45,852 nucleotides of DNA from Clostridiales bacterium (GTDB taxonomy: Bacteria > Bacillota > Clostridia > Christensenellales > Aristaeellaceae), in contig JAAYDR010000026.1 of NCBI GenBank assembly GCA_012729115.1, positions 1-45,852 on the forward strand. The letters run 5' to 3'. The translations under genes were made by a program, and so were the position numbers. Below the pieces are notes generated by a model. It was not told the origin of the DNA and did not search any database. It was given only the letters and a program-made list of their open reading frames with translations. Positions 1 through 45,852 of this stretch are shown piece by piece. Each line of letters opens with the position of its first letter. Position 1 is the stretch's first letter.

Positions 1-176
1 AAATCGTCGTTAAGGCCTGTGGCGGGATCTACGAACAGGGGCGCTGATACCCGCTTCAGATTCAGGGCCTGGGCCAGGCTGTCCTGAAAAACGCGCTTGA
101 TCAGGCTGATGGCGGCCTGGGTTTCATACAGCGTAAGTCTGGGGTGGTAGCCATCCGGAATGGTGACCTTGTTCAT
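1..176 (-). CDS. asnA: Aspartate--ammonia ligase, N-terminal part (runs off window)
   Basis: Only the first 58 codons are inside the window; the gene continues past base 1. The visible protein starts MNKVTIPDGYHPRLTLYETQ and continues with a helix of the type AISLIKRVFQDSLAQALNL, then VSAPLFVDP and GLNDD. This matches the N-terminus of class II-tRNA-synthetase-like asparagine synthetase A, which makes asparagine from aspartate, ammonia and ATP in the cytoplasm. The ATG at 176-174 is preceded by a GAGAGGG ribosome binding site and by a consensus promoter (separate entry). It is transcribed divergently from yicC. The assignment rests on about a sixth of the protein, so AsnA is likely but not proven. 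Confidence 0.8.
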   Translation of the reverse strand, partial: MNKVTIPDGYHPRLTLYETQAAISLIKRVFQDSLAQALNLKRVSAPLFVDPATGLNDD

Positions 177-209
177 GCAGCTATACCCTCTCTTTTCATG
201 TTTGAACAC

Positions 210-238
210 AGTATACAAGCCGATGCAAGGGATGTCAA
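210..238 (-). promoter_or_regulatory. Vegetative promoter of asnA
   Basis: On the minus strand TTGACA (238-233), a 17-base spacer and TATACT (215-210) form a near-perfect housekeeping promoter. The -10 box lies about 34 bases upstream of the asnA start codon, giving a short leader with no room for a large riboswitch. Confidence 0.85.
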
Positions 239-302
239 ACGGAATACCGGTAGAACTGGGTTATGCTCTGCGTGTAAGAATCCTAAAAAATCCAGGGAAA
301 AC

Positions 303-331
303 TTTTCAAAAAACAGGCCTTATGGTATACT
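303..331 (+). promoter_or_regulatory. Probable promoter of the yicC operon
   Basis: TTTTCA (303-308), a 17-base spacer and TATACT (326-331). The -35 box matches consensus at 4 of 6 positions and the -10 box at 5 of 6. The predicted start site is near base 338, immediately before a perfect palindrome at 339-362. Confidence 0.65.
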
Positions 332-338
332 AAAAGTT

Positions 339-362
339 AAACAGCTTATCCATAAGCTGTTT
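339..362. promoter_or_regulatory. Perfect 11-bp palindrome at the yicC transcription start
   Basis: AAACAGCTTAT, two bases (CC), then ATAAGCTGTTT: an exact inverted repeat. It sits between the predicted -10 box and the yicC ribosome binding site, at about +1 to +24. The two-base spacer is too short for an RNA hairpin loop unless the inner A-T pairs open, so a dimeric repressor operator is as likely as a 5'-terminal mRNA hairpin. It includes TTATCCATA, one base off a DnaA box, which I take to be chance. Function unknown. Confidence 0.6.
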
Positions 363-382
363 CAGGGGAAAGGAGGATGTCC

Positions 383-1261
383 ATGCAAAGCATGACGGGC
401 TATGGCAGCTGTCTTGTCAGCCGGGAGGACCGGGAGATGCTCATCGAGCTGAAAGCCGTGAATCACCGCTTTTTGGATTGCACCTTTCGCCTGCCCCGGA
501 GCCTGATGTTTTTGGAGGACGCGCTGCGAGGCCGTATGGCAGCCAGCGGCATCAGCCGGGGGCATGTGGATGTGTTCATCACATACCAGAACAACCGGGC
601 GGATTCCCATACAGTCAGGCTGGATTTGCCTCTGGTCAAGGCCTGCGGAGATGCCTGCCTCCAGGCCCGCAGGAGTTTGCCCCTTGACGTTCGGGAGCCC
701 TCTGTGGCGGATATCCTCACCCTTAGCGGAGCGCTCAGCGTCCAGGAGGGGCAGGAGGATCGGGACCAGGTTACGGCCCTTGCGGAGGAAGCCTTTGTGG
801 GGGCTGCTCGGCAACTGATGGAGATGCGCCGGCGAGAAGGGGAAGCCCTCAAGGCAGACCTTACGGACAACCTTTCCCAGCTCGATGCCAAGGTAAAGAG
901 CATGGCTATGCGTGCCCCAGCAGTACCTCAGCACTACCGGGAGAGGCTGGAAAGCCGTTTGCAGGAGTGGCAGATTACGGCGGTGGACCCTCAGCGCATA
1001 GCCCAGGAAGTGGCCACCATGGCCGACCGCTATGCCATTGATGAGGAACTCAGTCGGCTGCAAAGCCATATGGCACAGTTTGCTGAAGGATTGGAAAGCC
1101 AGCAGGAAATTGGCCGAAGGCTGGACTTCCTGCTCCAGGAGATGAACCGGGAGGTCAACACCATCGGCTCAAAGGCTTCCGATGCCCAGATTGCCCAGGA
1201 CGTGGTGGATGCCAAATGCCTTCTGGAGAAGCTGAGGGAACAGGTGCAAAATGTTGTGTAA
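383..1261 (+). CDS. yicC: YicC/YloC family endoribonuclease
   Basis: The protein (292 residues) starts MQSMTGYGSCLV, the hallmark N-terminus of the YicC/YloC family, followed by ELKAVNHRFLD. It ends with the conserved DUF1732 region, which includes GRRLDFLLQEMNREVNTIGSK. Family members are RNases implicated in RNA decay in E. coli and B. subtilis. I chose the ATG at 383 because AAGGAGG (370-376) is then 6 bases upstream. An in-frame ATG at 377 directly abuts that site and would leave no spacing. It is the first gene of a unit with remA, gmk, rpoZ and coaBC, a gene order common in Clostridia. The start codon follows the palindromic leader. Confidence 0.92.
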   Translation: MQSMTGYGSCLVSREDREMLIELKAVNHRFLDCTFRLPRSLMFLEDALRGRMAASGISRGHVDVFITYQNNRADSHTVRLDLPLVKACGDACLQARRSLPLDVREPSVADILTLSGALSVQEGQEDRDQVTALAEEAFVGAARQLMEMRRREGEALKADLTDNLSQLDAKVKSMAMRAPAVPQHYRERLESRLQEWQITAVDPQRIAQEVATMADRYAIDEELSRLQSHMAQFAEGLESQQEIGRRLDFLLQEMNREVNTIGSKASDAQIAQDVVDAKCLLEKLREQVQNVV

Positions 1262-1273
1262 GGAGTGAAGTGG

Positions 1274-1543
1274 GTGCAGCTGATTAACATCGGCTTTGGC
1301 AACATGGTGGTTGCGGAGCGTATTGTGGCCATCGTAAGCCCGGACAGTGCGCCGGTTAAGCGCTTGGTACAAGAGGCCCGGGAACAGCGGCGGGTGGTGG
1401 ACGCCACCCAGGGGCGGCGCACCCGTGCAGTGATCCTTACAGACAGCGAACATGTCATCCTTTCCGCCATCCAACCTGAGACGATTTCCGGGCGTGTATC
1501 CAGCCGGCAGGAATGCCTGCCGACAGAGGAAAAGGAGGCTTGA
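1274..1543 (+). CDS. remA: RemA-like regulator (DUF370)
   Basis: The 89-residue protein matches RemA/DUF370 along its length: [39 protein letters not shown] and [15 protein letters not shown]. In Bacillus subtilis RemA is a DNA-binding ring-forming activator of biofilm matrix and osmoprotection genes. In Clostridia it is usually encoded next to gmk, as here. The start is taken as GTG 1274, 8 bases after AAGGAG (1260-1265). An in-frame GTG at 1265 overlaps that site and would add MKW. The tail after about residue 75 ([14 protein letters not shown]) is poorly conserved. With two polysaccharide loci in the window, a regulatory link is possible but not shown. Confidence 0.9.
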
Positions 1544-1544
1544 C

Positions 1545-2153
1545 ATGACCGCGTGTATCCAGCGAAAAGGCATGCTCATCATCATCTCCGGTCCATCAGG
1601 CACGGGCAAGGGTACCCTGGTGAAAAAGCTGATGGACAGTGATCCCAGCATCACCTTCTCCTGCAGCGTCACCACCCGGGCTCCCAGGGTAGGCGAGATG
1701 GAAGGGGTTCACTACCATTTTATCAGCGAGGCGGAGTATGACCGGTTGCTGGCTCAGAACGCCTTTTTGGAACACGCGACGGTTCATGGACACCGGTACG
1801 GCACCCTGCGGGCAGAGGTCCGACAGGCTTTGGAAAGAGGCCGAAACGTGCTGCTGGACGTGGACCCCCAGGGAGCCCTCAGTGTCATGGAGCAGGAGCA
1901 GGACTATGTGAGCATCTTCATCCTGCCCCCCAGCTTCAGCGCTCTTCGGGTGCGCCTTCACACCCGAAACACCGATGATCCGGCTGAAATCGAACGCAGG
2001 CTCCGCAATGCCAGGGGTGAAGTGAAAAACATTCATCGTTACCAGTATGCTGTAATCAATGACGACCTGGAGCTCGCCTTTGTGCAGCTCCAAAGCATCA
2101 TCAACGCTGAAAAGCAGCGTACCATTCGGTTTATCCCCACCATCCAGGAATAG
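1545..2153 (+). CDS. gmk: Guanylate kinase
   Basis: Cytoplasmic guanylate kinase (202 residues) converting GMP and ATP to GDP and ADP. The P-loop GPSGTGKGT is at residues 16-24. The GMP-binding SVTTRAPRVGEMEGVHYHF segment follows, then HGHRYGT, LLDVDPQGA and the lid region with RRLRNARGE. The length is typical for the family. The ATG at 1545 follows AAAGGAGG (1531-1538) and begins one base after the remA stop, so translation is probably coupled. A longer in-frame extension upstream has no ribosome binding site and overlaps remA, so it was rejected. Confidence 0.96.
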   Translation: MTACIQRKGMLIIISGPSGTGKGTLVKKLMDSDPSITFSCSVTTRAPRVGEMEGVHYHFISEAEYDRLLAQNAFLEHATVHGHRYGTLRAEVRQALERGRNVLLDVDPQGALSVMEQEQDYVSIFILPPSFSALRVRLHTRNTDDPAEIERRLRNARGEVKNIHRYQYAVINDDLELAFVQLQSIINAEKQRTIRFIPTIQE

Positions 2154-2169
2154 TAGAGGAGGAGTTCCC

Positions 2170-2382
2170 ATGGCCATTGTAAACCCTTCGATTGTAGAAC
2201 TCAGCGAGAAAGTGGACAGCAGGTACACCCTGGTGGTCGAAACCAGCAAACGGGCCCGCCAGCTGGTCAGCGGTGCGCAGCCTCTGATCGATCCCAAGGA
2301 TATGAAGCCCCTGATGGTCGCCATCGACGAAGTGAACCGGGGGTTGCTCACGTATAGCCGCGATCCGGAGACGGAGGAATAA
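2170..2382 (+). CDS. rpoZ: RNA polymerase omega subunit
   Basis: A 70-residue omega subunit. It has the conserved helix DSRYTLVVETSKRARQL, then PLIDPKDMKPLMVAIDEVNRGLL and an acidic end. Omega helps assemble and stabilise RNA polymerase. The ATG at 2170 is preceded by AGAGGAGGAG. The gene lies between gmk and coaBC, the usual position in Bacillota, with a 16-base gap to gmk and one base to coaBC. Confidence 0.93.
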   Translation: MAIVNPSIVELSEKVDSRYTLVVETSKRARQLVSGAQPLIDPKDMKPLMVAIDEVNRGLLTYSRDPETEE

Positions 2383-2383
2383 C

Positions 2384-3598
2384 ATGCTTTCTAGCAAGAG
2401 CGTGGTGCTTGGCGTAACAGGCGGCATCGCGGCTTATAAGGCTGCGGAGGTCGTTTCGCGCTTAAAGAAACTGGATGCGCAGGTGGATGTCATCATGACA
2501 AAGAATGCCACCCGCTTTGTCACCCCCCTCACCTTTGAAACCCTCTCGGCACGCCCCGTCACCACAGACACCTTCCTTCGGGAGGGGAGTTGGGAGGTGG
2601 AGCACGTTGCCCTTGCCAAAAAGGCAGACTTGATGCTGGTGGCCCCGGCTACGGCAAATCTGCTCGCAAAATTCGCTCATGGTTTGGCGGATGATATGCT
2701 CACCACCACGTTGCTGGCTGCCAAGGCACCGGTTTTGCTGGCACCGGCCATGAACACCGTGATGTGGGAGGCCCGGGCCACCCAGGAGAATCTTCGAATT
2801 CTGCTGGACAGGGGAGTTCATACCATAGGGCCGGATAGTGGTCTGCTGGCTTGTGGAGATGTAGGCGCAGGCCGTATGAGCGAACCCCAGGTGATCGTGG
2901 AGGCGGCTGTGGCGCTGCTGTTGCCCAAGACCGACATGGCGGGGCTTCGCGTACTAGTGACTGCGGGTCCGACCCTGGAGCGTTTGGACCCGGTTCGCTA
3001 TCTCACCAACGATTCCTCCGGCAAGATGGGGTATGCCCTGGCAGAGGCGGCCCGGGACCGGGGCGCTTCCGTGACTTTGGTGTCCGGTCCTGTGGCCCTG
3101 ACCCCGCCCTATGGGGTGGAGATGGTAGCGGTGGAAAGTACCACAGATCTGTATAATGTTCTGATGTGCCTTTGTTGCGAACAGGATCTCATAGCCCAGG
3201 CGGCAGCTCCCGCGGACTATCGCTTTGCCACACCCAGCAATGAAAAACTGAAGAAGCAGGGGGGCAAACCCCTCATCCTGGAGTTGGTCGAAAACCCTGA
3301 TGTGGCCAGGGAAGTAGGTGAGCGCAAGAAGCCGGGCCAGGTGCTTATTGGCTTTGCGGCAGAAACCAGCGATCTTTTGGCAAACGCCCGAAAAAAGCTT
3401 CAGAGCAAGGGCCTGCATCTGGTGGTGGCTAACGATGTCACCCAGGAAGGTGCGGGCTTTCGTGTTGATACCAACATTGCCACTTTGGTGAGTAAGGGGG
3501 GAGAGCATAGCCTTCCCAAGCTCAGCAAGCGGGAGTTGGCCGATCGGATCTGGGACGAAGCCCTGTCGATCCGGCTTGGACTGTCATCGCAAGGCTGA
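2384..3598 (+). CDS. coaBC: Bifunctional phosphopantothenoylcysteine decarboxylase / phosphopantothenate-cysteine ligase
   Basis: A 404-residue fused enzyme for two steps of coenzyme A synthesis. The N-terminal flavoprotein half (CoaC) shows GVTGGIAAYKA, the active-site His in VEHVALAKKADL, PAMNTVMW and the substrate-clamp Cys in ACGDVGAGRM. The C-terminal half (CoaB), from about residue 187, shows VLVTAGPTLERLDPVR, NDSSGKMG, ADYRF, LVENPDV, GFAAET and VVANDV. The start overlaps the end of rpoZ by position (TAA, one base, ATG), so it belongs to the same operon. There is no terminator in the 163 bases before hcp that I can see. Confidence 0.96.
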   Translation: MLSSKSVVLGVTGGIAAYKAAEVVSRLKKLDAQVDVIMTKNATRFVTPLTFETLSARPVTTDTFLREGSWEVEHVALAKKADLMLVAPATANLLAKFAHGLADDMLTTTLLAAKAPVLLAPAMNTVMWEARATQENLRILLDRGVHTIGPDSGLLACGDVGAGRMSEPQVIVEAAVALLLPKTDMAGLRVLVTAGPTLERLDPVRYLTNDSSGKMGYALAEAARDRGASVTLVSGPVALTPPYGVEMVAVESTTDLYNVLMCLCCEQDLIAQAAAPADYRFATPSNEKLKKQGGKPLILELVENPDVAREVGERKKPGQVLIGFAAETSDLLANARKKLQSKGLHLVVANDVTQEGAGFRVDTNIATLVSKGGEHSLPKLSKRELADRIWDEALSIRLGLSSQG

Positions 3599-3680
3599 AA
3601 TCCTGTTGTATCGGACTGCCGATCTACCGGCGATGAAATTCATAAATCCGTTGTTTTTAGCACGGACATTTCCTTCGATT

Positions 3681-3694
3681 TTGCTTATGATCAA
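3681..3694. promoter_or_regulatory. CRP/FNR-family-like palindrome upstream of hcp
   Basis: TTGCTTATGATCAA matches the FNR/CRP-type pattern TTGAT-N4-ATCAA at 9 of 10 defined bases. It lies 68 bases before the hcp start codon. Upstream activation of hcp by CRP/FNR-family regulators (HcpR, FNR) is known in other bacteria. The downstream -10 box is unclear (TATGGG at 3714-3719), so this is a weak call. Confidence 0.4.
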
Positions 3695-3761
3695 CCTGTT
3701 GGCACGGTTAGTGTATGGGACCTCCGTGTTCCAATACCAAAGTACCGAAGGAGGAACTACA

Positions 3762-5336
3762 ATGAGTGAAATGTTCTGTTATCAATGTGAACAAGCCGCC
3801 CGTGGAACTGGCTGCGAAATATCCGGTGTTTGCGGTAAGAAACCAGACACATCCAATGCTCAGGATGAGCTTACCTGCGAAATGATTGCCCTGGCCCAAG
3901 TTGTCCAAAAGGCTGGCGGTACAGATATCTCCGCTGTGGATTTGATTGTGGATGGTCTTTTTACCACCATCACCAATGTGAGTTTTAACACCGCTTCCGT
4001 GCAGGAGTTGACGCAGCGGGTACGGCAGGCCAAGGAAGCCCTGGGTGGCGGCAGGGCAATGGAAACCCAGGCCCTGTTTGGCCATGTCAACAAGGACATC
4101 CAATCCCTGAAATCCACATTGCTGTTTGGCATTCGCGGCATGGCCGCCTATGCCCATCATGCCCGGGTGCTGGGGAAGCGTAGCGCTGAGGTGGACGCCT
4201 GGTTTGTTGAGGGCATGGCGGCCCAGGGTGAGGACCATACCGTGGAGGAATGGCTTGGTCTGCTGATGGAATGCGGCAAACGAAACCTGGCCTGCATGGC
4301 CATGCTGGATGAGGCCAATACCTCTGCTTACGGGAACCCCGTTCCCGCCCAAGTTCCCCTGCTGGTGGAGAAAGGTCCCTTTATCGTGGTTTCCGGCCAT
4401 GACCTGTACGATCTCAAGATGCTCCTGGAGCAGACCGACGGCAAGGGCGTGAATATTTACACCCATGGAGAAATGCTCCCTGCCCATGGCTATCCTGAAT
4501 TGAAAAAACATACCCAACTCAAGGGGAACTTTGGCACCGCCTGGCAGAACCAGACGAAGGAGTTCGACGGCATCCCCGCTCCTGTGCTTTTTACCACCAA
4601 CTGTTTGATGCCTCCAAAAGCCGGCTATGCCGACCGGATCTACACCACCTCGGTGGTGGAATTCCCCGGTTTGGTACACATTTCTACGGATGAAAAGGGT
4701 CATAAAGATTTCAGCCGGATCATAGAGCATGCCATTCGCCTGGGCGGTTATCCCCAGGACATGCAGTTCACCGGCATCAATGGCGGTACCACCCTTACCA
4801 CCGGCTTTGGCCGAAAGACCGTCCTGGACAATGCTCCCGCCATCATCGATGCCGTAAAAGCCGGGCAGATCAGCCACTTCTTCCTGGTGGGCGGCTGCGA
4901 CGGCGCTAAGCCCGGCCGCAATTACTACACCGATCTGGTGAAACAGACCCCTGATGATACGGTGATTCTCACCTTGGCCTGCGGCAAGTTCCGTTTCAAC
5001 GACCTGGACATCGGCTCCATCGGACCCTTCCCCCGTATTCTGGACATGGGCCAGTGCAACGATTCCTACGGCGCGATCCAGGTGGCCCTGGCCTTGGCCG
5101 ATGCCTTTGGCTGTGGTGTGAATGACCTGCCCTTGACCCTGGTGCTCAGCTGGTACGAGCAGAAGGCCGTCTGCGTCCTCCTTACCCTCCTTGCATTGGG
5201 AATCAAGAACATCTACATTGGACCCACCATCCCCGCCTTTTTCTCCGAGACGGTCCTGAACGTTCTGGTTGACATGTTTGGCCTGCGGCCTATCACCACC
5301 CCCGCTGACGACCTCAAGGCGATTCTGGGTGCGTGA
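3762..5336 (+). CDS. hcp: Hybrid cluster protein (hydroxylamine/NO reductase type)
   Basis: A 524-residue hybrid cluster protein. The N-terminal Cys cluster is C6, C9, C18, C24 in MFCYQCEQAARGTGCEISGVC, the close spacing of the class found in anaerobes. Ligand motifs for the hybrid Fe-S-O cluster follow: VVSGHDL, YTHGEMLPAHGYPEL, TTNCLMPP, GGCDGAKPGR and TLACGKFRF. The protein acts in the cytoplasm in nitrosative stress (NO or hydroxylamine reduction, or protein S-nitrosylation in E. coli). The ATG at 3762 follows GAAGGAGG. The reading frame is open for another 62 codons upstream, but these lack family similarity and a ribosome binding site. A large open frame on the opposite strand is a codon-bias shadow. 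Confidence 0.96.
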   Translation: MSEMFCYQCEQAARGTGCEISGVCGKKPDTSNAQDELTCEMIALAQVVQKAGGTDISAVDLIVDGLFTTITNVSFNTASVQELTQRVRQAKEALGGGRAMETQALFGHVNKDIQSLKSTLLFGIRGMAAYAHHARVLGKRSAEVDAWFVEGMAAQGEDHTVEEWLGLLMECGKRNLACMAMLDEANTSAYGNPVPAQVPLLVEKGPFIVVSGHDLYDLKMLLEQTDGKGVNIYTHGEMLPAHGYPELKKHTQLKGNFGTAWQNQTKEFDGIPAPVLFTTNCLMPPKAGYADRIYTTSVVEFPGLVHISTDEKGHKDFSRIIEHAIRLGGYPQDMQFTGINGGTTLTTGFGRKTVLDNAPAIIDAVKAGQISHFFLVGGCDGAKPGRNYYTDLVKQTPDDTVILTLACGKFRFNDLDIGSIGPFPRILDMGQCNDSYGAIQVALALADAFGCGVNDLPLTLVLSWYEQKAVCVLLTLLALGIKNIYIGPTIPAFFSETVLNVLVDMFGLRPITTPADDLKAILGA

Positions 5337-5377
5337 TGACGGAGATAAGGAAGGTGTCACCATAGCTCACTATGTGA

Positions 5378-5413
5378 CCAGCGGTAAGGCAATGCCTTGC
5401 CGCTGGGTTTTTT
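5378..5413 (+). terminator. Rho-independent terminator after hcp
   Basis: CCAGCGGTAAGGC (5378-5390), loop AAT, GCCTTGCCGCTGG (5394-5406) and then a T6 run (5408-5413). The 13-bp stem has one G-U pair. A smaller hairpin (CATAG/CTATG) lies just upstream at 5361-5374. This closes the yicC-to-hcp region. Confidence 0.92.
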
Positions 5414-5449
5414 GAGCTCTTTTCTCTTCGTAAAAATCTCCCCGGGTGC

Positions 5450-5478
5450 TTGACAGAGCGTAGCTTGACAAGTATACT
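5450..5478 (+). promoter_or_regulatory. Vegetative promoter of rpmH
   Basis: TTGACA (5450-5455), a 17-base spacer and TATACT (5473-5478). It has the same hexamers and spacing as the asnA promoter. A second TTGACA at 5465-5470 is too close to the -10 box to be used with it. The leader to the rpmH start is about 75 bases. Confidence 0.88.
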
Positions 5479-5561
5479 AATGAAGTTGTCTTGTGGGTTC
5501 TGCGCGCTGCGTTTATCAAAGCCGCATTCCGCCATAGATTGAGTGTCAAGGAGTGTTCTGA

Positions 5562-5696
5562 ATGTTCCGTACCTATCAGCCGAAGAAACGCCAGCGGAGC
5601 AAAGTGCATGGCTTCCGTGCCCGTATGTCCACCAAGAATGGCCGCCGTGTGTTGGCCGCCCGCCGCCGCCGTGGCCGCAAGGTTCTTTCTGCCTAA
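5562..5696 (+). CDS. rpmH: Ribosomal protein bL34
   Basis: The 44-codon gene encodes [18 protein letters not shown], continues [19 protein letters not shown] and ends GRKVLSA. This is a full-length, textbook bL34 of the large ribosomal subunit. The ribosome binding site CAAGGAG lies about 8 bases upstream. It heads the conserved rpmH-rnpA-yidD-yidC-khpB order. In many bacteria dnaA is upstream of rpmH; here hcp is, so this block is not shown to mark the origin. Confidence 0.97.
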
Positions 5697-5729
5697 GGTT
5701 CAGTGGCAATGCCTTTTGTGATTCGGTTG

Positions 5730-5776
5730 AGCCCGCCCCATTCCTCATGTCATGGGTGAAGTGGGTACGGGCTTTT
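5730..5776 (+). terminator. Terminator-like hairpin between rpmH and rnpA
   Basis: AGCCCG (5730-5735) pairs with CGGGCT (5768-5773), and inside it CCCATTC (5737-5743) pairs with GAAGTGGG (5758-5765) with one bulge. Four T residues follow. The short T-run suggests partial termination or an RNA processing site that would lower rnpA relative to rpmH. Confidence 0.45.
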
Positions 5777-5813
5777 CCGATATTATCCGGCATTGGGAGG
5801 ATGGGGGAGAGCC

Positions 5814-6179
5814 TTGCAACGGCAGTATCGCTTAGGCCCGGATCGCCAGTTTCGCTATGTTTACAGGCGGGGCTGCCGTGTTTCCGGCAAGGACATCACG
5901 CTGCTGTATGTGCGTAGCCGTCAAAAGCGTGTGGGTTTTTCCGTGAGCAAGAAGGTGGGAGGCGCGGTGGTGCGCAACCGCACCAAACGCCTCCTTCGGG
6001 AGGTTTTTCGTCCCAGGATGGCAGACTTGCCCAATGGATTGTATGTGGTGATCGCCAGGCCGGGTCTTCCTTCCCAGACATTCCTCCAGCTATCACAAAA
6101 CGTTGACGGTCTTCTCCAGAAGCTAATCAGGACGCAAAGCGCAGAGCCCCGGCGCGACCAGGGATCGAGGAATCCATGA
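5814..6179 (+). CDS. rnpA: Ribonuclease P protein component
   Basis: A 121-residue RnpA, the protein subunit of RNase P that matures tRNA 5' ends. It starts (M)[19 protein letters not shown] and carries the RNR signature in [15 protein letters not shown], preceded by [15 protein letters not shown] took the start as TTG 5814 because family members begin about 5 residues before YRL and a purine-rich GGGGGAGA lies just upstream. An in-frame TTG at 5793 would add seven residues. It overlaps yidD by four bases (ATGA), indicating coupled translation. The last 15 residues are not conserved. Confidence 0.93.
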
Positions 6180-6415
6180 AACGGTTTTTGATCGGTTTGA
6201 TCCGTTTCTATCAGCGGCACATCAGCCCGCACACACCGCCTTCCTGCCGCTTTCAGCCCACCTGCTCCCAGTACGCTTTGACCGCCGTGCAAAGGTACGG
6301 AGCGCTCAAAGGTGGGGGAATGGCTTTATGGAGACTGTTAAGGTGCAACCCCTTTTGCAAAGGCGGGCACGACCCGGTGCCCGAGGTGCCAAATACCACC
6401 CTGAGGAGGAACTGA
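6176..6415 (+). CDS. yidD: Membrane protein insertion efficiency factor YidD
   Basis: A 79-residue YidD with the family core [28 protein letters not shown] split as [21 protein letters not shown] and [17 protein letters not shown]. The conserved Cys residues are present. It is an amphipathic membrane-associated protein that assists YidC-dependent insertion. It overlaps rnpA by four bases and ends one base before the yidC start, so the genes form one translational unit. Confidence 0.95.
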
Positions 6416-6416
6416 C

Positions 6417-7448
6417 TTGGACATTAATGGGTTTTTGGCCGGCATTCTGACCGGCATCAATTCCGTGGTCAATAACTATGGTTGGTCGATTGTGGTTTTT
6501 ACACTGCTCATCAAGGTAGTCCTGCTGCCCTTTGACTACAAGAGCCGTAAGAGCATGCGCCGCATGTCCAAGCTGCAGCCGGAAATCGCCAAGATTCAAA
6601 AGAAGTACGCCAATGATAAAGAGAAGCTTAATCAGAAAACCTCCGAGCTGTACCGTAAGGAAAAAATCAACCCTCTGAGCGGTTGTGTACCGATGCTCAT
6701 CACCTTTCCCATTCTGTTTGCCATGTTCGGAGCCATGCGCACCATCGCCAACACCCAGATGGCGCAGCAGGTGGCGGATTTATTGACCACCAATACCCAA
6801 ACCAACGAAACCTGGCTTTGGGTTAAGAACCTGTGGATGCCCGACAGCCCCTTTGCCACGACGCTTGCGGATCTGGCCAGCCTCAAGCAGATTCCCGCAG
6901 ACATTTGGCAGAATGTCTGGCAGGGCTTAAGCGCTGGTCAGGTGGACATCCTAAAGGGTATGGGGCTCGGCCTGGAGCAAATGCAAGCGGCCATTGCCGA
7001 CGCAGCCGCCAACAAGCAAACCCTGGCCATGGGAGATTTGATTTTTCCTGTGCTCCAGCAGAATCCCACCTATTTGGCCGAAAGTGTCAAATGGGCCGCC
7101 ATGCCGGAATTGAATCTGCTCATCACCAGGCTGCCGATCTACGCATTTAACAATGGTTTGTTCTTGCTGCCTATATTGGCTGCGGTGACCCAGTTCCTCA
7201 TGACCGCCACCCAGCCCCAGCCAGCCGCCGCTGCCCAGGGGCAGGCCGCCGGTTCCGGCGCGTTCATGAAGTATTTCTTCCCCCTGTTTTCCCTTTACAT
7301 TTGCTCCAGCTACACCGCCGGTTTCTCCCTGTACTGGGTGATGTCCAACATCATCGCCTGGGCTCAGGGCGCGGTGCTGAACAAGATATTTGAAGAACAG
7401 GAGCGGAAAGCCAACCAGACAACGATCGGGGAGGGGACCGTAAAATGA
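6417..7448 (+). CDS. yidC: Membrane protein insertase YidC/SpoIIIJ
   Basis: A 343-residue YidC/Oxa1/Alb3 insertase. The first membrane helix (about residues 20-40, ending LLPFDYKS) is followed by the cytoplasmic hairpin MRRMSKLQPEIAKIQKKYAND, then GCVPMLITFPILFAMF. The last helices lie near LLPILAAVTQFLM, FPLFSLYICSSYTAGFSLYW and MSNIIAWAQ. The start is TTG 6417 after GAGGAGG. It has no lipoprotein signal at its N-terminus. A loop of about 100 residues (about 108-210) separates the second and third core helices, longer than in Bacillus SpoIIIJ. It overlaps khpB by four bases. Confidence 0.94.
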   Translation: MDINGFLAGILTGINSVVNNYGWSIVVFTLLIKVVLLPFDYKSRKSMRRMSKLQPEIAKIQKKYANDKEKLNQKTSELYRKEKINPLSGCVPMLITFPILFAMFGAMRTIANTQMAQQVADLLTTNTQTNETWLWVKNLWMPDSPFATTLADLASLKQIPADIWQNVWQGLSAGQVDILKGMGLGLEQMQAAIADAAANKQTLAMGDLIFPVLQQNPTYLAESVKWAAMPELNLLITRLPIYAFNNGLFLLPILAAVTQFLMTATQPQPAAAAQGQAAGSGAFMKYFFPLFSLYICSSYTAGFSLYWVMSNIIAWAQGAVLNKIFEEQERKANQTTIGEGTVK

Positions 7449-8398
7449 GATCGATTCAATCCAGTGCGAAGACGATGGAAGAGGCCGTAACCCAGGGTCT
7501 GGAAAAGCTGGGTGCATCCCTTGGAGATGTAACTATCGACATCCTGGACGAGGGCTCCAAAGGATTTTTGGGCCTGTTGGGCAGTAAGCCGGTTGTGGTG
7601 AGGCTTACGCTACGAGAGGACGGAGCGGATGCGGATGCCTTGTCGGCCTTTTCCCTGGCCGGTTCTTCACAGGCCAAGGAATGGTCCGGCAAGAAGAAGG
7701 GTGTGAAGGAAAAGGCTGAGGCCGCCAAGGAGAAGGTGCAGTCTTCCCGGGAGAAGACAGGCACCGTCAAGGAGAAGGCCCAGACTGCCAAGGAAAAGGT
7801 GAAGCCGGCTCAGGCTCCCAAACAAGGCCGGCAGGAGCGTAACCCCCAGGATAACCGTGTACAGCGCGCTGAGCAGGCATCCACAGATCGGACAGCAACC
7901 ACCAACGGCCCTGATACCCCGGCACCTCTGCGCGATCCGGAAACGCCAGAAGGACGTGCCCAACAATTCATGCTGAAGGTGACCCAGCTCATGGGCGTGA
8001 ACGTCAGCGTGGCTGCGGGCCGGGACGAGGAAGGCAACGTGCGGGTGGATATGCACGGAGATACCTTGGGCATTCTCATCGGCCGCCGCGGGGAAACCTT
8101 GGATGCCTTGCAATACCTTACCAGCCTCTTTGTGAACAAAGGGCAGGAGGATTATATCCGGGTGACCCTGGACACGGAGAACTACCGTGCCAAGAGAGAG
8201 GAAGCTCTGACCCGCCTGGCTAACCGCATGGCCAGCCGCGCCATCAAGACAGGACGCAAGGTGGTTATGGAGCCCATGAATCCCTATGAACGCCGCATTT
8301 TGCACAGCGCTCTCCAGCAGAATGATGCAGTGACCACCCACAGCGAGGGAGACGAACCCAATCGCCATGTGGTGATAACTCTGAAGCAAAACCAGTAA
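7445..8398 (+). CDS. khpB: RNA-binding protein KhpB/Jag (Jag-N, KH, R3H)
   Basis: A 317-residue KhpB. The Jag-N domain (about 1-55) contains AVTQGLEKLG and EGSKGFLGLLG. A Lys/Glu/Ala-rich linker (about 75-135) repeats KEKA/KEKV units. A KH domain carries the GXXG loop in LIGRRGETLDALQYL (about 215-235), and a C-terminal R3H domain has RLANRMASRAI and MNPYERRILHSAL. KhpB binds many small and messenger RNAs and influences cell elongation and sporulation in Bacillota. It overlaps yidC by four bases, the usual order. The linker is low complexity and likely helical; its role is unknown. Confidence 0.95.
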   Translation: MRSIQSSAKTMEEAVTQGLEKLGASLGDVTIDILDEGSKGFLGLLGSKPVVVRLTLREDGADADALSAFSLAGSSQAKEWSGKKKGVKEKAEAAKEKVQSSREKTGTVKEKAQTAKEKVKPAQAPKQGRQERNPQDNRVQRAEQASTDRTATTNGPDTPAPLRDPETPEGRAQQFMLKVTQLMGVNVSVAAGRDEEGNVRVDMHGDTLGILIGRRGETLDALQYLTSLFVNKGQEDYIRVTLDTENYRAKREEALTRLANRMASRAIKTGRKVVMEPMNPYERRILHSALQQNDAVTTHSEGDEPNRHVVITLKQNQ

Positions 8399-8429
8399 AC
8401 CTTGCCCCGGGTGGATGGAGTGAAGATGC

Positions 8430-8455
8430 AAGCCGCGCCCAAACAGGCGCGGCTT
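8430..8455 (+). terminator. GC-rich hairpin after khpB
   Basis: AAGCCGCGCC (8430-8439) and GGCGCGGCTT (8446-8455) form a perfect 10-bp stem with a 6-base loop. The following bases GATCATATAAT are AT-rich but not a T-run, so this is a weak or Rho-assisted terminator at best. Confidence 0.55.
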
Positions 8456-8494
8456 GATCATATAATCCCCACCCTCCCTTTCATGACCTTATTC

Positions 8495-8524
8495 TTGTCC
8501 GTTTACCGGCCACTGTGATATAAT
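8495..8524 (+). promoter_or_regulatory. Extended -10 promoter of cysE
   Basis: TTGTCC (8495-8500), an 18-base spacer and TATAAT (8519-8524), with TGA just before the -10 box (extended -10). The leader of about 125 bases can fold: GGCCGGACA (8571-8579) with TGTCCCGGCC (8594-8603), then CCGGG/CCCGG at about 8602-8617. I see no T-box sequence in it. Confidence 0.75.
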
Positions 8525-8657
8525 GATTTGCATGGCCATACGTTGGAAGGCTTATGAGACGGAAATGATTGGCCGGACACCAGGGGCCTGAAATGTCCCG
8601 GCCGGGAGCCTGCCCGGTCTGTCGGTTAGGGCTGTTAATTGTTGAAAGGGGATTGTC

Positions 8658-9419
8658 ATGGGCGATACTGACTGGAGAGCCATGATCCGGGAGGACCGGG
8701 AAGCAGTGTTGGCACGGGACCCTGCAGCCAGGAGCATGATGGAGGTGCGGTTGTGTTATCCCGGGCTGACAGCGCTAAAATCCCATCGCAGGGCACACAG
8801 GCTCTATCAAAAGGGGCATGTGTTGCTGGCACGGCTGCTCAGCCAGCGCGCCCGGCACAAGACCGGTATTGAAATTCACCCAGGGGCCCAGATTGGCCGC
8901 CGGGTGTTTATTGACCATGGGGATGGTGTGGTGATTGGCGAAACCACCTGCATTGGCGATGATGTGACCATCTACCAGGGAGTGACCCTGGGGGGCACGG
9001 GTAAGGATGTAGGCAAGCGGCATCCCACTATCGGAAACAATTGCACCATTGGCGCTGGGGCCAAGGTGCTGGGTCCCATCACCATCGGCAACAACTGCAA
9101 GGTAGGAGCGGGAGCCATTGTGCTCAAGAACGTGCCGGACAACAGCACGGTGGTGGGCAATCCTGGCCGCATTGTGAAAAAGAATAATGTACAGCCTAAG
9201 GGTGAGGCGGATCTGGATCAGGTGAACCTGCCCGATCCGATGCTGGAGAGGATGGAAGCCTTGGTGCAGAGGCTGACTGTTCTGGAAAAATGCCTCGCAA
9301 ATCATGCCCGGCAGCTTGGTTGTGAAAACTGTCCGGATAGGGATAAGGACGCTCCCTGTCAAAGCGGGGAAACGGAAAGCTTTCCCCAGCATTTGGCCCA
9401 GCAACTCAACGAGATGTAA
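8658..9419 (+). CDS. cysE: Serine O-acetyltransferase
   Basis: A 253-residue cytoplasmic serine acetyltransferase, the first committed step of cysteine synthesis (serine plus acetyl-CoA to O-acetylserine). An N-terminal helical part ([13 protein letters not shown] at about residue 70) is followed by left-handed beta-helix hexapeptide repeats with [23 protein letters not shown] within residues 84-108 and [17 protein letters not shown]. The active-site His and Asp lie in IDHGDG. The C-terminal extension beyond residue 175 has four Cys residues (CLANH, GCENC, PC) and is longer than in the short CysE form. The ATG at 8658 follows AAAGGGG. It precedes cysS, so cysteine supply and charging are linked. 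Confidence 0.95.
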
Positions 9420-9471
9420 TGATTCATCATCTGGTCATGATCCCTTGTCTCAAAGCAAAGGAGGAACCACT

Positions 9472-10869
9472 GTGGAAATTTTCAACAGCATGACCCGCAA
9501 GAAGGAGCCGTTCATTCCCATTACAGAGGGGAAGGTGGGCATTTATGCTTGCGGGCCTACCGTATATAACTATTTTCATATTGGCAACGCGCGACCTTTT
9601 ATTATTTTTGACGTTTTGCGCCGGTATCTGGAGCACCGCGGGTATGAGGTGACGTTTGTACAGAACTTTACCGACATCGACGACAAGATGATTGCGCGGG
9701 CCAGGGAGGAAGGGACTACGGTTCAAGAGGTGGCGGAGCGCTTTATTGCGGAGTATCAAATTGATGCCAGCGCACTGGGCATCCGCCCGGCGACCATACA
9801 TCCCAGGGCTACGGAGCACATTCCCCAGATCATCGCCATGATCGGGAAATTGATTGATAAGGGTTTGGCCTATGTGAGCGGAGGTGATGTGTATTTCCGG
9901 GTGAAGGCATATCCATCTTATGGCTGCTTATGCGGCCAATGCCTGGACGATTTGGAAAGCGGGGCCAGAGTGAGCGTGGACGAGCTCAAAGAGGACCCAT
10001 TGGACTTTGCGCTGTGGAAGGCACACAAGCCCGGGGAGCCTGCCTGGGACAGCCCCTGGGGTCCGGGCCGCCCAGGCTGGCACATTGAGTGTTCGGCCAT
10101 GTCCACTACCTATTTGGGCGATCATTTTGATATCCATTGCGGAGGTAAGGATCTGCTCTTTCCCCATCATGAGAATGAAATTGCCCAAAGCAGCGGCGCC
10201 ACAGGCCAGCCCTATGTGAATTATTGGATGCATAACGGCTTTATCAACATTGACAATGAGAAGATGAGCAAATCCAAGGGAAACTTCTTTACGGTCCGGG
10301 ATATCGCCAAGGAGTACGATCTGCAAGCTGTGCGGATGTTCATGCTGTCCGCCCATTACCGCAGCCCTGTGAATTTCAGCCGGGAAATGATCCAGCAAGC
10401 CCAGAGCAGCTTGGAACGTCTTTCCATCGCCAAGGACCAACTGGCGTTTCTCATGGCTTCGGCCCAGGATCGGAAACCGAATGAGATGGAAGAAGCCTTC
10501 ATGGCCTACTGTGAGGAGGTTAGAGCCCATTTTTACGCCGCCATGGACGACGATCTAAATACGGCTGATGCCTTGAGCGCTCTGTTTGATTTGGCACGGG
10601 AGATTCACAAGCTGCCCCTTAACGGTGTCAGCACCAAGGCGTTGATATGCGCCCGTGAGACCTTCTCCGCCATGGCCGGCGTGCTGGGGTTACTCAACAG
10701 GCAGGAGGAGGAGCTCAGTCCCCAGGTGCGGGCAATGATGGAGGAACGTGCCCGGGCTCGGAAGGACAGGAACTGGAAACGCAGCGACGAGCTGCGGGAT
10801 GCCATCAAGGCCTTGGGCTACATCCTGGAGGATACTCCTGCCGGTCAGAAGGTCCGCAAAGGCCTATGA
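9472..10869 (+). CDS. cysS: Cysteinyl-tRNA synthetase
   Basis: A 465-residue class I synthetase charging tRNA-Cys. The HIGH-type motif is HIGNARPFIIFD and the KMSKS motif is KMSKSKGNF. Zn ligands appear in YACGPTVYN, WHIECSAMS and FPHHENEIAQS. The usual C-terminal anticodon-binding tail ends EERARARKDRNWKRSDELRD. The start is GTG 9472 after AAAGGAGG. A longer frame upstream overlaps cysE and lacks similarity. It overlaps the next gene by four bases (ATGA). I see no T-box leader in the 52 bases between cysE and cysS. Confidence 0.97.
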   Translation: MEIFNSMTRKKEPFIPITEGKVGIYACGPTVYNYFHIGNARPFIIFDVLRRYLEHRGYEVTFVQNFTDIDDKMIARAREEGTTVQEVAERFIAEYQIDASALGIRPATIHPRATEHIPQIIAMIGKLIDKGLAYVSGGDVYFRVKAYPSYGCLCGQCLDDLESGARVSVDELKEDPLDFALWKAHKPGEPAWDSPWGPGRPGWHIECSAMSTTYLGDHFDIHCGGKDLLFPHHENEIAQSSGATGQPYVNYWMHNGFINIDNEKMSKSKGNFFTVRDIAKEYDLQAVRMFMLSAHYRSPVNFSREMIQQAQSSLERLSIAKDQLAFLMASAQDRKPNEMEEAFMAYCEEVRAHFYAAMDDDLNTADALSALFDLAREIHKLPLNGVSTKALICARETFSAMAGVLGLLNRQEEELSPQVRAMMEERARARKDRNWKRSDELRDAIKALGYILEDTPAGQKVRKGL

Positions 10870-11276
10870 GGCGTGCGAGACAAGGGAAGCGGCACGGAAA
10901 GGCTGTTATATGGCCCCTCACGGCAGGGGTCCTGCTTGCGGCGGCATTGCTGTGGACGGGCTGGAACCTCCATTGGTCAGGAGAGTCACACCGGGCTGTC
11001 CTGGCTGCACCTTCAGCGGCAGCCAGGCGAGGCGAGACCATGCCAACCTCTTGGGAGAACCGGCTTGGAACAGCGGCGAACCCTGTCCCCGTAAACACCG
11101 CCAATGTGGAGGAGCTTTGCCGTTTATTTGGGGTAGGGCCTGCGTTGGCCCAGGCCATCATTGACCGGCGGGAAGCCAACGGCCCCTTTTCCTTTCCGGA
11201 GGACCTGCTCTCGGTCAAGGGCATTACGCTGCGGAAATTGGAGCAAATTGTCCAAGAGATTACGCTCGTCCCATGA
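10866..11276 (+). CDS. Membrane-anchored ComEA-like helix-hairpin-helix protein
   Basis: 136 residues: a basic N-terminus, one membrane segment (about residues 13-31, AVIWPLTAGVLLAAALLW), a linker, and a C-terminal ComEA domain. That domain contains VNTANVEELCRLFGVGPALAQ and ends with FSFPEDLLSVKGITLRKLEQI. Helix-hairpin-helix domains of this type bind DNA without sequence preference. ComEA is the DNA receptor of natural transformation, but single ComEA-domain proteins also occur without competence operons. No comEB or comEC is in the window. It is coupled to cysS by a four-base overlap. Confidence 0.75.
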   Translation: MRRARQGKRHGKAVIWPLTAGVLLAAALLWTGWNLHWSGESHRAVLAAPSAAARRGETMPTSWENRLGTAANPVPVNTANVEELCRLFGVGPALAQAIIDRREANGPFSFPEDLLSVKGITLRKLEQIVQEITLVP

Positions 11277-11342
11277 AGGGGGGGCAGCCCCCTGGAAACC
11301 CAGGCCCAAGAATCCATCCACCCATGAGGTAGGAGGAACGGG

Positions 11343-11969
11343 ATGTATAAACGTTTTGGGAAAAGGTCCCTGGATATATTGTTGTCATTGCTGGGGCTGG
11401 TCATTCTCAGTCCCATATTTGCCTTGGCATCACTGGCTGTGAAGCTTTCCTCTCCCGGACCGGTTTTCTTTCGCCAAAAGAGGGTGGGCAAGAACAAGGT
11501 TCCTTTTGAGATCTGGAAGTTTCGTACCATGCGTTTAGATGCCCCCAAGGATGTGCCGACCCATTTGCTGAAAGACGCCGAGCGGTATATTACACCGGTG
11601 GGGAAGGTGCTGCGGGCCACGAGCATCGACGAACTCCCCCAGTTTGCCAATGTTTTTTGGGGACAAATGTCCCTCATCGGCCCTCGGCCTGCCCTGTGGA
11701 ATCAGGACGATCTGGTGGCTCTGCGGGACCAGTACAGGGCCAATGATGTTCTGCCTGGCATGAGCGGGTGGGCTCAGGTGAATGGCCGGGATGAGCTCAG
11801 TCTGGAAAAGAAGGCGAGGCGGGACGGAGAGTATGCCCAGAACATCAGCTTCCGCCTGGACATGAAGTGCTTGTTGCTGACCTTTGTAAAGGTTTTTAAC
11901 CGGGAAGGCATCGCTGAAGGCAAGGAAGGAAAGCATTATTCTGTCCTCCGTGTGGAGGGGAAGAAATGA
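11343..11969 (+). CDS. Polyprenyl-phosphate phosphoglycosyl transferase (first locus)
   Basis: A 208-residue monotopic phosphoglycosyl transferase (PglC/WcaJ-core type). It attaches the first sugar phosphate to undecaprenyl phosphate at the inner face of the membrane. It has the N-terminal reentrant helix (KRSLDILLSLLGLVILSPIF), GPVFFRQKRVGK, FEIWKFRTMR, TSIDELPQFANV, SLIGPRPA and GMSGWAQVNGRD. It starts after GTAGGAGGAACGGG. It heads a block of six overlapping or adjoining genes that includes glycosyltransferases and WecB. The sugar used is unknown. Confidence 0.92.
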   Translation: MYKRFGKRSLDILLSLLGLVILSPIFALASLAVKLSSPGPVFFRQKRVGKNKVPFEIWKFRTMRLDAPKDVPTHLLKDAERYITPVGKVLRATSIDELPQFANVFWGQMSLIGPRPALWNQDDLVALRDQYRANDVLPGMSGWAQVNGRDELSLEKKARRDGEYAQNISFRLDMKCLLLTFVKVFNREGIAEGKEGKHYSVLRVEGKK

Positions 11970-12817
11970 AAAAGCTATTGATCACCGGGGCAGGAAGTTA
12001 TATTGGTGAAGCGGTGGCAGCTCATTGGGAGCGCCTGACAGGCGTGGCTCCTCAAACCGTGGATATGCGGGGAGAGAGCTGGAGACAGGTTGATTTTCAT
12101 GGCTTTGACGCAGTACTGCATGTGGCGGGCATTGCCCACCAGCGGGAAACAGAGGAAAATGCTGCTGATTATTACGCAGTCAATCGGGATTTGGCCATAG
12201 CCGTCGCGGAGAAAGCAAAGACGGAGGGTGTGGGGCAGTTCATTCTGATGAGTTCCATGAGCGTGTATGGCCTTGTGACGGGACATATTACCGCCGCAAC
12301 CCAACCCGCACCCAACACCCATTATGGTAACAGCAAACTTCAGGCAGAAAACGCTCTGTTCGATTTGGCCAATGAGAGCTTCCATGTTGCAATCCTCCGG
12401 CCCCCCATGGTTTATGGCAAGGGATGCCGGGGCAATTATCCCCGGCTCGCCGCCTTGGCTGCCAGGCTGCCCCTTTTTCCCCGGGTGGACAATCAACGCA
12501 GTATGCTCTATATCGATTGCCTCAGTGCCTTCTTGGCCCAGCTGGTGGAAAGCGGCCAGGGCGGGCTGTACTTTCCCCAAAACAAGGATTATGTCAGTAC
12601 CTCTGATCTGGTGCGTGAAATCGCCCATGCCCGGGGTAAAACCCTCCGGCAGCCCCGCGGGTTTGGCTGGTTCATCAATCTGCTGGCACCTCGCGTCCCC
12701 ACCGTTGGCAAGCTCTTTGGCAGCCTGACCTATGACAAAGACATGAGCCGTGATTTTTCAGATGAGCCTCAGCCGAGCTTCGCCGAGACCATTCGCAAAA
12801 CGGAGGCCAGGTCATGA
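11966..12817 (+). CDS. NAD-dependent epimerase/dehydratase (extended SDR)
   Basis: A 283-residue SDR. It has the nucleotide-binding motif TGAGSYIGEAV at residues 7-17, HVAGIAHQ, the Ser of MSSMSVYG and the catalytic YGNSK, then ILRPPMVYGKG. It probably acts on a nucleotide sugar (4-epimerase or reductase) for the polymer built by this block. It overlaps both neighbours by four bases. The substrate cannot be read from the sequence. Confidence 0.88.
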   Translation: MKKLLITGAGSYIGEAVAAHWERLTGVAPQTVDMRGESWRQVDFHGFDAVLHVAGIAHQRETEENAADYYAVNRDLAIAVAEKAKTEGVGQFILMSSMSVYGLVTGHITAATQPAPNTHYGNSKLQAENALFDLANESFHVAILRPPMVYGKGCRGNYPRLAALAARLPLFPRVDNQRSMLYIDCLSAFLAQLVESGQGGLYFPQNKDYVSTSDLVREIAHARGKTLRQPRGFGWFINLLAPRVPTVGKLFGSLTYDKDMSRDFSDEPQPSFAETIRKTEARS

Positions 12818-13947
12818 GCAAGAAAGTCCTTTTTGTGGCCACGGTACTTCGGGGGCATATTCTGGTGTTTCACCTGCCCTACATGGAGTGGTTTCAGCAA
12901 CAGGGCTATGAGGTGCACCTGTGCGCCCGCAACGATACGGACGAACAGCAGCCCCAGGTTCCTTTCTGTGACCGATATGTTGACATGCCCTTTGAACGAA
13001 ACCCCCTGTCCAGGGGAAACCTGGTGCTATACAAGGAGTTAAAAGCCTTGATTGATGAAGGGGACTACTCCCTGATTCATTGTCATACCCCTGTGGGTGG
13101 CATGCTGGCCAGGCTTTGTGCGCGTCAAGCCCGACAAAGAGGCGCCCGGGTGGTGTACACGGCCCATGGTTTCCATTTTTTCACCGGAGCCAAGCCTATC
13201 AATTGGTTGCTTTATTATCCGGCGGAGCGTTGGCTGGCCCGGTATACCGACCTGCTCATTACCATCAACCGGGAGGACTATGACCGGGCATGCAGGTTCC
13301 CTGCCAGGAAAGTAGCGCTGGTGCGGGGAGTGGGCGTGGATTTCGCCCGATTTGAGGCCTCCACAGACAGGACTGTGATCAGGACATCCCTGGGTATCCC
13401 CGAAGCGGCTCCGGTGGTCATCACCGTGGGGGAGCATATCCCTCGCAAGAACCATGAGACTGTGTTGCGGGCCATGGCCCTGGTGGAGGGCGCCTGGCTG
13501 CTCCTGTGTGGAGTGGGAGAGTTGACCGGAAAGCTTGAGCAGTTGGCGCAAGAACTGGGGATCACCCATCGGACATTGTTCTTGGGCTTTCGACGGGATG
13601 TGCCCGCTTTGCTTGCAGCAAGTGATGTGTTCTTTTTCCCCTCCTTCCAGGAGGGGCTGCCTGTATCTCTGATGGAGGCCATGGCTGCCGGGCTTCCCTG
13701 TGTTGCCTCTGCGGTGCGGGGCAGCCGGGATTTGATCGAGGAAAGCCAGGGAGGCATGCTGCGGCCGCCCCTGGACGCTGCCGGTTTTGCACTTGATATC
13801 CGAAAGATGCTTGGCAACGAAAGCCTGCGCAGGAAAATGGGCCTACGCAATCAAAGCCATATTCAGGCGTATGGGCTGGCCCAGGTGCGGGAGGAAATGG
13901 CCCGGTTGTATCAGGCTCAGTTGGATGCGCCCGGCAGGGAGGCATGA
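12814..13947 (+). CDS. Glycosyltransferase, GT4 type (EpsD-like)
   Basis: A 377-residue GT-B enzyme. The N-terminal domain has VLFVATVLRGHILVFHLPYMEW and CHTPVGGMLARL. The C-terminal domain has VITVGEHIPRKNHETVLRA, FFPSFQEGLPVSLMEAM (the E-x7-E nucleotide-sugar motif) and VRGSRDLI. The N-terminus resembles glycosyltransferases that act early on lipid-linked exopolysaccharide or capsule units. It overlaps the SDR gene by four bases and ends one base before the next ATG. Confidence 0.88.
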   Translation: MSKKVLFVATVLRGHILVFHLPYMEWFQQQGYEVHLCARNDTDEQQPQVPFCDRYVDMPFERNPLSRGNLVLYKELKALIDEGDYSLIHCHTPVGGMLARLCARQARQRGARVVYTAHGFHFFTGAKPINWLLYYPAERWLARYTDLLITINREDYDRACRFPARKVALVRGVGVDFARFEASTDRTVIRTSLGIPEAAPVVITVGEHIPRKNHETVLRAMALVEGAWLLLCGVGELTGKLEQLAQELGITHRTLFLGFRRDVPALLAASDVFFFPSFQEGLPVSLMEAMAAGLPCVASAVRGSRDLIEESQGGMLRPPLDAAGFALDIRKMLGNESLRRKMGLRNQSHIQAYGLAQVREEMARLYQAQLDAPGREA

Positions 13948-13948
13948 G

Positions 13949-15085
13949 ATGGCCCTTTGCTTGTTTGTGATGAAGTATCCCCTCCATCTGCGCGAAAACC
14001 TCCGGGGGAAGTTTGACGGACAGATGGCCGCCATGCGTGCCCTTGGCCACGAAGTATACTGCATCGGCTGGAATAGGCAGGGGATGTGGCTCCTGGGGGA
14101 GGGAAAACAGAAGATGCTTATGAGATGCCCCCTTACCAGAATCCCCGGCTATGATCATACGTTCATCTTTGTGGACTTGATGAGGGCTGTCCGCAAGGTC
14201 TTGAAGGAGCGAAAGGTGGACCTTCTTTATTGGCGGTACATGCCCACCTTTGGCAACGCCCTGGGAACCGCCAAGGCTATAAAAGCCCAGGGAGGCAAAC
14301 TGGTGATGGAATTTCCCACCTTCCCCAGGGAGGAGGAAAACCGCCGTTCCCTGCTGCGCCGCCCTGTGTTTGTGTATGCAGATCGGGTATTGCATAAGCT
14401 CAGCCCATTAATTGACCTGTATACCGCCATCGGTCAACCCTGCGGAGGAAAAATCGATGATCGCCCCGCCATGAACATTGTCAACGGCGTGGATGTGGAG
14501 CGATTTCCACTCCATATTCCCAATCCCGGGAACCGGGAGGTTCATCTGTTGGCTGTGGCCAGCATGGCAGGCTGGCATGGTTATGACAGGCTCCTTCGAG
14601 CCATGGCTGAGTATCAGGGGCCTGTCAAAGTATATTTCCATCTGGCGGGCAGCGATGGGGACGGATCCCTGTCAAGGTGGAAGGAGCTGGCTCAGGAAAT
14701 GGACCTGGATGACCGAGCGGTATTCCATGGACCGCTGTACGGGGAGGAACTGAATCGCCTGGTCGCTTCCTGCGATGTGGGGGTGGGTAGCTTGGGTATG
14801 TTCCGTTTTGGGCTTACAAACGGTATGCCTTTAAAGCTGCGGGAATATATGGCTCGAGGTTTACCCTTTGTCTACGCAGTAGAGGATGCGGCGATTCCCC
14901 AGAATCCCCGCTTCTGCCTGAAGGTATCTAATGATGATTGTCCCATTGACCTGGAGCCTATTGTAGACTTTGCCCTTCGGGCCAAGGAGGACGGAGAAGC
15001 CCCGCGCCTGATGCGGGAGCACGCGCGTCATCACATGTCATGGCAAAGTGTGATGAACGGCGTGTTGGAAAGGTTGGACCGATGA
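13949..15085 (+). CDS. Glycosyltransferase, GT4-like
   Basis: 378 residues starting MALCLFVMKYPLHLRENLRG. It has a GT-B fold signature: VDLLYWRYMPTFGNALG in the N-terminal half, NIVNGVDVERFP at the hinge, then LAVASMAGWHGYDRLLRAM and PLKLREYMARGLPFVYA in the nucleotide-binding half. I chose ATG 13949 because AGGGAGG lies 6-7 bases upstream. A longer frame would run back into the preceding gene. It overlaps the next gene by four bases. Donor and acceptor are unknown. Confidence 0.82.
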   Translation: MALCLFVMKYPLHLRENLRGKFDGQMAAMRALGHEVYCIGWNRQGMWLLGEGKQKMLMRCPLTRIPGYDHTFIFVDLMRAVRKVLKERKVDLLYWRYMPTFGNALGTAKAIKAQGGKLVMEFPTFPREEENRRSLLRRPVFVYADRVLHKLSPLIDLYTAIGQPCGGKIDDRPAMNIVNGVDVERFPLHIPNPGNREVHLLAVASMAGWHGYDRLLRAMAEYQGPVKVYFHLAGSDGDGSLSRWKELAQEMDLDDRAVFHGPLYGEELNRLVASCDVGVGSLGMFRFGLTNGMPLKLREYMARGLPFVYAVEDAAIPQNPRFCLKVSNDDCPIDLEPIVDFALRAKEDGEAPRLMREHARHHMSWQSVMNGVLERLDR

Positions 15086-17757
15086 GCAAGGGGTGTACGC
15101 TGATTTTCCTTAGCTCATGTGCCGTAGACAGCCAGGGCCAGGCCGACCCCTTCATGTGTCAGGAATTGCCCTGGTTACGGCGTCATTTTGACAGGGTGAT
15201 GCTTGTAAGCTATTATGGCACGGCGGATTTGACCCAGGAACAGCCCTCGCCCCTTCCGGTAACTACCTGGTCGGGAGTTGCCTGGAGGGCCAGATTGCGT
15301 GCCCTGTGGCAGAAGGAGCTCTGGGGGGAATTGGGCCACCTTTGCCGGGATCATCGGCTGACCCCGAGCAATGTCATCAAGCTGTTGCTCTTTGCCATTC
15401 GGGGGCAAAAGCTCCATCTCTGGACGGAGAAGCTGCTTGCAAGCCTTCAGGAGGAAAAGACCACCCTATACGCTTACTGGTTGAGTTACGAGGCCTATGC
15501 TGCGGCCTTGAGCAAAGCACGGCATCCCGGTGCCCGGTTCATTGCTCGAGGTCATGCATTTGACATAGACCCCAAGCGCAATCCTATGAATCCCTATCTG
15601 ATGAAGGCCTTTATCGCCCGGTATGCCGAAAGCATCTATTTCATTAGCCACCAGGCCAAAGGCCAATATCTGTCCTATGGAAAGCCATTTACACCGGAGG
15701 TAAAGCTCCGCGTGGTGGGTATGGGTTCGCAGGGCGAGCCGGTGCAGGAGAATCGGGTACCGCCTTTATTTGCCCGCGGCGGGGAGAAAGCTGTTTTTCA
15801 TCTCCTCAGCTGCGCCACCATCAGCGAGATCAAGCAACTGCCTTTGCTGGTGGATGCCCTCGCACAGTGGGAAGGCGTGCCCATTCACTGGCTCCATATG
15901 GGGGGCGGCCCTGGAGAGGCAGAATTGCGGGCCTACACCGCAGCGCGGCTTTCGGGTAAAACAGGAATCTCCTATGAGATCACAGGTTCTCTCACCTCAT
16001 CCCAAGTACAGGAAATCTATCACAGGAATTCTTTTGATGTCTTCATCAATACCAGCCGCATGGAAGGGGTACCCGTATCCATCATGGAGGCCATGCGCTT
16101 TGGCATCCCGGTGATCGCGCCTTGTGTGGGGGGAATCCCGGAGTTGGTGGATGAGAGCCTGGGGATTCTTTATGATCCCAGCCAGGGAATCCAGGGGATT
16201 TTAGAAGCATTGAAGCGCTTTACGACCATGCCGCGTTTGGCCGTGGAGGGAATGCGAGCGGCCGCCAAGACCCGGTGGGAGGAGACATGCCGCAGCGAGG
16301 CCCTGCTACCCCTCCTGTTTCCCAAGGAAGCGGCTTACCATCAGGAGGGATCATCCAAGGACAGGCAAGCCGTAGGCTCAGATCCCCAGCGGATACTAAT
16401 CATCAGTTACTGTTTTGCCCCTCAGAATATCATCGGCGCGGTGCGTCCCACCAAGCTGGCCAAGTATCTGGCACGCCGGGGTCATCAGGTGACCGTGCTC
16501 TGTGGGCCGGGGATGGGCGGTCTGGTGGACCCTACCCTCCAGTGGGATTTGAATGAGCTTTCCGATGTCCATGTGGTGCGCGAATGGAACCCGCTCAGGG
16601 ATTGGAAGGAGCGGAAGGGGAAAGGCAAGGCTCAGGACCAGGAGCCGGCATCCAATGAACAGCGTATCCCGAGGGCCGGCGACCGGTCTCCCAAAGCACC
16701 TCTGGCACAGACTTTACCCCAGCCCACTTCTTTGCAACAGAAACTGCGGAATTCCTTTTACCTTCTGTTAAGCCGTCTGGCGGATCGTAGCTTTGCCCGT
16801 CGAGGTTGGCGTACCCTTAAGGCCATGAACCGGCATTTTGACGTGGTGATCTCCAGTTATGGCCCCCACAGCGTTCACCAGATTGCCGGCAAGGCAAAGG
16901 CCGGCCATATGGCGGATCAATGGGTTGCAGACTTTCGGGATCCGGTGGAATATCCCTTTTCCTGGCAGCGGAGGGCTACCCGGCGTTATGTCAAGCGGGT
17001 GAAGGAGCATGCGGATCAGATCACGGGAGCGTCACCCAGTTACCTGGAGGCCATGGGACTGAACCGGGGCACTGTAGTCTTCAATGGCTTTGACCCGGAG
17101 GATTTGTCTTCCGCCTCAAGGGCACAGCTGCCGCAAGACTGCCTTTCCTTCGTCTATTGCGGGCAAATGTATCGCTCCAAAGCCGATCTAAGGCCTTTTT
17201 TCCGTGCCCTCTGGGAATTGATTCAGGAAGGTGTTGTAAGCAAAAGCCGAGTTCGCCTGGATTTTGCAGGCAAACCTGGAGACTGGAGTTTCTTTTTTGA
17301 TCAAGCCCGAGAAAGCGGCTTGGAAAGCTGTACCCGAAACCATGGGATGCTGCCCAGGGATCAGGCCATTGGGTTGCAGCTTTCCGCCCATGCATTGCTT
17401 GTTGCTTCCTGGAACACACAGGAGGCACTGGGTGTGATACCGGGTAAGTTGCTGGAAGCGTTGATGTTCAACAAACCCGTGATCTGCTGCGTTGCCGGAG
17501 CAGTTCCAAGCAGCGTAGCCAAATGGCTGATCACCCAGATGCGAGTGGGCCATTGCTTTGAGGAGGCCGAGGGGGAAGCCGGGCATGCAACGATCAAGGC
17601 TTATCTTCGCACGCTCTGTCTTGCTTTTTTAGCAGGGGAAGCCCTTCCCTTTTCTCCTGACCCACAAGCTGTGCAAAGCTATGCATACCCTCAGATTGCC
17701 GGGCGTTTTGAGAAACTGATGGGCCTGGTGATACACAAGGAAGGGAGCTGTCTATGA
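15082..17757 (+). CDS. Double-domain glycosyltransferase (two GT-B units fused)
   Basis: An 891-residue protein with two complete GT4-like enzymes in one frame. Unit 1 (about 1-425) shows FIARGHAFDIDPKRNP, LLSCATISEIKQLPLLVDAL, GGGPGEAEL and EGVPVSIMEAMRFG (E-x7-E). Unit 2 (about 437-891) restarts with RILIISYCFAPQNIIGAVRP, then VADFRDPVEYP, VFNGFDPEDL and GVIPGKLLEALMFNKPVI. A charged linker (about 510-560) lies inside unit 2, before its second half. No stop or frameshift separates the units. The start at 15082 overlaps the previous gene by four bases, and wecB overlaps its end likewise. It could add two consecutive sugars. Substrates are unknown. Confidence 0.86.
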   Translation: MSKGCTLIFLSSCAVDSQGQADPFMCQELPWLRRHFDRVMLVSYYGTADLTQEQPSPLPVTTWSGVAWRARLRALWQKELWGELGHLCRDHRLTPSNVIKLLLFAIRGQKLHLWTEKLLASLQEEKTTLYAYWLSYEAYAAALSKARHPGARFIARGHAFDIDPKRNPMNPYLMKAFIARYAESIYFISHQAKGQYLSYGKPFTPEVKLRVVGMGSQGEPVQENRVPPLFARGGEKAVFHLLSCATISEIKQLPLLVDALAQWEGVPIHWLHMGGGPGEAELRAYTAARLSGKTGISYEITGSLTSSQVQEIYHRNSFDVFINTSRMEGVPVSIMEAMRFGIPVIAPCVGGIPELVDESLGILYDPSQGIQGILEALKRFTTMPRLAVEGMRAAAKTRWEETCRSEALLPLLFPKEAAYHQEGSSKDRQAVGSDPQRILIISYCFAPQNIIGAVRPTKLAKYLARRGHQVTVLCGPGMGGLVDPTLQWDLNELSDVHVVREWNPLRDWKERKGKGKAQDQEPASNEQRIPRAGDRSPKAPLAQTLPQPTSLQQKLRNSFYLLLSRLADRSFARRGWRTLKAMNRHFDVVISSYGPHSVHQIAGKAKAGHMADQWVADFRDPVEYPFSWQRRATRRYVKRVKEHADQITGASPSYLEAMGLNRGTVVFNGFDPEDLSSASRAQLPQDCLSFVYCGQMYRSKADLRPFFRALWELIQEGVVSKSRVRLDFAGKPGDWSFFFDQARESGLESCTRNHGMLPRDQAIGLQLSAHALLVASWNTQEALGVIPGKLLEALMFNKPVICCVAGAVPSSVAKWLITQMRVGHCFEEAEGEAGHATIKAYLRTLCLAFLAGEALPFSPDPQAVQSYAYPQIAGRFEKLMGLVIHKEGSCL

Positions 17758-18833
17758 AGATTGTCACTGTGGTAGGAGCCAGGCCTCAGTTCATCAAAGC
17801 GGCGGCTCTCTCCCGTGTGTTGCGCCGGGAGCACGAAGAGGTGTTGGTGCATACCGGACAGCACCATGACCCACAGATGTCAGACGTGTTTTTTCAGGAA
17901 CTGAGCATTCCCAAGCCCAATTACAACCTGGGGATTGCCGGGGGAAGTCATGCCCAGATGACCGCGAGGATGCTCATGGCTGTGGAGGAGGTTCTTTTGG
18001 CCGAAAAGCCGGATGCTCTTCTGGTTTATGGGGATACCAACTCAACCTTGGCGGCGGCACTGGCGGCTGTGAAGCTGCATATCCCCATTTTACACGTGGA
18101 GGCGGGCAATCGTCTGGGGAGCCTTGTCAATCCTGAGGAGGTCAACCGGGTCCTTACCGATCACATCTCCACAGCGCTATTTGCCTGCGTACCCAGTTCA
18201 GTCGCGGCGCTGGCCAGGGAAAACCTGACCCAAAACGTCCACTTGGTGGGCGACCCCATGTATGATGCCTTTCTATACTATGTAAAGCGGCAGAAGAACC
18301 GGATACTTTTTTTCTTGCCTGGCCTAGCGGGGGGGCAGGTACCTGTGCCCACCGATTTTGCCTATCTTACCTGCCACAGGGAGGAGAATACGCGCACGGA
18401 GGAAGCCCTGTCGGAGATTTTGCTCGCGATGGAAAGCCTGCCCTATCCCACATTGTACCCGGTGCACCCCCGCAACAAGGAAAGCGCTTTGCACCTGGTG
18501 TATGCTCTGGGGCTACGCCAAGTGCAGCTGGTGGAGCCTCTGGGCTATCTGGACAGTATTTGGCTGTGCAGCCGGGCTCGGCATGTGGTTACGGATTCCG
18601 GTGGAGTCCAGCGGGAAGCCTTTTTTGCGAGGGTGCCTTGCGTGACAGTGTTTGATTACCCGGCCTGGCCGGAAACGCTGGTGGGAAATTGCAATCAGCT
18701 GGCCAAGCCTGACCGGGAGGACATCCGGACCAAATGGCTGGTACAGCCCTGCTGGGATATCACGGGCACCCCCTTTGGAGATGGTCATGCCTGCGAAAAA
18801 ATCTGCGCTGTCCTCCAGGGACTTGAGCTGTAG
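17754..18833 (+). CDS. wecB: UDP-N-acetylglucosamine 2-epimerase (non-hydrolysing)
   Basis: 359 residues. Conserved features are VVGARPQFIKAAALS, HTGQHHDPQMSDVFF, VYGDTNSTLA, HVEAGNR, PEEVNRVLTDH, CHREENTRTEE and VTDSGGVQREAFF. The enzyme interconverts UDP-GlcNAc and UDP-ManNAc in the cytoplasm, feeding teichoic-acid linkage units, capsule or exopolysaccharide. It is the last gene of the overlapping block from 11343. No WecC dehydrogenase is seen nearby. Confidence 0.93.
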   Translation: MKIVTVVGARPQFIKAAALSRVLRREHEEVLVHTGQHHDPQMSDVFFQELSIPKPNYNLGIAGGSHAQMTARMLMAVEEVLLAEKPDALLVYGDTNSTLAAALAAVKLHIPILHVEAGNRLGSLVNPEEVNRVLTDHISTALFACVPSSVAALARENLTQNVHLVGDPMYDAFLYYVKRQKNRILFFLPGLAGGQVPVPTDFAYLTCHREENTRTEEALSEILLAMESLPYPTLYPVHPRNKESALHLVYALGLRQVQLVEPLGYLDSIWLCSRARHVVTDSGGVQREAFFARVPCVTVFDYPAWPETLVGNCNQLAKPDREDIRTKWLVQPCWDITGTPFGDGHACEKICAVLQGLEL

Positions 18834-18937
18834 CCCTCATAGGCCGGAGTTGATCACCCCTTTGGACTTATTCCCGGTGAGGATTGTCCTGGAGCAAGGC
18901 TTTCGCCAACCCTCGATCATTGTATTTGGAGGACAAG

Positions 18938-19786
18938 ATGAAATTCCTCTCCAACGCCCACACCCACACTCCTTACTGTGACGGGAAAAGCAGCCTCCGG
19001 GAAGTGATCCGAGAGGCTCGAAGGTTGGGATTTGTCAGCCTGGGGTTTTCAGGGCATGCGGACCAGGGCTTTGATTTTGACTACTCCATGAGCGATGGCA
19101 GGCAGGCGGCATATGAGCATGAGCTTCGCGCTCTGCGAAGGGAGCTGAATACCGGGGAAGGTCCTCGGCTGTGGATAGGACTGGAGCAGGATGCCCTGGT
19201 GCCGGGGGCCAGGATGATGCAGAACAAGGCTCGATTTGACTACATTCTTGGCTCCACCCACTATCTGACCCGCGATTTTCATGGCCAGGCGGTTGCAGCG
19301 GACGGAAGGTTTGACACCCTGCAGTCTTATGTATGGGAGGTTTTTTCAGGGGACTGGATGGCCATGATCCAGCGGTACTATGACCTCCATGTAAGCATGC
19401 TTCTTGGTGACAAGCCTGATATTATCGGGCATTTTGACCTGGTGCGCAAATGGGCTGAAGCCGCAGGGCTCTTTGACGCATCATCTATGGCCTACCGCCA
19501 GATCGCCTTTTCTGCTCTGGAAAAGGCTTTCCCCTGCGGCGGAGTCCTGGAGGTGAACACCGGGGGCATGGCTCGCGGCTATCTCAAGGAGACGCTCCCA
19601 TCCAAAGAATTGCTGGCTGCCTGGCGGGAAATGGGTGGTCAGGTGACCGTCACCTCGGATTGTCACAACGCGGCACTCCTGGATTTTGGTCTGGACGAAG
19701 CCCTTGTGCTGCTGCGAGCTCTTGGTTACCGGAGTGTACAGCGTCTGGGGACCGGCGATGAGTTATGGGAGACTCTGGAATTGTAG
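18938..19786 (+). CDS. PHP-domain histidinol-phosphatase family protein
   Basis: 282 residues with the metal-binding motifs of the PHP superfamily in HisK/HisJ arrangement: NAHTHTPYCDGKSSL at the N-terminus, FSGHADQ, IGLEQD, DYILGSTHYL, IIGHFDLV and VTSDCHNAALL. HisK-type enzymes remove phosphate from histidinol phosphate in histidine synthesis, but several paralogues per genome are common and no his genes are near. The ATG at 18938 follows TTGGAGGACAAG. An upstream in-frame ATG at 18884 has no ribosome binding site. The 104 bases before it contain no feature I recognise. Confidence 0.85.
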   Translation: MKFLSNAHTHTPYCDGKSSLREVIREARRLGFVSLGFSGHADQGFDFDYSMSDGRQAAYEHELRALRRELNTGEGPRLWIGLEQDALVPGARMMQNKARFDYILGSTHYLTRDFHGQAVAADGRFDTLQSYVWEVFSGDWMAMIQRYYDLHVSMLLGDKPDIIGHFDLVRKWAEAAGLFDASSMAYRQIAFSALEKAFPCGGVLEVNTGGMARGYLKETLPSKELLAAWREMGGQVTVTSDCHNAALLDFGLDEALVLLRALGYRSVQRLGTGDELWETLEL

Positions 19787-19873
19787 GGATGTAAAGTATA
19801 GAGATGTTCTGAGAAAACCTTTTGATCGCGCGCGACACGGCCCAGGAAAACATATAGGAAAGGCGATGCCATC

Positions 19874-21247
19874 ATGTTGCTCTCAAGAGATATATCCTTT
19901 TATCGCCGGGTATTGCGGCTTACCGGCTGGATCGCTTTGCAGAACGTCATTGTGTGCGTCGTGGGTCTGGTAGACAACATCATGATGGGGGCGTACTCCC
20001 AAACGGCGCTGTCCGGGGCGTTCCAGGCAAACCAGGTTCAGTTCCTGCTGCAAATGCTGGTTGCGGGTATCGGTGAGGGAATGGTGGTGCTGACGGCTCA
20101 GTATTGGGGAGCCCATAGGATGGAACCCATCCGTCAAGTGGTTTCCATTGCTTTGCGGTTGGCTCTGGTGATCAGTGTGGTGTTCTTTGCCCTATCCCAA
20201 TGGGCACCAATGTGGCTGCTGGGATTGCTGGGCAATGACGGTGCAGTGATAGCCCAGGGCGCGGAGTATCTGCGCATCACCGGATATAGCTACCCCTTCT
20301 TCTGTATTGGGCTGGTTTGGGTGAGTGCCTACCGAAGCATTGAAAAGGTTGCTGTGGGTATGGTGGCTCCCTCCGTGGCCTTCGGATTAAAGCTGCTGCT
20401 CAACTGGATGTTGATTTTTGGCAAGGGAGGTGCTCCTGCCTTGGGGGTGCAGGGAGCGGCCATTGCCACTGTGGCAGCCCGGGTACTGGAGTTTGGCATC
20501 ATCCTGTTTAATGCCTACCGGATGGACCGCAGGCTGGCCCTTTCCTTTGGGGAACTGTGGCGCAGGAACAAGGAGCTTTTGGCGGATTTCCGCAAAGTGG
20601 CCACCCCCGTCATCCTCTCCGGTGGCAGTTGGGGCATTGCCATGGGGATTCAGACGGCCATTTTGGGCCATCTTGGTGCCGCCGCCATTGCAGCCAACGC
20701 CATCTCCAACTCCCTGTTCCAGGTGATCTCCGTGGTGGCATATGGCATGGCCAGCGCCAGTGCGGTGGTGATTGGTAAGGCAGTGGGAGGGAATGAGCAG
20801 GACAGGCTGAGGGAATATGTGAACACTCTTCAGATGCTGTATCTGGCCATAGGGATGGTGTCCGGAGCCGCACTGTTTCTATGCCGGAACTGGATTATTT
20901 CGCTGTATACCCTCACCCCTGAGGCTCTGCGGCTCTCACGGGGCTTCCTTACGGTGCTCAGTGTAACCATTCTGGGTACCGCCTATCAGCTCAGTTGCCT
21001 GACGGGCATCGTCCGTGGCGGTGGGAATACCGGCTTTGTGTTTTACAATGACCTCATTTTCATGTGGGGAATCGTGCTGCCCCTGAGCCTTCTGGCTGCC
21101 TATGTGTGGAACTGGGATCCTGTGTGGGTATTCTTTTGCTTGAAATCCGACCAGTTGATGAAGTGCTTGGTAGCTCTGTGGCAGGTGAATTCCTATCATT
21201 GGGTTAAGAAGGTGACACGGGGGGATGCAGCCGATGAGTGCGCTTGA
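19874..21247 (+). CDS. MATE-family efflux transporter
   Basis: A 457-residue inner-membrane protein with about 12 predicted helices in two related halves. MATE features include VDNIMMGAYSQTALSG near helix 1, GEGMVVLTAQYWGAH and SYPFFCIGLVWVSAYRS. The second half has NAISNSLFQVISVVAYGMASASAVVIGKA, split across helices 7-8, and GIVRGGGNTGF. These transporters export cationic drugs or metabolites using Na+ or H+ gradients. The substrate cannot be told. Its 3' end overlaps the next gene by 23 bases. Confidence 0.92.
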   Translation: MLLSRDISFYRRVLRLTGWIALQNVIVCVVGLVDNIMMGAYSQTALSGAFQANQVQFLLQMLVAGIGEGMVVLTAQYWGAHRMEPIRQVVSIALRLALVISVVFFALSQWAPMWLLGLLGNDGAVIAQGAEYLRITGYSYPFFCIGLVWVSAYRSIEKVAVGMVAPSVAFGLKLLLNWMLIFGKGGAPALGVQGAAIATVAARVLEFGIILFNAYRMDRRLALSFGELWRRNKELLADFRKVATPVILSGGSWGIAMGIQTAILGHLGAAAIAANAISNSLFQVISVVAYGMASASAVVIGKAVGGNEQDRLREYVNTLQMLYLAIGMVSGAALFLCRNWIISLYTLTPEALRLSRGFLTVLSVTILGTAYQLSCLTGIVRGGGNTGFVFYNDLIFMWGIVLPLSLLAAYVWNWDPVWVFFCLKSDQLMKCLVALWQVNSYHWVKKVTRGDAADECA

Positions 21248-21707
21248 ACCTACACCGCTGTATAGGATACTGATTGATGCGGATGCATGCCCGGTGACGG
21301 AGATCGCCCTTTCAATCGCCCGGGAGCAGGGGGTGCCTGTGGTGTTGGTGTGTGACGATGCACACCATATGAGTCGGGAAGGTGCAGAGACCATCATCGT
21401 GCAAGGAGGCGCGGACAGCGTGGATTTCCATCTGGTGAATCTGCTGATGCACGGAGATATTGTGGTCACACAAGATTATGGTCTGGCGGCCATGTGTCTG
21501 GCTCGGGGTGCAAAAGCTCTGCATCAGGACGGTTGGTTTTATACCTCGGTGAACATCGATGAGCTGCTGATGAATCGCCATGTTGCCCAGCGATTTCGCC
21601 AGGCAGGTGGGCGAACAAAAGGACCGCCAAAGCGTAACCATGCCCAGGATGCTGCCTTTGCGCGGGCTTTGAGGAGCGCGTTGACAGAGGAAGCCGATAT
21701 GCTATAA
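21225..21707 (+). CDS. YaiI/YqxD family protein (UPF0178)
   Basis: 160 residues with the family signature RILIDADACPVTEIAL, VVLVCDDAHHMS, DSVDFHLVN, DIVVTQDYGLAAMCL and GGRTKGPPKRNHAQDAAFARAL. The fold is PIN-like with conserved Asp residues, and the biochemical role is not established. Two starts are possible: ATG 21225, or ATG 21234 (MSALEP), which would place a GGGGGG tract at better spacing. The gene overlaps the MATE gene, so expression may be coupled. The promoter of the next gene lies inside its last codons. Confidence 0.85.
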   Translation: MQPMSALEPTPLYRILIDADACPVTEIALSIAREQGVPVVLVCDDAHHMSREGAETIIVQGGADSVDFHLVNLLMHGDIVVTQDYGLAAMCLARGAKALHQDGWFYTSVNIDELLMNRHVAQRFRQAGGRTKGPPKRNHAQDAAFARALRSALTEEADML

Positions 21708-21708
21708 T
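21681..21708 (+). promoter_or_regulatory. Consensus promoter of the EEP gene, inside the yaiI-like 3' end
   Basis: TTGACA (21681-21686), a 16-base spacer and TATAAT (21703-21708). Both hexamers are perfect. The -10 box overlaps the TAA stop codon (21705-21707) of the YaiI-like gene. The predicted start is near 21715, followed at once by the palindrome at 21718-21740. Confidence 0.8.
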
Positions 21709-21717
21709 CAGGGAAAG

Positions 21718-21740
21718 CCCATGGCATGGAATGCCATGGG
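21718..21740. promoter_or_regulatory. Perfect 9-bp palindrome at the EEP gene transcription start
   Basis: CCCATGGCA, TGGAA, TGCCATGGG: an exact inverted repeat with a 5-base spacer, at about +4 to +26 of the predicted transcript. It could be a 5'-terminal mRNA hairpin or a repressor operator. The spacing and position parallel the palindrome in front of yicC, though the sequences differ. Confidence 0.6.
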
Positions 21741-21757
21741 AGAGGGAGGAACCGGGA

Positions 21758-22825
21758 ATGGGCGGTATGCGAAAGCTGATAAAGCTCGTGTCGGCTGTGG
21801 TTGTGGCGCTGCTGATTGTAGCGGTGGGACTGATCGGCTATCTGACCATTACCGAGTATAGGCCCCAGGAGGTGGAAGCCCTTGATCTGAACCTGGCGGC
21901 CCGGCAGGAGGCACCTTCTGTTGGCAACAAGTATACCCTGGTCAGTTGGAATCTTGGGTATGCCTGCCTGGGGCGGGACCAGAATTTCTTCATGGACGGC
22001 GGTACCATGGTGCGGCCAGACAAAGCGCAGACCGTTGAGGAAAATCTTTCAGGCATTCTCAGCGCCTTGTCCCTGCAAAAGGCGGATGTGTACCTGCTCC
22101 AGGAGGTGGACCGGAATTCCCGCCGCAGCCATTACATCGATCAGACCAGGGCTCTCCGCCACGGCCTTTCCTTGACGTCGGCTTATGCGCAGAACTATAA
22201 ATGTGATTTTGTACCCTTTCCATGGCCAGTAATTGGGAAAGTGGATAGCGGGTTGATGACCCTGAGCGGACTGAAGATCAACGAGGCTGCCCGGGAGAGC
22301 CTACCGGTGTCCTTCACCTGGCCGGTTCGGGTGGCAAATCTGAAGCGCTGCCTGCTTGTGGAGCGCATTCCCGTCTTGGGCAGCGAGCATGAGCTGGTGA
22401 TTATCAATTTGCATCTGGAAGCCTTCGATGACGGAGCGGGCAAAAAGGAGCAGACCCAGCGGCTTATGGAGATTCTTGAGGCGGAATACCGCAACGGCAA
22501 CTATGTGATCGCCGGAGGAGACTTCAACCAGCGCTTTCCCGGCACCATCACAGATTACCCCCAGCGCAATGAAGCCTTCTGGCAGCCGGGGCAGCTCCTG
22601 GAGGAGGATCTTCCCCAGGGTTTTGCCTATGTCTTTGACTCCTCTGTGCCCACTTGCCGCTCTGTTCACAAAGAATATGACGGCGACAGGCAGAACGGCC
22701 AATTCTATGTGATCGATGGGTTCATTCTCTCGCCCAATGTCAAGGTCAATCATGTGGAAACCGTGGATCTCAATTTTCTATACAGTGACCATCAACCCAT
22801 CCGGTTGGAGTTTACGCTTATATAA
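21758..22825 (+). CDS. Membrane-anchored endonuclease/exonuclease/phosphatase (EEP) family hydrolase
   Basis: 355 residues. One N-terminal membrane segment (about 8-30, VSAVVVALLIVAVGLIGYL) precedes an extracytoplasmic EEP domain with VSWNLGYA, LLQEVDRNSRR, IINLHLEAF, IAGGDFNQRF and the terminal catalytic YSDHQPIRLE. EEP enzymes cleave phosphoester bonds in nucleic acids, phosphoinositides or sphingomyelin. The substrate here is open, but the domain should face the outside. The start at 21758 follows GGGAGGA (21744-21750). An in-frame ATG at 21731 lies inside the palindrome and lacks spacing. A strong terminator follows. Confidence 0.85.
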   Translation: MGGMRKLIKLVSAVVVALLIVAVGLIGYLTITEYRPQEVEALDLNLAARQEAPSVGNKYTLVSWNLGYACLGRDQNFFMDGGTMVRPDKAQTVEENLSGILSALSLQKADVYLLQEVDRNSRRSHYIDQTRALRHGLSLTSAYAQNYKCDFVPFPWPVIGKVDSGLMTLSGLKINEAARESLPVSFTWPVRVANLKRCLLVERIPVLGSEHELVIINLHLEAFDDGAGKKEQTQRLMEILEAEYRNGNYVIAGGDFNQRFPGTITDYPQRNEAFWQPGQLLEEDLPQGFAYVFDSSVPTCRSVHKEYDGDRQNGQFYVIDGFILSPNVKVNHVETVDLNFLYSDHQPIRLEFTLI

Positions 22826-22833
22826 CCCGAGAG

Positions 22834-22859
22834 GCGGGGCATGACCCCGCTTTTATTTT
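22834..22859 (+). terminator. Rho-independent terminator after the EEP gene
   Basis: GCGGGG (22834-22839), loop CATGA, CCCCGC (22845-22850), then TTTTATTTT. The T-tract end merges into the -35 box of the next promoter. Confidence 0.88.
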
Positions 22860-22886
22860 GACAAACTTACTTAAACATGATACCCT
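22858..22886 (+). promoter_or_regulatory. Promoter of the ABC-F gene
   Basis: TTGACA (22858-22863), a 17-base spacer and TACCCT (22881-22886) with TGA immediately before (extended -10). The -10 box matches consensus at only 3 of 6 bases, but the -35 and the TG motif are good. The leader is about 27 bases, too short for the attenuator found before many resistance ABC-F genes. Confidence 0.65.
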
Positions 22887-22919
22887 TTCCAGGCAAGTAC
22901 GAGGAAGAAGAGGTAGACC

Positions 22920-24521
22920 ATGGTAACGATCACGGATGTAAGCCTTCAGTTTGCAGGGGACCTGCTGTATAAGCATGTAGATTTGCTGTTTCAGCCAAAC
23001 CATTGCTATGGGATCATCGGAGCCAATGGCGCGGGCAAGAGCACGTTGCTGAAAATCATTTCGGGAGAGCTCCAGCCCACCACGGGCACGGTTTCCATGC
23101 AGAAAACAGACCGGATGTCGGTGCTGGAGCAGAACCATTTCAAGTATGACGCCTTTACCGTGATGGATACGGTGATCATGGGCAACAAAAGGCTCTATGA
23201 GATCATGAAAGAAAAGGAAGCCCTCTATGCAAAGGACGACTTTTCCGATGCGGACGGGGAAAAGGCTGCCCAATTGGAGGGCGAGTTCGCAGAGATGAAC
23301 GGCTGGGATGCGGAAACGGAAGCCGCTCAGCTACTCAATGGTATTGGAATTTCTCCCGAGCTTCACACAGTGCTCATGGGCTCCCTGGACGGCAAGCAAA
23401 AGGTGAAGGTCCTGCTGGCACAAGCCCTTTTCGGACATCCCTCCATCATTCTCCTGGATGAGCCCACCAACGGTTTGGATGTGGAGAGTACCCTGTGGCT
23501 TGAGGAGTTTCTGGTGGAATCCGATGCTGTGGTGATTGTGGTCAGTCATGACCGGCATTTTCTCAACGCGGTTTGCACCGATATCGTGGACGTGGATCAT
23601 GAGACCTGCAAGATGTATGCCGGAAACTATGATTTCTGGTATGAGAGCAGTACCCTGGTGCAGCAGTTGCTGCGCAACCAGAATAAAAAACGGGAAGAAA
23701 AGATTAAGGATCTTCAGGAGTTCATTCGCCGCTTCTCCGCTAACAAGTCTAAGAGCAAGCAGGCTACCAGCCGAAAGAAGATTCTGGACAGCATCCAAGT
23801 GGAGCAGATGCCCGCCTCCAGCCGAAAGTATCCATTCGTGGGTTTTGAACCGGAACGGGAAGCGGGGAAGGACATCCTCTTTGTGGAAGGCCTGACCAAG
23901 ACGGTGGACGGGGTGAAGGTGCTGGACAACCTGTCTTTCACTGTCCGCAAGGGGGACAAGATTGCTTTTGTGGGGGACAACGAGGCCGGTGCCACGGCTC
24001 TGTTCCGCATACTGGTGGGGGAGTTGAACCCGGACGCGGGCAGCTTTAAGTGGGGCGTCACCATTAGCCAGAGTTACTTTCCCAAGGACAATACGCGCTT
24101 TTTTGAAGATTTTGACGGGACCCTGATTGAGTGGCTTCGGCAGTACTCCTTTGACAGCACCGAGACCTACCTGCGGGGTTTCCTGGGTCGGATGCTTTTT
24201 TCCGGAGATGATGTGTATAAGCCGGCCAAAGTGCTATCCGGCGGGGAGAAGGTGCGCTGCATGCTCTCGCGGTTGATGATGAGCAAGGCCAATGCCCTGA
24301 TCCTGGACCAGCCCACCAACCATCTGGATTTGGAAAGCATTACTGCCCTGTCCAAGGGCCTGGCGGCATATCCCGGGAATCTGTTCTTCGCGTCCACAGA
24401 CCATCAGTTCATAGACGAGGTGGCCAACCGCATCATAGAGATTCCGCTTGAGAAAGAGGGCTGTCTGGATTACCAGGGCTCCTTTGAGGAATATCTGCAG
24501 TGGAAAAAGGATTGGAAATAG
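22920..24521 (+). CDS. ABC-F ATPase (YbiT-like) with degenerate second nucleotide site
   Basis: 533 residues, two ABC domains in tandem, no membrane segments: a ribosome-associated ABC-F protein of the YbiT type. Domain 1 is intact: Walker A GANGAGKST (34-42), Walker B IILLDEPTNGLD (E181) and H-loop SHDRH (H210). Its signature is the unusual GSLDGKQ. The interdomain linker (about 240-300) is Lys/Arg-rich. In domain 2 the Walker A reads GDNEAGATA (352-360) without the Lys, the catalytic Glu is Gln in ILDQPTNHLD (Q464), and the H-loop reads STDHQ with Thr493 in the His place. The signature LSGGEKVR is kept. ABC-F proteins act on stalled or starting ribosomes. Site 2 probably binds but does not hydrolyse ATP. 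Confidence 0.9.
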   Translation: MVTITDVSLQFAGDLLYKHVDLLFQPNHCYGIIGANGAGKSTLLKIISGELQPTTGTVSMQKTDRMSVLEQNHFKYDAFTVMDTVIMGNKRLYEIMKEKEALYAKDDFSDADGEKAAQLEGEFAEMNGWDAETEAAQLLNGIGISPELHTVLMGSLDGKQKVKVLLAQALFGHPSIILLDEPTNGLDVESTLWLEEFLVESDAVVIVVSHDRHFLNAVCTDIVDVDHETCKMYAGNYDFWYESSTLVQQLLRNQNKKREEKIKDLQEFIRRFSANKSKSKQATSRKKILDSIQVEQMPASSRKYPFVGFEPEREAGKDILFVEGLTKTVDGVKVLDNLSFTVRKGDKIAFVGDNEAGATALFRILVGELNPDAGSFKWGVTISQSYFPKDNTRFFEDFDGTLIEWLRQYSFDSTETYLRGFLGRMLFSGDDVYKPAKVLSGGEKVRCMLSRLMMSKANALILDQPTNHLDLESITALSKGLAAYPGNLFFASTDHQFIDEVANRIIEIPLEKEGCLDYQGSFEEYLQWKKDWK

Positions 24522-24523
24522 CG

Positions 24524-24772
24524 ATGACACCTGAAACCCTGAAACCTGGTGTTTACAGACACTTTAAAGGGAACCTCTACAAGCTGCTCTTTGTGGCCCG
24601 GCACTCTGAAACGCAGGAGCCCATGGTTGTCTATCAGGCGCTTTATGGGGAGGGTGGTCATTGGGTGCGCCCTGCGTCCATGTGGTGCGAGCAGGTGATC
24701 CACCAGGGGCAACAGGTACCCCGATTTATGTGGCTGGGAGATGCACAGGGAACACCCCAAAGCATCGGATAG
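24524..24772 (+). CDS. DUF1653 protein
   Basis: 82 residues that match DUF1653 end to end: LKPGVYRHFKGNLYKLL, VARHSETQEPMVVYQALYG, HWVRPASMWCE and PRFMWLG. Family proteins are small, soluble and of unknown role. The start at ATG 24524 is preceded by GGAAA and lies 2 bases after the ABC-F stop. An in-frame GTG at 24500 would overlap that gene. It is very likely co-transcribed with the ABC-F gene. Confidence 0.87.
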   Translation: MTPETLKPGVYRHFKGNLYKLLFVARHSETQEPMVVYQALYGEGGHWVRPASMWCEQVIHQGQQVPRFMWLGDAQGTPQSIG

Positions 24773-24843
24773 ACTCCCGGCAAGCAACTGGTCAAGCAGG
24801 CAAGGCATATACTTCCCAAGAGACAGCAAGGGAGGATATGCCT

Positions 24844-25521
24844 ATGTCGGGAGAGATCTATGCGGTAAGCCATTCCATCACAGGGGAGAAGCAGTTTTCA
24901 GGGCAAATGGTACTGACCTATGATATTGAATATCCGCAGTTCGTCACTTTTTCCTCCACTGCGTCCCTGCGGCGGATCAACATGGAGTACAAGGAGCAGG
25001 CTGCCATCCTGGCGCAATACGCCCAGGTAACGTTATTTGCGGAGGCGGTGGCGGACTTCAGAGGCAGGGCGCAGGAAGGCTTTCCTTTTTTTCCTTACGG
25101 GTTAACTCGCACCTTTACCCTGACCTATGGACAGGATTGTATCATCAGCCTGTACCTGGATGAATATACCTTCACGGGCGGAGCCCATGGCAGCACCATT
25201 CGTACCGCGGACACCTGGCAGGCACGAACGGCCGCCAGGCTGCCCCTGGCCAGCCTGTTCCGGCCCGGTGTGGACTATCAGGAGCGGATCTTGACTGTTG
25301 TGATTGCGGAGGCCCAGCACAGGGCACAGGAGGATCCAAATCTTTATTTTGGAGATCCTGCAGAGCTGGTGGTACAAAGCTTTGATCCGGCCAATTTCTA
25401 CTTGACTCCTGCCGGAATCGTCATTTATTATCAGCAAAGCGAGATTGGACCTTATGCGGTGGGCATTCAGACTTTCCTGGTGCCCTATGGACCAGTGGGA
25501 GCCAGAATTCCCGGTTGCTAG
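24844..25521 (+). CDS. DUF3298/DUF4163 (RsiV C-terminal-like) protein, no signal peptide
   Basis: 225 residues resembling the ligand-binding module of RsiV and PdaC. It has an N-terminal DUF4163-like part (HSITGEKQFSGQMVLTYDIEYPQF) and a DUF3298 part with EYTFTGGAHGST, then PLASLFRPG, FYLTPAGIVIYYQQSEIGPYA and VPYG. In RsiV this module binds lysozyme and is outside the cell behind a membrane anchor. Here no signal peptide or membrane segment is visible from either possible start, so it looks cytoplasmic. The start at 24844 lies 8 bases after AAGGGAGG. ATG 24838 would lie only 2 bases from it. Confidence 0.75.
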   Translation: MSGEIYAVSHSITGEKQFSGQMVLTYDIEYPQFVTFSSTASLRRINMEYKEQAAILAQYAQVTLFAEAVADFRGRAQEGFPFFPYGLTRTFTLTYGQDCIISLYLDEYTFTGGAHGSTIRTADTWQARTAARLPLASLFRPGVDYQERILTVVIAEAQHRAQEDPNLYFGDPAELVVQSFDPANFYLTPAGIVIYYQQSEIGPYAVGIQTFLVPYGPVGARIPGC

Positions 25522-25591
25522 GGCAAAACTGAGGCCCGATGCGGAAAAAACAATGTAAAGCCATGCTTAATCTTGCATAACGTGCGGCGCC

Positions 25592-25597
25592 TATGAT
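25592..25597 (+). promoter_or_regulatory. Possible -10 box of lysA in the 160-base gap before it
   Basis: TATGAT is the best -10 candidate in the 25522-25681 gap. Its -35 is poor: TTAATC (25568-25573) at 18 bases, or TTGCAT (25573-25578) at only 13 bases. I see no lysine riboswitch in the 84 bases that remain before the start codon, which is far too short for one. Confidence 0.3.
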
Positions 25598-25681
25598 AGA
25601 CTGGACAGCAGATTCGCGGTCCGGTCTTTTGGTTTACGGTGCCATAGCCCGGCTTCGTGAAATCTCCAGAGGAGTGACTCC

Positions 25682-26944
25682 ATGCCCAATTTTTCCTTAG
25701 CCGACGATGTTTTTCAGGAAGCCGCCAAGAATTATAGGACCCCCTTCCACCTGTATGACGAGAAGGGTATCCGGGAAACTGTACGGGCGCTGAAAACGGC
25801 CTTTGCTTGGGCAGAGGATTTTCGCGAGTACTTTGCAGTAAAGGCTCTGCCCACCCCGGCCATCCTTCGAATTTTACAGGAGGAGGGCTGCGGTCTGGAT
25901 TGCGCCAGCCTGACGGAGTTGATGTTAGCGCAAGCGCTGGGCTTTTCCGGCAATGAAATCATGTTCAGCGCCAACAACGTGCCGCCCGAGGAATTTATCC
26001 TGGCCAGGCAACTGGGGGCCATTATCAACCTGGACGACATCACCCATATCCATCTGCTACGGGACAGCGGAAGTATTCCTGAGGAGATATGTTTGCGCTT
26101 TAACCCCGGCGGAACCTTTGCGGTAGGGAATGATATTATGGGCGCCCCTGGAGACGCCAAGTACGGCATGACTCGCCCCCAACTATCCCAGGCCCTTATG
26201 GAACTTAAAGCCGAAGGTGTTGTCCGCTTTGGCCTCCATGCCTTTTTGAGCAGCAACACCACAGACACGGCCTATTATCCCAGCCTGGCCCGGCTTCTTA
26301 TGGAAACCGGGAGGGATTTGGCGGAGGAAACCGGATTGACTCTGTCTTTTCTGAACCTTTCCGGGGGCATCGGCATTCCCTATCTGCCGGGAGAGCCCGC
26401 CGCAGACTTGACTGCGATAGGCAGGGGGGTGCAGCAGGCCTACCAGGAGATCCTCATCAATAGAGGTTTACACGGGGTCGCCATCAAGACTGAGCTGGGA
26501 CGTTATATGACTGGTCCCCATGGATGGCTGGTTACCCACATCACCCATGAAAAAAACATTTACAAACATTATTTGGGGGTGGACGCCTCCGCCTGCGATC
26601 TGATGCGCCCCGCCATGTACGGAGCCTATCACCACATTACACTGCCTGGCAAGGAGCACCTGCCCCATGATCAAAAGGTGGATGTGACGGGAAGCCTTTG
26701 TGAGAACAACGACAAATTTGCGGTTGATCGGATGCTGCCCAAGGCCGACATTGGAGATCTGCTGGTGATTCATGACACCGGTGCTCACGGCTTGAGCATG
26801 GGCTATAATTACAACGGAAAGCTGCGCTGCAAGGAGATTCTTTATCGTGAGGGCAAAGGCTTCCAGTTGATCCGTCGGGCGGAGACTCCACAGGATTATT
26901 TTGCCACCCTGGACATTGATCCGGTCTGGGAGAAGCTGGTATAG
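25682..26944 (+). CDS. lysA: Diaminopimelate decarboxylase
   Basis: A 420-residue fold-type III PLP enzyme converting meso-diaminopimelate to lysine. The PLP Lys lies in YFAVKALPTPAIL. Then come GCGLDCASLTELMLAQALGF, INLDDITHI, HAFLSSNTT, NLSGGIGIPY, ELGRYMTGPHG, GSLCENNDKFA and DTGAHGLSMGYNYNGKL. The glycine-rich phosphate-binding stretch and the Cys-Glu active-site pair near SLCEN are present. The start at 25682 follows AGAGGAG. It stands alone between its own leader and a two-way terminator. Confidence 0.92.
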   Translation: MPNFSLADDVFQEAAKNYRTPFHLYDEKGIRETVRALKTAFAWAEDFREYFAVKALPTPAILRILQEEGCGLDCASLTELMLAQALGFSGNEIMFSANNVPPEEFILARQLGAIINLDDITHIHLLRDSGSIPEEICLRFNPGGTFAVGNDIMGAPGDAKYGMTRPQLSQALMELKAEGVVRFGLHAFLSSNTTDTAYYPSLARLLMETGRDLAEETGLTLSFLNLSGGIGIPYLPGEPAADLTAIGRGVQQAYQEILINRGLHGVAIKTELGRYMTGPHGWLVTHITHEKNIYKHYLGVDASACDLMRPAMYGAYHHITLPGKEHLPHDQKVDVTGSLCENNDKFAVDRMLPKADIGDLLVIHDTGAHGLSMGYNYNGKLRCKEILYREGKGFQLIRRAETPQDYFATLDIDPVWEKLV

Positions 26945-26972
26945 AGAAGAAGGATAGCATCCGACAATAAAG

Positions 26973-27003
26973 AAGCAGACCCGTGATGCAGGGTCCGCTT
27001 TTT
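26973..27003. terminator. Bidirectional terminator between lysA and the repeat protein gene
   Basis: AAGCAGACCC (26973-26982) pairs with GGGTCCGCTT (26991-27000) with one A-C mismatch. T5 follows on the plus strand, and TTCTTTATT follows on the minus strand. It serves the two convergent genes. Confidence 0.82.
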
Positions 27004-27031
27004 GTTTTGTATAGACTAGCGTGTATAATCC

Positions 27032-27670
27032 TTACGGTGTGGTGGGCTTGGGGGTGGCGGTGGGTGCCGGAGTGGCAGACCTTAGCGCCGCCAGCTGCTT
27101 GGTGAGTTCGTCCACCTTGGCCTGGAGCTCTTTTTCCTTTGCAGCCGCAGCATTCTTCACAGCCTGCAGCTCGGCGGCAGCGGCATCCTTGGCCTTTTTC
27201 AGTTCGGCTGCTGCATCATCCTTGGCCTTTTTCAGCTCGGCGGCAGCAGCATCCTTGGCTTTTTGCAGCTCAGTGGCCGCAGCATCCTTGGCATTTTGCA
27301 GCTCGACGGCAGCGGCATCCTTGGCTTTTTGCAACTCGGCGGTCGCATCGTCCTTGGCTTTTTGCAGCTCAGCAGCCATATCATCCTTGGCCTTTTGTAG
27401 CTCGGCAAGCTCGTTTTCTTTTTCTGTTACAGACTCCTTAGCCGCAGTCAGTTCCTGTACATTTTGATCCAAAGAGGTTTCGTGGGTTTTAATGGTCTCC
27501 TCGGCAGCGCCGAGTTTGGCCGTGAGATCCAGCACATCCTTCATGGCTTTGTCCTTGCCGATAAAGCCGATGACTGCCATCACGATGGCGGCAACCAGCA
27601 TGATGACGAGCAAATCAACCAATAGATTCCGTTTCTTCTTGGGAGTGTGATTGGATGTGGTATCAGGCAT
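27032..27670 (-). CDS. Membrane-anchored coiled-coil protein with eight 11-residue repeats
   Basis: I do not recognise a family. The 212 residues comprise a short basic head (TPKKKRN), one membrane helix (about 15-37), a helical region (40-88), eight tandem 11-residue repeats of the form AELQKAKDAAA (89-176), more helix (177-195) and a Pro/Thr tail ATPAPTATPKPTTP. The positive head before the helix predicts the repeats face outside the membrane. Eleven-residue periodicity fits a right-handed coiled coil or LEA-like helix. The Pro/Thr tail resembles wall-spanning spacers. The start is ATG at 27670, after GAGGAGG. An upstream in-frame start at 27706 has no such site. Possible roles, all inferred: wall spacer, stress helix or scaffold. 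Confidence 0.8.
   Translation of the reverse strand: MPDTTSNHTPKKKRNLLVDLLVIMLVAAIVMAVIGFIGKDKAMKDVLDLTAKLGAAEETIKTHETSLDQNVQELTAAKESVTEKENELAELQKAKDDMAAELQKAKDDATAELQKAKDAAAVELQNAKDAAATELQKAKDAAAAELKKAKDDAAAELKKAKDAAAAELQAVKNAAAAKEKELQAKVDELTKQLAALRSATPAPTATPKPTTP
27143..27406 (-). repeat. Eight in-frame 33-bp tandem repeats
   Basis: Each unit encodes one 11-residue repeat (consensus AELQKAKDAAA). The units differ mainly at residues 1, 5 and 9-11, with Q/K at position 4 or 5 and D/A at 9. They are similar enough for slippage or recombination to change copy number in steps of 33 bp without breaking the frame. It is not a CRISPR array: there are no spacers. Confidence 0.85.
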
Positions 27671-27706
27671 GACGAGACCTCCTCTGTTGCAGTTGGTATT
27701 TAACAC

Positions 27707-27734
27707 ATTATACCATTGTGGGTAGAAAAAGCAA
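27707..27734 (-). promoter_or_regulatory. Promoter of the repeat-protein gene
   Basis: On the minus strand TTGCTT (27734-27729), a 16-base spacer and TATAAT (27712-27707), with TGG before it (extended -10). It lies about 37 bases upstream of the start codon. Confidence 0.75.
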
Positions 27735-27808
27735 AGAATAATTTAAGCAATCTGGTTGAATACACTCCGCGGAAACCATGGGGAACCATGGAATTGGAAC
27801 GCTTTCCC

Positions 27809-27837
27809 TTGCCCGGTCCTTCAGGTTGTGCTATGCT
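27809..27837 (+). promoter_or_regulatory. Promoter of the multi-pass glycosyltransferase gene
   Basis: TTGCCC (27809-27814), a 17-base spacer and TATGCT (27832-27837), with TGC before the -10 box (extended -10). With the opposite promoter at 27707-27734, this 220-base gap is a divergent promoter region. Confidence 0.65.
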
Positions 27838-27890
27838 ACTTTAAGTGAATGAACTGCTTGGCAAAGCTGAGAACGAAAGAGGGCGAAGCC

Positions 27891-29441
27891 ATGGAGCCCA
27901 GGCTTAACACCAATGGAAGCGCCGGCCATGACTTATGGAAGGTAGCCCTGTATTGTTTGCTGATTGCAACCGGATGCCTCATGATCTGCTCAAAATCCTC
28001 CCCGGCATATCCCATCAACGATTGGTCTGATGCGAATATTTTTTTCTCTATGGGCAAGGGAATGGCTCATGGAAAAGTGATTTACAGGGATCTGTATGAT
28101 CACAAAGGCCCATTGCTGTACGGTCTGCATGCCTTATGCTACATGATTTCTCCCCTGTCCTTCCTGGGGGTGTGGCTGCTTGAGATACTGTGCTTCACTG
28201 CCTTTTTGGTGAGCCTGTACCAATTTATGAGACTATACAAGTTGGGAAGAGTGGCATTGATGATTCTGCCCCTGGCGGCTGCTCTGGTGGCGGCTTCCAA
28301 TTCCTTCCAGCAAGGAGATAGTGCTGAAGAATTATGTCTGCCTCTGGTCTCCATCCCATTGTATTGGCTGATGCGGTACCTGAAAACAAAAGCCCCGGGC
28401 CCCATGCCCGCGCATACGGCCCTCCTCAGCGGACTGCTGTGCGGTTGTGTGTTATGGATCAAGTTCACCCTGTTGGGGTTTCATATGGCCTGGATTCTAA
28501 TTGTCTTTGGCATTCAGGTTAGAAATAGGCAATGGAAGTCGGCATGGTCTTGTATCCTTTGGTATGTGGCTGGGATCGCACTGGCTACAGTGCCATGGGT
28601 GTTCTATTTTGGGTTTCATGGTGCATTGGAAGATTGGCTTGGAACCTACTTTTACCATAACCTTTTCCTCTATTCAGGCAGCGAAACGGCAGGCTTTGTA
28701 AGCCGGCTCAGGGCTATGGTCCGTTCCTTTTTGACCTGGGGATTGGAGAATTGGGGATACCTGGGCTTGACGGTTTTGGGTTTGGTATGGCATAGCAATC
28801 TTTGGACCGGTAGGCGTAGAGCTCAAATTTCCAATAGTGCTCCCTGGGAGCGCAGTTCTCTCTGGTTGGGCCTGGGGCTGCTCAGCCTGGGGGTGTTCAT
28901 CGGTGGAAAGAGCTACCCCTATTATGGGCTGATTCTCTATGGGATGATGGGAAACGCGCTGGTTCTTCCCGCCCTGTGGACAGAGAGAATTCTGAGCATA
29001 AAATTGACGTGCAAGTCCCTGGTGTCCAGCTTATGCGCGGGGTTGACGGTGCTTTCCTTTGCGCTGTGCCTGCTGGGCAGCCAGAACGTTAAGACATCAT
29101 TCTTGAAGCCCAGGGACAGCACCATGCAATACCAGTTGGCCCAGGTCATCGTCCAGACTCCGGGCGCTACGATGCTGAACTATGGCTTTATGGATGCGGG
29201 CTTTTACACAGCCTCAGGCATTGTGCCCCATGTAAAGTACTTTCACCAAACCAATGTGCCCTTGGACGAAATGCTTCGGGAACAGATTCGCTATATAGAC
29301 GAAGGCCTGAGTACATACGTGGTGACCCGTGGGAAACAGCCAAAAACGATTTTGGAGAAATACGAACGGGTGATGACAGCGGAAAGCCCGCCGGACTTCT
29401 GGTACGACCATGTAGAGTTGTATCGCCTCAAGGAGAGATAA
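27891..29441 (+). CDS. Multi-pass membrane glycosyltransferase (GT39/ArnT-like, GT-C type)
   Basis: 516 residues with about 10-11 predicted membrane helices and a C-terminal soluble tail. After the first helix comes PINDWSDANIFFSMGKGMAHG, then IYRDLYDHKGPLLYGLHAL. The Asp-rich loop and the DHKGP motif are typical of lipid-linked-sugar-using GT-C enzymes of the ArnT/PMT type. These take sugar from a polyprenyl phosphate donor on the outer face of the membrane. I chose ATG 27891 after AGAGGGCG. An in-frame ATG at 27849 has no ribosome binding site and sits close to the predicted transcription start. The acceptor is unknown; it may be the wall polymers or surface proteins encoded around it. Confidence 0.78.
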   Translation: MEPRLNTNGSAGHDLWKVALYCLLIATGCLMICSKSSPAYPINDWSDANIFFSMGKGMAHGKVIYRDLYDHKGPLLYGLHALCYMISPLSFLGVWLLEILCFTAFLVSLYQFMRLYKLGRVALMILPLAAALVAASNSFQQGDSAEELCLPLVSIPLYWLMRYLKTKAPGPMPAHTALLSGLLCGCVLWIKFTLLGFHMAWILIVFGIQVRNRQWKSAWSCILWYVAGIALATVPWVFYFGFHGALEDWLGTYFYHNLFLYSGSETAGFVSRLRAMVRSFLTWGLENWGYLGLTVLGLVWHSNLWTGRRRAQISNSAPWERSSLWLGLGLLSLGVFIGGKSYPYYGLILYGMMGNALVLPALWTERILSIKLTCKSLVSSLCAGLTVLSFALCLLGSQNVKTSFLKPRDSTMQYQLAQVIVQTPGATMLNYGFMDAGFYTASGIVPHVKYFHQTNVPLDEMLREQIRYIDEGLSTYVVTRGKQPKTILEKYERVMTAESPPDFWYDHVELYRLKER

Positions 29442-29444
29442 CAC

Positions 29445-29479
29445 AAACCGGGATGAGTAAATCACTCCCCCCGGTTTTT
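29445..29479. terminator. Bidirectional terminator between convergent genes
   Basis: AAACCGGG (29445-29452) pairs with CCCGGTTT (29470-29477), with an inner GAGT/ACTC pair, and runs into T5. On the minus strand it ends TTTGTGTT. It serves the glycosyltransferase and the LCP gene, whose stop lies 10 bases away. Confidence 0.85.
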
Positions 29480-29488
29480 AACTCCCGA

Positions 29489-30658
29489 TTAGTCCTCCAG
29501 ATAGGTGGCTCCGTAGATAAAGTTGTGGATGGCCTCAATGCTATACTTCAGGTTTCTTTCACTGAGATAGATGAGGCTGGCTCCGTTGAACTCCTTGTAA
29601 CCGAATCGCTTGTCCAAGGGGATACGGAGCTGTTCCATGATTTCACCCCCGTTTTGGAGGTTCTTCATGGTGTCACCCTTGAGCACTACCGTACCCAGTT
29701 GGATCAGCTCGCCCAGGGTTAAGTTGGTCTGCCCGTAGGGTAGAGCGGTTTCCACCAGGGAAATGAACTTGGCGATGTCCATGTCCTTCATCACGGTGGA
29801 GAGAAGCACCTCCAGGAGCTGGCGTTGGCGGCGGGTACGCTCCAGGTCATTGTCAATACCCCGGATCCGCGCAAAGGTCACGGCCTGCATGCCATCCAAA
29901 TGGTGGACGCCGTCGGTGGCCTTCACATTCCCACGTTTCACCTTGTCCATTGGCTCCTTGCGAAGTTCATAATTGATACGGCCGGCTTCCTTGCTGGTCA
30001 TGCTGATATCAACGCCGCCCAGGGAATCAATGATATCCGCCAGGCCATGGATGTTCACCACCACATAACGTTGGACATTCATGTCAAAATTCCGGTTGAC
30101 TGTTTTCATGGACAGTTCGGGGCCACCTCGCTTGTAGGCAACATTGATGCGATTCTTGCTCTTGAAGCCAGGCACAATCACCGCCGTATCCCGTGCGATG
30201 GAGGTCAGCTTCACACTGCCGGTATCCATGTTCACCGAGCAGATAATGACCGCGTCGGAAAGCCCGCGCTCCAGATCCGTGCTGCGGTTGTCCACGCCCA
30301 GTAGAAGAATGTTAAATACATGATCGGGGAGCAATTCGTTGGGCTCCAGGTTGCTGAGATCCACCTCATCCATGGGTTGGTTGCTGTTAATAACGTCCTG
30401 AAGTTCCGCCATGGCGGCTTCTTCTTCCGGAGTCAGAGCCTCTGCGTTTTCACCGTCGGAGGCCTCCTCGGCGGTTTCGTTGGCCCAGCTTTCCCACAGA
30501 GCAAGCTCTTCCGGGGTCAGATCTTCTGGAACGAAATCCGCTTCGCTTTCATCTGCAGTGAAGGAAAGGGAACTGTCCGCCAACGTGGCTGGTGAAAGGG
30601 AACAGAGTAAAACCGCAGAAAGAACAAAGCAAATGACTTTTTTCAACCAATGAGACAT
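29489..30658 (-). CDS. LytR-CpsA-Psr (LCP) family wall-polymer ligase
   Basis: 389 residues. An N-terminal hydrophobic segment ends at SPATLA, which looks like a signal peptidase I site (about residue 27). An acidic linker (about 35-110) precedes the LCP domain (about 115-285), which shows NILLLGVDNRS, LSDAVIICSVN, LTSIARDTAVIVPG, KNRINVAYKRGG, LGGVDISM and MQAVTFARIRGIDNDLERTRRQ. LCP enzymes move polyprenyl-linked teichoic acid, capsule or other glycans onto peptidoglycan outside the membrane. The conserved Asp and Arg residues for lipid pyrophosphate and Mg2+ are present. It starts after AAGGAGG and lies 36 bases downstream of the giant secreted-protein gene, with no terminator between. Confidence 0.92.
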   Translation of the reverse strand: MSHWLKKVICFVLSAVLLCSLSPATLADSSLSFTADESEADFVPEDLTPEELALWESWANETAEEASDGENAEALTPEEEAAMAELQDVINSNQPMDEVDLSNLEPNELLPDHVFNILLLGVDNRSTDLERGLSDAVIICSVNMDTGSVKLTSIARDTAVIVPGFKSKNRINVAYKRGGPELSMKTVNRNFDMNVQRYVVVNIHGLADIIDSLGGVDISMTSKEAGRINYELRKEPMDKVKRGNVKATDGVHHLDGMQAVTFARIRGIDNDLERTRRQRQLLEVLLSTVMKDMDIAKFISLVETALPYGQTNLTLGELIQLGTVVLKGDTMKNLQNGGEIMEQLRIPLDKRFGYKEFNGASLIYLSERNLKYSIEAIHNFIYGATYLED

Positions 30659-30694
30659 GGACGTTCCTCCTTAAGGGATGGAGTCATGGGAAAA

Positions 30695-33600
30695 TCAGGG
30701 GGCCGTATAAGCCAACCCATACAGGCCGTTGCCATGGGTAACAAGGCTGGCAATCAGGTAGGGCTTGGTGCGCAGAATGGCTGTGTAGGGGACGGCTTGG
30801 GTTTCTGAGAAAGTATAGGGCACAACCAACAGGCTGTCAAGGGGATTGGCAATGTCTGAGATGAAGCTCAAGGAACATCCCCTTTGATGGAGGACCTGCT
30901 CCAGGGTCTGGCGAGCCAGTTCCAGGCCTGTGGATGTTGGTTCTACCTGGCCTTCCAGGGTGGCGGAGGCTTCCTGAAGCGCTTTTATCTGGGCGGTTGC
31001 TTGCGGTTCTTTGTCGGTAGGCTCTTTTTCCTGCCTTTGTCCGATGACAGTCTCCACCACATCCGGGTCGTTGATCTGGGTTTCCCCACCGTGATAAGTC
31101 AGGACCGAGCTTACGTCCATCAGAAGTCTGGCGGAAGACACAGCCCGAGTAATGTCCACATGCCGGGAACCGCTGACAACCTCCATGCGCACGTGAGCCA
31201 CAGGCGCTTGCAATGCAACACTATCCCAGGCGGCGGATGCGCTTTCAAGCAGGGGATCGATGCCTGTGACCGGGCGCAGAGTGATACAAAACCGGGCACC
31301 CAGTCGGGAAAGGCCGGCATCGGTCATCAGAGCGCGAACGGCCTCTCCCTGAAGTTCCGCCAGTTCCAAATAACCATAGATTCCCTGCAGACCGAATGCA
31401 ATATGGGTGATTCGCTGACGTCGGAAAGCTTCAAGATGGGCATAGGTGAGGGTCAGGGTACGGCCTGTGACCACGGGATTACCATCCATATCGGTAACGT
31501 AGCCCCCGTCCTCATTCAACTCCGGCTCCGCCTGCAGGATGAGCAGCGCAGCATCGTACCCGGAGCGCAACCGCAGGGAAGCGGTGAAGGGCCGGGTCTG
31601 ACCGGAATTCGCCTCAAAGATCATCTCTCCGTAGCCAACGCCGCTGATGTTCAGCTTTTTAACCGTGGCGATGATTAAATCAAGCTTGCTGCCGTCGCTG
31701 AAAACCAGCACGTCGTGAACCGGATCGATGCGGGCTAAAGGATCAAAGGGCATGTAGTGGTGTGGGCTGTAATCAATGAAAAACATAGGGGCCAAGGGGT
31801 CGATCTTCAGCCTGTAGTAGGGCTTGGCATCCAGAGCATCCGTCAGATAGGGATAGTTGCCCGGCTTTTCCCCTGGCATTCGGGTCAGTTTGCCGGTTAC
31901 CTCATCTCCCGGGAGCATCGGCGCAGGGTCATAGGTGTAAAAAAACGTGGAGGGGTCCGGCTCACCCACGACTTTGCGGGCCTCCTCAGGGAAGATCAGT
32001 ACTGTGATAGGCAGAATGTCCACGAGAACATCTGTTACTCCCGGCAGATAATCCGGATGGCCGGGCAGGATGCTGACCTTGGCTGTATATCGCCCCACCT
32101 CATGGGGGGCATTTTCCAGCCGGGTAGCGCCGGAAAACCAGGTGAGGGATGCCCCCTTGGGGATCAGTCCGGAGGCAAAGATGAACTCCCTGCCGTTGTA
32201 GGTTTTGTACTGAGGAGCCAGGGTGAAGGGGCTTCGAACTCCTGAGGCTGTAAAGGAATACTGGTCACTGAAGGCAAAGGCGTCGGCTGTCTCGGCAGTG
32301 AGGGTTACATTGGCCTGGGCACAGGCAAAAACCCGGAAGATTACCTGATCCCCGTCCCGAAGGCCCGGGATGTTGCACTCTCCCAAATGCTGCAGAACTC
32401 TGCCTGCATCCACCCGGTAGGTGTCAGGCATGCTGCTCCCAGGACGGTTTATATAGTATTGCACGCCGGAGGTGGCGGCGCCTGGGGCGCTATAGGTAAC
32501 GGCTCCATTGGGCGCGATCGTGACGCCTGTAATGTCGGGCAGGGCATTCGGGTCACCGGAGCCGCGCACCAGCACGGTCGCGTAGGTGTTGGCATCAGAG
32601 AGCACCACGGCATCCATACTGCTCAGGGGAGCGCTGCGCCATAGATAGATGAATCCGTATTTGTTTGTTGTCATGGAGAAGGGAGTATTCTTTCCCAGCT
32701 TCAGCACAATCTTGGTATTGGGAAGGGCAGCTCCGTGGGAATTGGAGATGAAAAGCACCGTCGGCTGCAATTTGGTGCCCGCGATGGATCCAGGGGCCGG
32801 TAATGTCAGATTGGCAGGGCTTTTGATCCGAGTAGACACCAGGCCGCCTGAGGACTTGGCGATGTGGTCGACAAGCAGCGCACCCGCCCCTTGCAATACC
32901 AGAGCCGAACCCTGGCCCAGGTTGATGCCGCCGCCTAGGATGCTGCTTTGCTCCAGAACCAGGGTAATATTTGCATTGTTGCCAATGGTCAGGGAGGATG
33001 AACTGTCCACCCCGGCAAAGGTCACGGTGGCCTTCACTCTGGGGCCAACGATTATTGCACCGCTGGTAGGGCCGCTGGTGGTGATTTTGTAGGTTCCATT
33101 CCTGTCAATGGTCAGCCCTGCATCAGTCAGGACCAGAGATTGCTCACCCTGAGGGATGGTTTTAAGGGTCAAAGCTGTGCCGGCAATGGTTACAGAATAG
33201 GACTTGCCGGAAGGGGGGGCCTTGGGCAGCAGCGCCGTGGAAGGAGTCTCGACGGAATAGGCTAGAGCCAAGGGTCTGCCATCCACAGTGGCCTTGGTAT
33301 CTGTGGTGAGTTCACCGGGAACAGCCAGAGAATACCATCCGTTCAGGGCTCCGCTTTGGGTCCCGAAGGAAAGGGTTAATCCGGAGGACACAGACAGGCT
33401 GCCTATGTTCAGACTTACCACGGACAGGCTGCCGCTACCGGTAAGGCTGGCCCCGGCTGTGCCCTCCAGGGCATGGAGATTATTTCTGCCGCTCAGGTGA
33501 AGGGTACCGCCTTGGGAGAACTCCACATTCACCTCAGGAGTTGCGGCACTGATACCGTTCATCATCAGGGTCACATTGGAGGCATCCACCCGGAGGGTTT

Positions 33601-34747
33601 GGGGGATGGCAGTGCCACTTTGAGCAATGGTATACGTGTGTCCCTCCAGCGCTGTAAAGATGTCATTCAGGGCCAGATCATAGTCATCCGAAGGGGAGGG
33701 GACATCCTCCCGGGTGGTTATTTCCAGAATGGTACCATTCATCAGGGATTCATAGACCTGACCATCCTCAAGGGGGAGAAGCCAGACATGCGCTTTACCG
33801 TCCGGGCAAGGCTGGTTGTAGGGGTAGACACTGCCATTGACCATAACCCCGGTGGAACCGGGGGCGGAAAAAGTGAAGACCTGGGTCCCGTTTGCGCTGA
33901 TGATGTCTGCGGGCAAGGATACACTGCCACCGACAACCGTCACGTCCCGGGTATTGGGTCCCAAAGAACCCACTGTGAGACTTCCCTCCCCCAGCAGTTT
34001 AAGGGCTGCATCATCGGGCAGGGACAGGGCCCCAATGGTACTTTCATGAAAGGTGATTTCCGCAATGCATCGGGCTCCCAGCTGGAGAGTGCCAATCTGA
34101 ACATTGTTCAGGTGTAGCGCCACCAAGCAGTTCTCGCTAACGATCAGCTTGCATCCTGGGCCCCCTCCGGTGAGGGTGTAGGTACCGCTGCGGTACAGGG
34201 TGTAACTGCCGGTGACCGGCAAAATGATGACCGTAGGTATGCTGGCATCCATTATGCTGACGGTTTCCGCTACATCCGCCGAAGGCATGGGAGAAGGCTC
34301 GCAGTATACCAGCATCCATTCTCCCAGGGGACATAGGGCTGTAGCGACCCCACGCTCATCCACGAGGATGTGAGGACAGTCCGTCAGTTCGCAAATGGGT
34401 GGTGGAGGTGTGGCCGTCTCTTCCAAGGGGAGTGGGGTATCTGAGATGGAAGGCGGTGTATCCGCGGGCAATAGAGGTGCATCCGATATTGGAGGCGTGG
34501 CATCAGGTGCCGGGGTTCCGGTGTCCGCCAAGGTGCCGTGGGTGCCTTCCGGTGAGGGAGTGACGAGTTCTTCCGCTGGAAAAGAGCTGACGGCAGGGGT
34601 CTCGCTTTCGCTGACAAGCACTCCTTCAGACTCGCAAGAGGGTGCCGGGATAGGCGTATCTTCGGCCAAGCCTGTGACAGTAAAAACGAGTATAAGACAC
34701 AAAGCCATGGAAAGCAGCCTGTGCGCTGTGCGTTGTGAAAGCTTCAT
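30695..34747 (-). CDS. Giant secreted surface protein with beta-helix-like repeats and MBG-like domains
   Basis: 1350 residues. A signal peptide (1-28, cleaved near TGLA) is followed by a Pro/Thr/Ser-rich stretch (30-117) and a Cys-containing segment (CELTDC to LVYC). Three divergent repeats follow, resembling Cthe_2159-type carbohydrate-binding beta-helices: near 187-262 (SGTYTLTGG), 368-445 (EGHTYTIAQ) and 548-628 (NGTYKITTSG). Two MBG-like domains lie at about 845-915 and 913-992. The C-terminal 350 residues are unlike anything I recognise. There is no LPXTG sortase motif, SLH domain or C-terminal membrane helix, so how it stays on the cell is unclear. It starts after GGAGGAGG and is followed by the LCP gene in one unit. 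A role in adhesion or matrix binding is inferred. Confidence 0.75.
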   Translation of the reverse strand: MKLSQRTAHRLLSMALCLILVFTVTGLAEDTPIPAPSCESEGVLVSESETPAVSSFPAEELVTPSPEGTHGTLADTGTPAPDATPPISDAPLLPADTPPSISDTPLPLEETATPPPPICELTDCPHILVDERGVATALCPLGEWMLVYCEPSPMPSADVAETVSIMDASIPTVIILPVTGSYTLYRSGTYTLTGGGPGCKLIVSENCLVALHLNNVQIGTLQLGARCIAEITFHESTIGALSLPDDAALKLLGEGSLTVGSLGPNTRDVTVVGGSVSLPADIISANGTQVFTFSAPGSTGVMVNGSVYPYNQPCPDGKAHVWLLPLEDGQVYESLMNGTILEITTREDVPSPSDDYDLALNDIFTALEGHTYTIAQSGTAIPQTLRVDASNVTLMMNGISAATPEVNVEFSQGGTLHLSGRNNLHALEGTAGASLTGSGSLSVVSLNIGSLSVSSGLTLSFGTQSGALNGWYSLAVPGELTTDTKATVDGRPLALAYSVETPSTALLPKAPPSGKSYSVTIAGTALTLKTIPQGEQSLVLTDAGLTIDRNGTYKITTSGPTSGAIIVGPRVKATVTFAGVDSSSSLTIGNNANITLVLEQSSILGGGINLGQGSALVLQGAGALLVDHIAKSSGGLVSTRIKSPANLTLPAPGSIAGTKLQPTVLFISNSHGAALPNTKIVLKLGKNTPFSMTTNKYGFIYLWRSAPLSSMDAVVLSDANTYATVLVRGSGDPNALPDITGVTIAPNGAVTYSAPGAATSGVQYYINRPGSSMPDTYRVDAGRVLQHLGECNIPGLRDGDQVIFRVFACAQANVTLTAETADAFAFSDQYSFTASGVRSPFTLAPQYKTYNGREFIFASGLIPKGASLTWFSGATRLENAPHEVGRYTAKVSILPGHPDYLPGVTDVLVDILPITVLIFPEEARKVVGEPDPSTFFYTYDPAPMLPGDEVTGKLTRMPGEKPGNYPYLTDALDAKPYYRLKIDPLAPMFFIDYSPHHYMPFDPLARIDPVHDVLVFSDGSKLDLIIATVKKLNISGVGYGEMIFEANSGQTRPFTASLRLRSGYDAALLILQAEPELNEDGGYVTDMDGNPVVTGRTLTLTYAHLEAFRRQRITHIAFGLQGIYGYLELAELQGEAVRALMTDAGLSRLGARFCITLRPVTGIDPLLESASAAWDSVALQAPVAHVRMEVVSGSRHVDITRAVSSARLLMDVSSVLTYHGGETQINDPDVVETVIGQRQEKEPTDKEPQATAQIKALQEASATLEGQVEPTSTGLELARQTLEQVLHQRGCSLSFISDIANPLDSLLVVPYTFSETQAVPYTAILRTKPYLIASLVTHGNGLYGLAYTAP

Positions 34748-34884
34748 TGATATGCTCCTCCTCCCGGGGAATCATGACAAAAGCATGCCGGAGTAAAGAC
34801 GGCAACCTCACAAATTGGCCGGTCATCCCCCTGCAAAATAGAACGAATCAATCATGGAATAAACTGCCTTAAATTCTCGCAGAG

Positions 34885-35364
34885 CTATGCCAGCCAGGAG
34901 GGAAAATTCATTTTTCGAAGTGCTTTCACCAGAGGAATCCCCAAGAGATAGATTACACAAGCTTCGCCAAAGGCTACGGAGAGCATAGTCGAGAAAAGAG
35001 GGAACCCCAAGGTTAAATGCAGCACCAGGCCTACCACAACACCGTTCACCAGCACCGGCATCGCGGCTGCCAGCCAGATGTTTTTGCGAAGCCGGTAAGT
35101 GGCTATGGCGGCCAGCAGAGTCGCTAAAGTGCCAAATACCATGTCCCAGGGGGTTGCACTGCCCAGGAGATTAGAGATAAGACAGCCCAAGGCAAGTGCT
35201 GGAATGGACTGTGGGAAGAGAACGGGTAGGAGGGTAAGGGCCTCTGAAAGACGAAATTGCACCGGGCCGTAACTGAAAGGGAGCAACACTGTCAACGCCA
35301 CATACAGGGCGGCCAAAACGGCTGAGAAGCTTAGGTTTTTTAAGGTAAACATATTCTTATTCAT
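34885..35364 (-). CDS. queT: QueT-family transporter (queuosine precursor uptake)
   Basis: 159 residues with about five membrane helices. They include LSFSAVLAALYVALTVLLPFS, then GPVQFRLSEALTLLPVLFP and ALGCLISNLLGSATPWDMVFGT, both typical of QueT. QueT is the substrate-specific S component of an energy-coupling-factor transporter thought to import a queuosine precursor. The ECF module genes are not in the window, as expected for a shared module. The start is ATG at 35364 after AAAGGAG. A longer upstream frame has no site. I see no class I preQ1 riboswitch in the roughly 45-base leader. Confidence 0.85.
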   Translation of the reverse strand: MNKNMFTLKNLSFSAVLAALYVALTVLLPFSYGPVQFRLSEALTLLPVLFPQSIPALALGCLISNLLGSATPWDMVFGTLATLLAAIATYRLRKNIWLAAAMPVLVNGVVVGLVLHLTLGFPLFSTMLSVAFGEACVIYLLGIPLVKALRKMNFPSWLA

Positions 35365-35415
35365 GGATGCTCCTTTGTGATAATGTCCCATAACTGCCTG
35401 GCAATCAAGCGTCCC

Positions 35416-35424
35416 ATTATACCA
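35416..35424 (-). promoter_or_regulatory. Extended -10 promoter element of queT
   Basis: On the minus strand TGG then TATAAT (35421-35416), the same extended -10 as in the repeat-protein promoter. No good -35 hexamer is present at 16-18 bases (best is TTCGAC at 18). The start codon is about 52 bases away. Confidence 0.6.
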
Positions 35425-35525
35425 TAAGTGAGCAAACAAGTCGAATGGGACCTGTAGTATGAAGCGCCACATTTCAGGGTATGCTCTGGGTGGACATGAT
35501 TTGACAATCGCAAGGAGGTTTTCAA

Positions 35526-35693
35526 ATGGCTTTTCCCCACAACAACCAATGTATCCACTGTAATGTGACCAGTTGCAAGCATTGGGATGACGATGACAGG
35601 TGCAAGCTGGATAGCATCAAGGTTGCGTATCGTCAGGGTTGCAATAGCGGCGATTGCGAAGAGAGCATGTGTGCCAGCTATCACACCAAGTAG
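35526..35693 (+). CDS. Small Cys-rich DUF1540-type protein (55 residues)
   Basis: The frame starts MAFPHNNQCIHCNVTSCKHW, continues DDDDRCKLDSIKVAYRQGCN and ends SGDCEESMCASYHTK. The spacing C-x2-C-x4-C, the later DRCKLDSIKV and the C-terminal Cys pairs fit DUF1540, a family of very small Cys-rich proteins of Clostridia with unknown function (probably metal-binding). A perfect CAAGGAGG lies 7 bases before the ATG. A strong terminator follows at 35722-35762. It is divergent from queT. A clear promoter was not found. Confidence 0.83.
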   Translation: MAFPHNNQCIHCNVTSCKHWDDDDRCKLDSIKVAYRQGCNSGDCEESMCASYHTK

Positions 35694-35721
35694 AGTTTCC
35701 TGTTTTCGATCTTTGTAACCG

Positions 35722-35770
35722 AAAGGGCTTGCTGCCTGCGGATCGCATACAGCAAGCCCTTTATCTTTGC
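35722..35770 (+). terminator. Long-stem terminator after the DUF1540 gene
   Basis: AAAGGGCTTGCTG (35722-35734) and CAGCAAGCCCTTT (35750-35762) form a perfect 13-bp stem. The 15-base loop itself contains TGCG/CGCA. It is followed by ATCTTTGCC. Confidence 0.85.
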
Positions 35771-36109
35771 CTTCATTCACAGCAATCATCGCAGCTTGTA
35801 AACCGTACTAACTCCATTTTTATGGATTAATGAGCCGTAGGGGATGCCGGTTAACAAGTGACCTTCGGAATATAAACGAACATCTTGGGGAATATTTGGT
35901 ATGACTTCCTATTTGTGGAGGATACCGATTTGAGAGAGGATGGTGACAGTTGACAACAGATCTTTGGGTGTCAGCTTCAAGAAAGCCTTATAACAAGTCA
36001 AAAACAGCTAATCTTCACCCCTTGCTAAAGTTTGGGAATAAACTATACTAAAAAGCGTATTATTTGTTAACCGTTATCGGAATCGACAGATGCGTTCAGG
36101 AGAGAAAAC
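35771..36109 (+). promoter_or_regulatory. AT-rich leader/promoter region of the second polysaccharide locus
   Basis: This 339-base gap has no coding signal I trust. The best promoter is TTGCTA (36022-36027), a 16-base spacer and TATACT (36044-36049), about 60 bases before the kinase start. A TTGACA at 35950-35955 has no partner -10 box. A small TCCAT/ATGGA hairpin occurs near 35810-35825. The base composition is clearly more AT-rich than the DNA to its left, which fits an acquired locus. Confidence 0.5.
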
Positions 36110-37588
36110 ATGCAAGAACTGACAATCAAGGATATCCTGAAAATCCTTAGAAAAAGATTGTTAATGATCGGTGTTTTCTGCATCCTGGTGACAGTGACCA
36201 CCGGTGTTTATTATCGATACCAGCCTGATGAGTATACGGCTCAAGCGACTTTGCACGTGCTGCCCAAATATACGGATGACACAGGTCGGCTCATATATGA
36301 TGCATATGAGGGAGAGAAGTATGCTGCAGATTTTAAGGAACTGTTGAAAACGCAAATCATTATGAAAAAAGCAGCTGATCGCATGGGGATTACACAGGAG
36401 GAATTATCTGACACATCCATTGAGATCAGTTCTGTTCCCGAAACGCGAATTCTTACCATTTCAGTTACAAGCCCCAATAATGTGACGAGCATGAAGGTAG
36501 CCAATACCGTGAGCCATGTGTTCAAAGAATACATCCAGGAAGAAATGATGATTAATGCAGTGACCATCGCATCGGAAGCAATCATGCCATCGGCACCATC
36601 AGGTCCGCCCCGTATACGAAACACGTTATTGGTCGGTGTGGTTGGCTTCGTTTTGGCATTTGGAATTGTGCTGACGATAGAAATGCTTAATACCACCCTC
36701 CGCTCATCGGAGGTATTGGAGAGTGCTCTGGGCCTTCCGGTGCTGGCCAATATACAAAACTACAGAAAGGATATCAAACGGTTTCTACGCAAGGGAAGAC
36801 CTGATCAAATGCTTTCCATGGCTGTCTCCACCATTACAAAGGAGAATGTACAGGTGATGGTAACAAACCTGCAGTTTGCTGCGATTACACAACCTGCGCA
36901 AACGCTTCTTGTAACCTCAAGTATTGCCCATGAGGGTAAAAGTTCCCTACTGCTGCTTCTCGCTGAGGGACTTGCTGATCTGGGTAAACATGTGCTTGTG
37001 GTGGATATGGATACTCGAAATCCAAGTATTGGACGGTACCTGGGGTCGCGAGGCCATAATGACCTGGTTGATTATCTGGCAGGCCATTCTCGGCTTGAGG
37101 ACATCATATGTAAAACAGCTCACCCTGGTATTCAATTTATCGATTCTCATCATCGCCTTACGTCTGTTTCACAAATGGTTAGTTTTGAAAGGTTTGATCA
37201 ATTTCTCGAAATTGTGAAGCAGTTTTATGATGTGATACTCTTTGATACGCCCCCCTTGAGCCTGTATATAGACGCGGCGGCATTGGCTAATAAAATGGAT
37301 GCATCCTTATTGGTGGTGGGTTGTGGCATGGGAGAAAGAACAGTCATTGGTGAAGTGGTGGAGCAACTGCATAGAGCAAATGCCAATATTTTAGGTGTGG
37401 TTCTCAATTTTGTTGATCAACCCATCGCACGGCGTTATTGTTACAGAAAGATACATGACGATGGCTCAGATAAGCAGAATCTGGCTGATACCGATCAAGA
37501 ACTGCACAGGAGATTAAGCGTTGCTGTTGAGAGACGAAAACAGGTAGTATCATCATGTAAACATCCTTCCCGATCCTGGCAGCAATAA
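36110..37588 (+). CDS. Fused Wzz-domain / BY-type tyrosine kinase (polysaccharide co-polymerase)
   Basis: 492 residues. The Wzz part has two membrane helices (about 17-35 and 171-192) around a short extracytoplasmic region that ends with the Pro-rich MPSAPSGPPRIRN. The kinase part has Walker A SSIAHEGKSS (270-279), Walker A' LVVDMD (about 296-301) and Walker B DVILFDTPP (374-382). Such proteins set chain length and export of capsule or exopolysaccharide. Most Bacillota split the two parts into separate genes (CpsC and CpsD); here they are fused. The C-terminal tail holds only two Tyr (RYCYRK) instead of the usual Tyr cluster, and the P-loop lacks the common PGEGKS form. Autophosphorylation may be reduced or absent. 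Confidence 0.85.
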   Translation: MQELTIKDILKILRKRLLMIGVFCILVTVTTGVYYRYQPDEYTAQATLHVLPKYTDDTGRLIYDAYEGEKYAADFKELLKTQIIMKKAADRMGITQEELSDTSIEISSVPETRILTISVTSPNNVTSMKVANTVSHVFKEYIQEEMMINAVTIASEAIMPSAPSGPPRIRNTLLVGVVGFVLAFGIVLTIEMLNTTLRSSEVLESALGLPVLANIQNYRKDIKRFLRKGRPDQMLSMAVSTITKENVQVMVTNLQFAAITQPAQTLLVTSSIAHEGKSSLLLLLAEGLADLGKHVLVVDMDTRNPSIGRYLGSRGHNDLVDYLAGHSRLEDIICKTAHPGIQFIDSHHRLTSVSQMVSFERFDQFLEIVKQFYDVILFDTPPLSLYIDAAALANKMDASLLVVGCGMGERTVIGEVVEQLHRANANILGVVLNFVDQPIARRYCYRKIHDDGSDKQNLADTDQELHRRLSVAVERRKQVVSSCKHPSRSWQQ

Positions 37589-37730
37589 TCAGATTCACAA
37601 ATGAAGGAACATACGCCACAGCGGGCCGGCCAGTACGGTATGTCTGACGGAAGCGATGGCGCACATAGGACTCTTCTCCTTTCTTCTCCCAATATGGGAC
37701 AAGAAGGGCGAAGCTATGTGCCGATGCAAT

Positions 37731-37782
37731 GTACCCGCATGGATCACAGTACAAAGGATGAAAATCATACGCGGGGGTTTTT
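37731..37782 (+). terminator. Possible attenuator upstream of the NusG paralogue
   Basis: CCCGC (37731-37735) and GCGGG (37771-37775), extended by an imperfect ATGGAT/ATCAT pairing, run into GGTTTTT (37776-37782). The loop is long (about 25-35 bases), so this is a weak call. It lies in the 285-base gap after the kinase gene. Confidence 0.3.
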
Positions 37783-37791
37783 CTGATAAAA

Positions 37792-37864
37792 CCTCACTTG
37801 GCAATACATTCAACACAGAATACCCAAAATACAAATACTGTCATCACGCATATTGCCAAGGAGG
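37792..37864 (+). promoter_or_regulatory. Shine-Dalgarno-sequestering stem before the NusG paralogue
   Basis: CCTC, bulged A, CTTGGCAATA (37792-37806) is complementary to TATTGCCAAGGAGG (37851-37864) over 14 base pairs with one bulge. The 3' arm contains the entire AAGGAGG ribosome binding site (37858-37864), nine bases before the GTG start. The 44-base loop (37807-37850) is A/C-rich and looks unstructured. In the folded state the gene should be poorly translated. As DNA it is also an inverted repeat flanking a short AT-rich segment. Confidence 0.75.
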
Positions 37865-37873
37865 TCAGTTAAT

Positions 37874-38401
37874 GTGGCTTGTTGTCAATGTTTTTGCATC
37901 CAATGCACCACCGGAAGAGAGTGGAGTGTCGCTCGTCAGATTCAGCAAGAAACGGGGCTTATTGCATTGGTCCCAACCCTTGTCAGGGTGGAGTGGAAGG
38001 GTAAGGTGGCAAATCGCAAGGAGCAGACGCTTTTCCCTGGCTATATTTTTCTGTATGCCGATGATAAGGCTCTGCCTCCGCTCACGAGAGTTCATCATAT
38101 GTGCAGGACGCTGGTTTATGGCCCGGGGCAGCGTCAGCTTTATGGCCGCGATGCTGAGATTGCCCGGTGGATTTTCAAGCATGGCGGCGTAATCCGTGAG
38201 TCCAGGGCACTTCGGGAAGGTGATCACATTGTGGTCATCGACGGCCCTATGAAGGATTTTGACGGTATCATCAAAAGCGTCAATAAGCAGCGACAACGGG
38301 CCAACATTGAGTTCACGTTTGAGGGCATCACACGCAGTATCTGGATGGCTTTTACTTGGGTCACATCTGCTGAAGAAGCGCAGTTCCGCATGGCAGAGTA
38401 A
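37874..38401 (+). CDS. NusG-paralogue transcription antiterminator (LoaP/UpxY type)
   Basis: 175 residues. The NGN domain begins CFCIQCTTGREWSVARQIQQ and contains EQTLFPGYIFLYAD. The KOW domain begins LREGDHIVVIDGPMKDFDG and ends with FEGITRSIWM. It is not the housekeeping NusG, because it lies within a polysaccharide locus like LoaP of Bacillus and UpxY of Bacteroides. Such paralogues bind RNA polymerase, often through a leader RNA hairpin, and suppress termination along long operons. In this frame the start nearest the ribosome binding site is GTG 37874. ATG 37872 in another frame is equally well placed and opens a 107-codon frame to 38192 with no family similarity. A small frameshift near the N-terminus is a possible alternative. 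Confidence 0.85.
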   Translation: MACCQCFCIQCTTGREWSVARQIQQETGLIALVPTLVRVEWKGKVANRKEQTLFPGYIFLYADDKALPPLTRVHHMCRTLVYGPGQRQLYGRDAEIARWIFKHGGVIRESRALREGDHIVVIDGPMKDFDGIIKSVNKQRQRANIEFTFEGITRSIWMAFTWVTSAEEAQFRMAE

Positions 38402-38515
38402 CATTTCTCCATAGGTCCCAATTCACAACAAGGATTGAGTGTTCGGATCGTATGGGGATTCACCATCACATCCCGGATAGCGTCCAGTGGAGTTTGATTT
38501 GGAGGATATAACACG

Positions 38516-39214
38516 ATGGAGTGGGAGACCACCAATGCTAAAGCCATGCCTGAAATCACAGCAGTAGTGTGTGATAATTCGTATACCCCGCCCCTGGGCA
38601 ATCGCTCCCTCGTCTATTTGGCGGGCAAGCGTGTGTTTGATTTTTGTGCCGCCCTCCTCGCGCTCCTTCTACTCTCACCGGTGCTTTTGGGAGTGGTAGC
38701 AGCCATCATGATTGATGACCCGCACGCAGGCCCCATTTATGTATCCAAGCGGGTAGGTAAAAACCTGAAGATTTTTCATATGTTCAAGTTCCGCAGCATG
38801 TACAAGGATGCCGATCAACGCATCAATGATCTCTTGTCGCAAAACGAGATGTCGGGCCCTATCTTCAAGATAAAAAACGATCCACGCATAACCCGTATCG
38901 GCAGGATTATCAGGAGTACAAGTATCGATGAGCTGCCCCAGCTGCTCAATGTTATAGCGGGAAAGATGAGCTTTGTAGGGCCAAGGCCCACCGTGCCCTA
39001 CGAAGTTGAGCAGTATACCCAGGAGCAAAAACAGCGCTTCGTCGTGACCCCGGGTCTGACCTGCTTTTACCAGGTTGCCCGCGACCGATACGACTTTGAC
39101 TTTGAAACATGCTTTGAGCTGGATATGAAATATATTCAGGAACAAAGTTTTTTGCTGGATATGATGCTGATCCTAAAAACCGTCCGCATCGTTTTGGGAG
39201 GGCTAAGCCATTAA
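38516..39214 (+). CDS. Polyprenyl-phosphate phosphoglycosyl transferase (second locus)
   Basis: 232 residues: a monotopic phosphoglycosyl transferase with an N-terminal extension of about 35 residues. It then has AGKRVFDFCAALLALLLLSPVL, PIYVSKRVGKN, FHMFKFRSMYKDAD, STSIDELPQLLNV and MSFVGPRPTVPYEVEQY. The extra Asp-rich segment DADQRINDLL and FKIKNDPRITRIG mark the WbaP/exopolysaccharide-type subgroup. It starts the lipid-linked unit by moving a sugar phosphate to undecaprenyl phosphate. It is distinct from the transferase at 11343, so the cell probably makes at least two polymers. TTGGAGG precedes the ATG. Confidence 0.92.
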   Translation: MEWETTNAKAMPEITAVVCDNSYTPPLGNRSLVYLAGKRVFDFCAALLALLLLSPVLLGVVAAIMIDDPHAGPIYVSKRVGKNLKIFHMFKFRSMYKDADQRINDLLSQNEMSGPIFKIKNDPRITRIGRIIRSTSIDELPQLLNVIAGKMSFVGPRPTVPYEVEQYTQEQKQRFVVTPGLTCFYQVARDRYDFDFETCFELDMKYIQEQSFLLDMMLILKTVRIVLGGLSH

Positions 39215-39234
39215 ACTGGGATGCCCCGTTTTTT
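39213..39234 (+). terminator. Weak terminator-like hairpin inside the polysaccharide operon
   Basis: AAACTGGG (39213-39220), loop ATG, CCCCGTTT (39224-39231) with one T-C mismatch, then T6 (through 39234). It sits directly after the phosphoglycosyl transferase stop. It is the sort of partial terminator a NusG-type antiterminator could bypass. Confidence 0.45.
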
Positions 39235-39276
39235 GGCGGCTTAGAGATAATAGATAGGAGAGAAGGTACGCACGGG

Positions 39277-40422
39277 ATGGACAAAGTGATTAACGCCGCA
39301 ATTATAGGCTACGGCTATATGGGCCGGTTCCACCAGCGCAAACTCGCGGGAACGAAAGGGGTAATTCTCACAGGGGTCTTTGATACCGACCCTAACAGAT
39401 CGGATGAGGCCACCGTCGAGGGATTGACAGTCTACGAAACCGCAGAAGACCTGTTCAATGATCCCGCCATCGATCTGGTGCTCATTTGCACGCCCAACGA
39501 CAGCCATGCGGCCTACGCCATCGCAGCCCTTGCAAAGGGCAAGCATGTGATGTGTGAAAAGCCCGTCACCATGAACGCCAAAGAGTTGGAGGACGTGATA
39601 TGCGCTGCCGTAGCAAGCGGCAGGAAGTTCACCACACATCAGAATCGACGATGGGACAGGGATTTTTTAGCTGTCAAGAAGGTGGCGGAAAGCAGGAACA
39701 TTGGCTCTCCCACGACCATCGAATCAAAGGTGTTTGGCCAGAGGGGCGTGTGCTTCGGTTGGCGGGCTTTGCCTGAGCACGGCGGGGGTATGCTGATGGA
39801 CTGGGGCGTGCACTTGATCGATCAAGCGCTTTTGATGCTGGAAGGTCACAGGGTCATCAGCGTGCGTGCCAGACTGATGAGCATCTTGACCCCGGCGGTA
39901 GACGACTATTTTGAGCTTTCTCTGCGCTTTGACAACCAAATGGAGTACCACATCACGGTGGGGACCTTCGCTCTTCAGCCGCAGCCCCGGTGGTTTATGC
40001 ACGGCGACCGCGGTACATTGAAGATCGATACTTTTGACCCCCATACCGCGAGTATGAAGCGCATCAAGCAGGATGTACGAGGATTTGACAGTGTGTTTGA
40101 AAAGGAACACCTTGGGCCCAGCCGGACCATGGCACCATTGAAGCCCGAATTTATCGAAGAATTGGTCATGCCTATCACCGAGGATTTGTCCCATGAATAT
40201 CATCGCAACCTCGTCGCAGCCATTAACGGCCAAGAAGAACTGCACGTCCGATGGGACCAGATGCTCCATGTGATGCACATCATTGACCTGGCGAAAGAAT
40301 CATCCAAAAAGAATACGGTACTGCTAACCCAGAACCTATACAAGGATGGCGGATATGAAAAACTGTTTGGTGGGCTATACGGGATTCGTAGGTCAAAACC
40401 TGCATCTAAAAGGGCAGTATGA
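39277..40422 (+). CDS. Gfo/Idh/MocA family oxidoreductase
   Basis: 381 residues. The Rossmann part has AAIIGYGYMGRFHQRKLAG, LVLICTPNDSHA and HVMCEKPVTMNAKEL (the EKP motif), and the C-terminal sheet domain has GGGMLMDWGVHLID. Family members oxidise or reduce sugars or nucleotide sugars with NAD(P). In sugar-polymer loci they often make 3-keto or acidic intermediates, but the substrate here is unknown. The 3' end overlaps the next gene by about 70 bases, an unusually long overlap that suggests coupled expression. Confidence 0.87.
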   Translation: MDKVINAAIIGYGYMGRFHQRKLAGTKGVILTGVFDTDPNRSDEATVEGLTVYETAEDLFNDPAIDLVLICTPNDSHAAYAIAALAKGKHVMCEKPVTMNAKELEDVICAAVASGRKFTTHQNRRWDRDFLAVKKVAESRNIGSPTTIESKVFGQRGVCFGWRALPEHGGGMLMDWGVHLIDQALLMLEGHRVISVRARLMSILTPAVDDYFELSLRFDNQMEYHITVGTFALQPQPRWFMHGDRGTLKIDTFDPHTASMKRIKQDVRGFDSVFEKEHLGPSRTMAPLKPEFIEELVMPITEDLSHEYHRNLVAAINGQEELHVRWDQMLHVMHIIDLAKESSKKNTVLLTQNLYKDGGYEKLFGGLYGIRRSKPASKRAV

Positions 40423-41329
40423 TGGGCTTTTCAACAGCAGAAACATTAGCGACGCCTATGACAGCAAGCCCGATTTGCTTGTTTATGCGGGTGTCGAAGG
40501 TACCAAGTACCTGGCAAATCATGAGCCTGAAAAGGATCTGGAAGCCAAAGTAGAGGCATTGGAGAATATCCGCAGGATTAGCCCCAAGCGGCTGGTGTTG
40601 ATTTCCAGCATCGATGTTTACCGCGATCCCGTAATGGTGGATGAAGATGTGATCAGCGATACAGATAACATGCAACCCTATGGACTGAACCGCTTCAAGC
40701 TTGAGCAATGGGTGCGCATGGAATTTCCGGAGGCGCTGTTCGTCCGCCTTCCGGGTATTTATGGGGTGGGGCTTAAAAAGAATTTCGTGTTTGATCTCAT
40801 CCACCTTGTCCCTCCCATGCTGAGCACGGAGAAGCTCCGGGTGATAGTAGCCCAGGATCCATTTTTGGGGCCATTCTACCAGAATCAGGGCAATGGATAC
40901 TGGAAGATGATCTGCCCGCAAAAGGCCGATTATTTGAAGCTCCGTGAGCGTTTTAAAAAGATCGGCTTTAGTGCGCTTCATTTTACGGACAGCCGAGGCA
41001 TTTATCAGTATTATCCTCTGGCGAAGCTGCAGTGGCATCTGGAGATGGCGCTGGCAGCCAATCTGAAAGTTGTTAACATTGCCACGGAGCCTTTTGCTAT
41101 TTCAGAGATGGTCCGGTACATCGATGGCTGCGGATTTGAGAATCTGCTGGATAAGCCCATTGTCCACTATGATGTACGTACCAGGCATAACGACGTATTT
41201 GGCGGAAGCGGCGGATACATTATGACAAAACAGGAAGTTTTCACAGACCTGATGGCATACATCAGCTCGGAGAGAGAGAAGCTGGCGGTCGACGATGAAG
41301 AGAAGGTGACAGAGGCCCTGGTGGTTTGA
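40355..41329 (+). CDS. SDR-family NAD-dependent sugar epimerase/dehydratase-like protein
   Basis: 324 residues starting MKNCLVGYTGFVGQNLHL (nucleotide-binding GYTGFVG). It has LVYAGVEGTKYL, the Ser of ISSIDVYRDP and VRLPGIYG. The usual YxxxK active site reads YGLNR, so the Lys is Arg. The C-terminal half (MICPQKADYLKLRERFKKIG and on) is not one I recognise. I chose ATG 40355, 8 bases after CAAGG; ATG 40346 overlaps that site. It overlaps the oxidoreductase gene by 68 bases. It may be a sugar-modifying enzyme with altered catalysis or a non-catalytic homologue. Confidence 0.75.
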   Translation: MKNCLVGYTGFVGQNLHLKGQYDGLFNSRNISDAYDSKPDLLVYAGVEGTKYLANHEPEKDLEAKVEALENIRRISPKRLVLISSIDVYRDPVMVDEDVISDTDNMQPYGLNRFKLEQWVRMEFPEALFVRLPGIYGVGLKKNFVFDLIHLVPPMLSTEKLRVIVAQDPFLGPFYQNQGNGYWKMICPQKADYLKLRERFKKIGFSALHFTDSRGIYQYYPLAKLQWHLEMALAANLKVVNIATEPFAISEMVRYIDGCGFENLLDKPIVHYDVRTRHNDVFGGSGGYIMTKQEVFTDLMAYISSEREKLAVDDEEKVTEALVV

Positions 41330-41404
41330 AGCGTCCTGGTTTTTGGCCGGCAAAGCAGGCTGTTTGCCGAACGGATCCCACTTTGGTGTCAGGAGGGGAA
41401 TGCA

Positions 41405-42226
41405 TTGAAAGTTGTTTTATTGGCCGGCGGATTTGGAACCCGCATCTCAGAAGAATCACAGTTTAAGCCAAAACCGATGATTGAGATCGGCGGCATGCCG
41501 ATTCTCTGGCATATCCTTAAAATATACTCCTACTATGGATTCAACGAGTTCATCATCTGCGCCGGGTACAAGCAGGAGATCATCAAAGAATGGTTCTCCA
41601 ACTACTTTTTAAACACCTGCGATGTCACCTTTGACTTTTCGCGGGGCAACAAGCTCATCGTGCACAACAAGTATGCCGAGCCTTGGAAGGTTACTGTTGT
41701 TGATACAGGTCAAAACACCATGACAGGCGGGCGTTTGAAGCGTGTCAAGGAACATATAGGCGGAAATACCTTTCTGATGACCTATGGTGACGGCCTGAGC
41801 GATGTAAATATCCCCGCTTCCCTGGCCTTTCACAGGCATCACGGAAAACTGGCCACCATGACAGCCATCCAGCCGGACAGCCGGTATGGTGTGATCGACT
41901 TTCTGGAGAACCAGGTACTGGCGTTCCGGGAAAAAAGCCAGGCCGATGCCAGCTGGGTCAATGCCGGTTTTATGATATTGGAGCCGGAAGTGTTGGACTA
42001 TATAGAAGATGACGGGGTAACGTTTGAGCGCGATCCCATGGAGCACATTGCCCGGGACGGGCAGTTGATGTGCTTCAAGCACGATGGTTTCTGGCAGTGC
42101 ATGGACACCATGAGAGACAGGGAAAAACTGGAGAAGCTCTGGGCGGAGGGCAGTGCGCCCTGGAAGCTGTGGGATAAGGAAACCCGTGCCTGCCCACGGG
42201 TTGAGAGAGTCGCTGCCGGAATTTAG
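41405..42226 (+). CDS. rfbF: Glucose-1-phosphate cytidylyltransferase
   Basis: 273 residues beginning (M)KVVLLAGGFGTRISEESQFK with PKPMIEIGGMPILWHI (nucleotide-binding loop), then GYKQEIIKEWF, MTYGDGLSDV, FREK, WVNAGFM and FWQCMDTMRDREKLE. It makes CDP-glucose from CTP and glucose-1-phosphate, the first step to CDP-3,6-dideoxy sugars. The start is TTG 41405 after AGGAGGGGAATGCA. It is the first of the rfbF-G-H set, separated from rfbG by a GT8 gene. Confidence 0.94.
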   Translation: MKVVLLAGGFGTRISEESQFKPKPMIEIGGMPILWHILKIYSYYGFNEFIICAGYKQEIIKEWFSNYFLNTCDVTFDFSRGNKLIVHNKYAEPWKVTVVDTGQNTMTGGRLKRVKEHIGGNTFLMTYGDGLSDVNIPASLAFHRHHGKLATMTAIQPDSRYGVIDFLENQVLAFREKSQADASWVNAGFMILEPEVLDYIEDDGVTFERDPMEHIARDGQLMCFKHDGFWQCMDTMRDREKLEKLWAEGSAPWKLWDKETRACPRVERVAAGI

Positions 42227-42256
42227 GCAGATAATCCGCACGAAAGGTGTGTTCAA

Positions 42257-43321
42257 ATGATCATCGTGTACTCCAGCAGCGATTCCTATGCCGAGATCGC
42301 AGGGATCTCCATCCTTTCACTATTTGAAAACAACAAGGACGCGGATGAGATCATCATCTATATTGTGGATAATGGCATCGCGGCCGATAACAAAAGAAAG
42401 CTGTTGGGCGTGGCATCCCAATTCGGTCGTATGCTCCATTTTCTGACACCCCCTGATATCCAGGCGATGGTGGGTATTCAGTTGACCATTGCCAAGTGGA
42501 ATATCAGCACCTATTACCGCCTGTTCCTGTGCTCAATCCTCCCGCGGCAAATCGAGCGCGTCATCTTCCTGGACGGGGATACCATCGTTCGTGGCAGCCT
42601 TGGGCCCCTTTGGGATCTGGATCTTGGCGATTGTTCTGTCGCCGCGGTGGATGATACCCGGTCAGACTACTATAAGCTGGAACTGGGTTTGAAAGCGTCG
42701 GATACATATACCAACAGCGGAGTAATGGTGATTGACATGACAAAGTGGCGGCAGGAGGACGTCCAGCAGCAGTTCATTGATGAGTTGATGAAAGGCAGGG
42801 GAAACATCCCCTATGTAGATCAGGGCGTATTGAACGCCGTGCTGTCAAAGCAAAAGAAGGTGATGGTGCTGCCACCCAAGTACAACGCCATGACATTCCT
42901 GTTCTATTTCAGCTATAGCGATCTTCTCAGATTCAGAAGACCCAGTTCTCCTTATTTGACGGAAGCAGAGTACAATGAGGCTGTAATAAGCCCAATTGTT
43001 GTGCATTTCTTTCCCTGCTTCATGGCGGGTACAAGGCCCTGGCATGAAAATGATACTCATAAATTTACCCCCGAATACTGCGCATACAAAGCGCTCTCTC
43101 CATGGAAGGAGATGCCCTATCGTCCGGATAACCGAAAAACCTATCAAAAAGCAGGCCTCTGGGTGTGCAAGCACATGCCCAAAGGCCTGATGCTGTTTTG
43201 CGTTTCTCTTCTTCATGCCAGAGTAATGCCGATGATGCGGATAATCAAGAAACAATGGGAAACCCTGTCCCGTATAAAAACAAGCATATCCATTCACGCC
43301 GCGGGAGAGCAACATGTTTGA
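42257..43321 (+). CDS. Glycosyltransferase family 8
   Basis: 354 residues. It is a GT-A enzyme with retaining GT8 features: VYSSSDSYAEIAGISILSLFE at the N-terminus, STYYRLFLCSILP, the metal-binding DxD in VIFLDGDTIVRG, TYTNSGVMVIDM and YVDQGVLNAVLS, plus the late HFF region. It probably adds a hexose to the growing lipid-linked unit in the cytoplasm. It is inserted between rfbF and rfbG and overlaps rfbG by 8 bases, so it belongs to the same polymer pathway. The C-terminal 60 residues are basic. Confidence 0.88.
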   Translation: MIIVYSSSDSYAEIAGISILSLFENNKDADEIIIYIVDNGIAADNKRKLLGVASQFGRMLHFLTPPDIQAMVGIQLTIAKWNISTYYRLFLCSILPRQIERVIFLDGDTIVRGSLGPLWDLDLGDCSVAAVDDTRSDYYKLELGLKASDTYTNSGVMVIDMTKWRQEDVQQQFIDELMKGRGNIPYVDQGVLNAVLSKQKKVMVLPPKYNAMTFLFYFSYSDLLRFRRPSSPYLTEAEYNEAVISPIVVHFFPCFMAGTRPWHENDTHKFTPEYCAYKALSPWKEMPYRPDNRKTYQKAGLWVCKHMPKGLMLFCVSLLHARVMPMMRIIKKQWETLSRIKTSISIHAAGEQHV

Positions 43322-44366
43322 TATTGATTTTTATCGTGGAAAGCGTGTGTTCGTTACCGGCCATACAGGATTTAAGGGCTCCTGGCTGTGCAAATTGCTT
43401 GCCAATGCGGGCGCAGTCACGACTGGCTATTCTTTGAATCCGCCCACAACGCCATCCCTGTTTACCATTGCTGGAATTGGGAACGATGTGACATCGGTCA
43501 TAGGGGATATACGTGATTACGTGTCCCTGAAAAAGGCGTTTGACCACGCAAAACCGCAGATTGTTTTTCATCTGGCTGCTCAGCCCATTGTCCGGGACAG
43601 CTATCAATGCCCTGTTTACACCTATGAAACCAATGTGATGGGGACTGTCAATATTCTGGAATGTATCCGGATGGGCAATAGTGTCAAGTCCTTCCTCAAC
43701 GTGACCACGGATAAGGTTTACCTCAATAGGGAATGGGAAAGAGGCTATCGGGAAGATGATGGGTTGGATGGGTATGATCCTTACTCCAATTCAAAATCAT
43801 GTTCCGAATTGGTGACGCACGCCTACAAAAACAGCTATTTCAGTGACGGGCATGTCTCCATTTCTACGGTACGCGCAGGAAATGTGATAGGAGGCGGCGA
43901 TTTTGCCAAAGACCGAATTATCCCTGATTGCATACGCACTGTGATGCGCCATGAGGACATCAAAATACGCAATCCGTATTCCATCCGGCCATACCAGCAT
44001 GTTTTGGAACCGCTGCTGGCCTATCTGATGATATCCGCCCGGCAGTATGATGATCCCACGCTGGGTGGTTACTACAACATTGGCCCTGATGATTCCGATT
44101 GCTGCCAGACAGGTCAGCTTGCAGACCTGTTTGTCCATGCGTGGGGCGATGGCGTCAGGTGGGTCCAAGAGATGAACGCAGGCCCTCACGAGGCAAATTT
44201 TCTGAAGATTGACTGTACAAAGGTCAAGTCCACCTTTGGATGGAAGCCCCGCTGGAATCTGGAGACAGCCGTTAAGATGGTTGTGGAGTGGAGCAAATGC
44301 TGGATGAGGGGTGGAGATACCAGAGATTGCATGGATTTGCAGATCCAACGGTACATGCAGGGGTAA
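43314..44366 (+). CDS. rfbG: CDP-glucose 4,6-dehydratase
   Basis: 350 residues, an extended SDR close to RfbG: FYRGKRVFVTGHTGFKGSWL, FHLAAQPIVRDSY, NVMGTVNILE, VTTDKVYLN, the active-site YSNSK, VRAGNVIGGGDFAKDRIIPD and YQHVLEPLLAYL. It converts CDP-glucose to CDP-4-keto-6-deoxyglucose with bound NAD+. The ATG follows GGGAGAGCAAC and overlaps the GT8 gene by 8 bases. Confidence 0.95.
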   Translation: MFDIDFYRGKRVFVTGHTGFKGSWLCKLLANAGAVTTGYSLNPPTTPSLFTIAGIGNDVTSVIGDIRDYVSLKKAFDHAKPQIVFHLAAQPIVRDSYQCPVYTYETNVMGTVNILECIRMGNSVKSFLNVTTDKVYLNREWERGYREDDGLDGYDPYSNSKSCSELVTHAYKNSYFSDGHVSISTVRAGNVIGGGDFAKDRIIPDCIRTVMRHEDIKIRNPYSIRPYQHVLEPLLAYLMISARQYDDPTLGGYYNIGPDDSDCCQTGQLADLFVHAWGDGVRWVQEMNAGPHEANFLKIDCTKVKSTFGWKPRWNLETAVKMVVEWSKCWMRGGDTRDCMDLQIQRYMQG

Positions 44367-44393
44367 ACAGCGTTGATGAACAGTGAGGATTGA

Positions 44394-45740
44394 ATGATTG
44401 TAGAGTGTACATCTGAAAAAGAAGCCAGAGAACGGATCCTTAGGGAAGTGAGGGCGTATTGCGCTCAATTCCATCCCCTGAAGACATATAGTCAGACGAA
44501 CCGTATACCCTATGCTTCCCGCGTGTATGATGGCGACGAGATGTGTAGCCTTGTGGACAGTGCTCTGGATTTCTGGCTGACGGCCGGCAGGTATGTGGAC
44601 ACATTTGAAGCCGAATTCGCCAAATACCTGGGCATAAGATACGTAAGCACCGTAAACTCCGGGTCTTCGGCCAACCTGCTGGCTTTCATGGCTCTCACCT
44701 CCCCATTGCTTGGCGACAGGGCGATCAAACGGGGCGATGAGATCATTACGGTGGCCGCGGGGTTTCCCACAACGATCGCCCCCTGCATTCAGTTCGGTGC
44801 GGTACCGGTATTCGTTGATGTAACGATCCCACAGTACAACATCGATACCACCCAGCTGGAATCCGCAGTTTCCAAGAAGACAAAGGCCGTCATACTGGCG
44901 CATACGTTGGGCAATCCATTTAACGTGGCGGCTGTAAAAGCAATCTGTGATACATATGGGCTTTGGCTGATTGAGGACAACTGCGATGCACTTGGATCTG
45001 AATATGTGCTGGATGGAGCTAGGAAATATACAGGTACGTTTGGAGACATTGGCACCAGCAGTTTTTACCCCCCCCATCACATGACGATGGGTGAAGGCGG
45101 CGCAGTATATACAAGCAATCCTTTACTGCACCGGATTATCCGATCCATGAGAGATTGGGGCCGCGACTGCGTCTGTCCCTCCGGACATGACAATCAATGC
45201 GGGCATCGGTTTGACAAGCAATACGGCGAGTTGCCGGCAGGCTACGATCATAAGTATGTATACTCCCACTTTGGATACAACCTGAAGATCACTGATATGC
45301 AGGCGGCCATCGGATGCGCGCAGCTAAAAAAGCTTCCCATCTTTGCGCAGCGCAGAAGGCAACATTTCACAAGGCTCAAAGAAGCGCTTGCGCCGGTATC
45401 GGACAGGCTGATACTGCCTGAGCCCACCGAAAACGCAGACCCTTGCTGGTTCGGGTTCCTTATCACCTGCAAGGACCAAATTGATAAATCCGGTATGGTC
45501 CGATACATTGAATCCCAAGGGATCCAAACTCGGATGCTGTTTGCCGGAAATCTGCTTAAGCAGCCATGCTTTACGGATCTGCGCAGGTCCGGCGGGAGTT
45601 TCCATACCATCGGCGATCTGCCGGTTACCAACAGGATTATGAACCGCACATTTTGGGTAGGCGTCTTTCCCGGCCTGACTGACGATGTAATCGACTATAT
45701 GGCTGCAACGATCAATGACGCCGCAATCCTGCAAGGATAA
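44394..45740 (+). CDS. rfbH: CDP-4-keto-6-deoxyglucose 3-dehydrase (E1)
   Basis: 448 residues, aminotransferase fold. The usual PLP Lys is replaced by His in SFYPPHHMTMGEGG, the mark of the 3-dehydrase that uses PMP without an internal aldimine. The Fe-S ligands are present: Cys in EDNCDALG, then DCVCPSGHDNQC, matching the C-x57-C-x-C-x7-C pattern of the [2Fe-2S] E1 enzyme. It removes the C3 hydroxyl of CDP-4-keto-6-deoxyglucose together with a flavin/Fe-S reductase (RfbI/AscD), which is not in the window. It lies 27 bases after rfbG. Confidence 0.96.
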   Translation: MIVECTSEKEARERILREVRAYCAQFHPLKTYSQTNRIPYASRVYDGDEMCSLVDSALDFWLTAGRYVDTFEAEFAKYLGIRYVSTVNSGSSANLLAFMALTSPLLGDRAIKRGDEIITVAAGFPTTIAPCIQFGAVPVFVDVTIPQYNIDTTQLESAVSKKTKAVILAHTLGNPFNVAAVKAICDTYGLWLIEDNCDALGSEYVLDGARKYTGTFGDIGTSSFYPPHHMTMGEGGAVYTSNPLLHRIIRSMRDWGRDCVCPSGHDNQCGHRFDKQYGELPAGYDHKYVYSHFGYNLKITDMQAAIGCAQLKKLPIFAQRRRQHFTRLKEALAPVSDRLILPEPTENADPCWFGFLITCKDQIDKSGMVRYIESQGIQTRMLFAGNLLKQPCFTDLRRSGGSFHTIGDLPVTNRIMNRTFWVGVFPGLTDDVIDYMAATINDAAILQG

Positions 45741-45752
45741 GGAGCATCAGTG

Positions 45753-45852
45753 ATGCTGGCTGTTTTGACAGGCGGCACAGGATTTGTAGGCCGCTATCTT
45801 GTTCATGAACTGGTGCAAAGCGGCTATGATGTACGTATATTGACCATCGATG
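45753..45852 (+). CDS. SDR-family nucleotide-sugar reductase/epimerase, N-terminal part (runs off window)
   Basis: The 33 visible codons read MLAVLTGGTGFVGRYLVHEL and VQSGYDVRILTID, an SDR nucleotide-binding start. AAGGAG lies 8 bases before the ATG. After rfbH one expects the reductase or epimerase that decides the final CDP-sugar (abequose, paratose, tyvelose or ascarylose), but too little is visible to name it. Confidence 0.7.
   Translation, partial: MLAVLTGGTGFVGRYLVHELVQSGYDVRILTID

Follow-up and report, generated by a model that had tools for sequence, protein, structure and literature searches.

The loaP-like gene and its neighbourhood

The window, by which we mean the whole stretch of 45,852 nucleotides analysed here, carries on its forward strand a GTG-started gene for a specialised NusG paralogue (37874..38401, + strand), assigned from Pfam, NCBIfam, a profile search and the ORF translation. 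The encoded protein matches the Pfam domains NusG (PF02357) and KOW (PF00467), both over the cut-off, and its best NCBIfam profile is LoaP (NF033641) with 87.1 bits, under the cut-off of 125; the other profiles score 43.0 (NusG), 36.5 (UpxY, cut-off 100) and 19.4 (RfaH, cut-off 144.5). The preliminary description, made from the letters of the DNA, had named a NusG paralogue and was right in this. Searched against solved structures, a profile of 25 relatives gave as best match 8f5g_A (2e-22), which is listed as NusG and which we take to be LoaP, and reached the RfaH structure with 1.6e-6 over profile positions 3-76 only. The best matches to the window protein in other genomes are ~35% identical. 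Its own genome holds one other LoaP-like gene (L002, contig C69), 32% identical. Single-protein scans of genome contigs and viral contigs found no relative.

Judged by the Pfam domains of its neighbours, the gene adjoins a polysaccharide operon, as is expected of LoaP, whose genes adjoin polysaccharide or secondary-metabolite operons. Upstream of the leader lies a Wzz / tyrosine-autokinase gene (36110..37588, + strand; Pfam Wzz and AAA_31, NCBIfam eps_fam over the cut-off). The next gene of the presumed operon encodes a sugar transferase (38516..39214, + strand; Pfam Bac_transf, 1.5e-60), followed by further sugar-biosynthesis genes (39277..45740, + strand) that Pfam assigns to an oxidoreductase, an RmlD-like protein (under the Pfam cut-off), a nucleotidyl transferase, a glycosyl transferase 8, a protein of the GDP-mannose dehydratase type and a DegT aminotransferase. 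A second bacterial sugar transferase is encoded in a separate polysaccharide region of the window (11343-11969, + strand), and only the one at 38516-39214 (+ strand) adjoins the loaP-like gene. On the minus strand, 30695-34747 encodes a repetitive protein of 1350 residues with a weak MBG-domain match only, next to a LytR-CpsA-Psr gene.

The in-frame start codon of the loaP-like gene is GTG 37874, and an overlapping out-of-frame ATG (37872) sits nearer the Shine-Dalgarno (SD) sequence. This ATG would open a frame of 107 codons into the loaP-like gene; the ORF, 37656-38192, spans the whole leader.

A stem across the Shine-Dalgarno sequence

The SD sequence GGAGG of the loaP-like gene (37860..37864, + strand) lies with all its bases paired in a stem that spans 37792..37864 (+ strand) and was recovered from the sequence, the fold, an inverted-repeat search and the duplex energy. 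Its arms, CTTGGCAATA at 37797-37806 and TATTGCCAAG at 37851-37860, form a perfect inverted repeat of 10 bp, 44 nt apart, which is extended by the pairing of CCTC (37792-37795) with GAGG (37861-37864) beyond a bulged A (A37796). Altogether 14 bp join 37792-37806 to 37851-37864 around an A/C-rich loop of 44 nt. The stem with its single bulge, the masking of the whole SD and the 44-base loop had been described beforehand exactly as we find them.

The fold of 37786-37870 reaches -22.1 kcal/mol (z -5.56; 0 of 200 shuffles as good), and the duplex of the SD arm, -21.0 kcal/mol, was not reached in 5000 dinucleotide-preserving shuffles of the sequence upstream, the lowest of which gave -17.9. The statement that such a stem is hard to credit to chance holds against these shuffles and less firmly against natural start sites: among 366 SD-bearing ORF starts from the window and 99 related loci, which are mechanical ORFs and many perhaps not genes, two match or exceed the duplex in strength, with four or more SD bases paired, which makes it rare and not unique. 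As a window contains dozens of genes, a stem of this strength could have arisen by chance. In addition, the longer fold of 37740-37920 is ordinary (z -0.19; 88 of 200 shuffles as good), partly because the CCTC of the stem can pair upstream instead. This competing hairpin (37774..37795, + strand; 37774-37781 with 37788-37795) has -8.7 kcal/mol alone and is present in the minimum-energy fold of 37755-37880.

The preliminary description had read the stem as a switch belonging to this type of gene, and had proposed that homologous loci with the same gene and no conserved pairing would speak against that reading. Such loci are what we find. The sequence pattern of the stem occurs in one of 308 genomes of the window's family, and a search with the leader DNA matched only the window's own genome among 60 genomes. 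Both 8-base arms are confined to the window among 196 loaP-like leaders (100 from the family, window included, 16 from the class and 80 from titled records, some of them short or repeated). Moreover, masking of the SD, taken as at least four SD bases in the best upstream duplex, is seen at 28% of 82 loaP-like starts as compared with 29% of 284 other ORF starts. We therefore rejected the stem as a conserved switch of loaP leaders; it is a real fold private to the window's lineage, seen in the window's genome only.

As the homologues are at most ~35% identical, a switch private to this lineage is still to be weighed, in which the loaP-like gene is not translated before a protein, a small RNA, a ligand or warmth has opened the stem. 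The perfect 14-bp pairing exactly on the SD, unmatched in 5000 shuffles, speaks for a main switch of this kind, and the open A/C-rich loop could act as a ribosome standby site. We nevertheless regard it as doubtful, given a sequence found in a single family genome, masking that is no commoner before loaP-like genes, an ordinary longer fold and a leader that belongs to no Rfam family: at the gathering score Rfam has no match in the window, and with a lax threshold only two microRNA models appear, far below their cut-offs. The leader thus shares with known SD-masking switches (thermometers, riboswitches, protein-bound leaders) the stem across the SD and differs from them in having neither an Rfam family nor conserved pairing. 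That the stem is a chance or neutral fold comes close to an even chance, in our estimate. The two equally strong stems among the scanned starts, the dozens of genes in each window, the lack of a second example in 308 family genomes and 196 leaders and the competing pairing all favour such an origin, against which stand the shuffles and the local z of -5.56. The stem may also serve as an added translational gate. The perfect 10-bp repeats (37797-37806 and 37851-37860) had further raised the thought of a short invertible segment, which we find barely credible; the spacer of 44 bp is very short, and no recombinase is present among the 15 window proteins, a subset of the genes, that were run against Pfam.

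A hairpin with an ops-like core upstream of the stem

About 85 bases upstream of the SD stem the leader contains a second structure, a hairpin of a conserved type (37661..37721, + strand), recognised from its fold and from its enrichment before loaP-like genes. Its outer arms are 37661-37668 and 37714-37721, its inner arms 37678-37685 and 37701-37708, and the fold of 37655-37726 reaches -34.4 kcal/mol (z -5.78; 0 of 200 shuffles). On the 3' side of the hairpin, at 37707..37718 (+ strand), lies an ops-like core, GGCGAAGCTATG, identified by its matrix score. With a matrix built without the window, the site at 37703-37720 scores 19.35, the best of the 45.9 kb on both strands. The second-best site, AGAGGGCGAAGCCATGGA at 27878-27895 (+ strand), scores 16.9 and its fold is not unusual (z -1.0); a large membrane-type protein without a Pfam match probably starts there.

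The window element has ACATAG at 37663-37668 together with the outer helix, without conforming to the exact ACATAG pattern that we counted across loci. The apical loop of the main hairpin is AUA, not UNCG, and the ATG within the motif is out of frame with the loaP-like gene. No T-run follows the core. Further downstream a weak terminator-like hairpin (37734..37782, + strand) pairs 37734-37738 with 37771-37775, followed by GG and UUUUU (37778-37782); its fold has -9.6 kcal/mol, and a terminator scan with a loop limit of 8 did not report it.

The element recurs beside loaP-like genes

The leaders of loaP-like genes in the window's family share a recurrent motif, GGCG[AG]AGC, commonly inside GGA[TG]GGCGAAGCTATGCC. 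Of 100 family genes (window included), 46 have the core in sense orientation in the 250 nt before them, as compared with 3 in antisense and none downstream. Scored with the matrix, 47 of the 100 family leaders are over threshold, compared with 3 among 172 other ORF starts of the same loci; since 46 of these 47 leaders also trained the matrix, even though the window was kept out of it, the pattern count is the fairer measure. No site above threshold is found in 53 of the 100 family leaders, in most of the class and named loci, or in the leader of L002, the second LoaP-like gene of the window's genome. Upstream of L002 a CCACC/GGTGG repeat with a T-run after it looks, by eye, like a terminator. 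In the window's own genome the bare pattern GGCGRAGCNNTG turns up often, at 37 places as compared with 6 for a reversed control, so that the core alone is not specific; of these places 30 were scored, none above 18.1.

Beyond the family, the element precedes L158, a gene above the LoaP cut-off in a different family, and four of 14 usable class loci (L184, L185, L187 and L192; the set comprised 16 loci, L190 and L191 being left out for an unexpected translation). In a set of 11 LoaP loci above the cut-off, among which L152 was wrongly placed, the element lies upstream in L158 and downstream in L155 (14.7), with none in the other flanks searched. The class locus L187 and L194, from Acetivibrio alkalicellulosi (record marked UNVERIFIED_CONTAM), have the same element in the same context, and Acetivibrio is probably among the members of the class. 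The 79 usable leaders of titled records (80 loci, L265 being left out for its short leader) gave 11 sites over the matrix threshold, with one in antisense and six downstream, and 13 cores, with one in antisense and five downstream. These counts come from a seeded set and are no blind test, as the records were gathered with an alignment, A2, of whose seven members four were known carriers; two of the 11 matrix hits (L194, L204) repeat sequences already in A2, and a third, L268 (GGCGTAGC), is probably spurious. Titled records with the element include Ruminiclostridium papyrosolvens, R. hungatei, Acetivibrio mesophilus and Paenibacillus apiarius. Rfam, run on 10 loci with elements, recognised only a tRNA.

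The six downstream matrix hits had been meant as a control in the titled set, and we reinterpreted them afterwards as real elements. The downstream copies are on the sense strand, most with a hairpin directly 5' of the core, and they lie between loaP and the next operon, 71-289 nt past the loaP stop, with two in L269 at 941 and 1004 nt. They come from [Clostridium] symbiosum, assemblies of Hespellia and Blautia, other Lachnospiraceae, two Paenibacillus and others. Mechanical ORFs overlap some of them, and seven ORFs that follow downstream elements were assigned by Pfam to a sugar transferase, EpsG, DegT (twice), a beta-lactamase fold and NusG-like proteins (twice). In L228, L241 and L246 the element stands between two NusG-like genes in tandem (of these loci, L228 and L246 were checked with Pfam).

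As the motif combines GGAG with ATG, it could be taken for a conserved translation start region of loaP-like genes and nothing else. Indeed, of the 35 leaders with an ATG at this place, 19 have it in frame with loaP and with no stop in between, and in part of the family the motif may therefore double as a start region. In the other 16 it is not in frame or not open, ATG-less variants exist, several leaders have their sites 156-225 nt upstream, and in other taxa the copies come after loaP. As a general account the start region is largely refuted, and we consider it very improbable. A loading site accounts better for an element that stands before loaP in some clusters and, in others, between loaP and the operon that follows.

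Structure of the element

Across 64 elements (L268, L260 and L233 removed by hand; at least two elements counted twice) the signal for a stem sets in sharply three bases before the core, with z 13.1 at -3 as compared with 2.4 at -2, and extends to about -8. Accordingly, a stem of at least 6 bp ending at -2 to -7 is present in 58% of 67 elements against 14% in shuffles, and control offsets behave like shuffles; the 67 were obtained from 88 hits after removal of identical stretches and filters for score and place. As the matrix spans the last four bases before the core, these tests of hairpin position are not wholly independent of the selection. In 16 AT-rich elements a helix of seven pairs, chosen after the alignment on which it was tested had been viewed, has 83% of its cells paired and 20 doubly changed cells, with none of 500 shuffles as high; slid along the same elements the helix is 34-43% paired. 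Two of five measures do not go beyond shuffles, the counts of doubly changed pairs (196 of 500) and of additional pair types (79 of 500), and RNAalifold on the 16 elements predicted a 3-pair helix within the core and not the hairpin.

Of the 67 elements, 14 have an ACATAG-type block upstream of the core, where 0.9 would be expected, and 16 carry a T-run 3' of the core, against an expectation of 4.8. Among the 13 copies that come after loaP, nine have the T-run (0.5 expected). In L235, L237, L241, L246, L255, L263 and others the T-run comes immediately after the core, as if a pause and a T-tract or terminator were combined. The T-runs raise the possibility that the element is an attenuator, an intrinsic terminator with the conserved core as its 3' arm that is opened by LoaP, and no loading site. 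Some loci have a 5' side complementary to the entire core, as in L263 (-34.4 kcal/mol, z -5.15), which agrees with an attenuator. Outer helices of at least 7 bp are only slightly commoner than in shuffles (28% of 67 elements against 19%), the window core has no T-run behind it, and a terminator would not need the fixed GGCGRAGC sequence. We judge the attenuator unlikely, while leaving it appreciable weight.

GNA triloops are known for their special stability, and GCGRAGC could form a GC-GNA-GC mini-hairpin in non-template DNA. A DNA-fold calculation on the 12-mer lends this mini-hairpin no support, giving 0 kcal/mol for the core of the window type and -0.9 kcal/mol for ops.

Relation to RfaH, LoaP and UpxY systems

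In Escherichia coli, RfaH acts at ops (GGCGGTAG, within JUMPstart) (PMC3438125), an element reported to pause the polymerase via a hairpin in the non-template DNA, with G5 and T6 contacted by RfaH (PMC11001881). The window locus has in common with this system a NusG paralogue, a polysaccharide operon and a 12-nt GGCG..AGC..TG core in the leader, as well as T at -1 and G at +1 of a presumed pause. The layout is also the same, as in the JUMPstart of E. coli strain C a CTGG/CCAG hairpin is followed by one base and then GGCGGTAGCGTG, a hairpin ending just before a 12-nt core. The differences are in the loop, which is GGTA in ops and GAA or GGA, one base shorter, in the Bacillota core, T6 being absent in GGCGAAGCTATG, and in the protein, which stays below the RfaH profile cut-off (19.4 bits against 144.5). 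As nhmmer with the A3 profile gives no match to the E. coli element, and the fold of the E. coli JUMPstart hairpin is itself not unusual (z -1.57), we regard the likeness as one of design and not as shown kinship.

LoaP of Bacillus velezensis is described as recruited by a UNCG RNA hairpin that does not itself pause the polymerase and is helped by a later pause (PMC12691694). Its dfn and mln operons resemble the window in having a leader hairpin followed by a terminator-like structure and a loaP gene that adjoins a biosynthetic operon (PMC12691694), and among NCBIfam profiles the window protein scores best with LoaP. Here too there are differences: the window protein lies below the LoaP cut-off (87.1 bits against 125), the window hairpin has the loop AUA in place of UNCG, and the published hairpin is without a pause, the accessible text of that paper making no mention of a GGCGRAGC core (PMC12691694). 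A scan of the flanks of 11 other LoaP loci for UNCG found none with a stem of at least 5 bp. UpxY of Bacteroides capsule operons, likewise a NusG paralogue, is reported to prevent termination in the leader that precedes its own gene (PMC7819879); the window protein scores 36.5 bits against the UpxY cut-off of 100.

A predicted loading site for a LoaP-type protein

On balance, we hold it somewhat more probable than not that the GGCGAAGCTATG hairpin is a pause and loading site of the LoaP type which directs the protein to its own operon, with antitermination and positive feedback, and that the stem across the SD arose by chance or works as a translational gate. The polymerase would make the hairpin 37661-37721, meet GGCGAAGCTATG, pause and take on the LoaP-like protein, which would read either the non-template DNA core or the RNA hairpin. 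The polymerase modified in this way would pass terminator-like structures, the nearest at 37734-37782, and go on to transcribe the loaP-like gene together with the exopolysaccharide genes that follow, amounting to antitermination with positive feedback. Between the loading site and the start codon the SD stem would keep translation low; as a gate it would make translation dependent on a ribosome brought by the modified polymerase or following it. RfaH is reported to support translation of reporters that lack an SD (PMC7819879), and a masked SD behind an RfaH-like loading site fits the same logic. Pausing, recognition by the protein, antitermination, feedback and the effect on translation are all predictions from the arrangement of the leader. 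The earlier suggestion of a leader under the control of its own protein is indirectly supported by the separate element at 37661-37721, not by the SD stem.

More tentatively, we can imagine that Bacillota have an ops/JUMPstart-like system of their own, a possibility that we do not rate highly. A hairpin at a fixed distance and a GGCGRAGCnnTG DNA mini-hairpin would load LoaP-class paralogues on polysaccharide operons across Clostridia and Paenibacillus, and at the present locus the gene would drive itself, with its SD folded shut and translation achieved through a polymerase-linked ribosome.

In the literature that we consulted, in part as partial texts and with preprints outside its scope, we found no description of GGCGAAGC or of any ops-like element serving LoaP or the NusG paralogues of Gram-positive bacteria, and an earlier description may exist. 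Targeting of operons by LoaP has been described, as far as the available text goes, for one type of UNCG hairpin and two operons of Bacillus velezensis (PMC12691694), and it has been asked if different loop letters in ops-like hairpins bring in different elongation factors (PMC11001881). A recurring element beside loaP-like genes of Clostridia and Paenibacillus, with its hairpin in a fixed place before the GGCGRAGC core, would make both matters testable on short templates, and would serve as a tag for capsule and exopolysaccharide operons under LoaP-like regulators. A long stretch between element and start, as in the window, is also seen in the family leaders L044 (-188), L048 (-199), L116 (-156) and L117 (-254), and L048 has, by eye, a weak fold covering its SD.
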